Source: Cloeon dipterum
Lineage: Eukaryota; Arthropoda; Insecta; Ephemeroptera; Baetidae
Length of the DNA stretch: 64,000 bases
Assembly (NCBI RefSeq): GCF_949628265.1
Contig: NC_088787.1
Location: 2,532,501-2,596,500 of the forward strand
Reading direction: 5' to 3'
The first letter of the stretch is position 1, and each line of letters begins with the position of its first letter. The position numbers and the translations under genes are program-made. The notes below the pieces were generated by a model. That model was not told where the DNA came from, ran no database searches, and saw only the letters and a list, made by a program, of their open reading frames with translations. Shown here one piece after another: positions 1-64,000 of this stretch.

Positions 1-434
1 CTTTGATAATACACGTACGTACGCGCGGCACTTTGGGTGCAATTTGCATAAATATGCCGCCCACCCCCGTCTCGAATCTCGAACCGGCCCGGCGAGGCAA
101 AAACTTTTTGTGTGGCCCCAATTGGAGCAGAGCACGCGACACACAAACTCAACTTGCTCTCCAGAAAAGAGAGAGAGAGGAAAAACGGTGCTTGACACTG
201 ATATGAAAATCTTTGCCTGCTTCCGATCGGAGCAAACGAGTATGTTCATTTTTTTTATAACAAACGCCCAAGAGAAACGGTTCCTACATCGATCGATCGA
301 TAAAATTCTAATGAATTTCAGACTTTATTTGGAACACTGGCAGCTAGAAATGTCGAAGAGCAAATTTTAAATTAAAATTCTGTAACAATTTAGTCAAAAA
401 ATAAATTTTTAAATTTTTATTTGAATTGTTTCAG
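1..434. other. Nos: NOS intron, left edge of window
   Basis: AT-rich non-coding sequence ending in a polypyrimidine tract and the acceptor TTTCAG used by the exon starting at 435. The short open frames here show no family resemblance. No upstream NOS exon was found. Confidence 0.6.
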
Positions 435-624
435 CCGACGCAATGTTCGGAGAAGACGTGCATGGGGAGCATCATGGCGATTCCTGGCCGTTCGGCGTTG
501 AATCCTCGCAACAAGGAGGAAGTCCTGCGGCTGGCCAGGGATTTTATGGATCAATACTTCGCCTCCATCCGCAGGTGACTTTTCGCAACCCCCGTGTTTA
601 ATTAAAACGCATCCAAAGCGCGAG

Positions 625-662
<38 letters not shown>

Positions 663-3600
663 GCACCCGTGAAATCGCTCCCCAGACCCGTCACGCGCTT
701 AATTGACCGCGATGAATGGAGAGAACCGAGCAGCAGAGAGCGGCCCTGTTGCACTCCGGGGCCTTCTACGGTACGGGCCTTGACCGAAAATAAATTAAAA
801 AATTTTAATATCCTTGAGAATTATTAAAAATTTAATTATTTAAGTAATCTTAAGGAAAAGGTTTCTGATTGTTAAAAAATTTTAATTAAAAAAATTCATG
901 AATTAAATGATTGACGCCATTTTGAATAATTAAAACCACTATGGTCCTCACCACCGGGGTCCGGATTGCGATCTGTGTTGGTTCTTGCCGGTCAGAAGTT
1001 AAAATTCCGTTGAAATGTATAGCTGTTTGAATATCCGCCCATTTTGAAGCTGCGCAGTAAATTTGTGCGCATCTTAAGCATGCGCAGTACGTTCAGATTG
1101 CTTTTTCATCTCACTGAGATGCCAAAACGCATCACTGCGCATGCGATATCAAGATTAGAACCTTCTGCGCAGTCGTAATTCCCACCGAGGGCTGGTTTGC
1201 GATCTGTATTGGTTTCCCAGCCGGTCAGAAGTCAAAATGGCGTCAAAATAATTGAGGCCAATCGGTAGAAAGTCCAGCGGCCAATCAGAAGCGTAAAAAA
1301 AGAGGCTTGCCGACCTAATAATTTCATTTCCGCGCATTTTGTTACATTTCCATCAGCCTGATGTGCCATCTAATGGTCGCATCGCCAATTACCGGGCTAA
1401 TCAGCTGTTAGTTTAGAAATATCTACAAAATGGCGCCAATCGTACAATTCATAGTATACATTTAAAAATGAAATTTCTAATTTAAACCTAAGGCCCGTTA
1501 AATCAAAGAGGGTGCCGGATGCACAAGCTATATAAAGCCACTTTACAAATTCAGTGGAGCACCAAGGATAAGTTAGGCATGTCACTTTATTAATATCATT
1601 TGCCGAAACTTTGTTCAAATAATAGTTTCCGATTTGCATAGCGGCTTAATTAACGAGAGCCGGCCGCATATAATAAAAAAAAGGAAAGGGAGGAAGACAG
1701 CAGGTGTGCGTGCGTGTTTCTTATTATTTCTTTTCTTGCTCGCTCGCAGACTTAAATAATTCATGAGAAAAGTTTTGCAAACAAAAAACCAACAGAGTAG
1801 CGTCTAATTGAGTCGTCCGTCTGCATTCCAATTGCATATTTTTTTCCACCGCCGTGATTCAAAAATAGGATTTTAGGGGGAAAAATTCTTCGATTGGCGA
1901 GTAGTCTGGAAATTAATTAGCTCTCGGCTGAAATAAGCTACTTTAGCTCGGAGATTTGCATAAATTGGAGCTGCTCGGCTGGATAGGTGCATGTCCGTCC
2001 GACTCAGTGACAAGTGCACCGACAAACTTTCCGGCCTAATTAATTTCCGCGCTGACGAATAAATGAAATAATTCCGCTCACGTGCTTGGCACACAACTTA
2101 TCTCAGTCAGCGCCAAAGCGCAAAGCGGCAAGTTAACTGATTTTACTGCTCTCCTGCTCTCGACACTCACAATAAAGAAGCCGGCTGCAAACTTCTAAGA
2201 AAAAAATTGCTTAGGCGGGAAAATTTCAAATTTGGTTTGTGTTTTTAATCATACAAATCCTTAAAATCAATTTATTTGTGGCAAAATGCGTCAATTTTAC
2301 AAAGAATTTTGATAAAATTAAAAAAACAATTGCGCCGCGAATCCAAGCGGCCAATCAGGAGCGATGTGGACACGCCCCCCAGCTGTGGATCTGTTTACCG
2401 CGGCATCCATCAGAATTCTTGGCATTAAAATCGAAAAATCGGTCAGAATTTCGTAATATTTCCCTTTGAAAACCATTTTCCTGAATTTTAATTCGTTTAC
2501 AGGCCCTAAAAATGAAATAAATCTAAAAAGATTTAGCCAACTAACCGTCTAGACATGGACCACGCCCCCTTAATAAACGTAAACACGCCAATTTTTTCCT
2601 CTTTTCCCTGTTTTCAGTGTTTTCCCGTTTTACTCTCGCGTAAATCATCAATTATTCTCATAATTAATAAAAAATCGTTAATGCACAGCAACTCTCTGCC
2701 CCGTTTTGGGGGCTTGTGTGTTGAGACTGTGCAAACAAAGCGTGATTTTTTGCAATTAGCGAGTCAATTATGGTGTGTTGTCGCAGGCTAAACAGCGCGG
2801 CGCATCAGTCCCGGTGGGCTCAGGTGTGCAAGGAAGTGGACGAGTCGGGCACCTATCAGCTGACAAACACCGAGCTCGTCTACGGCGCCAAACTCGCCTG
2901 GAGGAACTCGTCGCGCTGCATCGGACGCATCCAGTGGTCCAAACTACAGGTAGGACACTCACAATTTTCATCTAAATAATTCTGAAATTTATTCCAAGCC
3001 TCTAAAAGATTAATTTGGGTTAATTAGAAATGTTGCTTCATTTTTTAAATTTAAAATTATCTTGAAAACGATCAACCTCAGATACAATTTTGGTGTTGAC
3101 GGTTTCTTAAATTCTGTTGTTTTTTCTTCGAGGGGTGCGGTTAATAATATCCACGTCTCGGAAAGTAATCTGCAGTTTTGCACGCAGCTGCCGCCGCCGG
3201 ATTGAATCCCATGATTGCCAATTACACTCTAAACTTGTTCGCAAACAATTTCTGCCAGAGGCGAAACTCAACTCTCTTCAAACTTGGAAGGCAACAAATA
3301 AATCCTCCGAGTTGCAGGCAGCACTAAATTTAAAATCGATCCAAGATTTGAACAGCTTTTAACCGCGGTAAACAGTATTTTAAACGATGTCATGCATCAA
3401 AATAGAATGGGATCTCCGTGTATACAGAATTTTTTTGAACAACAAAATCATCGGGAGCCAGATTCACGCGACGCGCAGATATGGCGTTTGGTAGGAAATG
3501 GCGGGAAGGTTACAAACTTAAAATTAAATTGACTCGGTAAATTTATCATGAAAATAGCTTCAGCATAATCAATATTATTGTTTTTATATCTTAACAAACA

Positions 3601-6600
3601 GCTGATTAGCCCGATAATTGGCGAATCGACCGTTAGATGGCACATCAGGCTGATGGAAATGTAACAGAATACGCGGGAGTGAAATTATTAGGTCGGCACG
3701 CCTCTTTTTCAACGCTTTTGACTGGCCACTGGACTGTCTCCTGATTGGCCTCGCCACATTTCGACGCCATTTTGACTTCTGACCGGCGGGAACCAAAATA
3801 CAGATCGCAAACCCGGACCCCGGTGGGAATTTCGACTGCGCAGAAGGTTTTAATTTGGTTCACGCATGCGCAGTGATCATTTTCAGCCTCCCTGTGAGAT
3901 TTTGAAGCGTTCTGAACTTACTGCGCATGCTTGAGATGCGCATACGTTTACTGCGCAGCTTCAAAATGCTCGAATTTTGAATGCCGACTGATCAACACAG
4001 AATGCGGGAATTAATACAACCCCCGGTGAATAAAATGAAGACAATTTTAATAAAATTCTTGATCGATTTTCCACATTTTTAAAGATTCCATCCTTTTGTA
4101 TACAAAATTCTCATTTCCATCGCTGTGAAATTATGATTTTTGGCCGTTAAAAAGGGAAAGTGCGAACTTCCGCGTGGGTGGTGATGGCTGCTCTCGGCTG
4201 AGCACACAAAAGACTCATCTTTTTTCTTTCCCTTTTTATCCCGCTCTGCTCTCATTACGCGCCTGCCGTTTAATCCCCTTATTGGATATTGATTGTTCGC
4301 CGACGCCGCGTGGCATTTGCATGAAAAAGGAGTCGAGAAACAAAAGCAGTCGGTGCGCGGTGTCCGAGATTGTTGGGCAACAGAAAAATGAAAGAAAGCA
4401 ATTAAAATCCGGCCACTCGAGGTTCGTTTGTACATTTCCTTTGCATCTCTCACGATTCGCTTCACATCTGCAACGACCAGCCCCGCGGCCGTGGCTCTCT
4501 GCATCGCCAATTGGCCGAGATTCTAGTTGAAGAAATCTCTTCACCCGTTTTTATATAAAATAACGCTCAAAGAAAAAATTTAAATATATTCACCCGCCTC
4601 CCTTCCGAGCAGCAGCAGCAGCGGCAAAAAGTTTCTCCCCCGCGGAGTGGCAAACGAGTTTGCGGACGAAATAAGCTTTTTGCTAATCATCCGCGGCCAG
4701 AAAGCAGAAATCGTGTCCCGCCCGCCGGTAATCGAGTCGGTGCAGCGTAATGATCTCTCGGCTAAACGATTCTCCGCTCTCTGCTCTCACTCTCTCTCAC
4801 GCGCGCGGCGCAGTGCGAGATTAATTTTGCGTTTTGACGCCGCCGCGAGTGTTGCTCGGCGGAATTAGCACGCCGACGAGCAAGAAGCAGGGGTAATTTA
4901 GCGCCCCGCAACTTGTCAACTCGCATCAGCTGCTCATCAATCCCAACCCTGCGCTTGTTTCCTTTACGCTTTGAACTTTTCCGTACACCCGAAAACACAC
5001 ACAGGCAGATTCTGTCAAAAGAACGAGACCCGAAATTAAAATACTTCTACGTACGCATTATTTTATTTTTTTGTCTTTAATTTTATGTAATGTATAGATA
5101 GTTATAAAGTTGAAAAATGTTGCACATTTGACCCCTTCTTAGCACCGGAGGTTGTCCAGCAATAAATTGGATATATAAAAGATATTCGGGGGATATCTAA
5201 AGAATAACCGGATGATATCCAAAGGATATCTGGAAGATATACAAAGGATATCCGGAAGATATCCAAAGGATATCCGGAAGATATACAAAGGATATCCGGA
5301 AGATATACAAAGGATATCCGGAAGATATACAAAGGATATCCGGAAGATATACAAAGGATATCCGGAAGATATGCAAAGTACATCCAAAAGATATTCAAAG
5401 GATATCCGGAAGATATACAAATTACATCCGAAAGATATTCAAAGGATATCCGAAAGATATGCAAAGTACATCCGAAAGATATCCAAAGGATATCCGGAAG
5501 ATATACAAATTACATCCGAAAGATATCCAAAGGATATCCGGATGATTTACTTTTGAACTGCCTGATGTCATCAGATATCCTCAGACATCAAATTTCTTGC
5601 CGGGTGTTTAAGAAATATATATTTTATCTTGTCACGTCCATTCAACAGAAAACAAATTTCTAATTAGTTTAAATAATTTTATTGTGTCTGGAGTCCCTGG
5701 TCATGAGAATCAGTAACAGCCGCCTTAAAAGCGTGCAGGAACTTGATAAGGTTGGCTTCGCCGAGCCAGCCGAGGTTGGCAGCCATGTTTTCACTGCAAA
5801 ACGCCGAGCTTGGATGTTCCATGACGTATTTGCACCGCTTTTCGCTTGGAACCTCCTGTGCGCCGTAAATCCTGAGGAAAACGTCAAGGTCGACCAATTT
5901 GGGCAGAAACGTCGACGCAGTCTTCACCAAACCACAGAACATTTTGAAGCAGGGATCGTTTACATCGTTGTGCATGCGGCTCACCGGGCACACGTCCAAC
6001 AGAAGGTATTCCAGGTTGCCAAGGATTTGTTTGTTGAACATTAGAATGAAAAGCTTCTTTAAGTCATAAGGTCTGAACTGCTCTCTTGAGTACAAGGCGA
6101 ATGCCTCCAATTTGGGTGCTCTCAAGATGTTCGACAGGTGAAACTGCTTTTGTGCCAAAAGATCGGTGAATCTGAAGAAAGAAGGGTTCAAATTTATAGA
6201 ATGGACCCGCGGTGATTGATACTTACATGACAGACCACTCAAATTGCTTCAGTTCGGCGAAGGACGTGATGCTGTCATTGTCGTCAGACATTTGCACTCC
6301 GTCCAAACCAAGCATTTCCAGCTTTGGACACAATTCGAAAATCCTCTTAAAGCTGTAAGTACACGCATCCTCGAAAAAATGCCTGATTCTCAAGCTGGTC
6401 AGATTCATCCCGTATTTTTTGAGCAGCTCGTCCGTCTTATTCAGTGGCAGGTCGATTAAGGCCAAGCTCTTGATTTTGGTGAAGTGCATGAACGGGTCGA
6501 CGTCACACACCCTGTCCATCCGAAAGTTCATTTTGATCTGAAACGATAAAATTTCAACTCAGGCTCAGTTTAAATTAAATCTATAATTAACTACCCTCAA

Positions 6601-9600
6601 GTGCGAGACATTGGGGAAAACCTCGTGCACTTTGAGTGGGCAAGGGCAATCCGTGCTCAGGTGCCGAAGAGCCGGTCTCACCGCCTGCTGCAGTTCCGCT
6701 GTCAGGTTAGGCGAAAAGTCGTAATATCCGATTTTGGCGTCATCAGCGTAATTCTGCAGAATTTCAAGATTGGGCAGATGCAACAGACAAAGCTGTGTCA
6801 GCATTCTCTGGTTAATGCGTGGATCGCCAAAGACGAACACTTTCAGGCGGGAAAAACTTTTCTTGAATTTCTCCACGTTTTCTATTCGAAGTTCGAGCTC
6901 GGGAATAATCCTGACGATGAGGTACTCCAGTTTTCTCAATTTCCTGCAAATCAGCTCCACGTCGATGTAGTGAATCTGGTACATTTCCAGGTCAAGGTGA
7001 ATTAATTTTGTCAGCTTCCCGATTGCGAGGCACATTTTCTTAGTTGCGGCTTCGTTTCTTTCTTCACTGCTGCAGTGTCGGAGTTTCTCGTTGACGATCA
7101 GCGATTGGACGTTGGGAGCGTGAATTACAATCAGTTGCAGAATCTATTCCATAATAAATTTATTAAATTAATTCATGTTTTTAATTAGTTCAAACCTCGG
7201 TGACTTTGTTTGTCTTCAGCAATGCGGGGCAGAAGGTCATGAGTCCGTTGAGTTCAATCTTCTTCGTTTGCGGACTGAGCAAAAGTTTAAAAGCCCGCAA
7301 GAGAAATTCAAAAATTTCGAGGTCTCCATCTACTTTTGAACACTTCAGTCGTGTTAGTTCAAGCATAATAATGTCACGGGCAAAGCCAGCTGAAAATAAC
7401 AACTTAATCGAATTGATAGTGCCACTTTTAAAACAACTCACGCAAATTCAAAAGCTTCTCGTTTTGTTGATCAATGAAATATCTAATGTTCTTCACGATT
7501 AACCTGACAGCGTGTTGAAATAAATTGCTCCCGCTCCGGCTCAGGTTCTTTAGCCGTTTTTCCGTTAGTTTCAGTCCGTGTTCGTCGTCCATGGCGAGGC
7601 AAATGAAGGAAAAACGATTGTCGAAATGTAATACTCAGGCTTGGGAAAAGGAAAATATTTTTAACTTTCCTGCAATTAAGAAATATTTCTATGTCTCGTT
7701 TTACTAATTTATTTTTTGTTTATCGTCCTCAGCACAAAAATATATTATTAAAATCCACACTTCAAATATACAAATTCTAATTTTTCAAGTTTTGCCACTG
7801 AAAATTCAATCCTTTCGATAAGCCTGTAGGAATTTGATCAGGTTGGGGTCTCCAAGCCAGTTGTAGGCTGCGGCAGCGCGTTTTTCGTTCAAGTCCTTGG
7901 ACGAATCCTCAATATGGTCATTTTCGAAACTCCTCATTATCAAGGGCCAGGTGTTGTTTGTGCTGTAGAAGTAAAATTGAGGGTTTAATTCTTTCAGTTT
8001 CGGGAGAAACGCGGAGGCATTCTTGATCAGGACGCTCATCTCGTTGAAAGCAGAGTCGTGAGCTTCGCCAAGGTTGATGAACATGGTTCGCGTCATCTTA
8101 AAACTCTCCAGTTGTTGCAGAATTTTCTGCTCCTTGATCAAATCAGAGAGCTGCTGCAAATCCTTAGAGTTTTGGTAGATTTTGCAGCTGAGAGACACTC
8201 TTTTCAATTTCGGCGCTGACAGAATGTTGCTTAGATGGACCAAGCATTTTTCTCTGTGAAAATTATGGAGTTATAAGTGCTAATTTCTTCTAATTATTAT
8301 TCCTACTTTGGAACATTCCACTCAAAATCGATTAGATTGCCAAAAGAACTATTTTTTTCAGAGCTGTCGAGCATGTCCACGTTGTCCAAGAAAAGCGTCT
8401 CCAACTTAGGACATTGAGAGAAAACTCTGTTAAATTTCAAACTGAGAAGCCGGCATTTCAGATTTCCAATTTTCAGGACGCGCAGATTGTGTCCGTATGC
8501 ATCCAGAATTTTGTTCACTGCATATCCACAATCCACATTCATCAAAGTCAGGCTGTCGATTTTCGTAAATCTCAGCAAAGCATCGATTTCGCAGTTACTG
8601 TAGCACTTCTTGAGCTCGAAAATCACCTAAAAATCAGATATTTTTATAACATTTCAAAAGATTATTCTAAAAAAACACACCTTTAAATTGATCACGTTGG
8701 GGAAATTGACGTGAAATTCTTCGTGCGCCGGCACCGTGCACAAATGCTGCAAGGCTAACCTTTTTTCATTGAGCCGGAAAGTTGGTCTTCCAAGTTCTAA
8801 CTCTTGCGGAGCGTAACAATTCGCGTAATTGTGGACAATCTCCAAGTTGGGCAGTTTAAGCAAGCAGAAGTGCGTGAACAGATTGATCAACCTTCCGGAG
8901 GTTTCATCAGCCCTTTTTATCTTAAACTCAGTTTCTCTGAACAGGAAAACTCTCAGCCTGGAAAAACTGGCTTTGAATTTGACGAAATCCGCCTTGGTGA
9001 ATTTATCGAGGTTGCAGTCGAAGGAAATGTTGACAATCAGATGCTCCAAATACTTCAATTTCTTGCACAGCTTCCTCAATTTCGAGTATTTAACCATGCC
9101 GTTCTCCAACTGAAGTTTTCGTAAATTCTTCATTTTAATTATTACTTTGAAAATCTTCTTTTCGTCCACCAGAATTTCTTCTGTTGTAAATAAGAAAATC
9201 AGGGATTGCAGGTTCTCGGCATTTTTTGCAATTAATTTTAAGGCCTGAAATTTGGTGTAGGTTTAAAATTATCATCAGGACTTAAAATCTTTAAATCAAA
9301 CCTTTTTAACGAATTCCTTTTGCTCATTTAAGGGATGTATTTCCTTTAATCCGGATATGGTCACGTGTTTTGATTTTCCCGAGGAAAGCAACAGGGGTAA
9401 TGCATCAAATAGGTTTCTGCATTTTTTCTCGTCATGTAGGCCCGTTTGATTGGTCAGTTTGCTCAAAATTTTAAGCCGTAGAACCCAAGCTTATTTATAA
9501 ATTTTGTAAATGAAAGTATAATTATTAATAAATTAAACTCACGCAATTTTTTCAACTCCGATCTCGTATTTTTACGGTCGAGATAGAACTTGATGTGTTG

Positions 9601-12600
9601 AACAATCTTCCTGATCGAGATCTCTTCTAAACTGTCACTCCTGTGGATGATTTTGAGCCTCTTTTTTGTCAGATTTAGTCTCGCATCGTCGTCCATGATG
9701 TTCGCACAAGCTACAAGAAGTTATTATAATGAAAGTAATAAATAACATGTTGTTTTGTTTCCTTAACGATAATATCTATTGTTTTAAATTGAATGCAATA
9801 TAAACAAACGTGATCTATCAATCTGTATAGACATTAAATATTTCAAAATTAGAGCTCTTTCAAGAAACAAATCTTTCAAAAGAATTTTCTTACGTTTAGC
9901 TGCGTGATATTTGGAAAGAACTATCTCAATTCCTGGCAGTACTTACTTGGTTTTAAAATATCTGTTTCTCTTTCCCTTCTGGAGGAGAATAAAAAACAAA
10001 ATTCCAGTCAGGAGAATTTCCTTTGTTAAAGAAATAAAAAGAAAATAGACTGAATATTTTCATAACTCATTGAATTTCTGGTATTTCTCTAATGTTCTAT
10101 AATTTTTGAATTAGAATTAAAAACAATGTTCAAGTTTGTGCTGGTTTGTTTATTTGAAAACGAAAATTAACATCTTGTTATTGAATGTCTCAAGCAGTCT
10201 GGTGAGCAAGGGATCATAACTCTTGAACGCTTTGAGTTTCTGCATGAGTTTCAGCGCCGACAAGTACGCAGGATCGTTTTTGTATTTTTCACCGACAACC
10301 GCATCCCATTCCGTGAGGAAAAAATTGAAAACGCCATCGACGGAGCTTAATTTCGGGAGAAAAGCCGAAGCGTTGAAAATCACGTGTCTCAAAGGAGGAA
10401 GAACTAGGCAGGAATCGCATGCGCTGTGCTTGCTCTCCATAGGGTTGGTGATCATTTGAAATTGCTCCAGTTGGCCCAAAATGCTTCCGTTTTCTATCAA
10501 TTCCGACAACTCGCGCAAGTCCTTGCAGTCGTAATTGCTTATTCCAATCAAAGCCAATTTCTTCAATTTCGGTGCTGACAAAATGTTTTTAAGATAAACC
10601 GACCAGTAACTGCAAATTAAATTAAACACAGAGCTTAATAATTTTTCAAACGTCTCGCTCACCTTGGGATATTCCAAACAAATTCAGTCAATTCGTCGAA
10701 AGCAGTGATCTCTTTGAAGTCGTCTAGGATGGAAACGCTGTCCAGAAAGAGTGATTCCAGTTTTGGACAACGAGAGAAAATGCAGCTGAATTCTAACCGG
10801 AGATACCGGTCTTTTGGAATCCCGATTTTCAACGAGCGCAGATTCTGTCCGTATGCGTCAAGTATCTCGTATATAAACTCCTCTGAATCGATTTGCATCA
10901 AAGTCAGGCTTTCAACCTTGGAAAATTGCAACACTCCTTTGATTCTGTTCTTCAAATCATGAGAATCTCCTGCTGTTGTTATCTAGAAAATGAGTTTAAA
11001 TTAATAAAAACTCTTCAAGATTGTATTTGACGAAGTTTCTGAGCTCACCAATCGATTCCTAAGGATCGAATTAGGTAAAGTGGACATTTTTTCCGACCAA
11101 AACGTGCAGCGCGACGTGCGAACTTTTTTCCCGCCAAAACAATAAGAACGTAAATGCGAGAACTGCGCATGCGCTAGAGCTGGTTTGAGCACTTGCAGAG
11201 CAACTGCCTGTACGAATGTCTTCTTTGGCAGATCCACGCATCTCTGACGCACGCGCACTTCTCACAAATACGTTTAAAGATTTTGGCGGGAAAAAAATTC
11301 ACACTTTTTTGGTCGGAAAAATGTCTACTTTACCTAACTCGACCCTGAGGAATCGATTGGTGAGCTCAAAAACTTCGTCAAAGTTTGTGCAACAATTTTT
11401 ACCTTGAGGTGCGTGACATTCGGAAAAATCAAATGCAAATTTTGGGCATTGGTCGGCACGGTGCACAAATGTCGGAGAGCAGGTCTCTCCGACGAAACGC
11501 GAAGAGATGCATTTCCGTCCAGCGCGAAATCCTGGATGGAGTAATTATCCGCGAAATTCTGGACAACCTCCAATTTGGGAAGATGTTCGAAACAGAATCG
11601 AGTGAATCTTTCGAGCATCTCGATCGAGTTTCTCCTCGGGAAGTTGTCGTCGAAGATGAAAACTCTCAAATTGGAGAAGCAGATTTTCGAATCCTCGATT
11701 TCCGCTTCATCCTGGTCGTCGAACTGTTGGTGCAGAGCGACGTTGACGTCTACGTACTCCAATTTTTTGAGTTGCTTGCAGAGCGCTTTCAGATCTGCGT
11801 AGCCTATAATTTGGTAGTTCAAATGCAGCTTTTTCAGGTTGCCCAGAATTCCGATCGTGTCGCACAGTCTCACATCCATCAGAAGCATTTCGTCTCCAAA
11901 GATTGTATCATTTATTATAAGAGTTTCGACGTTCGGGGCTTGGCAGTAAATCATTTTTAAGACCTGATGTTGGATTTAGGTTAATGAGGATATGGTTTTT
12001 ATGGTCAAACCTCACCGCTAGATAGTTTTTCTCCTTTGAATCTTGAGGAGAGAAGGACAGAATTCCATCTAGACAAATTTCCGTGGTTTTCGGAGAGAGT
12101 AAAAGAGACACAGCCTCTAAAAGTACTTTAATCATTTCTTCTCGATCTGGTTCTGGGCAATAGGACTTGGTCAAACTCTGCAGGATTTTCTCTCGCAGAT
12201 TATCATCTGAAAGGCAGGCATATTATTTAAATATTTAATTGATTAACAAAATTATATTAAGACTTGCCCAAATTCCTCAGCGTTTTCTTTCCATCCTCGG
12301 TGTCGACGAAATAATCGATATGCCTGATGATCTTCTCGACAGCTCGTTCCGCCAAACTGTTTCCTCGCAGGATCTTGTTAAGTTTCGTCTCTGTCAATTT
12401 CAGTTTTTCCACTTCCATGTTGGCTGCGAGTCTGCTGAATATTGAATATTCAAAACTGTCAAGTGCCCCACATTAATATATATGACGCCAGACAAAGAGA
12501 GATAATATTATTTGGTTATTACGTACGTTTATTCTATTTAACAAGATTTTCAACGTTAAAAACTGAAAATATGAAATGGGTTAATTTGATTTGTTAAATA

Positions 12601-15600
12601 TTAAATCAAAATATGTTTTCGACGGAACGGAGGAACTTTGTTCTTGTCTTTGTTATTAATTTTATTGTTATTATCTCTAATAAGAATTTTCGGGATGTTT
12701 TGTATTCCTTCCGGAAAATTCCTAATCGATATTTGATGTGTACGTTTTATTTTTCTTTGTCTCTTTGTCTATTTCTGGGAAACGAATCTGTCAGAAGGCA
12801 GGCGGACAGCTGCTCACACACAAGGACTGCGTATTAATATAGCGTATATATCCGCGTCAGTCAGCCAGCGAGGCGGGGGATAAGTGTTTTGCCACCTGCA
12901 GCTCGATTAAAAATTGACTTGGGGTTCGATTGGGACAACAGGTGGCGCCCGCCGCGGGGTTGCTGCTGTCTGATGCAAACACACGCTCCAATGCCACTCG
13001 CAACAAAACGACGAGAGAGATAAAAAAGTTGTGCAGACGGAAGACGGAAGCAAAGTCGTCTTTTGTGCGTGCGGAAAATGCGGCGTAATTTATTCTGAAA
13101 AGTTGCCAAGTTGCTCTACACGGCACTTTTTCTTTTTCTTAAGACTGGAATTAAAGGAAAATTCGTATTATCGGATTTTCCAGGTGACCTGATAACTGTT
13201 TGAATTTTTTAAGAGCTCGTCAGGGCATTCCTGAGCCCTTTGATGGCTTCTAAATGGATTTTGAAAGCTCCAGACTGCACGTCTCGTCCAAAAGACGTCA
13301 CAAAAGCGTTATTAAAACGTCCTAATGACGTCTCTTTTCTTGGCAGTGGCTTGAGGGCTTCCCTGACGCCAGGGTTTTGATTCCTGGAAAATTCTGGTGA
13401 TTTTGATGCCCTCAGGGTGACTTTATGCATGTTCCGAGCATGAAAATCAAATAGTTGTGTGATTTTCATTTTATAAAATTAAACCTGAGCTTGAAAAAAT
13501 ACCTTTTGAACTGAAATTTAAGAGAAAAATAATCAAAATTCCGTTTTGAAGTTTTTTAAAAGTTAAAATAATTAGAAAATTATTAAATAATTTTTATTCG
13601 AAAATTTAAAAATATTGTTTAAATTTAATTAAGTATGTATATTTTGGCTTTAATTACAACTGAACGTCACGAGGCACGTTTTTTAGAATCTATTTTCATA
13701 AAAAAAATACCAAGAATAAATTTTTCGGAGATGTCAGGGCCGCCTAAAAGCAAAGACAAAGATCTGGACGAGGAAGAGCGGTTGCTTTGCAAGTTTTGAC
13801 GGGCTGGCTGCTATCTCGGCGGGTTGGAACGAGGCCGGTGTTTCCCGTGCTTTGTGTTTCGCACCCTCGGCTCCAGCCTGCCGCCGCCGCCGCCGTTTCT
13901 CCCCCTCTCTCTCATTGAAACGCAACAAACGAGATGAATATGCAGCCGCAAAAACCAAGGAAAAATTTCTGGAGCAGACGAATCGCGGCGGAAAAGCCAA
14001 CGAACTGCGCTCGTGTGTGGGTTTTTTGTGCCATCGCCGCATTAATTGAGTGGACACTGACAAACGCGTTTCGCTTTGCAAACAAACACTCCGGCACGGC
14101 TAGACACGAGCACACACACCTCTGCAAAACACATGTAAACCAGAACGAGCGCCGTTTCGAAATATCTTTTACACGATCTGGGATTTAAATTCTGTGAAGT
14201 GTGATGTGGAAAATTAATTTAACCATATTTATTCAGTTTGTGTAAAAAAATCAGCCTTTTGGTTATTTAAATTGCTTAATTTCAATAAATAAAATAGATA
14301 TGGATCAGTTTAAATTGAATAAAATGTAGAATTTGTTGTAATTTAATTCAGAAACCTATTTAAAAATTAAAAAATCTACTATCCTAAAGCTTGTTTGGGT
14401 TTTCCCCATTTTGGAAATGGAAACAAACTCATTGCCGCCTCTGTTGAGAGACAGCTCTGTTGTGAGTCAACCCTTTTTCTTTCTTTTTTCCTCTCCTCTG
14501 AGAGCCAGTTGTTGGGAAAGGACGGCAGATGTGTTACACGCACGCAAACAACAAGATTCGGTTTTCGGTGGATGTATAAAAAAAAGGCGGGATGACGGAG
14601 TGGGCAAACGTGCGTTCCAATTCGTTTGTACACTCGTTATTTTTTGCACGAGCCGTTTTGCGTGCCCGGCCGTAATTTATTTCGCCACTTTTTGCAGCCG
14701 TTTTTTTCTCGAGAGCTCTTATTTATAATTCCGCCCGCCGCGAGAGGCGCAGCTTAATCAAGCGCGAGATAATGCATCTCACCGTCTCGCGTATAATTCA
14801 CCCTCGTCGGCTCTTAATTCACCCCTCCTCACCCTCCATCATATCATTCGCATTAAAATGCCGGAAATTAAAATGACAATTTTTATCCAGCTGAGTTTTA
14901 CTCTAAATTAAAAGGGTTTAAACATAAAATCGATTGCCACGCCCCTTTTTTAAAATTCACCGCATTTTTTAAGAGAAATCGATTTTCGGTGACATCTACA
15001 TGAATTTTAAATTAGTTTCAAGAGTTTATAATTACTTCTACGCAATCTAGTTTATTTTCAAACTGTGAATAAGATGATTAATGCGTTGCTTGCAAACTCT
15101 TCTGCTGTCTCGTGCTCTGCCAGACGTGAAAACAAACGCTGCTAATCCGTGTGCAGTGCATACGCGCGTCAAAACGATCTCTGCAATTAGCATCAATTGC
15201 AATCAAGAGTTTCGCTTCACACGTTTACGCAACACACACACTGCTTGCTTTCTCGCAAACAGGATTAGCTCTCAATGCGCTCTCTTTATTCCGTCCGTCT
15301 CACAGCAAATAGCAATTTACTCCTTGAGTGACATTATTAACACTATACTCCTTTATTTTCATTTCTGTATGAAGCAAAATTATTTTTAGCATATTCTAGC
15401 GAATGACGTCAATCGTAGCCTTTGTTTTAAATGAGGGCGTGGTTTAATTTAACTGGAAAAGGGGCGTGGCAGGTAAAAATGTGGAAAACTTGAATATTTT
15501 TGGATAAAAACTTAGTATAAATTGGTTTAATTTTATGTTTTCTCGGAAAAAGTCGTTATTATGAGCATAAATATTTTTTAAATGTCTTTCACCGGTTAAA

Positions 15601-18600
15601 GACCGTCTTTGACGAAGTTTCTGAGCCCACCAATCGATTCCTGAGGTTCGAATTAGGCAAAATGGATGTTTTTCCCGACTGAAAAGTGCAGCGCGACGTG
15701 CGAACTTTTTTCCCGCCAAAACAATATGAACGTATTTGCGAGAGCTGCGCATGCGTCAGAGCTGACTGGATGTGCCAAAAAAGTCATTCGTTCAGGTGGT
15801 ATCTCTGCAAGTGCTCGAACCTGCTCTGACGCATGCGCACTTCTCGAAAATACGTTCAAATAGTTTTGGCGGGAAACAATGTTCTTCGCCGCGATGGACT
15901 TTTTGGTCGGGAAAAACATCCTCTATACCTAATTCGACCCTCAGGAATCGATTGGTGGGCTTAGAAACTTCGTCAAGGACGGTCTTTAATAGATAAAATA
16001 TTTTTTCTTAGCAAATGATCAGAATTTCAAAAAAAATATCAGTTTTTAACCAATTTTCCCTGAATTTAACTTTAAACTATCGCGAAGCTCCCTCTTCCAC
16101 AAAACACGATTTCTCTTCTGCGAATGAAGTGGCTTAATTTTGCCACCCTGCCCAACCCCCGCTTTCCTTGAAGGTTTAATGTGTTTGTCGTGTCTGCGGC
16201 GGGCGAATTTCGATTATTTTATTGCTTGCATTAGAAGAAGACACCTGCCGCCGACACAAACGCACGCACGACGGATTTAATTAGTCTGGCGCACCTGAGC
16301 GAAAGACACACGCCTTTATAATAACAAAATAAGGCGATGTATTCCCGAGCTGCGCATAGCTAGGGGTAGGCGGAAGGCGGAATCTTGCAATTAGACGCGT
16401 GCTGAGTGCGCACACAAGACGCAATTAACCGACTTCATCAATCACCGCAAATTGCTCCAATTCACCCATATGCACGCTCTTCGACTTTCGGCTGAGACGA
16501 TTAAAACGCTGCATCGGCGCAAATTTGCGGCATTTGATTTATGTCTTAAAATAGGATATTAATTACCTATAATTCATTTCAAAATTTAAATATATGATTG
16601 AGGCACACATTTCTTGTTCAATGCAATAAATATTTCTGTTCTCTGTTGCTATTTCTTTACTAACAGCTGATCAGCCTGGTAATTGGCGAATCGACCGTTA
16701 GATGGCACATCAGGCTAATATAAATGTAACAAAATACGCGGGAAGGAAATTATCTGGTCGGCACGCCTCTTTTTCGACGCTTCTGATTTTCCGCTGGACT
16801 GTATCCTGATTGGTCTCCATTATTTCGACGCCATATTGACTTCTGACCGGCGGGAAACCAACAAAAATCGCAATCCAGAACCCCGATGGGAATTGCGGCT
16901 GCGCAGAAGGTTATAATTTAGGACACGCATGCGCAGTGATGTGTTTTGGCCTCTCAGTGAGATGAAAAAGCGATCCGAACATACTGCGCATGCTTAAGAT
17001 GCGCACTAGTTTACTGCGCAGCTTCAAAAGGCGGGAATATTCAAACAACTTAAAAACAGTTAATTTAAGAACCTTGAAACCCAGGTTGAGGCTACGCATT
17101 TGGATATTTTAAACCTCTCAGTAAGATAAAGATGGCAACCAATGGGAAATTTTTAATTTTAATGCAAGAAATTTAAAATTATCTCGCTGTACTGTCTCCA
17201 AATTTTGTCCCTTTTAAATTTCGTTAATAGTTGAATTCTTCCCTTTTAATGATAAGATTTATTTCTCTATTGGGGTTCTAAGTTGTTTTTTACGAGGGAC
17301 GCGTGCCGACAAATGAGGACAATCCTCTTGCTAATTTCGGATTTCAGCTTTTTTAAACGGCTTAGAGAGGCGCGCTGCAAGCATGAATAATAAATACGAT
17401 TTGCGCCGAGCCGAGTACAGAATTATGCAAACGACTCTTCCAAACTTTGTAGCTTGCTGGCTCCCTCGCAAAATATTAAACTCTCGCCTTTTTTGTAGAA
17501 CTCGGACACTCGGAGGAAAGGCAAATATTTGTAAACAGACGAATTTTCGTTTCACAAAGCGAAATGGGCTTCGCGTTTTTTGTACAGCCAACGAAATTAT
17601 TAATCAACCTCATTTCTCTTGCTTTGCGATGAAAAATATAAAAACCCAAAACCTACTAGACAAAAATAAAAAACTATCCTGCTTTTGTGTCTCCTGCCGT
17701 AAATCCCGAGTCCATAACTTCAATTACAAGCGGCACTTAAAGAGAAGCAGGGCCGGATAATAATACTCGAGAAGCGACGGCGACCAAAGCTTTCTCTCTT
17801 TTTTTTTATTTTACGGCGGTGGCGCGCGGACTGCTTTCTTTATTGCCTCGAAGCAACATGTCAAGAGTCGAAAATGGGCCAATAACTCTTGTTTGCACCC
17901 TCTCTGACGCTCCTCCGGCTCGTGTGTTGCAGGTGTTCGACTGTCGCGGCGTCACCACGGCCGGCGGCATGTTCGAGGCCATCTGCAACCACATCAAGTA
18001 CAGCACCAACAAGGGCAACATCAGGTCCGTTACAAGATTTACAATAATTTTTATCTGAATTTGTTGCTTTATACCTTTTTACCTCCCCTAATTAGCTGCT
18101 TGCTCCTTTTGAGACTGCAAAGATGCCTTTTAAATCTCGTTTATGTATAATTTTAATTCTAGTGTAACTCCTATCACTAGTTTTTAACCTTCCTCCTTGT
18201 TCACTTCCCCTCTTTACCTTTCTGTGTGCATTACCTTACCTTTTTTCTCTTCTTCGTGATTTTAAAGTTTCCTGAAATTGGTTGCTCTCAACTGTTGTAG
18301 GACATTTCTCATTTTCCCTGATTGTAAGCGTCTCCAAAATTTAGAACAACCTTTCACCCATTCCCCTCAACCGTATTTATTGTTTGTTTTCTTTTCCTCC
18401 GTGACTCCTTTCTAGATTATAACGGACTGTGTACTTAACCATCATTTTTCTTTCTTATTTATTTCCCCTCCAAACCTTTTACTTACCCTTTATCCCCTCC
18501 CCTTGACAATCTTAAAACCTTCCCCAAGCATTTATTTCCCCACTTTTACTGTTAAGAGAGTAGACCGCATCTTATCCTTCACAAAACCTACCAATACCAA

Positions 18601-19117
18601 AGCCTCTCCTCCATCATTTCCCCTCCTACCTTTTATTTCTTCCCCTACAATCTCCTCAGTTTGCTTTCGCTCAATAAATAGACATAAAAATCCTTTTTGC
18701 TTTATGTCCTAGTTTTAAGTTCATCCCTGATTCGTCATTTTCCCTTTCGATTTCTCTACCTAACGTACCTCCCCTCCAATGCCCTGACTTATATTCTTTT
18801 TTCTTAAAAATTTGAACGTTCCCCTTCTTATTTTTTACGCTCTCCGAATTAAATTCTAAATTTTTACATATTTCCCCTTCATGAAACCATTTACCTCCCC
18901 TCAAACCTTGCAGTATTTCCCCTTTAATTATTTTTCCTGTTTATTTTAATAATTATCGATTTAAATGGCAGCTTTTGTGTTAAAAAATGCGTGAAAATGA
19001 CATTAATTCAACGCTCGCTACTAAATTGAATTTATTTTTAGCCGCGGTGAAAACAATGCGGATGCAAATTAAAAGCCGAGAGGGTGTGCAGCGAGCGTGT
19101 GGTCGCGCGCCGACAAT

Positions 19118-19181
<64 letters not shown>

Positions 19182-22100
19182 TCGTGCTGTTATTGTGCGG
19201 AGTGCCGAATCGGGAGAGCACATAATAACAACTGCGAGGGTGCTGAGGGCTCGTCGGAATCGACTCTCCCCTCGCGCGCGCGTCTGCAAGATTAATCTCT
19301 TAATTTGCGCCCGGCCGACCGACCAACCGACCGGAATATTCGTTCGCATGCGGCTGCTGTTTCTCTTTGTGCCATTGATCCGCCGGAAAGCTTTTAATCC
19401 GCGCTAATTTCTCCGTCTCGAATGTAAACTGCACGGCAGACCAACAAGTTGCCTTTGTGGTTTTTAACAGAAATTTTCATCACACTAAAAAATAAACGCT
19501 AAATATTTTTTTGTTAGGTCGGCGATTACGATTTTCCCGCAGCGGACGGACGGCAAGCACGACTACCGCGTGTGGAACATGCAACTCATCTCGTACGCGG
19601 GCTACAAGGAGATGGACGGCAGCATCACCGGCGACCCTTTGACCGTCGAGTTCACCGAGGTGTGCACCAAGCTCGGCTGGAAGGGAAAACACACCCGCTT
19701 CGACGTCCTGCCGCTCGTGCTCTCCGCCAACGGACACGACCCTGAGTACTTCGACATCCCGCCCGACCTCATCATGGAGGTGCCGCTTACACACCCTACG
19801 TGAGTCACCATTATTTATTTATTTTTTAATAAAAATTTAAACATTTTTGAATTTCTTAGTTACGATTGGTTTGAGGAGATGGGTCTGCGGTGGTACTGCG
19901 TGCCGGCGGTGTCAGGAATGTTGTTCGACTGCGGCGGCCTCGAGTTCACCGCGTGTCCCTTCAACGGCTGGTACATGGGCACCGAGATCGGCTGCCGTGA
20001 CCTCTGCGACTCCAACCGGTACAATATTGCCGAGGTAAGAACCGTTAAAGACCGTTTTTGATGAATTTTCTGAGCCCACCAATCGATTCCTGAGGATAGA
20101 AATAGGTAAAATGGACATTTTTCTGACCAAAAAGTGCAGCGCGACGTGCGAACCTTTTTTCCCGCCAAAACAATATGAATGCGAGAAGTGCGCATGCGTC
20201 AAATGTGGCTGGATGTGACAAAGAAGTCATTCGTACAGGTGATATCTCTGCAAGTGCTCAAACCAGCTCCCACGCATGCGCAGTTCTCGTATTTACGTGC
20301 ATATTTTTTGGCGGGAAAAAAGTTCGCACGTCGCGTTGCACTGTTTCTTTGGAAAAAATATCAATTATACCTAATTCGACCCTCAGGAATCGATTGGTGC
20401 GCTCAGAAACTTCGTCAAAGACGGTCTTCAATTAAAAAACTTGCCTCTAATAATTTATTAGATTTATATATGCTCATTTTTTTATCTTAATAATTAAATT
20501 TTTCCCTTTCAATTTTTGTTCAGGCTGTGGCGACGCAGATGGGTTTGGACACGCGGACGCCGGTGACGCTGTGGAAGGACCGGGCGCTGGTGGAGGTGAA
20601 CGTGGCCGTGCTGCACAGCTTCCAGGTGAGAATGAACGCACAGGCAGCCGCAGCTTCCCTCCCCCGCGTCTAATCAGTCGCACATGCACGAGAGCAGCTA
20701 GCGGCAATTAATCTAATGGCTCGTCGTGCATTGTGTTTGTGCTCTCTCTCTCTCTGCTCGCTCGTCGGCCGGCAAATAATAAAAGTTTGCGTCGCGCGCG
20801 CCGTGAAAAATTGCCGCTCCCCCCAGAGTCCCCAGACCGCAGATTGGAAACAGTCGAGTGACCTTTTCCGCAAGTGCAAACTTGCCACTCTCTCTCTCAC
20901 ACAGCCCGCAACAAGTTTCGCCATTCGCGATTTGCATTCTCCATAGTGTCGAAAGCGAGAAGTTTGCTTTGTTGTTCCTCGATTCTCTAATGGATATTGG
21001 GGTTTTGAAGCTAAAATTAGATAAATGACAAGGTTTTCTGAATATTTAAATGTTTTTGTATGTCTTAAATCGATGCTATTGAGGCTGTGAATGACTTGAT
21101 ATTTATTAAAATTGTGATTTTTAAATTATAGAGGCGTCTATCCACTGAGAAAAAATTTAAATTTAATTTTTAAAAATATATTTCAGCGAGAAAAATGTAA
21201 TCTGGGTTTGTAAAACAATCCTGATGATTTTTCTCTGGGGGAAGCGACCATTTTCCCGCCAATTGTTCTCGTATTTCTTTCGATTTGGGTCAAAGTTCCG
21301 CCTGCAGGAAGCGAAAGTATGCAAGGCGCGCGGCACGGAAACGCCGCGCGTTGCATACACACTCGGAACTGCAGGCGAAACGCCACATTTCTCCTTGGAT
21401 GTGATTAACGCGGTGTCCTTGAGCACGATGTGGCAACGCAGCGCTCCCCCACCAGCGACCAGGAGAAATGGCGTCCGCGTTTTGCAATTAAATTAGTCTA
21501 GTTTAGGCAAAAAGTCGACATCTTGTAAGTAAAATGTTCAAAATGGCGAATAAATTACTTTTAAATGTCAATATGGCCATTAAAATCACCTTTAATAAAA
21601 ATGGCGACCATCACGGACCTCCCCTGGTCGCTGGTGGGGGAACGCTGCGTTGCCACATCGTGTTCAAGTCAAAAATCAAGGATTATCCCCTTTTTCTGGC
21701 CAATCCGAGTGAAAAACAATTCTCTATTCCCCTGAGAATTCAAAATAACACATTTTTTGTGCGAATTTTTTGTACAGCTGCACAACGCGACGATCGTGGA
21801 CCACCACACGGCGTCGGAGAGCTTCCTCAAGCACATGGACAACGAGCAGCGGCTGCGGCGCGGCTGTCCGGCCGACTGGGTGTGGATCGTGCCGCCGATG
21901 TCCGGCTCCATCACGCCCGTCTTCCACCAGGAGATGGCCCTCTACTACCTCAAGCCCTCCTACGAATACCAGGTAATAATTATTACGACTATTCGAATTT
22001 ATAAATGAAAATCCAGCTCTGTCGACGTTTATTATTATTTCCAGCTGTGAGAAAGGCTGCCATCTGCTTTAATCAGGGGTTGTGATATTAATTCGATGGG

Positions 22101-25100
22101 TAGTTTCTGCCCTTTTAGCAGAGTTAATGTGTAACTGCAGCTGCTGATGGAAACAAACGCGACGCGCGCGCTCCATTAGCCGCCGTTTTTCGCATTTCAC
22201 GTGTCGTGTTCTGCCGCGTTATTTGATTACCGCGCCAACGGACTGCACAGCAGAGGGAAATAATGCTTTTCTCTTGATTAAAATTGATTGCACACACACA
22301 ACTTTTTGTGCAGCCGGGAAATGAACAACTCTAGCTGCTCTTCCTGCCCAGCTGATTGAATTAATTCTAGAAATGCAATTTGTATTAAATTTCTTCCAAT
22401 TACGTAATGAGAGGTTTTTTTACCTAATTTTTACGTAAATTTTTAATTCATTTTTACTGAATTTAATCTCTTAACCAATGCTAAAAACTAATTTTAATTA
22501 ACAGAGATTCACATTCGGCCTGTCTGTTTGATTTAAAAGCATTTTTTGCAATAATTATCGCCAAAAAAGGCCCTTTGGAGCTTTCATAATGCGATCGGGA
22601 GGGTTAAAACAGAATCAAAAAGCCAATTTTTAATTTAGAATTTTATTTTTAACATTTTCCTGGCATTCTTCGTGTAAAAAACACGATTTTGTTCAGATTT
22701 TTCAATTCTTACAATTTATAAATATTGAAATTCGAGAATTCAAGGTTCCCCAAAGTACGTACAAATTAATGACTAAAGTTTTTATGTTTTTTAATCGGAA
22801 TTAATTTGATTCAAATCCTATTGGTCTATTTAACAGTCAAAAAAGGCGTACATAAACCTTATTTCGTTAATATTAATTTGAATTTCCCGCCAATCCGCCA
22901 TTTTGAAAAGAAAAAAGAAGGTAGTGGAAAAGGAACTTATATAATTATTTATTTTTTCATGCCTATATCCCTTCCCTTTTTACTTAGTTTCTTTAATTCC
23001 CTTCCCCTCCAACCTATCCCCTACTCCCCTTCTTTATTATTCTTTCCCTTTCTTCCCGCTAACGGAGCTACCACCGTTTATTTACAATGTTTCAGCTATT
23101 TCGAAGTTAAAAATGAGCATCTTCCTTGCATAAAATATTTCTTTTATTATTTTGTTCCTGAAAATTTATTATTTTTCATCTCTCTCAAAGCGTGAATACA
23201 ATATCCGGGGCTTATTTCGATCTGTGTGAAGATTCAAATGTGCATAGCGATGATCGGGAGCCGTCTCATTGGGTATTCCATCCAGGGTTCGTCGCCGCGA
23301 AATAGAGAGAGATGCGTATATGTGTGTGGTGGCGAAAAAAACGTCCCGCAATCGATACACACACTCGCCGGCCAGCCGGCGTGTGCACATGTATGAGAAA
23401 AGTGTCACCGATTCCTATTTAAGTTGTGTCAATCAGCACGCGGCGCCTTATCATCGGTTTAATCGCCCACGCTCCATCCATGGCTGCTGACACTTTATTT
23501 GGACGCAGATCCGCAGCTGCACACGCCTTTCGCAATAAATTCGCTCGCTTTTCCGGGCCTACCTGTCGCGCTCATGAAAAATTTACTGCTAGCTGCTTCT
23601 CCCTGCGCTGTCCGACTACATCAATATAACGTTTTAAACCGCACAAAATGAATGGCCGCGTGTGTGGCGAATATACGTACGTCACCAGACACAAATTTTT
23701 TCACTCGACGAGTGCCGAGTCTCTGTACAATTTAATTAGCACCGACATCAAAGCAAATTTAGATAAATAGAGAGCTGAAAGGATCTACTTTTAAAGAGCT
23801 AACTAGTTTTGATGGAAATTTATATTTATTCAACGACTTTTAAAACTAAAAAGTACAGAATTCTTTGACTCAACACAGGGCCCCCGTGCTCAGACCGGAA
23901 GTATTTCTGATTTAACGTCTTTTGCAGGAGCCGGCGTGGAAGACGCACGTGTGGAAAAAGGGGCGTGACACAAGCAAAGGCTCCAAGAGCAAGCCAAGTC
24001 GCAAGTTCCACTTCAAGCAGATCGCCAGGTTTGTTATTTACTTGTCTAAAAAACCGTTAACCGCTATCTGGTTTCTCAGGGCGGTGAAATTTACGTCAAA
24101 GCTGTTCGGACGTGCCCTCTCGCGGCGTATCAAGGCAACTGTATTGTACGCAACGGAGACCGGACGCTCCGAAATGTACGCCAAGAAGCTGGGCGAGATT
24201 TTCGGACACGCCTTCAACGCTCAGGTCTGTTTCGTTTCACTCAGGGTCATCCACTATACCCTGAGAGTTATCTTTATATTTTTGTTTGCAGGTTTACTGC
24301 ATGCAGGACTACGACATGAGCAGCGTCGAGCACGAGGCCCTGCTGCTGGTGGTCACCTCGACCTTTGGAAACGGTGATCCACCTGAAAACGGAGAAGTGA
24401 GTACCCTTTTAACGCGCAAATATGGTGTACAGTGGGAAAGATGAAAACGATTTTGTTGTTGTTTCTTTACTATCAGCTGATTAGCCCGGTAATTGGCGAA
24501 TCGACCGTTAGATGGCACATCAGGCTGATGGAAATGTAATAAAATGCACGGGAATTAAATGATTAGGTCGGCACGCCTCTTTTTCGACGCTTCTGATTGG
24601 CCACAGGACTCTCTCCTGATTGGCCTTCATTATTTCAACGCCATATTTAATTCTGACCGGCGGGAAACCAACACAGATCGCAACCTGGCCCCCGGTGGGA
24701 ATTGCGACTGCGCAGAAGGTTTTAATTTGGGTCACGCATGCGCAGTGATGCGTTATGGCCTTTCAGTAAGATGAAGAAGCGATCTGAACATACTGCGCAT
24801 GCTTAAGATGCGCACAAGATTACTGCACAGCTTCAAAATGGGTGAATTTTTCAAACTAACCGATTTAACTAAAAAATAAGTTACGTCTCCTGATTGGCCT
24901 CCATTTTTTCGACACCATATTGAATTCTGAGTGACAGGAACCCACACAGATCACAACCCGGTCCCCCGGTTGGAATTTCGACTGCGCAGAAGGTTTTAAT
25001 TTGCGTGACGCATGCGCAATAAAGAGTTTCAGGTTCCCTGTGAGATTGAAAAGCGATCTAAACATACTGCGCATGCTAAACATGCGCAAAGTTTACTGCA

Positions 25101-28100
25101 CAGCTTCAAAATGAGCTTAAAATTAATGCCATATAATTTCTGACCGGCAAGAATCAAAACAAATCGCGACCCGGCCCCGGTGATGTAACGTTTTTGCTCA
25201 TCTGAATGTTTTCTCATTGCCTTATTAAGCAATTCCTAATGAGCCGCAGTGCTAATTACGCCCGTTCATTGCGCTGATTACCAAGTTTCTTGGTTGTCTA
25301 GTCAGTTTCGAGGAGAGGCTCCGTCTAATTATTCGACAGCTAATTTGGGTGAGTGCCGCGCTCTGCCTGCTCAATGGCTGCGGCGAGAGCTTTTATCGGT
25401 CACGCAAAGCTCTGCTCTCGCGGCCTTTATTATGTGTACCGTGTGTGTTCGCATTTGTTTGCGTTCGCGCCGAAATTTGTCGTAAAAAAGGCCGTAAATG
25501 CCAATGATTTAATTCTGTTTGATTGCAGGCGTTCGCGCAGAACTTGTACGCCATCAAAATGGACGAGGCCACGGCCACCGGTGACGCAGACAATATCAGG
25601 TTTTTTGTCTCTCTGTTTTATTTCGCAAAACAAGAGAGCGGGAAAAATCCATAAATCGCTGCGTCTCGTTAATCACCATTATTCCGCCGGCGACGTCAAT
25701 TTCCTTTTGATTCGATTAGCCGCTCGCTCGTTTCTCACTCGAATTTTTCCTGATAAACTTGTGACACGCCAAACGAGAGAAGAGGATTATTTATCTCTTT
25801 GAAGTAGTAAGGGAATGCCTGATTTTTAGAATGGGGACATCCAAGTCGTTTATCAAGGCCAACAGCCAGGTTGACACGGAGAAGGTGGTGGAGAAGCGGC
25901 CCCTCGACCGCCTCGATAGCCTCCGCGGTTCTGTCAGTGACGTCATGTCCGAGGACAACTTCGGACCTTTGAACAACGTCAGGTAGGTGTTCGAGTCGCC
26001 TATTTTTTTCCATAAATTCCTTTTTAAGGCTTGAAATTTTTTAATGGCAGCCATCTTGGTTTATGTTCGTGACGCGAAAATTTGGCCGCTTATTCGCCAC
26101 GCCCACTTTTTTCATCCCTCTGCATCGCGCGCACTTATTACTATCGCCTTGAGCTAACTTCACTCCGATCTGCTGACTCCTGCGCGCGATGCAGACGGAT
26201 TTAAAAGTGGGCGGGGCGAACGATCGGCCAAATAGCCGCGGTATAAAACGTGAATATGTTACTTGAATTTGATAAATTATTCAAATTAACTCTTTAAATT
26301 AATAAATATCAGTTAAAATCGGTAAATGTAACAGACAAATTCCCTGAATTAAAAAATGTCCGCCATCTTGTTTCTTAATATTATGTAATTAGGCTTTGCC
26401 TGTTACAGACCGTCTTTGACGAAGTTTCTAAGCACACCACTCGATTCTTTAGGGTAAAATTAGGTAGAGAGGATATATTTTTTCCGACCAAAAAGTGCAG
26501 CGCGACCTGCGAACTTTTTTTCCCGCCAAAACAATAAGAACGCATGCGTAATAGCTGGTTTGATCTCTTGCAGAGAAACCGCCTGTATGAATGACTTCTT
26601 TGTCAGATTCAGCCAGCTCTCACGCATGCGCACTTCTCGCAAATACGTTCATGTTGTTTTGGCGGGAAAAAAAGTTCGCAGGTCGCGCTGCACTTTTTGG
26701 TTGGAAAAAACATCCATTTTACCTAATTCGACCCTCAGGAATCGATTGGTGTGCTCAGAAACTTCGTCAAAGACGGTTTTTAAATAGAATAGAAGCTTTT
26801 TAACGATTTACTTGAACCTTTTTGGATTTTGCACAAAAAATCGATATTAAAATTCAAAATGGCAGCCGGTATTCCAACATTTCAATTACAATCTTCAATT
26901 TCTAACTAATTTTAAATGTCATATCTGTCAAAGAGACCAATCATAACACAGAATTACTGTTTAACACTTAATTATCACCAGATTTTCGGTGTTTGCGTTG
27001 GGCTCGAGTGCGTACCCGAATTACTGCGCGTTCGGCAAGTACGTGGACAACCTGCTTGGCGAGCTGGGCGGCGAGCGGATGATGAAGCTGGCGTGCGGCG
27101 ACGAGCTGTGCGGCCAGGAGCAGGCCTTCAGAGACTGGGCGCGCGAGGTGTTCACCGTGAGTGCCCTTGACTCCACTCTCTCGACTCTCGACCCTCGTCG
27201 CGGCTGCCAAATCTAATTTGAAAGCTCGGTTAATTGCGAAATAAAGTGGCAGCCCCGTGATGATAAATGTTTTTGCGGACGCATATTAATTTATTCTCGC
27301 TGTTATATAGGTGGCGTGCGAGACGTTCTGCCTGGACGACGACGCGTCGTTGAGCGAGGCGACCAAGGCGCTGCGCTCGGAGAACCTGAGTCCGGCGGCG
27401 GTGCGATTTGCAGAAGTGCCGGCCGCCGAATCTCTCGTCGCTGGTGCGTACGAGCACGAGAAACGCCTGCGAATGCTGCGTGTTAACAACCTCTATTAGT
27501 TTTCCGTCTATTATTTCTTACGAAGCTTCTCCGCCGCTTTTGTGTGTAGATTCGTAGAATAAAAGCTGCTCGCCGCTTTTTGCCCTTTTTTAGTTTTTTA
27601 TTGTTTCTCTTTTTGTGTGTGTCCTCTAGATTCGTGCCTTTATTTCGCATCTAGGTATAATGAGAAAATCAGAGTTCTAAAGCCACATTGCAGGTTTGAC
27701 TGGTGCCCACAACAAAAAGGTGAACGCCTGCAAGGTGCTGGCCAAGACCAATTTGCATGGCGAACACTCACCGTAAGTTTAAATTCGTAAATTTCAGGAT
27801 GGGACGATTATTATTATTTTTTTAATAAATTGTAGAAGGGCAACGATGCTGTTGGAGCTGGCTTGTCCGATCAACATCTCTTACCAGCCTGGGGACCATG
27901 TTGGTGTCTTTCCCTGCAATCGACCCGATTTGGTCAACGGGCTGCTTGAGCGGCTGCGTCCGCCAAACGCAAAACCCGACTGGTCCGAGAAACCAGTCCA
28001 ATTGCAGACCCTCAGCGAGAAGGCGACACCTAATGGTTAGTGCATGACAAACATTTAGTCTTAAATTAGTGTTTAGAAACGAATCTCAAGCGTTTTATTC

Positions 28101-31100
28101 ATAAAATTGGTTGAAAAGTGTTTAACTCTTTTCCATAACCCCCAGATACCTTTATATCCTCCCCTCATAAGATTCTCCCATCCATATTCTCCACTTTTTC
28201 TTCCCCCCTCTTGCTGTTGATAATCTTGTAATCATTTTGTATCTCATTCTCCTCTTTTACGTTAAAGCCTAGAGAGGGAAGGGACAAAAGGAACGAAGGG
28301 GAAGGGAGGGGAAAATACACGGGCCAAATAACATGCATTTAGGCATAAATTAGTGTTTATAGAACGAGTCTCAAGCGTGTTATTCATAAAATTCGTTGAA
28401 AAATGATTAACTCCTTTCCATAACCCCCAGATACCTTTATATCCTCCCCTCATAAGATTCTCCCTTTCCATATTCTCCATCTACCACTTGTTCTTCCCCC
28501 TTCTTGTTGTTGATAATCTTTTAAGCACTTTTATCTCATTCTCCTTTTTTCCCCGTTACAACCAAGAGAGGGGAGGAACAAAAGGAATAAGGGTAAAGGA
28601 GAAGAGAGGGAAAAACAAGGGAAAAATTAGGTGCAAACGTACACTTCTTAATTGAGTGATTTCTCAACTTTAACAATTTAAATTTCATTCCCCTTTCCCC
28701 TCCAACCTGAAACCCTCCATTTACCTCCCCTTGCCATTTTTAATCAATATTTTCTCTCCCTACGAATTTTCTCAGGGCTGTTGAAGAGTTGGGACCCGCA
28801 TCCGAAGCTGCCTGCGACCTCGTTGCGCGAGCTCTTCTCGCGCTACCTGGACATCACGACGCCGCCAGGGCCGTCGGTGCTGCGGCTGCTGGCCGGCGCC
28901 GCGCGCGACCCTGACGAGAAGCAGCAGCTGGACAAACTGGCCGCTGTACGTATGCCGACACGTCTGTCTGTCTATCTCTCTCTCGACGTGTCCTGTCTGT
29001 CTCCTCTGTGTGTGCGTCAGGCAGAGTTGTTCCTTTCAATGTCCCAGCCGCGCCACTAATCGCAGTCAATCTTGTTTTTCAGGCAGGCCTAGGAATAGTA
29101 AGAACCCTTTTCGAAATTCTCCAGTTTTTTCACTCGATTCGTTCTCTATATTCGTTCGTTCGTTCTCTGCTCTCTTTGATTCATTATATCTCTGGTACTT
29201 TTTGCAAATTTTGTGGACTTGCCAGTTACATGCCTGCTTTTTTCATCCTCTTCTCGTGTTGGTTTGCCAGTTTTCTCTTGTTACTTACATATTACATCAC
29301 TGTTTTGTGGCGCTACTTCTCAATTTCGGCAACAGAATTAATAACGATACGAACGAGAACAAAATTTTGCAGTTCCGCCGCACTGATTCCAGCAACCGAG
29401 CTTCGTTCTGCATGCTCTACGTATATTCTTATGCCAAAGTGCTGTCCCAATTTTTCATACTAATTATGCGAATGACCGACATTTGTTGACCACCTTTTCA
29501 TCAGCTGCATGCGTTTACTCTGGAAAATCACATTTCATTTCGGTATTTCACCGACTAAATTCAGGTTGGTTAATCTTTGACTGAGAAATCCCAAGGGAAT
29601 ACTTATATGTTTCGTTTTCACGCAATATTCGCTTTAAATTTCATCACTGTTTGCGCTGTTTGTCAGCTTAAGCCTTTTTTGGGGACGTGTATCCAATTAA
29701 ATCTCGTAAAAAAGGGTCAAAGATTGACCGGGTTGCTTTTTCGGAGTTCTGTCGATTTTTGGCGGTCTGAAAAAGGGGGCGTGGCGCTACAATCTTTGCT
29801 CTGGTTGGCGCGCAGGAGCCTGGCGCGTACGAAGACTGGCGCCACTGGCGGTACCCGCACCTCCTGGAGGTGCTCGAGCAGTTTGTCTCGTGCCAGCCGG
29901 ACGCGGCGGTGCTCGCCTCGCAACTGAGCCCCCTGCAGCCGCGGTTCTACTCCATCTCCAGCTCGCCGCGCGTCCACCCCGGCGCCATCCACATCACCGT
30001 CGCCGTCGTCTCCTACAAGGCCCAGGGTAACACCTCCACTTCCCCTTAAAAGCGTTTATAAACCCGGAAATAAATTGGAAATCTGAGGATATCCGCCTAT
30101 GACATCAGGCTGTCCAAAAGTATATCATCCGGATATCCTTTGGATACCCAGATATCCTTTGGATATCCAAGGATATCCGCCTATGACATCAGGCTGTTCA
30201 AAAGTCCGGATGTCTGGATATATCATTTGGATACTCGGATATCCTTTGGATATCCAGATGGATATCCACCCTATTTGTTAAAAAGTATTTTATCCGGATA
30301 TCCTGAAGGATATCCAATTTTTTGCCGGGATTATTCGATGCGTTAAATCATCTATCTCTGTCCAGTTTCCTTACCTTCCCTGACACCTGAGTCGAATCTC
30401 TATCTGAACTGTGAAACCAAAATGGCGTGTCTACCTTATCCTGAGACATGAATTTCCCCTTCAGTAGTCGACAGTTGACTTTGAATTACCTAGCATATGA
30501 ATATTCTCTCTTACCTTTGAATTCAAATCCAACTAAAAAAAAATCACAGGGACCTGACTTATTCAGGGTAGTCCGTCATCTTTTAATTCGAAAATCAAAC
30601 CGTCACTCTCCATCACCCTACTTTAATCAGTAAATTAAAAGATACTAATAAATAGGATAATCAATGATGGCATTCACCTGACCCTGATTTTCCCCTCCAC
30701 AATTTTAACCCGAAAAATTATTAATTTCCTCAGGTGGTGGAGGCCCGATGCATTACGGAGTGTGTTCCAACTACTTGAAAGACTGTTCGCCAGGCGAGCT
30801 GCTGCACGTGTTCGTCCGAAGGTACGACGCCTCCTTTGATTGCACCACCTTCCGAAATTCCCCTCTTCTTTGCAGCGCGCCAGGCTTCCACATGCCGGAG
30901 GACCCGATGCGTCCGATCATCATGGTGGGCCCTGGCACGGGCATCGCGCCCTTCCGCGGCTTCTGGGAGCACCGCAGGGCCGAACTGGAGAAGACCAGCA
31001 AGGCCGGCAACATGTGGCTCTTCTTCGGCTGCAGGAACAAGGAACTCGATTTGTACGCCGGAGAGAAGCAGGACATGCTCGCCGCCAACGTCCTCCAAAG

Positions 31101-31694
31101 GGTCTTCCTCGCACTCTCCAGGGAGACCACCATTCCAAAGGTTAGATAAAATTAAATGGCGTCTCGTCAGGGTTAAAGACTTAAAGACACTCGTTTTTCT
31201 CCGCAGACGTACGTGCAGGATTTGATTCGGACAGAGGGTGCTGCCATCTACAAGCAGATCGTGGTGCAGAAGGGCCACTTTTACGTGTGCGGCGACTGCA
31301 CCATGGCCGAGCACGTTTACCGGACCCTGAAGGAGATCATCAGGGTGCACGGTGGCATGAGTGACAGCGCTGTTGAAACCTACATGTTGCTATTAAGGGT
31401 ACGGCAGAGTTATAATTCATTTACAAATGTACCTCCAGTGGTAGAGAGGGGACCAACTGTGTTGAACTTTATTTTAATTCAAAAATTTGCTAATTAGGCA
31501 TTCTAATTTGAATATTTTCACTATTTTACAAGTCCAAAATGCCAAATTAATAAGTTGATTATTAATCATATTTATTCCTTTTTTAGGACGAAAACCGCTA
31601 CCACGAGGACATTTTCGGGATCACCCTGCGGACGGCCGAGGTACACAACAAGTCACGCGAGTCGGCACGCATGCGGATGGCCTCGCAACCCTAG
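435..31694 (+). CDS. Nos: Nitric oxide synthase (3' 22 exons; 5' end outside window)
   Basis: Makes NO and citrulline from L-arginine, NADPH and O2. Exons: 435-574, 2787-2949, 17933-18024, 19518-19799, 19860-20034, 20524-20625, 21778-21972, 23928-24028, 24080-24224, 24292-24396, 25529-25599, 25830-25982, 26982-27156, 27311-27443, 27694-27772, 27836-28035, 28776-28945, 29816-30026, 30734-30821, 30876-31140, 31207-31398, 31587-31694. All splice sites are GT-AG and all phases agree; the sum is 3345 nt (1114 aa plus TAG). Visible signatures are the zinc-binding CSEKTC, the haem-ligand motif RCIGRIQW, the arginine-site GWYMGTEIG, a basic calmodulin-type linker, the flavodoxin [25 protein letters not shown]-site [14 protein letters not shown]-site [13 protein letters not shown], and the family C-terminus [16 protein letters not shown] with a short tail. 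The FMN domain keeps the long insert of constitutive, calcium-dependent enzymes. Insect NOS proteins are usually 1200-1350 aa, so one or more 5' exons are missing here. Family identity is certain; exon ends are very likely. Confidence 0.98.
621..659. repeat. (GA)n microsatellite
   Basis: Nearly perfect GA dinucleotide run just downstream of the first NOS exon in the window. Confidence 0.95.
946..1417 (-). repeat. Repeat family 2, copy 1 (inverted, partly duplicated)
   Basis: Reads as the reverse complement of the copies at 3597 and 24472. Shared blocks include GCCATCTAATGGTCGC, the TGACTTCTGACCGGC-type block and the CTGCGCATGC motifs. The part at 946-1160 repeats the inner end of the element, as in the compound copy at 24472-25190. 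Confidence 0.8.
2950..5154. other. Nos: Start of large NOS intron, no gene seen
   Basis: Non-coding apart from repeat family 2 copy 2 (3597-4026). 4080-5000 has GC-rich patches, a short CAG run near 4610-4622 and several short open frames on both strands, none with recognisable protein character. Confidence 0.6.
3597..4026 (+). repeat. Repeat family 2, copy 2
   Basis: About 430 bp running from AGCTGATTAGCCCG to a CCCCCGGTGA end. It shares the order of blocks seen at 16664 and 24472: GGCGAATCGACCGTTAGA, GGTCGGCACGCCTCTTT, CTTCTGACCGGCGGGAA, and repeated CGCATGCGCAGT / CTGCGCATGC motifs. No open frame. Non-autonomous transposon or SINE-like; class undecided. Confidence 0.85.
5155..5603. repeat. 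Satellite-bearing element with CCCGGCAA ends, copy 1
   Basis: The core (about 5175-5550) is a 22-bp tandem array of units like GGATATCCGGAAGATATAC plus AAA. Because 22 is not a multiple of 3, all frames stay open and create spurious open frames on both strands. The right end (AAATTTCTTGCCGGGTG) and left end (CCAGCAATAAATTGGATAT, degenerate) are inverted copies of each other, and match the ends of the element at 30063-30329. Confidence 0.85.
5678..5683 (-). other. Poly(A) hexamer overlapping stop codon of LRR A
   Basis: On the minus strand ACACAATAAAATT contains the TAA stop (5681-5679) inside AATAAA, predicting a 3'UTR of only some tens of bases. Confidence 0.6.
5679..7592 (-). CDS. LRR-like protein, paralogue A, nested in NOS intron
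   Basis: Five exons in transcript order: 7592-7442, 7389-7196, 7143-6595, 6537-6227, 6171-5679; 1698 nt, 565 aa. The exon phases are the same as in paralogues B and C. The start [14 protein letters not shown] aligns with the start of B. The protein is made of leucine-rich segments such as [54 protein letters not shown] and [11 protein letters not shown], which resemble the irregular LRRs of F-box/LRR proteins. I see no clear F-box in the first 50 residues, no signal peptide and no membrane segment. Substrate adaptor or other binding role is only an analogy. The TAA stop lies inside an AATAAA hexamer. Confidence 0.87.
7806..9696 (-). CDS. LRR-like protein, paralogue B, nested in NOS intron
   Basis: Exons in transcript order: 9696-9543, 9489-9302, 9244-8681, 8626-8307, 8253-7806; 1674 nt, 557 aa. 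Exons 3-4 (188 codons, then 320 nt) match the sizes in paralogues A and C closely. LRR-type segments: [85 protein letters not shown]. No signal peptide or membrane helix. It ends YRKD with TGA about 120 bp beyond the 5' end of paralogue A, so the genes are head-to-tail. No canonical AATAAA was seen directly downstream; an AATATA variant occurs. Confidence 0.87.
10149..10154 (-). other. Poly(A) hexamer overlapping stop codon of LRR C
   Basis: Minus strand TTCAAATAAACAAAC: the stop TAA (10152-10150) forms the middle of AATAAA. Confidence 0.6.
10150..12418 (-). CDS. LRR-like protein, paralogue C, nested in NOS intron
   Basis: Exons in transcript order: 12418-12268, 12206-12016, 11963-11403, 10982-10663, 10609-10150; 1683 nt, 560 aa. 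The start [17 protein letters not shown] aligns with those of A and B. Intron 1 uses a GC donor (GG|GCAAGT), placed by phase and homology. Intron 3 (11402-10983) is long because it carries a foldback element at about 11020-11390. LRR segments: [63 protein letters not shown]. The TAA stop is inside AATAAA, as in paralogue A. Function not recognised beyond the LRR-like fold. Confidence 0.86.
11020..11390. mobile_element. Foldback family 1, copy a (intron of LRR C)
   Basis: Two inverted arms: the left reads TTTGACGAAGTTTCTGAG, then CACCAATCGATTCC; the right is the complement (GGAATCGATTGGTGAG, then AACTTCGTCAAA). Inside are mirrored CAGCGCGACGTGCGAACT-like and CGCATGCG motifs. The outermost bases are degraded in this copy. 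Confidence 0.85.
12419..15595. other. Nos: NOS intron, no gene seen
   Basis: Upstream of LRR C. 12450-12600 is AT-rich and may hold its promoter, but no motif is decisive. The rest is non-coding intron with alternating GC-rich (13850-14150, 14380-14720) and AT-rich blocks. Open frames here are short and without protein character. Confidence 0.6.
15596..15989. mobile_element. Foldback family 1, copy b (NOS intron)
   Basis: The best-preserved copy: begins TTAAAGACCGTCTTTGACGA and ends with the near-perfect complement (CGTCAAGGACGGTCTTTAA). If the flanking TTAA is the target duplication, the true ends are AGACCGTC. No coding capacity. Confidence 0.92.
15990..17932. other. Nos: End of large NOS intron
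   Basis: Contains repeat family 2 copy 3 (16664-17050). The remainder is AT-rich with no supported gene. It ends with the acceptor TTGCAG at 17927-17932. Confidence 0.6.
16664..17050 (+). repeat. Repeat family 2, copy 3
   Basis: Same block order as the copy at 3597: CAGCTGATCAGCCTGGTA, then GGCGAATCGACCGTTAGA, GGTCGGCACGCC, CTTCTGACCGGCGGGAA, CGCATGCGCAGTGATG and CTGCGCATGCTTAAGAT. Confidence 0.85.
18025..19517. other. Nos: NOS intron, pyrimidine-rich strand
   Basis: From about 18060 to 18950 the + strand is strongly biased to C/T, with repeated TCCCCTCC-like words. This is followed by a (CT)n run at about 19118-19184. No coding feature. Confidence 0.75.
19118..19184. repeat. (TC)n microsatellite
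   Basis: Long CT dinucleotide run inside a NOS intron. Confidence 0.95.
20045..20432. mobile_element. Foldback family 1, copy c (NOS intron)
   Basis: Starts TTAAAGACCGTTTTTGATGA only 10 bp after the donor of the exon ending at 20034, and ends CGTCAAAGACGGTCTTCAA. Arms contain CACCAATCGATTCCTGAGG and its complement, plus CGCATGCG motifs. Confidence 0.9.
20626..21777. other. Nos: NOS intron with foldback
   Basis: Non-coding. An inverted repeat with arms at about 21405-21480 and 21605-21672 occupies the middle (listed separately). No gene seen. Confidence 0.6.
21405..21672. repeat. Single-copy foldback
   Basis: The left arm has CACGATGTGGCAACGCAGCG then CCCCCACCAGCGACCAGG; the right arm has the complement CCTGGTCGCTGGTGGGGG then CGCTGCGTTGCCACATCGTG. 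Loop of about 130 bp. Likely a MITE or an inverted duplication. Confidence 0.85.
21973..23927. other. Nos: NOS intron, no gene seen
   Basis: AT-rich, with a pyrimidine-rich patch at about 22960-23060 (TTCCCTTCCCCTCC words) similar to 18060-18950. No supported coding sequence or RNA. Confidence 0.6.
23928..24224 (+). other. Nos: NOS calmodulin-binding linker (exons 8-9)
   Basis: Two exons separated by a 51-bp intron encode the hinge between the oxygenase and reductase halves. The peptide is basic and amphipathic ([18 protein letters not shown], then [11 protein letters not shown]) and runs straight into the FMN-site start YATETGRSE. This is the position and character of the calmodulin helix in constitutive NOS enzymes. 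Calcium dependence is inferred from family knowledge. Confidence 0.85.
24472..25190 (+). repeat. Repeat family 2, copy 4 (compound)
   Basis: A full copy at 24472-24850 starts CAGCTGATTAGCCCGGTA. It is followed by a second partial copy from about 24885 (CTCCTGATTGGCCTCCATT, then CGCATGCGCAAT and CTGCGCATGC) and a third fragment at 25130-25190. The partial units repeat the same inner segment, suggesting internal tandem growth. Confidence 0.85.
26072..26245. repeat. Short foldback in NOS intron
   Basis: The left arm reads ATTTGGCCGCTTATTCGCC, CACGCCCACTTTT and CTCTGCATCGCGCGCA. The right arm reads TGCGCGCGATGCAGA, AAAAGTGGGCGGGGCGAA and CGGCCAAATA. Non-coding, MITE-like. Confidence 0.85.
26403..26783. 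mobile_element. Foldback family 1, copy d (NOS intron)
   Basis: TTACAGACCGTCTTTGACGA at the left end and CGTCAAAGACGGTTTTTAA at the right, with the usual CGATTC, CCCGCCAAAACAAT and CGCATGCG blocks mirrored. Confidence 0.9.
28058..28630. repeat. Tandem duplication in NOS intron
   Basis: Two copies of about 285 bp share TAAATTAGTGTTTA, CATAACCCCCAGATACC and CCTCCCCTCATAAGATTC in the same order (first copy about 28058-28340, second about 28341-28630). Pyrimidine-rich first half and purine-rich second half in each unit. Non-coding. Confidence 0.8.
28946..29815. other. Nos: NOS intron 28946-29815
   Basis: Intron between the FAD-domain exons. It contains two overlapping open frames of about 150 codons without recognisable protein character, and a 15-nt segment at 29083-29097 flanked by consensus splice sites (see findings). 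Confidence 0.55.
30063..30329. repeat. Satellite-bearing element with CCCGGCAA ends, copy 2
   Basis: Left end CCCGGAAATAAATTGG, right end CCAATTTTTTGCCGGG, inverted to each other. The interior has repeated GGATATCCTTTGGATA words and two copies of CCTATGACATCAGGCTGT. It matches, in opposite orientation, the element at 5155-5603. Confidence 0.85.
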
Positions 31695-33030
31695 AAGACC
31701 TGACCATGAGACACCCTGACGCGATTTGTGACACCAAACCTAAGGAAAAATTCCCCGCAATGGCTCTAAAACCGATAAAATTGAACACGTCATTTCCGAA
31801 GAATCGATTAAATATGAAAATTGACCAAATAAAATTATAAAAAATACAGAATTCACGGTTGAATCTGCATAATATACAATAAACAATTAATCTGTACTAA
31901 ATTATTCTTTCAGTCATGCAATTTCGGAAATATTCTTCATTGTGATAATGAATTTTGCGTTAAATCCCTAAAAAATAATAATTTTTCCTGCTGTAGCACG
32001 TGTGGAAATCGATTATGTGAGTAAGACACGCGTGTTTTGGAATCAAAAGCCAGATATCGAGTAATTATATTGTACCGTAGTCGACTTATAGCTGAAAATA
32101 ATCAATATCCCACTTCATATCATTACCATTTTGACTCGCAACAAATTCTCTTCGATCGCCGCTGACGCTACGAAAATACGGCTCTATGCCGCAATTAATA
32201 ATTATTGTAATCCAGACTTATGTATTAATAAAGTTAGCAATTCTCTGCGCAAGACCAACGAATGCTGTTTCAATTTTTCTAGTTGATAGATTTTATAAAA
32301 ATTGTTAATTATCCAACGGTCACAAAATCATGAATAGCTCGAGTTTTAACGATGCTAGAACGACAAATTTTGAGCCAATAGATGCCTATTTAGCCGGCAA
32401 AGAATTTAGAAAAATTATAATTTGAGTGATTTTGGAGTTTATATATTTAAAAAATTGATTTTTTTATCAAAAAGGGCCCTAATTTTTTTAATTATATGAA
32501 AAAAGGATATTTTTAATTGCATGTATGGTACAGTTTTACCTTTAGAACATACTTTGAGTCCCCCTGATGTCAGATGAGACCATCAGAACAGGTGAGAAGT
32601 CAAACCCTGGTGTCAGGGTGGCCCTAAAGGATTGATGTCATGAAATTCCCATAAGAAGCCGCTTTTAGGACGCCTGACGGGAACTGTATTGACTCGATCT
32701 GCAAGATCTGCACACTGTTGAAGCTGCAAACTCGAGAACTTTTAGAAAATATGCAATTTTAACCTTTTCGAAGCCATCAAGAGGATGCCTAGGAAATGCT
32801 TTTTGATCTGCCCACAAAATTACTTCTCTGAAAAATCGAGGATTAATTTTTTATTTATATTTAAGAACTGTCCTATCAGCAATTTATTATCTCTTGATTA
32901 TTACACACATCCAGATTTATTATCTGAAAATTGTTTGCTTGCGGTTCTGATTAGTTTTTATCTCGTGATGCGCCTCTCTTAACAGTCTTGCCGCACACAT
33001 TCACGGCTGAGGATTTTTAGATGCGCTGTC
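31695..33030. other. Region between NOS and first RCC1-BTB gene
   Basis: The NOS 3'UTR occupies at least the first 140 bp. The remainder is AT-rich. 32890-33030 should hold the promoter and 5'UTR of the next gene. No other gene seen. Confidence 0.6.
31828..31833 (+). other. Poly(A) signal candidate for NOS
   Basis: AATAAA lies 134 bp after the NOS stop codon. Further AATAAA hexamers occur at 31878-31883 and 32227-32232, so alternative 3' ends are possible. No coding feature is seen between here and the next gene. Confidence 0.5.
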
Positions 33031-35534
33031 ATGTTCTCGGACAGCTGGAAAATATTGGCGTCGCTCAGCGACCAGGTGAAGAGCAGCATCCGTCTTGCAA
33101 TCGTCTTCAGTGAGCACCTAAACTATATTTTATATTTAATCCAGTTTAAATTTTACCATAAATTAAGATGGCGGGGGCAGTGCAATTTTCGCGACAAAAG
33201 ACGACGAGGTTTTCGGCTTGGGACAAAATGATTTTTGGTGTTTGGGCACGGGCGAAGACAGTTCCCCAGGACTAGGAGAGCCCCAAAGAATCAACGCTTT
33301 GTGCGGACAGAAAATTGAAGGCATAAAATTAATTTCAGCCTCGTGATAAATTATATTTTAATGAAATATAAAGGTCTTGAATACAGTCAAAGATTCTCGG
33401 TGTTCGCGATTTCCGATTCCGGCTCGGTTTTCGCGTGGGGAGCAAATGGTTGCGGGCAGCTCGGACTTGGAACGAACCGACAGACGAATATTCCGACCAA
33501 AATAACAGGAAAATTGGAGGAACAAACTGTTGTGCAGGTTGCCTGTGGCGAAATCCATACTTTGGCTCTTACATCAGATGGACAGGTTTTACATAGATTT
33601 TAATTATTTTAACATTTTGTGAGTCATATATAGAGATCGCGGATAAATTTATATTTTATTTAAGGTTTTCGCTTTTGGCTACAACTCTTACGGACAGTTA
33701 GGATTAGGAGTGGAAGGCAACTTCCTCATGAGTTCTTTATTTCCGCGGAAAGTTGAAGGTCTGCTGGCTGGCAGCTTCGTCACCGCAATTGCTTGTCGAC
33801 GAAATGGATCATTAGCACTTCTCAAAACTGGAGAGGTAACGTCTGTTTGATGAAGTTTCTGAGCCACCAATCGATTCCTGAGGGTCGAATTAGGTAAAAC
33901 GGATGTTTTTCCTTCTTAAAGTGCAGCGCGACGTGCGAACTTTTTTTTCCCGCCAAAACAATTTGAATGCGAGAAGCGCGCATGCGTGAGAGCTGGCTCG
34001 ATCTGACAGGTGGTTTCTCGCAAGTGCTCTCAAACCAGCTGTGACGCGTGCGCACTTCTCGCATTCATTTGTTTTGGCGGGAAAAAACATTCGCACGTCA
34101 CGCTGCACTTTTTGGTCGGCAAAAATGTCAACTTTACCTAATTCGACCCTGAGGAATCGATTCGTGTGCTCAGAAACTTCATGAAAGACGGTCTTTTAAT
34201 TTTAAATGTTGTTAAAATCAAGGTTTTCATTTGGGGCGCACAAATTGATGACACGTTTATCACGTTTCCGCTACAAGTGCTCGGCCTGGAAGGAGTCCCG
34301 ATTTCCAGGATTTCATGCGGAAGTAATCACTTCCTTGCCTTGTCCAATGACAGAAAAATTTACGCCTGGGGAAACAACTGTTCCGGCCAGCTGGGAATCG
34401 AAAGCGCGGATGAGCCAAAAGCCACTGCAGAAATAATTCCGGCATCTCTAGGCAGGTCGGGGTTCTCTTTATTTCAAGTCTCATCTTTAGAAAAAAATTT
34501 AATTCCTTCCCGTATATATAGAGTGAAGGAAATTGCTGCTTTTGCCAACTCGAGTGCTGCGTTAACCGAGTCAAATCAGGTTTACGTCTGGGGACAATAC
34601 AATGGTGCGAATTTATTTATTTATTAAATGATTTTGGAGAAATTCAGCACGAAAATCCACAGGGCAAAATATCACGAGTCCTACGGTCACTTCGCATTCG
34701 TCCTTTGACAACGTTTTCGCTCCTGACACATTCCGACCTTTGCGCCCGAAAGAGGATTATTCAGAAGAATTAAAAATGAAGGACACTCTCGACGAATGCC
34801 TCAAACGGGCCTTCAATAATCCTGTAATAATTTTAATTTTGTTAGGAATTACAAAATGTTTTACTCGCGTGAACAGGACATTTCAGACTTTACGTTCATC
34901 GTAGAGGAAAACAAAATCCACGTGCACAAATGCATTTTGATGCTGCGATGTGCGGTCTTCAAGACGATGTTCCAGGGTGATTGGAAGGAGAGTAAAGCCA
35001 GGTGACATCGCCCTGAATTCTAACTTTTATTCAATTTAAATTAATTTTAGTGAGCAAAAAATCGAGGGGCACTCCTTTGCGGCTTTTAACGCCTTTTTGA
35101 AATACTTCTACACGGACAAGCTGGACGTTCATCCAAATTTGGCCCTTGGTTAAAAATTTTAACAAGAATTTCAGCATAAAATTTTATCTAATTAATTTTT
35201 AGAGGTAATTGATTTGGCCCACTTCTACCATCTGAATGATCTTCAAATGAAGTGCGAGAAGCTGATCAAAGCTGGGTTGACAGTGGAAAATGCAGCTTTG
35301 GTTTACGACAAAGCACTCTTGCTCAGCGCCAAGGTATTTTGTTTAAAACAAATAAGGATTTTCCACTTTTACATTGAATTTAAAATTAAATAGGAGCTGG
35401 AGGCTTTTGTGTTTAGCTTCTGCATGGAAAATCTGACTGCTGTTGTGAAAAGCGACAGTTTCAAATCACTGGGAGAAAAGATCATCAGAGATTTCTTCCA
35501 ACGTGTTGCTGAAGAGGGAGGCTTCATTAAATGA
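33031..35534 (+). CDS. RCC1-repeat / BTB-BACK protein, tandem copy 1
   Basis: Exons: 33031-33109, 33168-33320, 33374-33585, 33665-33835, 34223-34455, 34522-34604, 34663-34823, 34877-35001, 35051-35148, 35203-35333, 35394-35534; 528 aa. Residues 1-310 form RCC1 beta-propeller blades (SVFAWGANGCGQLGLGT, VACGEIHTLALTSDGQ, KIYAWGNNCSGQLGIE). Residues about 365-438 are the BTB fold (HVHKCILMLRC, VFKTMF). The rest is BACK-like. Architecture and length match RCBTB1/2 proteins (about 530 aa), thought to act as BTB-type cullin-3 adaptors; that role is inferred. Intron 2 appears to use a GC donor (GAAG|GCATAA). Intron 4 carries foldback copy e, starting within a few bases of the donor. AATAAA at 35595-35600. 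Confidence 0.95.
33837..34199. mobile_element. Foldback family 1, copy e (RCC1-BTB copy 1, intron 4)
   Basis: Left arm AACGTCTGTTTGATGAAGTT begins inside the GTAACG donor of the exon ending at 33835. Right arm ends CATGAAAGACGGTCTTTTAA. Inner motifs as in the other copies. Confidence 0.88.
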
Positions 35535-36734
35535 TAATTATTTCTGGATTTGGTCTTGGAATTAATTTTTTTTTACTTGCATAGTTTAGAATTAAATAAA
35601 TTGATTTTTCGGGTTTTTTACTCCTGTTTTTAATTCATTTTATACCCTTCTGATAATACCGTCTTATCATAAAAGTTATCAGAAAGAGCAGCGTCATACC
35701 TACTGTCACTGTGTCTCGCCTTGACAACCCGCTTTAAAACTTAATATTTCTGGCAAACAGTGTGTTCACGATTTAGGGGAGTGTTGACAGTTCAAAATAA
35801 TATGTTAAATGTTAAAGTAATAATATGCAAAAGAGGTGTAAATTTTAAATAAAAATCTAGAAACAAATATCCAATGAATATTTCCTACAAAATCATTTCT
35901 ATTGTAAAAAATTGCAAGCATTTTCGTAATCTTTCCAGACCACTTCCAAATAAAAATCATCAAATTCATCATTTTCGTTTGGCCGCCTGCAGATCGTGCA
36001 ACTCTTATGCAACCTTCTGCAATCACAGTGGCACGTGACCCAAGTGACGAGGGAAGGGGCAGGCAGCTGGCAGCGCCGCCAATCAAATGAATGAAATGAG
36101 TCGCAGCACAGATTCATTTCATTGGTGGAGCAGCCAGCAGCCTGCCTTCCCTCCCCCCTCTGACGTCACATTGGTCTTGCAGGTTGCATAGGCTGCTCGA
36201 TTTTCAGACGGTCAAACGGCCCTATAGTTGATTAATAATTAATACTCGCCTTGCCTTTACAAAATTGATATTTTTCGATTCAAGATTACGCGTTAATTTC
36301 GAATCCCTTCACCTCGTAATATTTGGCCGATATTTTGCTCAAATACGTCACTGTTTTATGTTGAGTGAAATTCGCGGTGCTTGGATTTTATTGCCCTTGA
36401 TTTGGGTTGATTAAGCTTGCACCGCTGTTAATGATATATGGTTTAATTTTTTCCATCAGTCCTTTTGCACCTCTTCATCAGATACGTGTTAGTTGGATTG
36501 ATAATTGGATTAATTTTTATTGTTTCTTTGCTATCAGTTGAAGTTAATTTATAACCCAGCTTTGAGTGATACATATACAGAGCGCCTCGTCGTTCTTATC
36601 TAAAACCTGGTGTTAAATTCCTTTTCGATAAAACACACAAATCCTTGGCTCTTCGCGATAAACCAGAAGAAGAGGATATCTTAAAGCTAGAAGGCAAGCG
36701 GAAACGTCTTTTGCTGCTGGAGAACGTCGATGCG
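35535..36734. other. Intergenic, RCC1-BTB copies 1-2
   Basis: Holds the 3'UTR and poly(A) signal of copy 1 and the promoter region of copy 2. Several TTATC/GATAA words are present (35655-35690, 36475-36600). An open frame from 36645 is in frame with the start of copy 2, so an N-terminally longer product (30 extra residues) cannot be excluded. No other gene seen. Confidence 0.6.
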
Positions 36735-39349
36735 ATGTCGCAGATCAGGCTGGAAAAGTGGAAAATATTTGATTCGCTGAGCGATCAAATCAAGCGGAGC
36801 ATTCGCCTACGCCTAGCACGCGTTTTTCGTGAGTTTTAAACAGTTTTCCCAATATTTGTTCAATGATTTACATTAATATTTTGGGGACGCGTATAATTTT
36901 GTTTTTAAATAAATGGATTATCTCATAATGCACCCGGTAATTTTCCTGGGCCCGCGGGAACAGATATAACAATTCACATTATTACCACCGTTACCTGCTC
37001 GCAAGAACCGTATTCCGGTCCCCTTCTAACTCAGATTTATCTTTGGAATATTCTATAGCGAAAGGTAGTGCGACCTATGTGACGGAGCAAGACGAGGTTT
37101 TTGGCTTGGAAGCAAATTGCTATGGATGTCTTGGCACTGGTGACACAATTCCGCACCCAACACCGACAAGAATAGACGTTCTGTGTGGACAAAAAATTCA
37201 AGGTATTAAAAATTTTATATTTTACCTGGACCAGTACAATTTTCCATAATATTTTTGCAAGATCTTGAAACTAATAGTCATGGAAACTCGTTCTTTGCGA
37301 TTTCATCTCTTGGCTCGGTTTTCGCATGGGGAGCAAATAATTTTGGCCAGCTAGGACTGGGAACGGATCAAGATACGAATATTCCAACCAAAATATCAGG
37401 AATTTTGGAGGGAAAAAAGGTTGTGCAGGTTGCCTGTGGTGTTAACCATAGCGTGGCTCTTACATCAGATGGACAGGTTGCAATGAAAAATGGCAATTAA
37501 AAGCTGAAATCAATTCAAGGTCAACCTAGGTCTTTGCTTTTGGTAACAATCACAACGGCGGGCAATCAGGACGGGCAAACAACGTTAACACTCGACGAAT
37601 TGCCGACGAATTTTTGGGACATGTAGGACGGGAAAACAATGCTAGCACTCATATGCCAGCAAGAGTTGACGGCCCTCTGGCGGGGAAGTTTGTGACCGCG
37701 ATTGCTTGCCAAAATAATATACCCGTAGCACTCCTTGATTCCGGAGAGGTAACGATCGTTTAATGTACATGGAAAGGTAATAAGGAATATATAAGAGAAA
37801 CGCCACATTAATTCAGGTTCTGATACTATGCGCTCTCAAATTTTTGTTGAACAGCGGCAGTTAAAATACATACATGGGTCTTTGCTTGTTGAGCAACAAT
37901 TAAGAAAGGGCATGCGATCTAAACCTTCAAAATCCATATTGTGACGTTTCTTTTTACCCTCTACAAGGTCTATCAAACTTAGAAAAATTTTAATATATTC
38001 TTTTAAGGTCGTAGTTTGGGATTGGAAAACTATAGACCCCACGAACAGAGATAGATTTATCCCAGATATCCCGTCTGGATTGGGACGAGGAGTGACGATT
38101 TCAAAAATCACTTGTGGCCCTAAGTTCACGTTTGCTTTCTCTACCGACGGAAAAATCTATTTTTTGGAAAACCAACGAATGTTCGGAGGTTTTTTGCCGG
38201 AGATAATTGCTTCAGCTATAGGCAGGTGAGAAAAACTTTTAATTTTCATGCTTTCCATTGTTATAATCGTTATAATTATCATTGTTTACGTCTTCAGGGT
38301 TATTGATATTGTTTCTTCTTCTGATGTAATTGCTGCATTAACTGAATCGAATCAAATTTACATCTGGAGACCTACTTACTCGGCACGTGAGAGTTTTATT
38401 AATTTTTTAGAACAGAGAAAATACACAATTTGTTAAAGATAAATTGATAATGTGTCCAACGGTCACTTCTTTCTCGTCACTGGATGAAGTTTTCGCTCCA
38501 AACACATTCCGACCTCTGCGACCAAATGAAGCTTTGCCAAAAGAACAAATGATGACAGACGCACCCAACGTAAAAAATGAACAACTCACGAAAACACTTC
38601 ATTATTGTGTCAAACAGGCGTTCAATGATTTGGTAATTTTATTTTAATTAAATGTTTTATCTGAGACTGATGAGCTTTTGGAACGAACAGGAAACTGCTG
38701 ATTTTGTGTCCGTTGTTGACGGAAAGAAAATCCACGTTCACAAAACGATTCTGATGCTCCGCTGTGTCGTCTTCAAGACAATGTTTCTGGGTGATTGGAA
38801 AGAGTGTCACGCAAAGTATCAAAATTTTCCCTAATTTGTCACATTTTGATTAAAACAAAATAATTATAGCGAGTATACGATTAAGGGGCACACTTTCGAC
38901 GCTTTCTATGCACTCTTGAAATATTTCTACACTGACGAGCTTGATGTGCAGCCAGAAAAAGCTCTCGGTAAATAAAATTAATGTGATTGTATTAGAGAAC
39001 ATTTTTTTCTTAATATTATTAGAATGTTTATACCTGGCCCACTTCTACCAACTGAAAAGTCTTCAAACGAAGTGCGTGCGACTGATCAAATCTGGCGTGA
39101 CAGCTGAAAATGCAGCTTCGATTTACGACAAGGCTCTTGTATTTGGCAGCAAGGTTACTTTTAATATAAACTAAAAAGAATTGGTTTGGCTTATTTTATT
39201 ATTTTTAGGAACTCGAGGACTTCGTTTTTAGGTTTTGCTTGCGAAACATGACAGCAGTGGTGAAAAGCGACGGTTTCAAAAAATTGAACGAGAAAGTTGC
39301 CATTGGTTTCTTCCAACGCGTTGCTCAACAAGGAGGCTTTAAGAGCTGA
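36735..39349 (+). CDS. RCC1-repeat / BTB-BACK protein, tandem copy 2
   Basis: Exons: 36735-36828, 37059-37202, 37262-37476, 37530-37748, 38008-38225, 38298-38386, 38439-38632, 38691-38815, 38870-38967, 39023-39153, 39209-39349; 1668 nt, 555 aa. The start MSQIRLEKWKIFDSLSDQ is shared with copies 3 and 4 and was chosen over an in-frame upstream ATG at 36645. Clear blades: SVFAWGANNFGQLGLGT and VACGVNHSVALTSDGQ. Exon 4 has a 57-bp internal tandem duplication and exon 5 has lost the blade signature (WDWKTIDPTNRDRF), so the propeller may be distorted. BTB from about residue 392 and the BACK-like end are intact. AATAAA at 39541-39546. Confidence 0.93.
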
Positions 39350-40754
39350 ATTTTCGGCTATCTTTTCAAGAGCTGTTAAGACGGCTGGAAAAATTATGTT
39401 TTAATCTTCATACAAATTTATTAGTGTGTGTGTTGCAGCTTAATGATATTTTCTTTTCTTATCCTTGGTCTTTTGAAATAAGAGTTTATGTTAAAAAAAT
39501 GGAATATTAGTTATTTGTATAATTCTGCTTTATTTTAACGAATAAAAAGTAGAAAATTGATATATCGTTTGTCTTTTCCTGAAAAGCTATGGTGTAAATT
39601 TCAAGCTACTATTAAAAATGTTTAATTCAATCAGTCACGTTTTGTGGCTCTGCTTGTGTCATGATTCTGATCCTTATCAATTTTTATATGAAGGTTGCAA
39701 TAATTTATGCAACGTCTTTACGTCTGTTTCTATCTTATCTCGAAAACAGTTTTACGATGCCTCCATCTGCCACACCTATTATTGACGAGGCTGCAATTTA
39801 TGATAAAAAGTTTTAATGTGACATTTTTATTAAAAAACTGTCTAATAAACCACGTAGCATTATTTACGTTTCATTCAATAAATATATAATATATTATGTC
39901 AGGGTAGGTTTACTCTGACGGGAGCAACCGATCAATAGAAGTATAACAATTTATCGATGTTGTGGCGCTCAGGGTGCACGAGGGGATGGAGGGACAGTTA
40001 ACAGTCGAGGAGAGAGGAGAGACTGCGAAGGAGACGAAGACGAACCACCGGCGCAAGGAGTCGAGCCCCCCCCCCTCTCTCTCTCTCTATCGCAACCCTG
40101 ACTATTTAAAACTATAGATATTGCTTGGGTCCTACACAATATTTCAAATCCATAAACTATTTAAATTTATTTTGAAACAGTTTCAGAGAAAGTGAGCGTC
40201 CATGCTTCACAAAGAGAAAAAATTGGAATAGTTGAAAATTAAGGGGGCATCGAAGAGGGTAGGTGAGGCGTATCGGAAGAGATATTCTTTTAATTTTCTG
40301 TGCACTGTGCACGTGACTTCTTGCACACTCGCGTCTCTGGTAGCAGCCTTATCAAAAATTGTAGCGTCTGCTTATCTGTATATGAATTATCGATGGCTTG
40401 CTTGACAACCGTGGGGCTCCAGAGCAGACAAACCAGTATTAATATTTTTGTTAAAAGCAGTGTGTGTTGTGCTTGGATAGAATAATAAACTGCTGAGCAA
40501 TGAAGTAAGGAAAATACGATTTTATTGGTTAGTATTTCAAATTGGTATTAAAAAAGAAGTTTGTGTTTAAATGCCCTCAAGTCCTTGTTTAACTAAAAAC
40601 TCTAATCTTAAACCTGGAGTTAAAATCCTTATCGATTGCACACGAATTCTTAGTTGTTCGTGCTACACCTGAAGGAGAGGCTATACCTTAAAGATAGAAG
40701 ACACAGTCGCAAACGCTATTTGCCGCTGCGAGGATCATCGGCGCGATCGGCGCA
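39350..40754. other. Intergenic, RCC1-BTB copies 2-3
   Basis: Contains a conserved block TCTTATCTCGAAAACAGTTT at 39733-39752 and a longer block at about 40290-40500, with CTTATCAAAAATTG, GCTTATCTG and ATTATCGATGG, that recurs upstream of copy 4. A short C/CT run lies at 40068-40087. No coding gene seen. Confidence 0.65.
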
Positions 40755-43751
40755 ATGTCGCAAATCAGGCTGGAAAAATGGAAAATATTCGATTCGCTGA
40801 GCGATCAAGTGAAGCGGAGCATTCGACTAGCACGCGTTTTCCGTGAGTAAAAAATTTTTATTTTACATTAATTTGAATATATAATACTGTTCTTTTTTTA
40901 ATATTCGGAGGAGCTCTAACATATTTATATCTATACATATAAATGGATTTTCTGCAAATATCCAGGCTGCCAGATCTCATGATATGTGATCGTGGTCACC
41001 CCTGTTTGCTCGCAAGAACACAGTATTTCGGTTCCTTTCTAACTAAGATTTTCTTTTGAACTGTATTATAGCGACAAAATTAGCGACAGAATACTCAAGT
41101 CCTCCGACCAGTGCGTTATATGTGACAGCGGAAGACGAGGTTTTTGCATCCGTGCAAATTTTGAATGGATGTGACACAATTCCCTACCTAACAACAAGAA
41201 CCCAGCAATCATTTGATCCTTCAAGAAATGAAACTTATGACCAGGCTCATTCCGCATTCTATAGTTTTGAAGAGGAGGCTATGTCATATATAGCTGGTTA
41301 TTCTTCGCAGCGAAAAATAGACGTTTTGTGTGGACAAAATATGCATGGTAAACATAAAAATTTTCTATTTTACCTGGGCCAGTACATATTTCCATAATGT
41401 TTTTTCAAAATAAAGGTCTAGAAATCAGTAAAAGAAACTCGATCTTTGCGATTTCATCTCTTGGCTCGGTTTTCGCATGGGGAGCAAATGATCATGGCCA
41501 GCTAGGACTGGGAACAAATCAAGATACGATTATTCCAACCAAAATATCAGGAATTTTGGAGGGGAAAAAGGTTGTGCAGGTTGCCTGTGGCGAATCACAT
41601 ACCTTGGCTCTTACATCAGAAGGACAGGTTCCAATGAAAATGCAATTAAAAGAATAAAATTAATTCAAGGTCAACCTAGGTCTTTGCTTTTGGTCACAAT
41701 CAGCAAGGGCAATTAGGACTGGGTAACAACGTTAGCACTAATATGCCAGCAATAGTTGAAGGCCCTCTTGCTGGGAGGTTTGTCACCGCGATTGCCTGCC
41801 AAAGTCATACATCCGTAGCACTCCTTGATTCCGGAGAGGTAATAATGATCGTTTATTATAAAATGATTGGAAATGATGATGAATTTAAGAGTCGCCACAT
41901 TAATTCTATATAATTCTTCTTGGTTCTGATACATGGATTTTTAATATTGTCCTTTGACCTACATAAAAATAGGCGTGCCATCTGAACATAAATCTAGATC
42001 AATTTCTTTGATTCACTTTTTACCTTCCTTCCTCTGTTATGTGGGTGGGTAGATGAGTTTTTATTCACCTTAATCTACACAAATTTGATAATCCATATAA
42101 AACTTTTTAAACGTATTAATTTAACTATTACTTTTATTTAATTACTTTTTGTTACGAAGAATAGGATTAAAGGTAGATACAGATGCTAATACATTTTTAT
42201 CTGAGATTGTTTTGTTATGTGTTTGGATATCTGTATATCTACAATTTTGTACATTGCCAACGTAAGGTAAAATCATGTTTAAGCTTAGAGCTGGCTACAC
42301 CCATGAATTATTATATCTTAATAATGTAGCCATCTTAACCCCTATTTAACGAATTTTTAAGGTCTCAATCCTATTGGATACAAATGTAAATATTGATTTT
42401 AGGCATTCGCTTGGGGTTTGAATAACAATGGCATTATGGCAATCGAAATGAACCAACAACAAAAAATCCCAGTCAAAGTTTCCGGATTGGAAGGAGTGAC
42501 GATTTCGAAAATCTCGTGTGGCCATGGACACACGCTTGCGTTGTCCACCAACGGAAAAGTCTATTCTTGGCAAAACAAACAAATAAACAGTCATGCTCTT
42601 TTTGGAGCCAGAATGGAAAGTTTTTTGCCGGAGATAATTTCTTCAGCTATAGGCAGGTGAGGAAAACTTTCAATTTTCATGCTTTTCATTCATATTAAAT
42701 ATATATCGTTGTTTTCATCGTTAGGTTTATTGATATTGCTGCTTTTTCTGACGCAAGTGCTGCATTAACTGAATCAAATCAAATTTACATCTGGGGTCGT
42801 CACGGAAGTGAGGATTTTATTTCTCTTTTAGAACAGTAATTCAAAACAAGCGTTCCAGTTCAAATGATACCGAGACCAACGATCACGTCGTTTTCGTCTC
42901 TGGACGAAGTTTTCGCGCCAAACACATTCCGACCTCTGCGACCGAATGAACTAATGATGACTCCTGCACCCGACGCAGAAAACGAACAACTCACAGACAC
43001 ACTCAATGATTGCCTCAAACAGGCGTTCAATGATTTAGTAATTTCATTTTATTTAAATGTTTAATCTGATACTTATGAGCTCTTCGGATGATCAGGAAAC
43101 TGCTGATTTTGCGTTCGTTGTTGACGGAAAGAAAATTCACGTTCACAAAACGATCCTGATACTTCGCTGTGTTGTCTTCAAGACAATGTTTCTTGGCGAT
43201 TGGAAAGAGTGTCACACAAAGTATCAAAATTTTTCCAAATTGGTTTCATTTTAATTAAAAAATAATTAAAGCGAGCATACGATCGAGGGGCACAGTTTCG
43301 ACGCTGTCTATGCACTCTTGAAATATTTCTACACTGACGAGCTTGATGTGCAGCCAGAAAAAGCTCTCGGTAATGAAAATTAATTCTATTTTATTAGTAT
43401 CAATTATTGTGACTTAATATTAATAGAATGTCTGAACCTGGCTCACTTCTACCAACTGAAAGGTCTTCAAACGAAGTGCGTGCGACTGATCAAATCTGGC
43501 GTGACAGCGGAAAATGCAGCTTCGATTTACGACAAGGCTCTTGTATTTGGCAGCAAGGTAACATTAAATTTGAAATACAAAATTTACGTTTGGCTTAATA
43601 TTATTTTTAGGAACTCGAGGACTTCGTTTTTAGGTTTTGCTTGCGAAACATGACAGCTGTGGTGAAAAGCGATGGTTTCAAAAAATTGAGCGAGAAGGTT
43701 ACCAGTGATTTCCTCCAACGCGTGGCTGAACAAGGAGGCTTCAAGAGTTGA
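40755..43751 (+). CDS. RCC1-repeat / BTB-BACK protein, tandem copy 3
   Basis: Exons: 40755-40842, 41072-41347, 41416-41627, 41680-41838, 42403-42656, 42725-42807, 42859-43037, 43096-43220, 43272-43369, 43427-43557, 43611-43751; 1746 nt, 581 aa. Exon 2 is about 40 codons longer than in the paralogues. In it the usual GCLGTGDTIPHPTPTR blade segment is replaced by a unique Gln/Ser/Tyr-rich stretch. Blades at SVFAWGANDHGQLGLGT and VFAFGHNQQGQLGLGN are intact. The acceptor of exon 7 was placed at TTCCAG (42858), because the nearer TTTTAG would put a TAA in frame. BTB from about residue 418. AATAAA at 43958-43963. Confidence 0.93.
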
Positions 43752-44992
43752 ATTTTCGGCAATCCTTTCAAGAGCTGTTAAGACGGCTGACGGAATGATA
43801 ATGTTTTAATCTTCATATAAATTGATTATTATATGTGTTTGTTGCAGCTTAATATTATTTCCTTATCTTATCTTTGGTCTTTGGAAAGAATAGTGTTATA
43901 TTAAAATAATGAAATTTGACTTTTATTTGTATATTTCTGCTTTAATTTAATTAAAAAAATAAACACTGGATATAATTAATCTTTTCCTGCATCATTTTAT
44001 AGGACAAATTTCAAGCTAATTTTTATAAGTCATGTTTCCTGGCTGCGTCCTTTGAATCAACATTCATGTTCTTATCAATTAATTTCTGAAGGCTGCAGTA
44101 ATTCACCCAATATGTCTCGTGTCTCTTTTCGTTGCTTCGTGTTCATCTACATATCTTATCTCGAAAACAATTTATGATTCCTTAATCAGCCAAACCTATT
44201 GATGAGGATGCACTGCAAGGTATAAATTGTAAATGTGACTTTTATTAATAAAAAATCTTCTAAAATTTAACCACATATAACTTCATTATCGGTTGATAAA
44301 ATTAATTTAATAAAATAACGTGTATCCAGCATCCTGTAAAAAGTTTTGTGTTCCCAAAGAGTATATAGATGGAATGTGAGCACTGAGTTTAATTGATCAA
44401 GAACCCCAAAAAAATTTCTAATAAATTATCTGTAATCAAAATCAACTAATTTTTAAAAAATTCCGATTTTTATGATCACTCCCGCATTGAGGGGGCAGCG
44501 TTGAAGGAGAGGCAAGGCGTCTCGGATGAGATGTTCTTTAATTTTTCTGTGCACGTGACTTCTTGCACACTCGCGTCTCTGATAGCAGCCTTATCAAAAA
44601 TTGTAGCGTCTGCTTATCTGTATATGAATTATCGATGGCTTTTGCTTGACAACTGACAACCGTGGGGCTCCAGAGCAGACAACCCCGTTTTAATATTTCT
44701 ATTAAAAGCAGTGTGTGTTCGGCTTGGGTAGTACATTAAACTGCTCAGTGATGAAGTAAAGAAACCCCATTGTTGGTGAGTATTTTAAATTTGTAACGCA
44801 CGGCCCGGTCTAGGGTTCGGGTTAGTTTTAATTAAAGTAGCTAGTGTTTAAATTATAATAACTCTTATTATTCCTCTAATACTTGATTTAAAATTCCTTA
44901 TCAATTAAACAAAAAATTCCTCAGTTGTTCAACCTCAAAGGCCGGGAGACGGCAAGCAAAAACACTGTTTGTAGCTGAGGATCATCTGTGCA
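43752..44992. other. Intergenic, RCC1-BTB copies 3-4
   Basis: Block ATCTTATCTCGAAAACAATTTA at about 44154-44175. Segment 44520-44760 duplicates 40275-40500 from upstream of copy 3. No gene seen. Confidence 0.65.
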
Positions 44993-47632
44993 ATGTCGCA
45001 GATCAGGCTAGAAAAGTGGAAAATATTCGATTCGCTGAGTGATCAAGTCAAGCGGAGCATTCGCCTGGCACGCGTTATTCGTGAGTATAAAAAACTAGAT
45101 GTTATATTCTAGTAATACAAATAATGCTGTATTTTGTTATAATATTCGGAGGAGCTTAATAGATTCATATTTAAATTCATTGATTTTTCTGCAATACGAC
45201 TGGTCAATATCTGGCCGGTTGCGCCTGCTTGGCAAGTGCGGAATTCAGAATTTTGGTCTCCTTTCTATTTCTAGCTCACAACATTTCTGTAGCGACAGGA
45301 GACGAAAGTCCTCCAAGTAGTGCGATATATGTGACGGACGAAGACGAGGTTTTTGGCTTTGGACAAAATTTGAATGGATGTCTTGGCACTGGTGACACAA
45401 TTCCGCACCCAACGCCGACAAGAATAGACGTTTTGTGTGGACAAAATATAGAGGGTAAAGAAAAGATTATATTTTACCCGATCCAGTAAACATATTTTCA
45501 TAAATCTTGTATAAAAGGTCTAGAATTCAGCCAATCAGGAAAATCGATCTTCGCGATTTCATCTCTTGGCTCGGTTTTCGCATGGGGAGAAAATAATTAT
45601 GGCCAGCTAGGACTGGGAACGAATCAAAAAACGATTATTCCAACCAAAATAGCAGGAATTTTGGAGGGGAAAAAGGTTGTGCAGGTTGCCTGTGGCGAAT
45701 TACATACCTTGGCTCTTACATCAGAAGGACAGGTTGCAATGAAAATGCAATTAAAAGATGAAAATCAATTCAAGGTCAACCTAGGTCTTTGCTTTTGGTT
45801 ACAATCTCTTTGGGCAATTAGGACTGGGAAACAACGATGAAACTCATGATTTGCCAGAAAGAGTCGAGGGCCCTCTTGCGGGAAGGTTTGTGACTGCGAT
45901 TGCTTGTCAAGCGTCCTCTTCAATAGCACTCCTTGATTCGGGAGAGGTAACACACAAAATGCATAACAATAGAATTTTGAATTCAACAAACATCTAATAT
46001 AATGCTTTACTTGTTGCTTTATATAATTATGTTAAATAAAATTAAGGATAGAAATATACAGTATTTAGGATTTGACTTTGGACGTGGAAAGCCCCTCTGT
46101 TTCTCAGACCATTTGGTCCACACAAAAATTTGCATTTTCCTGATGAAGGTGATCAAACAAGACTTTAAATTAGGCACCGCCTACAGGCATATTCTCGCTT
46201 ACCATATTTGTTAAAAGATCTACTGCTTTTAGATTTACTAAACCTATTAGGTGGTAATGAAAACGTAATTTTAATTTGAGGTCTTCGCTTGCGGTTGGAA
46301 TCTGAATGGCGAATTGGCGATCAATTCCACCATCCTCAATCAAAATATCCCGCTAAAAGTGTCCGGATTGGAAGGAGTAACGATTTCAAAAATCGCATGT
46401 GGCATTGACCACACGCTTGCTTTGTCCAGCGACGGAAAAATCTACGCTTGGGGAGACAACGGATATGGCCAGGTGGGAACAATCGATACCGAAACCACAG
46501 TGAGCGTTCCAACATTGATTTCATCGGAGATAGACAGGTGAGACATTTTCAATTTTCCGCGCTCCGATGTAAAAAAGGGAATATATAACAAGAGTTATAA
46601 TCATCTTCTTGCAGAGTAAAGGATTTTGCAGTTTTATATTTTACAAGTGCTGCATTAACCGTATCAAATCAAATTTACATCTGGGGTCAACACGGAGGTG
46701 AGGTATTTATTTAATAAAAAGAAAAAATATTATATAAAACCTCAACAGAAGAGATAATAAGAAAACCAACGATTACTTCATTTTCTTCACTGGATGAGGT
46801 TTTCGCGCTGGACACATTTCGACCCTTGCGACGAAAGGATTTCTCTACAGGCAAAGATATGAAAACTTCGCTCCACAATTGCTGGCTAAAACAGGCATTT
46901 AATGATTCAGTAATTATTTGTGTAAAATATATATGTCAACTATTTGGCTGATGGTGGTTTTTATTAAACGATCAGGACACTGCCGATTTTGCTTTCGTTG
47001 TGGAGGGAAAGAAAATTCACGTCCACAAAACGATCCTGATACTCCGCTGTGTCGTCTTCAAGACGATGTTTCTGGGCGATTGGAAGGAAAGTCACGAAAA
47101 GTATAAAAATGCTCTTCAATTGCATTCATTTTAATTAAAAATATAATTATAGCGAGCATACGATCGAGGGGCGCAGTTTCGACGCTTTCTTTGCCTTTTT
47201 GAAATACTTCTATACCGACGAGCTTGACGTGCTGCCAGAAAAAGCTATTGGTAATAAAAATTAATTAAATTATTCAGTTCAAATTGTTGTTTCTTACATA
47301 ATATTAGAGTGTCTCTGCCTGGCCCACTTCTACCAAATGAGTGAGCTTCAAGTGGAGTGCGAGAGGCTGGTTAAAACTGGCGTGACAGTGGATAATGCAG
47401 CTTCTATTTACGACAAGGCTTTCTTGATTGGCAGCAAGGTCCTTTTAAATTTGTGTTAAACCAAGTAATTTGACTTAAAATAATTTGTTAGGAATTCAAG
47501 ACTTTCGTGTTTGACTTTTGCTTGAAAAATCTGACTGCGGTTGTGACAAGCGACAATTTTAAAAAATTGAGCGAGCAGGTAGCCAGGGATTTCTTCCAAC
47601 GTGCTGCTGAACAAGGAGGCTTTAAGAATTGA
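44993..47632 (+). CDS. RCC1-repeat / BTB-BACK protein, tandem copy 4
   Basis: Exons: 44993-45080, 45293-45454, 45518-45732, 45785-45946, 46281-46537, 46615-46697, 46749-46909, 46976-47100, 47153-47250, 47308-47438, 47492-47632; 1623 nt, 540 aa. The most regular member of the array. Blades include GFGQNLNGCLGTGDTIP, SVFAWGENNYGQLGLGT, VFAFGYNLFGQLGLGN and KIYAWGDNGYGQVGTID, each followed by a VACG/IACQ-type strand. BTB from about residue 377 (KIHVHKTILILRC, VFKTMFLGDW); BACK-like end. AATAAA at 47744-47749. Family RCBTB1/2. Confidence 0.95.
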
Positions 47633-48028
47633 TTGAATTGGGGTGGCTAGAATGATTATGGTAGAATTTTTCTGGTGTACAACTTTAAATATGTCAGGGT
47701 ATCTTTTGTTTAAATATATGTTCGTTGTCTGAAGGACAATCTAAATAAATTGAACTGTTATTTTTCATCTAAATGCACAAGGTGTTATTTTAATCTCCCG
47801 CTTATCTATAGTTGCGACAGATTCCACGCCTTTGGTTGATAAAATGCCTTTGTTTTTGTGCTTTAAAGTCGTGTTCTTCATTTTTATCAGCTGCACTATT
47901 TTGCACACGTCTCTTCAATCTTATCTTGAAAATAGTTTAGATTTCTTAACTGCACCACACCTTCTGAAAATGAGGCTCCAGTGGTAAAACGCGGTTATAT
48001 TTTAATATTAGTTATTGGCGTTGGCACG
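47633..48028. other. Intergenic, RCC1-BTB copies 4-5
   Basis: 3'UTR of copy 4, then the conserved block ATCTTATCTTGAAAATAGTTTA at about 47918-47939, some 90-110 bp before the next ATG. Here it sits at promoter distance. Confidence 0.65.
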
Positions 48029-51000
48029 ATGTCGGTGAGCAGTTTGGAAAAGTGGAAAATATTTGACTCGTTGAGCGATCAAGAGAAGAGGAGCATCCAT
48101 CTAGCCATTGTTTTCCGTGAGCCTTATTTTGATACATAATAAAAGCTTAGCATTCTTTTTTTTCTAAGGGAGTATAGCCGCACTGAAAAAAAAATAATTT
48201 TTACATTATTTGATACTCTTTATTTTATAGATGTAATCTTAATATCTGATGCAGGAATAAAAAGGGCCTTTTTACGCAATTTGATTTTTCTTATACACAG
48301 TTTTAAATATAAAATTGATCATGCTAAAATGTCGGCACATTTCTGCGTACAAGACAAATTTAACTTATCCACCCTTAATAACATTTGCATTTTGCCGATC
48401 TAGGAGATAATTTAGGGTGTAACGGAATATACGTGACGAAAGAGGACGAAGTTTTCGGCTTGGGAAGCAACGCAAAAGGATGCCTTGGCGCCGGTGACAC
48501 GATTCCACACCCTGTTCCTGCTAGAATCGAAATATTGAGCGGGAAAAAAATTGCAGGTGCTCATCGCCGATTATTTAAACGTTTATTTTTTTTAAATATT
48601 TCATCAGGCCTAGAGTATAGTCCAAGAGTGGACGGCCCTTCGATCTATGCGATTTCAGCATTTGGCTCGGTTTTCGCATGGGGAGGAAATGAACATGGCC
48701 AGCTCGGAATAAAAACGAATCAAAACACCATCGTTCCGACCGAGATATCTGTTAATTTGGGGCAAAAAAGGGTTGTCCAAGTGGCTTGCGGTTTAAATCA
48801 CACCTTGGCTCTCACATCCAACGGACAGGTTTGCATTTCATTATATTTTAATAAAATGCTTTTTTCATTAAAGACGCCATAGGTCTTTGCATTCGGTAAC
48901 AATTGGTGCGGAAAATTAGGCCTGGGAAACGACATCACTGATAAAAATGTCCCAACGATCGTGACTAGCCTCCAACATCCAAATTTTAGAAATGTCGCTG
49001 TTACTGCGGTTGCATGCGAATTCCACACTTCATTGGCACTCCTTGATTCAAGAGAGGTAATAATTGTTGATCAGCAGTGGGGGCCAAATTCGTGAGAGAG
49101 CGTGTAGAAGTGAATAGTTTTTATCAAAATTATGATATTACGATGGAATGGATCAGAAAACACATTTCGAGATCTCAAAATGGTGACAACTATCTGACGC
49201 CATCTTGGATCTAACTTCAACGCGCATTTCTGGCCCCCGGTGGTGAAAAGATCGCCTCAAAAAGTTTTGATTTCTGATTCTCAATGAAAATATAATATTT
49301 TTCTCTTTCGTCATCGAAGGTTCTTATTTGGGGCCATTTGTTGACTGGAACAGCTTTGCAACCGACGCCAAGCAGCCAGACTGTGCCGCTCAGGGTGACT
49401 GGCATGGAAGGCGTCGCTATAACCAAAATTCTGGGCGGCCAATCGCACGCCCTTGCTCTCTCCAGCGATGGGAAAATCTATGTTTGGGGCCAGTTGGAAG
49501 TCGGCACCGCAGACATGATGGCAGTCCCTACAGAAATTTCTGCATATATCGGCAGGTATGAAGGTCATTTCCACTCAATTCAGGTATTTGGATTAATTGC
49601 TTCCTCAGAGTGAAGGATATCGCTGTTGGAAGCATTAGCGACGGCCACTCAACTTGTGCAGCAATTACCGAAACCAATCAGGTTTACGCGTGGGGTAAAT
49701 TAAAAGGTGCAAAAACTTGCTTGTTTTTAATTATAAAGACCGTCTTTGACGAAGTTTCTGACCAAAAAGGCCAGCGCGACGTGCGAACTTTTTTTTCCCG
49801 TCAAAACAAAATGAATGCGAGAAGTGCGCATGCGTCAGAGCTGGCTGGATTTGGCAAAGAAGTCATTCGTACAGCTGCGGTCTCTCTGCAAGTGCTCAAA
49901 CCAGCCCTGACGCATGCGCACTTCTCGCATTCATACTGTTTAGGCGGGAAAAAAGGTTCGCACGTTGCGCTGGACTTTTTGTTAGGAAAAAACATCCACT
50001 TTACCTAATTCGACCCTCAAGAATCGATTGGTGGGCTCAGAAAATTCGTCAAAGACGGTCTTCAATGTAGACAGCTGATGGCAGATATTATTTTTCAGCT
50101 TTATGATTTACTTTAAAATGTCAAGCCTAGAATTTAATTAAAAATTACACCACATAATTTAATTATTTGGTACTCGCAGTGAACAATTTAATGTCAAGAT
50201 TCCTAATATAAATTCACAGGTCAAACAATTTTGCTTCCAACGCTGACTCCGCATTCGTCCCTAGACGAGGTTTTCGCACCAATCACAGTCCGGCCTTTGC
50301 GTCCGACTATAGATCCATTCAGACCAATCAAAAAGAATGACACGCTCACCAACCGCATTAAACAATCGTTCAATGATCCCGTAATTTACATTTTTGAACT
50401 TTATAAAGAGAAAAATTACACATATAAATCCAATATCAGGAGACTGCTGATCTCGAGTTCGTCGCAGAGGGGAGAAAAATCCACGTCCACTCGTACATTT
50501 TGATGCTGCAATGCGTCGTCTTCAAAACGATGTTCAAGGGCGATTGGAAGGAGACCCATGCCAGGTTTTCACGACCTGAATTTCAAATTTTCTGTTTTTC
50601 TAATCGATAATTTTATTTAGGGAGCAGAAAATCGACGGGTACGGCTACAAGGTCGTCTATGCCTTTTTCAAATATTTCTACACCAACGAGCTCGAGCGAA
50701 TGGAACCAGACACAGCTTTTGGTAAAAATAATTCAAATCCCCCTGCTCAATTACAATTTTTTTTAGAATTGTTCTCCCTGGCACACTTTTATCAAGTAAA
50801 CGAACTACAAAATGACTGCATGGAAGCGATCAAAATGGGCCTGACAGAGGAAAATGCAGTTTTGATTTACGACAAAGCATTGGGAGCTGGTTTAAAGGTA
50901 GTCGCGGTCTAATGATTTTTGGTGTAATAGGATTTTTCAGGAACTCGAGGACTTCATTTTCGATTATTGCATGAACCACCTCACTGCCGTTGTGTCGAGC

Positions 51001-51171
51001 GACAGCTTTAAAAATTTGAGTGACCAGAGGTCAGCAAGGATTTCGTCCTCCGCGCCGCCCAACACGGAGGATTCAAGAAATAAAGTTTTTATTTGGAAAT
51101 TCATCCAGACTTATTTTCTGGTTTTTGTCAAAGCAGAGATTAAAAACATGGTTTTGTTTCCGTTCGAATAA
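48029..51171 (+). CDS. RCC1-repeat / BTB-BACK protein, tandem copy 5, C-terminal frameshift
   Basis: Exons: 48029-48116, 48404-48556, 48608-48828, 48883-49056, 49320-49555, 49609-49706, 50220-50380, 50440-50564, 50621-50721, 50767-50897, 50941-51171; 572 aa as the sequence stands. Blades SVFAWGGNEHGQLGIKT and VACGLNHTLALTSNGQ; BTB from about residue 378. In the last exon an extra AG at about 51026-51029 (GACCAGAGGTCAGC where paralogues read GACCAGGTCAGC-like) shifts the frame. The family ending (KDF..RAAQHGGFKK) is still encoded in the +2 frame to the TAA at 51081-51083. The frame actually read runs to a TAA at 51169-51171. Could be a real lesion, a polymorphism or a sequencing error. Intron 6 carries foldback copy f. 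Confidence 0.88.
49731..50065. mobile_element. Foldback family 1, copy f (RCC1-BTB copy 5, intron 6)
   Basis: TTATAAAGACCGTCTTTGAC at the left, CGTCAAAGACGGTCTTCAA at the right. Shorter than the other copies because part of the left arm (the CGATTCCTGAGG block) is deleted. Confidence 0.88.
51079..51084 (+). other. Poly(A) hexamer over the ancestral stop of copy 5
   Basis: AAGAAATAAAG: the pre-frameshift stop TAA (51081-51083) lies in AATAAA. The frameshifted stop at 51169-51171 also lies in an AATAAA (51167-51172). Confidence 0.55.
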
Positions 51172-51738
51172 ATATACATATTAAAATGGTTGGAATTTAT
51201 GATATTTTTTAATCTGAAAATCCTTAAATTTTAAATTTTGTTCACGTCTTAGACTATAATAAGCAACCCACAAAAATTGATACGTTACCCGCGGAGAGTG
51301 ACGCCGATGCCGTCTTATCAAAAACCAGCTGAAAATTTGTCTGGTGACTATTATCTTATCTCAACGGACGGATTTTTGTGCTTTATTTTTGCTCGCCAAC
51401 TCTAATTTTTCACTGACGTCTCACGGAAAAAGGCCCCAGTGCTTGAAAAAGAGAATATATATAATTATTTAGCTAAAAAGAAGCACGGAATAAATTCCCA
51501 TTACGGCACATATTCGCTCATTCAGGTTTTTTGAGAGATTTTAACGGTAGAAAACCTTGAAACAATTTGAAAACGGTGATAACAAAATGATACACACCGC
51601 GCACGGCACATTTTGCACGCGTCTCTCTTTCTTATCACATATTTCGATATTATAAACCCACCTTATCTATTTTTACAATTATTGCTGTGGCTCGCGGCTC
51701 GGGCAATAGTTATGCTTTCATGATAAAAAAGTGGTGCG
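51172..51738. other. Intergenic, RCC1-BTB copies 5-6
   Basis: GATA-type words CTTATCAAAAACC (about 51314), ATTATCTTATCTC (about 51350) and CCTTATCTA (about 51662), echoing the blocks upstream of the other copies. No gene seen. Confidence 0.6.
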
Positions 51739-54226
51739 ATGTCGAACTGCTTGGAAAAGTGGAAAATATTTGATTCGCTGAGTAAACAGGTGAAGCTGAG
51801 TCTCCGTCTGGCAGTTGTTTTCCGTGAGTTTTGATTAAGGGCGAGAAAATAACCTAAAAAAACCCTGAATTTAAACGGCCAGGACGTCACGAAGGCGTCA
51901 ATGCAATTTTCGTGACAACTGACGGCGAGGTTTTCAGCCTGGTAAATAATTCAAAGCCTGAAAAAATCGAAATACTGTGCGAACAAAAAATAGAAGGTAA
52001 GCAACCGCACAAAAATTCACCTCTTTTCAAGATTTTAATTGTTTTCAAAAAGGCTTTGAATACAGTCCGCGGCAAGATCCTTCGATCTACGCGATTTCCG
52101 ATTCTGCTGGCACAGTTTTCGCGTGGGGAGCAAACGAGTATGGGCAGCTTGGACTGGGAACGAATCAAGGAACGAACGTACCGACCAAAATATCGGGAAA
52201 TCTGGACGAGAAAAGAGTTGTCCAAGTTTCCTGCGGCCTCTTTCATACCCTGGCTCTCACATCGGACGGACAGGTTCAAATCCAAACGATAAATTCAGTT
52301 AAAGACCGTCTTTGACGAAGTTTCTGACTATACCAATCGATTCCTGAGGGTCGAATTAGATAAAGTGGACATTTTTTCCCTCCAAAAAGTCTAGAACTTT
52401 TTTCCCGCCAAAGCAAGAAGAACATTTGCGAGAAGTGCGCATGCGTCAGAGCTGGCTGGATGTGACAAAGAGGTCATAATCGTACAGCCGGTCTCTCTGC
52501 AAGTGCTCAAACCAGCTCTCACGCATGCGCGCTTCTCGCATTCATATTGTTTTGGCGGGAAAAAATGTTTGCACGTTGCGCTGGAGTTTTTGGTCGGAAA
52601 AAACATCCAATTTACCTAATTCGACCTTCAGGAATCGATTGGTGTGCTCAGAGACGCTATTTAATCAAAATTCCTGACGGTATTTTCTTTCGGCTCCAAT
52701 TATTTCGGTGAGCTGGGCTTGGGACACCACGAGGACAAAAGTCTTCCAACAAAAGTGGAAGGGCCTCTGTCCGGAAAGGTTGTGACCGCCATCGCATGCG
52801 AAGGTTACGCGTCTCTTGCAGCCCTCAGTACAGGAGAAGTAAAATTATTAAGGTTCATTTGAAAATCCTGATTAAAAGTAAAATAAAAGGTGTTCGCCTG
52901 GGGTTTCAACAAACACAACATTTTGGTCCTGACGAGCAATGACGCAGAGAGCCAGGACATCCCGAGCAGGGTTGCTGGCCTGGAAGGAGTCCCGATTTCC
53001 AGGATTGAATTCGGCAGTTACCACGCCCTTGCTCTCTCCACAGACGGAAAAATTTACGCCTGGGGAGACAGCAAATTCGGCCAGGTGGGAAACGGAAGTA
53101 CCGATCCCGTGACCGTCGCAACTCTTGTTTCATCACCTTTGGAAAGGTCCGATTTATTTTAAAACTATTCGAGAAATAAATAATTTAATTCCTCAGGGTG
53201 GAAGACATCGCCGCCTCTGGGTCGTCTGATGAGCACTCCCCCTGTGTCGCTTTGACTGAGTCGAATCAAGTTTACATGTGGGGTCGATGCTACGGTCTGA
53301 ATATATTTAAAAATGTTTTTTAGGCTTTTAAATAGAAATAATTTCAGGGCAAAACATTTTGCGGCCAACAATCACTTCATATTCATCCCTGGACGAGGTT
53401 TTCGCAACTGTAGTCCATCCAGCAACCACTGTCCGACCTTTGAGACCGAAAGAGATGTCCAGAAAGATCAACAATGAATCTTTAAATGAATGCCTAAAAC
53501 GGTTGTTCAACGACTCAGTAAAGAATGTAATTATATAATTAAATAAATGATGATTTATTTAATCCTAGGAAACTGCTGATTTTGTTTTTCTGGTTGAAGG
53601 AAAGAAAATCCACGTGCACAAGTTGATTTTAAAAATGCGATGTGCCGTCTTCAAGACAATGATCCAGGGCGATTGGAAAGAGAGTCGGGCCAGGTATTTT
53701 CCAGAAAATTAAAATATTATAAATTAAAATCAAAATGATTCCAGTGAGAAAACAATTGACCGGAATAGCTTCAAAGCTTTCTACGCCTTCTTGAAATATT
53801 TCTACACCGACGAACTTGAAATACAGCCTGACACGGCTCTCGGTAAAACATATTTCTACTTAAATCCCTCTCTATTTTAATTGTTTACTCAATAAATTAA
53901 GAGTTGCTTGATTTGGCCCACTTCTACCAAATGAATGACCTTCAAAAGAAGATCGAGGCTTTGATCAAAACGGGTCTGACCGTGGAAAACGCAGCTCTAG
54001 TTTACGACAAAGCTATTTTATTTGGCACCAAGGTAATGATTTACTAATTAAATATATATTTAACTTAAATAATTAATCTATTTAGGATCTTGAAGCTTAC
54101 ACTTTCAAATTCTGCCTGGAAAATTTGACCGCTGTAGTGAAAAGCGCCCACTACAACAATTTAAGCGAACAAGTCAGCAAAGATTTCATCCGTCGTGTTG
54201 CAGAACAGGGAGGCTTCAAGAAATGA
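51739..54226 (+). CDS. RCC1-repeat / BTB-BACK protein, tandem copy 6, exon 4 acceptor lost
   Basis: Exons: 51739-51823, 51883-51996, 52053-52273, 52680-52838 (acceptor not canonical), 52890-53146, 53197-53294, 53348-53517, 53569-53693, 53745-53842, 53902-54032, 54086-54226; 532 aa if exon 4 is used in full. Exon 2 is shortened (38 codons) and lacks the GCLGTGD-type blade tip. Blades TVFAWGANEYGQLGLGT and KIYAWGDSKFGQVGNGS are intact; BTB from about residue 369. The homologous exon 4 start (GTATTTTCTTTCGG) is preceded by TGACG, not AG, directly after foldback copy g. An in-frame AG at 52711-52712 or clean skipping of exon 4 (both flanking junctions are phase 0) would preserve the frame. Function as for the paralogues. 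Confidence 0.88.
52299..52676. mobile_element. Foldback family 1, copy g (RCC1-BTB copy 6, intron 3)
   Basis: Left arm TTAAAGACCGTCTTTGACGA intact. The right arm is recognisable through GGAATCGATTGGTGTGCTCAG, after which the terminal CGTCAAAGACGGTC part is lost or scrambled and merges with the start of exon 4. Confidence 0.85.
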
Positions 54227-54382
54227 ATTTGCCATAGTTTGGAATTTATGCGTTAAAGCATTAAAAAAACTCGCTTTTGTTTACATACCATTTTTATCTA
54301 CGTAATTTAAATACAGTTGAGTTTTGATTTAGAATTTTTTCCCAAGAAACTCATTGAAGAATACACGATTACTCAGAATTTG

Positions 54383-54724
54383 TCACACATCGGTAGCTAG
54401 GTCTCCCATCCGCACGTACTGCTCATCCGTTTCTCTCACAGGCCCGACGTCATCGTAGAGCGGCACCGAATAAATGGCGTCCCTGTCATTCGCCGCCACG
54501 GGATTGGCGGGTCCGATTTCGTCGTAAATTTGCCCGACGGACAGGGGCTGCGATGGCACGGATTCTTGAACAGCCGGCGATGCATTTTCAAGTTTCTTTA
54601 GCAGCGAAAGAATCCACAGAATGATGCCAATGACGAAACAGAAAACGACTGCATTCCCGAATGAGAGAACGACGTTCAACTTGCAAACAGTCGAGTTGGA
54701 GACAAAATCGTGGAGGAACCCCAT
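54383..54724 (-). CDS. Small single-pass membrane protein with tyrosine-motif tail
   Basis: One coding exon of 113 aa (54724-54383). The 5'UTR exon probably ends at 54813 (AGAGAAG|GTGAGT on the minus strand), with an acceptor just before the ATG. The short N-terminal segment has a possible N-glycosylation site (NST). It is followed by a hydrophobic helix (about residues 18-42, FGNAVVFCFVIGIILWILSLL) closed by KK. The tail has YDEIGP (Y67), YSVP (Y85), YDDVGP (Y90) and YVRM (Y103). YDEI/YDDV resemble Src-family SH2 targets and YVRM fits the PI3K-type YxxM rule, by established motif knowledge; phosphorylation is inferred. The YDDVGP motif recurs in the yellow-family gene at 59836-62683. No known family recognised. 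Confidence 0.72.
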   Translation of the reverse strand: MGFLHDFVSNSTVCKLNVVLSFGNAVVFCFVIGIILWILSLLKKLENASPAVQESVPSQPLSVGQIYDEIGPANPVAANDRDAIYSVPLYDDVGPVRETDEQYVRMGDLATDV

Positions 54725-54839
54725 TGCTGAATCTGAATTTATAGGAGGTTTTCGTTTGTATAATTCCAGAAAAGAAAGTTGATGATGGTAAAGGGAAGAG
54801 ATTAAAACTCACCTTCTCTAGAGATGTGTGGACGTTTCA

Positions 54840-55499
54840 GCTCTGGCTTGTAGGTGATTCTCCAATGGATTGATTTCAAAACGGTTCAAACCAATACACG
54901 TGATTATATATTTCTTATCTTAAAATGGAAGAGTTGAATGCTCGAAGTTGGGAAATAAATTAATGAGGCTGAAAGAGTACAAGAATAAACTAACGAAACG
55001 CATTTCTATTTATTTCTTTTGACTTCAAATCTAATTTGTAATGAACTCAAGAAATCTCACACTTGACTGACGGCAGCATATTTTTTCAATGTCATAAACA
55101 AACACTAAAAAGCAATTAAAAATCTTATATATTCAGCAGAGAATGCAATGATCAGAATGAGCCTTTTGAAATATTTGTTTTCTGTTTTAGTTCGGAAGAT
55201 GGAATTTAGTAGGAGTTTTAAAATATTTTAAACCCCAGAGGAAGCATAATAATTAAAATTATTATTATCAAATTTGTAGCAAATGGGGATGAAATCTCCA
55301 TTTATGTGGCAGCGGGACAGTTAATAAAAAATCCGTCGAGTAAATATTTTCAGATAACGGAGCAAATTTTATTCTCTGACGTTTTTAAATTAAATCCAGA
55401 TTAATTGTGACTATATCTGATCTCTTGTCAAACTTGATACAAGACAATTCAAAGTACGTACAGTTCTAAAATGAATTCGTTGATTTAATAAACAAATTT
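54840..55499. other. Intergenic, no gene seen
   Basis: Upstream region of the small membrane protein and downstream region of the basic secreted protein, both on the minus strand. AT-rich. No supported feature. Confidence 0.55.
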
Positions 55500-56213
55500 T
55501 CACGTCCATATATTTTTTTTTGTTATTTCCTCGATGAATAACAAGGTTAAATTATTATTACAATCATTGGCATCAGTAAAAAAAGCAAATCGCGAGTGAA
55601 GAAAGCATGCCAGCGACCGCAGGATGGGAAAATTTGGTCCAAATGTCTCTCCAGCGTTGCGTCTCCACCTCACTCTATTGGACTTAGTCCCATCCACCCA
55701 AACATCTGTGCTGTCTCCTCTGCTTCTGCTGTGTTCTCTTTTTTTGCTCCGACCGTGTTTTTTGCTCCTTCTTTTTTTGGCCCTACCACCTCTTCGTTTT
55801 TTCCACCAACCACCTCTGCCCCATTTTCTTTTGCCCCAAACACCTCTGCCTCCACCGTAAACAACGAGAGATGAGGTGTCCTGCAAATAGAATTGAGCAT
55901 TGAATAAAGGGAATTCATTTTAACACCATAATAATGATACAAATCCATAACAAGAGCATTTTAGGACAACGTGTAGAATTGTTTTGAGACCAAATGTCTT
56001 TTTTATTTAAGCTTATTGCTGTTCTTTTTTGATTGAAAAAATTCTGAATAATTTCCGAAGGATGCGTACCTCTATTTGAATGTCTTTCGTCTCGTCCAGG
56101 AGCTCTGCTACATCCCGGCTGACCGGAGATGCGTCGGCAGGGTCACCCGAGGCCAACAGTAAAACGACGATGACATGAAGAAATATGAGTAGAATGGTCG
56201 TTCGTAGTTGCAT
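55500..56213 (-). CDS. Secreted Lys/Arg/Gly/Trp-rich protein (putative)
   Basis: Two exons in transcript order: 56213-56070 and 55880-55500 (GAG|GTACGC donor, TTTGCAG acceptor, phase 0); 174 aa. MQLRTTILLIFLHVIVVLLL is a strong signal peptide, followed by an acidic stretch (SPVSRDVAELLDETKDIQIE). Exon 2 opens with a very basic segment (YGGGRGVWGKRKWGRGGWW, then repeated KKRR and RSKK runs). The acidic pro-part plus cationic, Trp/Gly-rich part recalls antimicrobial or structural peptides, but no family is recognised. An in-frame upstream ATG at 56255 is less likely because TTTAG just before 56227 looks like an acceptor. The last 80 residues are unremarkable and the true 3' end may differ. The antisense and shifted frames are also open because the DNA is repetitive. 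Confidence 0.45.
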
Positions 56214-56470
56214 TCTAAGTATGGCTTCACTAAACCCAGGAGGTGCAGCTTTCATAGTTCAAAATGATTTAGTTTTTTGCCCCTTCCCTCTGCTGAAAAT
56301 GTATTTCATTAACTGTCGCAAATGAACTCATAATATTGTTAAAATATTGTTCTGAGTTAAGCAGTTTAACCTGAAAATGTTTTGTCTGAAAATGTTTTAA
56401 AAAATAAGACGGCTTAACACATAATAATAAGTTGTAATTATTTTATAAAAAGTGCTGTCAATGTTCTACT

Positions 56471-56612
56471 TCGTCCTGGTCCCGGCAAAATTGCGCAACG
56501 TTCAACAAACACCCAAATTTTCATTGTCGAATTGATTGTTGACCTTTTCTTGCAACAAGGAAATTCGCGTTTGGTTGTTGAAAGTTACGCAATTTTGCCG
56601 GGACCAGGACGA
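56471..56612. mobile_element. Short MITE with TCGTCCTGGTCCCGGCAAAA ends
   Basis: The 142-bp segment begins TCGTCCTGGTCCCGGCAAAA and ends TTTTGCCGGGACCAGGACGA, a perfect inverted pair extending inward with mismatches (TTGCGCAACGTTCAACAA against TTGTTGAAAGTTACGCAA). No coding capacity. Confidence 0.92.
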
Positions 56613-56908
56613 CTTCAAGTTCTTTCCAAGATGGTTCCGCTTTCTCAGCAGCATTTCTTTCCTTTCTATTTTCTGACGTTAATTATCGATCTCCGAGGCA
56701 GCAAAAGCATCCTTCCATATATTAAAGGTGTCTTATGATTAATCATAGTGTGGAGAGGAAGCCTGGACAAATTGTCAGCAATACTCAACTTCCGCATTCA
56801 ACAAAACAGAATAAAGCAATTTAATTTACAACAAAAACAAAATTCCTCCGCTTCATTTTATTAAAATTAGGAGAACAATTTAAAAAGTGCGAAACAAGAG
56901 AACTCTCG

Positions 56909-58272
56909 TCAAACCAAGAAAATCTTGATGGGCGCGAACACCATGCGGAGAATTCTGCCGAACAGCCTGTAGAAGATTGACGCGTAGAGCAGCACCGTCA
57001 TTGCCACCAGCAGCCAGAAGCGAATCTTGTGTTTGAGCACGTCGCACTTGACGTACGGATAAGGAATGGCTGAAAAAATATATAAATCAATATCAGAGTT
57101 TTAAAGAAAATTTTGGAGTTGAAACCTTCGTCTACGTAGTCGTAGAAGAATTGCTCGCCTCTGCAGTAGATTGAATTGTTTTCGCGCATGGCGAAGTCTT
57201 CGTCATCGCAGGGTAAACGTTTCAACTCCATTTTGTTTTTCTCTTGAGTCGAGCAGAGGCCTTCGTAGTAGAGAGACGGCACTTCGCATTCGGGATCACC
57301 GATCTCGTAGTATGGCTCTCCAGAACCGTGGTTTATCCTATTTTGCATTGAATAACGCCATTTTTGGATCGATTAATTTAATCGCAACTCTTACCCAGGG
57401 AACAGATAGCACATAAAATATGAGTTTGAGAGATTTCGTACGACGTTCTTGTCATTTTTGTCCTCAGCCGTGTAAATAAAAAATGCAAGTCCACACCCTA
57501 CATACTCAGCTCTAGCATTCAATGCCTGAAATTAAAAGGAAATCAAAGAATTTCGATCTGGAGTATTAATCAGAAAATATATCGTACGTTACCGAGACGA
57601 GACTTCATTTCAGGGTTCCTGTTTGCAATTAATTTTGGACTCATATAGAGTGGACGACCGTTTTTTTGCATGCGATTTCTAAAGGACCAAATAGCTCCGT
57701 CATCAGCCAATACAGGGTTTTCATGAATTCCGCCGACGCTGTTATTGAAGAAGAAAACCAATAAGCTAATATCAGCTTCGACGCCGTCTATTGAAATCCA
57801 TGTGGAGTGAGCACCGTCATATTCTTCGCAGCTGTCAGTTATCTTCTGAACAAACTTGGCTAGTTCATCGTTCCACCGCTGCAAAACAAATCCTGCTATT
57901 TTCTACAAAGGCAGTGAGAAATTTGCACCAACCAATTCTTTCATGTTCTTGGCGGGTGGGGTCAAAGGGTAGAGTCCTCGTGCCACAGCGGATCGAAATC
58001 TATTGACTGCATCGACAAAGGCAATCCGTGGAATCTCACCCAGTGAGGAAGCTTCAGGAAATTTACGGCTGTTCAATATGCAAAATTTGCAACTCACGCA
58101 TTCTCTCAACTGCGCCGTAGCACTGGTCATCCATGCACATGTAATGATCCCCGAATTTTTTGTACTTTTCGTCGCAGTCGTCGACATAGCGAACGGTATA
58201 ATTCTTATCGTCGCCATCAGTGGCGCCGAGCACGACCGCCAAAATCAGAAAATTCAGCAAGGCAAGCCGCAT
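56909..58272 (-). CDS. CAP-superfamily (SCP/antigen 5-like) protein with C-terminal membrane helix
   Basis: Exons in transcript order: 58272-58098, 58006-57933, 57878-57588, 57525-57395, 57337-57126, 57069-56909; 1044 nt, 347 aa. Signal peptide MRLALLNFLILAVVLGA. The CAP core shows LNRFRSAVARGLYP, AKNMKELRWNDELAKF, AEYVGCGLAFF and CYLFPGGINHGSGEPYYEIG in family order. The usual HN of the first helix is LN and the GENL-type motif is absent, so the classical His/Glu site is incomplete. After a Cys-rich segment comes a hydrophobic helix (FWLLVAMTVLLYASIFY, residues about 311-327) and a basic end, making a type I membrane protein instead of a secreted one. The exon 3 donor (AAC|GTACGA) was set by phase. 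AATAAA at 56857-56862. Function unknown. Confidence 0.83.
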
Positions 58273-58302
58273 CGTCGCAGAAGGCAAGTTCGTGAGCTGC
58301 AA

Positions 58303-59835
58303 ATTCGCAGGGAGGACCGTTCAATTCAAATTTCTCTCGTAGACTGTTGATTATTGAAATGTTTATTGTTGGGCCTCATCGATTGTTTGGAAGAACAGCA
58401 AAATCCAACAATAGAGTAACTGATATTGACAATAGAGGTGAATTTGTTTATTGGAAAAAAAATTTAGCAAATAGGAACACACGTTTCCAAAAAATCAATA
58501 ATTTCTCTGAACTAGATAATAAGTTAAAAAATACAATCATTCGTCCCCGTTAGAGTATTTACAGTTGACACGCAATTTGCACAATCAGCCTCATATTTGA
58601 GCACGTAAAATTAAATAAATTAAACGTCTAGAATGAACGTAAAGTAGGATCAAGTCTGAAATTGCAGTGCTAGTTGATTCATTCCCAATTCTTTTTCTGC
58701 TGGTCAATTAAACCATAATTTTCTGTAAAGCAAAGGCGGTAAAAAACATTTTCATTTTTTAATAAAAACAGGAAGTAAATAGTTAAAATATGTCAATGTG
58801 TCTGCACTGTTTAGAAAAATTCCATTTCTTCCAAGGCAGTGTTAAGGACAACAGCATATGTAAAAAAAACGAGGAAGTCTATAAAACTCTTTTAATCTAG
58901 AGTCAAGTAATCTTATTTAGTTTTATGTAGACCTATTTTTTAATACGCAACTAGAGGTTAAAATTAATAAATTTCAATTTAAAAGAAGCTATATATTAAT
59001 TTATAATATGATGACCACGAGTTTTATTTATTTTGAAATCTATTATAAACCAATGGCGTAATTCTCGGCTCTTCGGCCGTCAAATTTTCTCAACAAAAAT
59101 TTTGCCGGGCATACATATCACCAGAGTTTTGTTGAAAATGTATGCAACTGGTTCGACTTAAGCGGTGAGCAGGTGGAATATCCTGGGAAAATAAACAGCG
59201 CCATTCATTTTAGCCTGGCCATCATTATAAAAATAAATTTATAATGAAATAGAAATGCAAAATGAAGAAAATGTGAGTCCAACGCACAGCAATGTTTAGC
59301 TGGATGCTTAATTTTTAATGTCAAACATAATACAGGTTGGATTTAATTTGAAATAAAGGTAAACACAATTACCTTATTTGTAAATTAAAAAAATGATGTT
59401 GGATTTCAGGATTTGTCTTTTTAAGAAAAATGCAAATAAATAGGCAAATAACAATAAGATTGAGGCAGAGAACGCTCAAGAAATTCTGGCCAGCTTTCTT
59501 AGAAAGTTATTTATTGAAGGATGCCTTTTACTAGACTTATAAATGGATTTGATAAGAAAAACCAACAGTTTCATTAAGGAAAATGCGATAATAATATTTA
59601 TTTAACTCGAAAAATCCCTACAAATAAAATAATACTTTATTAAAAATGACGTAAAACCATATGGCGTTAAGTTCAGCTCTATTGTAATTTTTATCTTACT
59701 ATATTTATTAAAATGCAACACAATATTATATAAATTAGTCTCAGGAGTCAACTGTGTGCTGAGAGATTATTATAACAATGAGAAAAACAGTATAATAAAT
59801 TATTAGTTGAACATTAAAGCCGAGAATCGCCTCTG
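58303..59835. other. Intergenic, no gene seen
   Basis: AT-rich. Around 59095-59115 there is AAAATTTTGCCGGGCATAC, similar to one end of the MITE at 56471, possibly a solo remnant. No open frame with protein character. Confidence 0.55.
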
Positions 59836-62683
59836 CTAGGGTAACACCTTAAGATACTGCACCGACTCTGCTGGCTTGCGTCCCGATTTTTTGTTCCTTG
59901 ATGGCCCTGAAGAAGGCCCTGGTCCGACGTCATCGTAAATATTATCCGGCTCCGTCGGACCAACATCGTCATACACCGGTTCTGATGATTTTCCCGCTTT
60001 GGCTTTTCCCATCAGATGCAAAGGTACCTCGTAGGGCTCAGGAGGAGGGTTCCTGGCACTGGCGTAATCAGGGTCAACTTCAGAGTACAGCGGTTCAACA
60101 GGATTATTCTCAGGTATGCCCGGTTCGGAATTTTCAGGTGCGACGTCGTCGTACACTGGGTCGTCCGGAATTTCCGCACGATTGTCCATCGGTATCTGTC
60201 TCGAAGAGGTTTGCATTTTACTCATCCTCAGGGTCAGCCACGCAATGACAGTGCCGCTCAAGACCAAGCAACTGAAGCAACACACGAGCAACCAAATCAG
60301 AATTGTGACCAAAGACTGACTTTGGACAAGACCAGCGCAACAATCGCTTGTTTCGTTTGATTTCAGAGCCGGTTGGGGAGTTCCGGTCTTGCTTGTCGGC
60401 GTTTGCGTGCTCTTCATGACTTTCGAAGTGTCTTGAATCAGGGTAGCTTGAGGCGTAGTCAAGGCTGTGAAAAGCAAAGGGACGGGTGAGTAATTATAAT
60501 CTCTGTGGGCGGTGTTTAGTCTTCCGAATTATATTCAGAAACTGAAATACGTCGAGAATTTAAATTTCTTCATAAATTTTGGTTTAATGTTGTTTACTTA
60601 ATAACTCTTAGGAACTCGAATGTATAAATCACAGATCTAATTTATCTTTAAATCAATATTTGGCTTATATAGCGCAAAATTTTATCGTATTTCTCCCGCA
60701 ATAGAAAGTGCTATTGGATTTTATTTACCTGTGGACGTGCTGAATAAATATGAACTTGCGCCAACTGCACTCTTGAGTAGTTTATGCCTAGCTTTAGACC
60801 AACCCTCAGATTGATTTCTCTCCGTCATCCATAAACTGCCACTCGTGTCTAAGGCAAAAGTAAATGGCCAAACAGCATCCAGTTCTCCGACCTAAAAGAG
60901 TGCAGTTATTTGATCAAGTTAGCCTGACAAAGCATAATTTTGAAGGTAAAAGTGAGGATTAATTGTAATATTTAAATTCAATTTCTTTCATCAAATTTAA
61001 TCGAAAATTTGCCTGTGACAGTATGTAGATCATTCTTGGGTCGCAACAAACAAGGTTCGCCAATTGTTGCAATAAGTGAAAAGGGTAAAACAATGGTAAA
61101 AATCATAATTTAAGGCATATACAAAATTTAAACAGTATTATCGGGCAGAATTTAAATTTCCTATTTTTCCACATTATTGATTTTTGCAACGAATATTACT
61201 ACCTCATGGAACCGCTGCTCAAGAAAGGGCTCCGAAATATTCCATTTGGAGAGGTAATTCTGGAATGAAATGGCGGCATACAAGACATTGGCACTGTCGA
61301 TTAGCATTCTGTAAGGTGTTCCAGTCCACTCGCCGATTAATTTCACAGCAGCGTTTCCGCCTTCGTTCTTCAACTCAGACACAGACACCGAGTACAGTTC
61401 TTTGGAATCAAATCTTCTAAGGTACAACTGTCTCGCTTCCCTGGTGGGAGAAAGGGCCAAGGAAATCCAACGTCTCCCTGGGGTTTTAACTGACCAGGAT
61501 TTGTCCATTTTACTATAAACGACAACGTGCTCTGAAAAAAAGTCCGTGATGTACGCAAGATAATCGTCTGTCGTTTTGTCGACCACTACATCGTACAGGT
61601 TCCTTTTTCCATATGAATGAGAGACGACTGTGTCCGGGAAGTGGTGAACGCGCTCGATTGTGTCGTTCTTGAGAAGGTTGAATATCCAAACTTTGCTTGC
61701 ACAATTTCTGCTACCGTTATCAAGAATCCACAACCGACCATCAGGGTCAGTTTCCATTCCTCTGGCCCTCTGAATAGAACCGCAGTTGTATTTTTTCTGG
61801 CAAGAGAAATATAAAAAACAGTTATTATTAAGTAGAATTATCTATTTGATCTTTAAACGAATGGAAATGTTGCAATTTATCCCAAAAAGCAGTTAATTTT
61901 TAAAAAGTTCAATGAAATTAATTTTGTATTTACTTTTAATAATGTCATATTAAAAATGATTGACTGTGCGAATTCTTTGACTTTCGGTTTCTTATGTAAG
62001 AAACTTTAAAAGTACGAACAAAAGCTTAATTTCAAAGTTTTAAAACTGTACTTTTGCACTTAGAACTTTTTTTGTGACACATAAATTGTGATATTTTGAC
62101 GTATTCCAAAATCGCACCTGTAAATACATATTTCGGATTAATGGAATAAAAATTGTTTGAATTTGAATTTGCATTTTCCTTAGAAATATTTATTTTGCGT
62201 GTATAGTAAAAAACGATGCAAAATAAAAGAAATTTAGAAACTTTAGAACCTGTCCGAAATTTCAGACACCGTACTATTACAATAATTTGTATTAAATGAG
62301 TTGGTTCCTCGTAAAATTTTCCCAGTTTATTCCAACAGAAGCTCAAAACAGTTTTCGATTCAGAGACTTACATGTAAATGTAAATTCCAGGATGGAAAAG
62401 GAGCAAGCTTTGGAGGTGCAGTCGACGTGCCCCTCTTTGGCAGCCACACCAAAGTGGCGGGAATTCCGTCTTCCAAATCAAGGCTTAGAAACAGCCTCTC
62501 TCCAAAAATAGCCATGTATCGGAAATAAACATTGCCTGGCTTGTATTCATCTTTCATCTGTCCGATTGAACTATCAGTTCCTGATGGCCAGATGAAATCT
62601 AATTCATCCCACTGGTAGACGGTTGTGAAGTTGACGGCGTTGGCCAGGCACAGGCCATGCAAAAAGATGGCAGCAAAGAACAT
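59836..62683 (-). CDS. Yellow/MRJP-family ectodomain fused to transmembrane helix and tyrosine-motif tail
   Basis: Exons in transcript order: 62683-62372, 61796-61203, 60891-60729, 60464-59836; 1698 nt, 565 aa. Signal peptide MFFAAIFLHGLCLANA. Yellow-domain hallmarks are VYQWDELDFIWPS, GIPATLVWLP, PPKLAPFPSWN, GRLWILDNG, DYLAYITDF and SGSLWMTERN, to about residue 350. A Thr/Ser/Pro stalk (357-405, with CC at 398-399) leads to a membrane helix (about 407-433), then a 130-aa tail with Y461 DDV, Y483 SEV, Y501 EVPL, Y521 DDV, Y533 DDV and Y560 LKV. Y521 and Y533 have ITAM-like spacing. The whole chain is joined by consensus splice sites in phase. Yellow proteins are normally secreted. A 5'UTR exon ends at 62919 (CGCAGAAG|GTGAGT). 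Yellow assignment is strong; signalling is inferred. Confidence 0.9.
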
Positions 62684-62918
62684 TGTGATCGAGCTGAAAA
62701 CAAAAACATCAAATTTCTAACAATATCTTAAATCGTTCTAGTACAAATAAGATATCTATGCTTGATCGTCTATAGAAAATGTTTATCGTTAAAAATATTT
62801 GCTAAAATATTTATTCATTCTAGTAGAGTCTCAGTGAGTTAAAAACGAAATACTTGAAAAACTGAGCTGAGACAACTTTAGCAAAATCCTGAAAATATAA
62901 AAATTTATGACTCACCTT

Positions 62919-63020
62919 CTGCGGAACAGCCGGATCGAACAAGAGTAAAGGCACGAGGCGAAATGCTGAATGGCTTTTCCTGCTTCAACTCGAGCCTTTT
63001 TAACCAACCAACGCGGAACT
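62919..63020 (-). promoter_or_regulatory. Probable 5'UTR exon and promoter of the yellow-family gene
   Basis: Minus-strand GTTCCGCAGAAG|GTGAGT (donor at 62918) pairs with TGTTTTCAG|CTCGATC before the ATG exon, giving a 5'UTR intron of about 220 bp. TTAAAAAGG at about 62997-63005 (minus strand) is a weak TATA-like candidate some 60-80 bp upstream of that donor. Confidence 0.45.
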
Positions 63021-64000
63021 TTTTCTCGCGCTTTATCTCGACTTGATAAAGTCAAACAACGCACTAACAAATGCTGGGTTAAAGCACAAAATAATTTTGC
63101 TGGAATAATTACAATTCGGTGGATAATGTGCTTTAAAAATGACTAATCAAATTCACTGAAAATTTGAATCTATAAATTTGGAAGTAGTGCTCTTGTTTTA
63201 GCTCGCAATATATAATGTTTTACATATTTTAGGAGACACATTTTTCCAAAATAGCTGATAAATAATATAGGCATACAAAGGCCAGACTTTGGAATATTTT
63301 GAGAAAAATTTGAACGAAATGCATCAGTTACATCCAGTCTTGTAATTTTTGTAATATTCGTTCTCCCTCTCTCTAAGATAATATGTATTTCTGTGACTTG
63401 ATAGCGAAAGAGGATGAGTGTATGCTCAGGAAATGACTTCTTTGGTGGTGTACACTGGCACCCCAAGAGAGCGAATACAATATCTTAGTAAAATTACATA
63501 ATCAGAGTGATAGCAAAACATGGCAAGGACTGCAACGATGGCTTATGATTTAAAAAAATTAAATAAGAATTTTGGATTGCTCCGAGTGTGGTAGAAAGAC
63601 ACGAGTATTGCACTTCATTTTTGGTCCGCAGACACACACAAAAAGGAAGTTGCTATCGACAATTAATTGTAATCAAGCGCCGATATCGAACAGCAAAAAT
63701 TAATGAAAAAGCCAATCAAAATGCACACAAGAAAATCCCAAAATTAACTGAGATCGAAGTCCAAAAAGGCCTTTTCAGGCCTTTACGAGTCAAAACTGAT
63801 TCAGAATCAAAATGAAATAAACGATTCAAGGAGTAGAGAGTAAGATTTTCGCCCCAAGGAGGAAAGTGTGCGGAAATTCCGAAAAAATTACTCTTAGTGT
63901 CTTGTCTTGGTCCGCTTGAATAGAACTGGAACTCTTTTCATGCTGCTTTTGCTTTTCTGACTTATAATTTATGTATAATAAAAACCTATCCATGTTAACA
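63021..64000. other. Right edge of window, no supported gene
   Basis: AT-rich sequence with two open frames of 75-98 codons (63466-63170 minus and 63588-63815 plus) that I cannot connect to any family or splice structure. GATAA words at 63040-63055 may belong to the yellow-family promoter region. Confidence 0.5.

Follow-up and report, generated by a model that had tools for sequence, protein, structure and literature searches.

Known members of the yellow/royal-jelly (MRJP) family are secreted proteins. The window analyzed here, a stretch of 64 000 nucleotides of the Cloeon dipterum genome (C2:2532501-2596500), contains a gene whose yellow domain is followed by a stalk, a membrane helix and a cytoplasmic tail with several tyrosine motifs, which raises the question of what kind of protein this is and whether it stands alone. 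The reading that is favored, with a probability of roughly 0.6, is that the gene belongs to a large tandem family of recognition receptors with a yellow propeller as the ectodomain and phosphotyrosine signaling through the tail, plausibly serving defence.

The gene model given in a preliminary description of this DNA proved to be exact in its coordinates: all borders of the four coding exons (Table 1) are of the GT-AG type, and the phases (0, 0 and 1) match between exons. A non-coding first exon, read by eye, probably ends at 62916, with the following acceptor before 62693. The protein starts with a hydrophobic signal peptide, and the MRJP domain (PF03022) is recognized with an E value of 7.5e-17 (62.1 bits against a curated cut-off of 19.8); a search of PDB sequences with the protein returned Apis MRJP1 (E = 3.4e-12), with whose cysteines Cys109 and Cys136 of exon 2 align. 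Ser, Thr and Pro make up 41% of the stalk, and the tail contains seven tyrosines (461, 483, 490, 501, 521, 533 and 560). Pfam, the PDB match, hydropathy and the tyrosine count thus bear out the architecture described earlier (signal peptide, yellow domain, Thr/Pro stalk, one helix and a tail with at least six tyrosines), and the two YDDV motifs reported to lie 12 residues apart are those at Tyr521 and Tyr533. The architecture and the family assignment are secure. The gene shares with the yellow/MRJP family the MRJP domain, the signal peptide and the two aligned cysteines; it and its relatives differ by the stalk, the tyrosine tail, the number of copies (more than 100) and the selected loops, and exon 4 encodes a membrane helix and tail in place of the anchorless, secreted form that is usual for the family.

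Table 1. Positions of gene features and of a tail-only frame in the window.
Feature	Position	Strand	Remarks
Yellow-domain gene	62683-59836	-	Four coding exons, 565 aa
Coding exon 1 (residues 1-104), encoding the signal peptide and blade 1	62372..62683	-	ATG, GT donor, phase 0; paralogues align along the exon
Coding exon 2 (residues 105-302), encoding blades 2-5	61203..61796	-	Phase 0 at either end; AG/GT borders
Coding exon 3 (residues 303-356 and one further base), encoding blade 6	60729..60891	-	Phase 1 at its end; AG/GT borders
Coding exon 4, encoding the stalk, the membrane helix and the cytoplasmic tail, with the stop	59836..60464	-	In-phase AG acceptor; same exon after exons 1-3 in paralogues
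Membrane helix, about residues 408-431	60241..60312	-	Core without charged residue; hydropathy
Cytoplasmic tail, residues 432-565, 134 aa	59839..60240	-	
Site 1, Y461 DDV, then APE	60142..60153	-	Tyr in 18/20 tails, YDxV in 14/20
Site 2, Y483 SEV	60076..60087	-	Tyr in 19/20 tails
Site 3, Y501 EVP	60022..60033	-	Y-E/D-x-P in 20/20 tails
Site 4, Y521 DDV	59962..59973	-	Tyr in 17/20 tails (one tail gapped), YDxV in 15/20
Site 5, Y533 DDV	59926..59937	-	YDxV in 20/20 tails
Site 6, VQY560LKV, ITIM-like	59845..59856	-	Tyr in 20/20 tails; strict ITIM spelling in 13/20
AATAAA polyadenylation signal, first of several past the stop	59704..59709	-	
Tail-only frame, 113 aa: about 17 aa outside, helix, tail	54383..54724	-	Tail with YDEI, YSVP, YDDVGP, YVRM; adaptor-like

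The window also contains other genes and repeats. On the plus strand, a nitric oxide synthase gene lies at 19.5-31.5 kb (PF02898 in one frame; extent by eye) and tandem RCC1-repeat genes lie at 34-53 kb (one frame by Pfam, the others by eye), and a frame at 50604-50909 has a BTB-like look with no Pfam match. The minus strand carries tandem leucine-rich-looking genes at 5.7-12.2 kb, two frames of which had no Pfam match at 0.01, and at 58272-56911 a gene of several exons with a signal peptide and a C-terminal membrane helix that is CAP-like by eye, one frame of which had no Pfam match. A minisatellite-like array at 5105-5660 is open in several frames, and one dispersed repeat seems to recur at 15.4-15.8, 19.9-20.5, 26.5-26.8, 33.9-34.2 and 49.6-50.1 kb. 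The genome as a whole gave five 7tm_6 matches, one of them to an Orco-like exon, which marks it as that of an insect; a search for odorant-binding proteins gave one match, compared with 191 such genes counted in the Cloeon dipterum genome paper (PMC7250882), and for COX1 one weak match below the cut-off and no mitochondrial gene were found.

The window gene is one of many in its own genome. With a consensus-like ectodomain query, 121 candidates were scored out of 950 first-look candidates, and all 121 match the region of exon 2; at least 121 loci with this central yellow exon are therefore present, a floor for loci and not a count of working genes because some carry stop codons. Clade A accounts for 84 of the scored loci (identity of at least 62%), and 37 are clade B-like (42-53%), the exons 2 of clades A and B being about 41-49% identical, and by hand count 102 of the 121 lie within a region of 5 Mb (C2:0.35-5.35 Mb). 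The MRJP model gave 199 exon matches in the genome; among those listed, most are on C2 at 0.38-4.6 Mb, with another group at C1:18.95-18.99 Mb. Matches to the tail exon number 99 at E <= 1 and 69 at E <= 0.001, some of them in two pieces or with stops. In the copy L016 (C2:2604000-2612999) the tail differs from that of the window gene by dN 0.05 and dS 0.17, and the ectodomain by dN 0.19 and dS 0.39; since the tails are nearly alike while the ectodomains differ, gene conversion of exon 4 is possible. A more distant yellow gene (L004; C3:14510456-14514085) matches exons 2 and 3 at 33-34% identity, and its third exon encodes a short hydrophobic C-terminus that by eye resembles a GPI signal. A membrane-tethered single gene of the kind that L004 suggests is our guess for the ancestor of the family.

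The receptor reading depends on exon 4 being part of the gene. Among the paralogous loci that were fetched, the tail exon lies downstream of exons 1-3 on the same strand, as judged from sequence matches alone, and because it follows the yellow exons in these paralogues too, we regard it as part of one gene. Of the 24 models with complete exons 1-3, the window gene included, 20 have a complete exon 4; one of the other four is truncated where its stretch stops, and three left the model-building script without it. Two of these three (L018 and L030) show exon-4 matches in separate comparisons, and the third (L015, minus strand) shows none; ten further anchors were incomplete and are outside the 24-model set. 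The script sought splice sites in the phases of the window gene, so that the agreement in phase is partly by construction, with order and strand unaffected. The preliminary description had itself pointed to the danger that the exon at 60464-59836 is a separate gene and the model an artefact, and an in-frame ATG is indeed present in the stalk part of the exon. However, this ATG is not followed by a signal peptide, and the exon order and strand conserved among the paralogues make a separate gene highly improbable. At another locus (L042; C5:26464500-26470500), two clade-A copies lack an exon 4 within the 6 kb that were fetched, so that ectodomain-only copies seem to exist; a frame that is thioredoxin-like by eye follows the last copy there.

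Diversifying selection at a limited set of ectodomain sites is clear. For 19 ectodomains (355 codons), the comparison of models M1a and M2a gave a 2dlnL of 255, with 7.6% of codons at an omega of 3.57; the site model was implemented by us, with naive posteriors and with branch lengths from IQ-TREE kept in fixed proportions under a single scaling factor. The value was 249 for the 312 gap-free codons, and when the ectodomain was divided into thirds, each with its own tree, values of 84, 84 and 51 were obtained, recovering 19 of the 21 sites along with three additional ones. These 21 sites, with a posterior above 0.95, are residues 50, 53, 55, 70, 71, 72, 114, 134, 165, 167, 170, 190, 191, 231, 233, 234, 264, 281, 282, 309 and 310. 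As a control, the same ten long genes gave 3.8 for the tail (126 codons, not significant) and 127 for the ectodomain, the tail test being less powerful because of its fewer codons. Average dN/dS differs little between the two parts (NG86 medians of 0.57 for 171 ectodomain pairs and 0.48 for 45 tail pairs), and it is the site model that separates them. Gene conversion between tandem copies could inflate the signal of the site model. In clade B, the mean entropy of exon 2 (eight sequences) is 2.04 at the 12 hot positions versus 0.71 at the 178 others (p = 4e-7); this set was cut at 55% identity to exon 2 of L027, which left out L030 (48.5%).

On strands assigned by eye, the selected sites are concentrated in certain loops. 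Six A-B-C strand repeats are visible in the ectodomain sequence, and 18 of the 21 sites lie in the loops that precede strand A or join strands B and C, which together comprise 81 of 314 positions (hypergeometric 3.7e-9); the other three are at or adjoining the edges of these loops. None of the 21 falls in an A-B turn or in the C-to-D part, and no hot site is found in two of the 12 expected loops (before A in blade 4, B-C in blade 6). The D-A and B-C loops of four-stranded blades lie on one face of a propeller. The hot sites would thus form one face of the propeller, on a strand assignment made by eye after the sites were known. A structure prediction of exon 2 alone without an alignment had a mean pLDDT of 41, which is too low for use.

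In the tail, each of six tyrosine sites (Table 1) recurs in 17 to 20 of the 20 long tails compared, which represent two clades. To be included, an open frame had to reach 70 aa and to encode, downstream of a hydrophobic stretch, two or more Y[DE]x[VIL] motifs; the 24 tails obtained comprise 11 of clade A, nine of clade B, two of which (L029 and L039) come from stretches without a recognized yellow exon, and four from other proteins, which were set aside. Because the filter required two such motifs, the conservation counts are biased upwards. The spacing between sites 4 and 5 is 12 residues in 17 tails and eight in two, and one tail is without site 4. At the DNA level, the spelling YD[D/E]VGP occurs 62 times in the genome, 55 of them at C2:0.6-5.35 Mb, versus four times for the reversed pattern; on account of this excess and of the conserved sites, the motifs are not attributable to chance.

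The kind of signaling motif can be narrowed from the spelling of these sites. The tail had been described as ITAM-spaced, and the spacing indeed stands, in 17 of the 20 tails; it fits the strict ITAM, YxxI/L-x(6-8)-YxxI/L, but both window sites have Val at +3 instead of Ile/Leu, for which reason the strict ITAM was rejected, and the YxEV, YExP and QYLxV sites are outside an ITAM. The last site, VQYLKV, has the ITIM spelling (S/I/V/L)xYxx(I/V/L). Three YDxV cores are present in the window tail, and Tyr461, in YDDVAPE, matches in sequence the full consensus of the Nck SH2 domain, given as pYDxV(AYST)x(DEC) (PMC2661883). Judged by spelling, the motifs would fit Nck/Dock-type YDxV sites with an ITIM-like last site better than an ITAM.

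Long and short tails coexist within one clade. Among 19 complete clade-A models, ten are long, seven are short and two were left unlabeled; the short forms end 32-38 residues past the helix with no more than two tyrosines, and in some of them the C-terminal letters seen in long tails are retained but the tyrosine block is missing (L021 and L022 versus L018). The long and short labels require four changes on the ectodomain tree versus a shuffled mean of 6.0, so that they are partly clustered, with weak branch support. Small tail-only membrane proteins also occur. The 113-aa frame of the window (no Pfam family at 0.01) has what by eye is likely to be a short intron in its 5' region. Locus L017 encodes at 7937-8506 (plus strand) an adaptor-like protein with a signal peptide, an ectodomain of about 30 aa with one cysteine, a helix and a tail with YHEI, YEFV, two YDDVGP, YEEM and YLRI, and L033 contributes a further small protein of the cluster with the same motifs. 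These three could be adaptors or remnants. A pairing of short forms and adaptors like that of DAP12 was rejected, the membrane helices being without charges: a charged residue of this type is found in one of seven short forms and one of 20 modeled helices, and inspection revealed no pairing charge in any helix core of the tail-only proteins. Elsewhere, a 390-aa frame (L035; C2:2731512-2734721) joins a Ser/Thr/Pro-rich mucin-like stretch and a helix to a related tail, so the tail may be common to other ectodomains, and a related tail exon ending in EEQYLKVLP (L025/L034; C2:4098177-4098698) has no recognized yellow exon within the fetched stretch.

A receptor function of the family is probable on this evidence, and its mechanism may be pictured as follows. 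The yellow propeller would form the ectodomain, with the before-A and B-C loops as one face that binds varied ligands, and the stalk and single helix would anchor it in the membrane. Clustering would allow Src-family kinases to phosphorylate the conserved tail tyrosines; the YDxV sites may then recruit Nck/Dock-type SH2 adaptors, leading to actin, and a phosphatase, for example Corkscrew, could be drawn to the ITIM-like last site, while tail-less copies may serve as decoys or modulators. The most likely role is that blood cells or epithelia use these receptors to recognize microbes or parasites, and this is the weakest step of the argument. The fullest version, a germline repertoire of more than 100 propeller immune receptors with hypervariable loops on one face as a counterpart of the binding loops of antibodies or VLRs, a shared multi-motif tail, decoys and tail-only adaptors, is put forward tentatively, the odds being somewhat against it.

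Other roles must be weighed against the same observations. Recognition in reproduction is just as typically accompanied by diversifying selection and tandem expansion, and the proteins might be receptors for mates or gametes, with a face that tracks fast-evolving partners and a tail that signals on contact with gametes or the tract; however, more than 100 copies, YDxV tails and truncated forms seem more like defence repertoires, and we regard a reproductive role as unlikely. Alternatively, the protein might be a membrane-tethered yellow protein concerned with cuticle, melanin or amine binding, whose tail serves only trafficking through YxxPhi, in line with the endocytic signal raised as an alternative in the preliminary description. 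Yellow proteins do have roles in pigmentation and cuticle, and YxxV fits the YxxPhi sorting signal. This alternative is nevertheless weakened because the invariant Y-(E/D)-x-P site, found in 20 of 20 tails, is not YxxPhi and because acidic residues follow most of the tail tyrosine sites; moreover, selection limited to a few loops would not be expected of an enzyme or of a sorting function, which leaves the trafficking role quite unlikely. Chemosensory or neuronal receptors, with each copy in few cells and a face binding small water-borne molecules, would agree with a large tandem family, and yellow relatives secreted by sand flies bind biogenic amines, but a phosphotyrosine tail would be unusual in that setting, as insect chemoreceptors are to our knowledge ion channels or GPCRs, and such a role is decidedly improbable. 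The membrane receptor proposed originally, in which a yellow propeller serves as the ectodomain and the tail signals by phosphotyrosine, is well supported by the conservation and the selection pattern.

Several known systems resemble this receptor family in part. The paired receptors KIR, LILR and NITR likewise form tandem clusters with diversified ectodomains and long and short tails; they differ in their Ig folds, and their short forms pair with adaptors via a charged helix, which is absent in six of the seven short forms here. CEACAM3, a granulocyte phagocytic receptor of vertebrates, has one helix, an immunoglobulin ectodomain and two tail tyrosines in its motif; nephrin is a single gene; and Draper, like the present family an insect surface receptor with tyrosine motifs, is one gene with splice forms and an ectodomain of EGF repeats. 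CEACAM3 has an ITAM-like tail that recruits Nck via pY-D/E-D/E-V, Nck binding driving bacterial uptake (PMC3308951), and the nephrin tail has three YDxV motifs (PMC11247170), as does the window tail, below an Ig-like ectodomain in a scaffold of kidney filtration (PMC12203975). The ITAM-like tail and Nck-type motifs are thus shared with CEACAM3, the function of which has been shown, whereas the present family is known from sequence. In insects, Draper-I has an ITAM and Draper-II an ITIM within a Src42A-Draper-Shark pathway (PMC4503800), so that ITAM/ITIM logic is in use there.

No large and diversified family of insect membrane receptors with tails like those of immunoreceptors is known to us. 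In the open-access literature searched, neither a diversified family of yellow-propeller receptors nor a comparable insect phosphotyrosine repertoire was found, on which ground this kind of receptor is rated as new, such an absence being a weak argument; the published description of the Cloeon dipterum genome (PMC7250882) mentions in its main text neither 'royal jelly' nor any word that starts with 'yellow'. If confirmed, the family would add a new scaffold for recognition repertoires beside the Ig, LRR and lectin folds, and would give a new role to the yellow/royal-jelly proteins, which are best known as secreted pigment or royal-jelly proteins.
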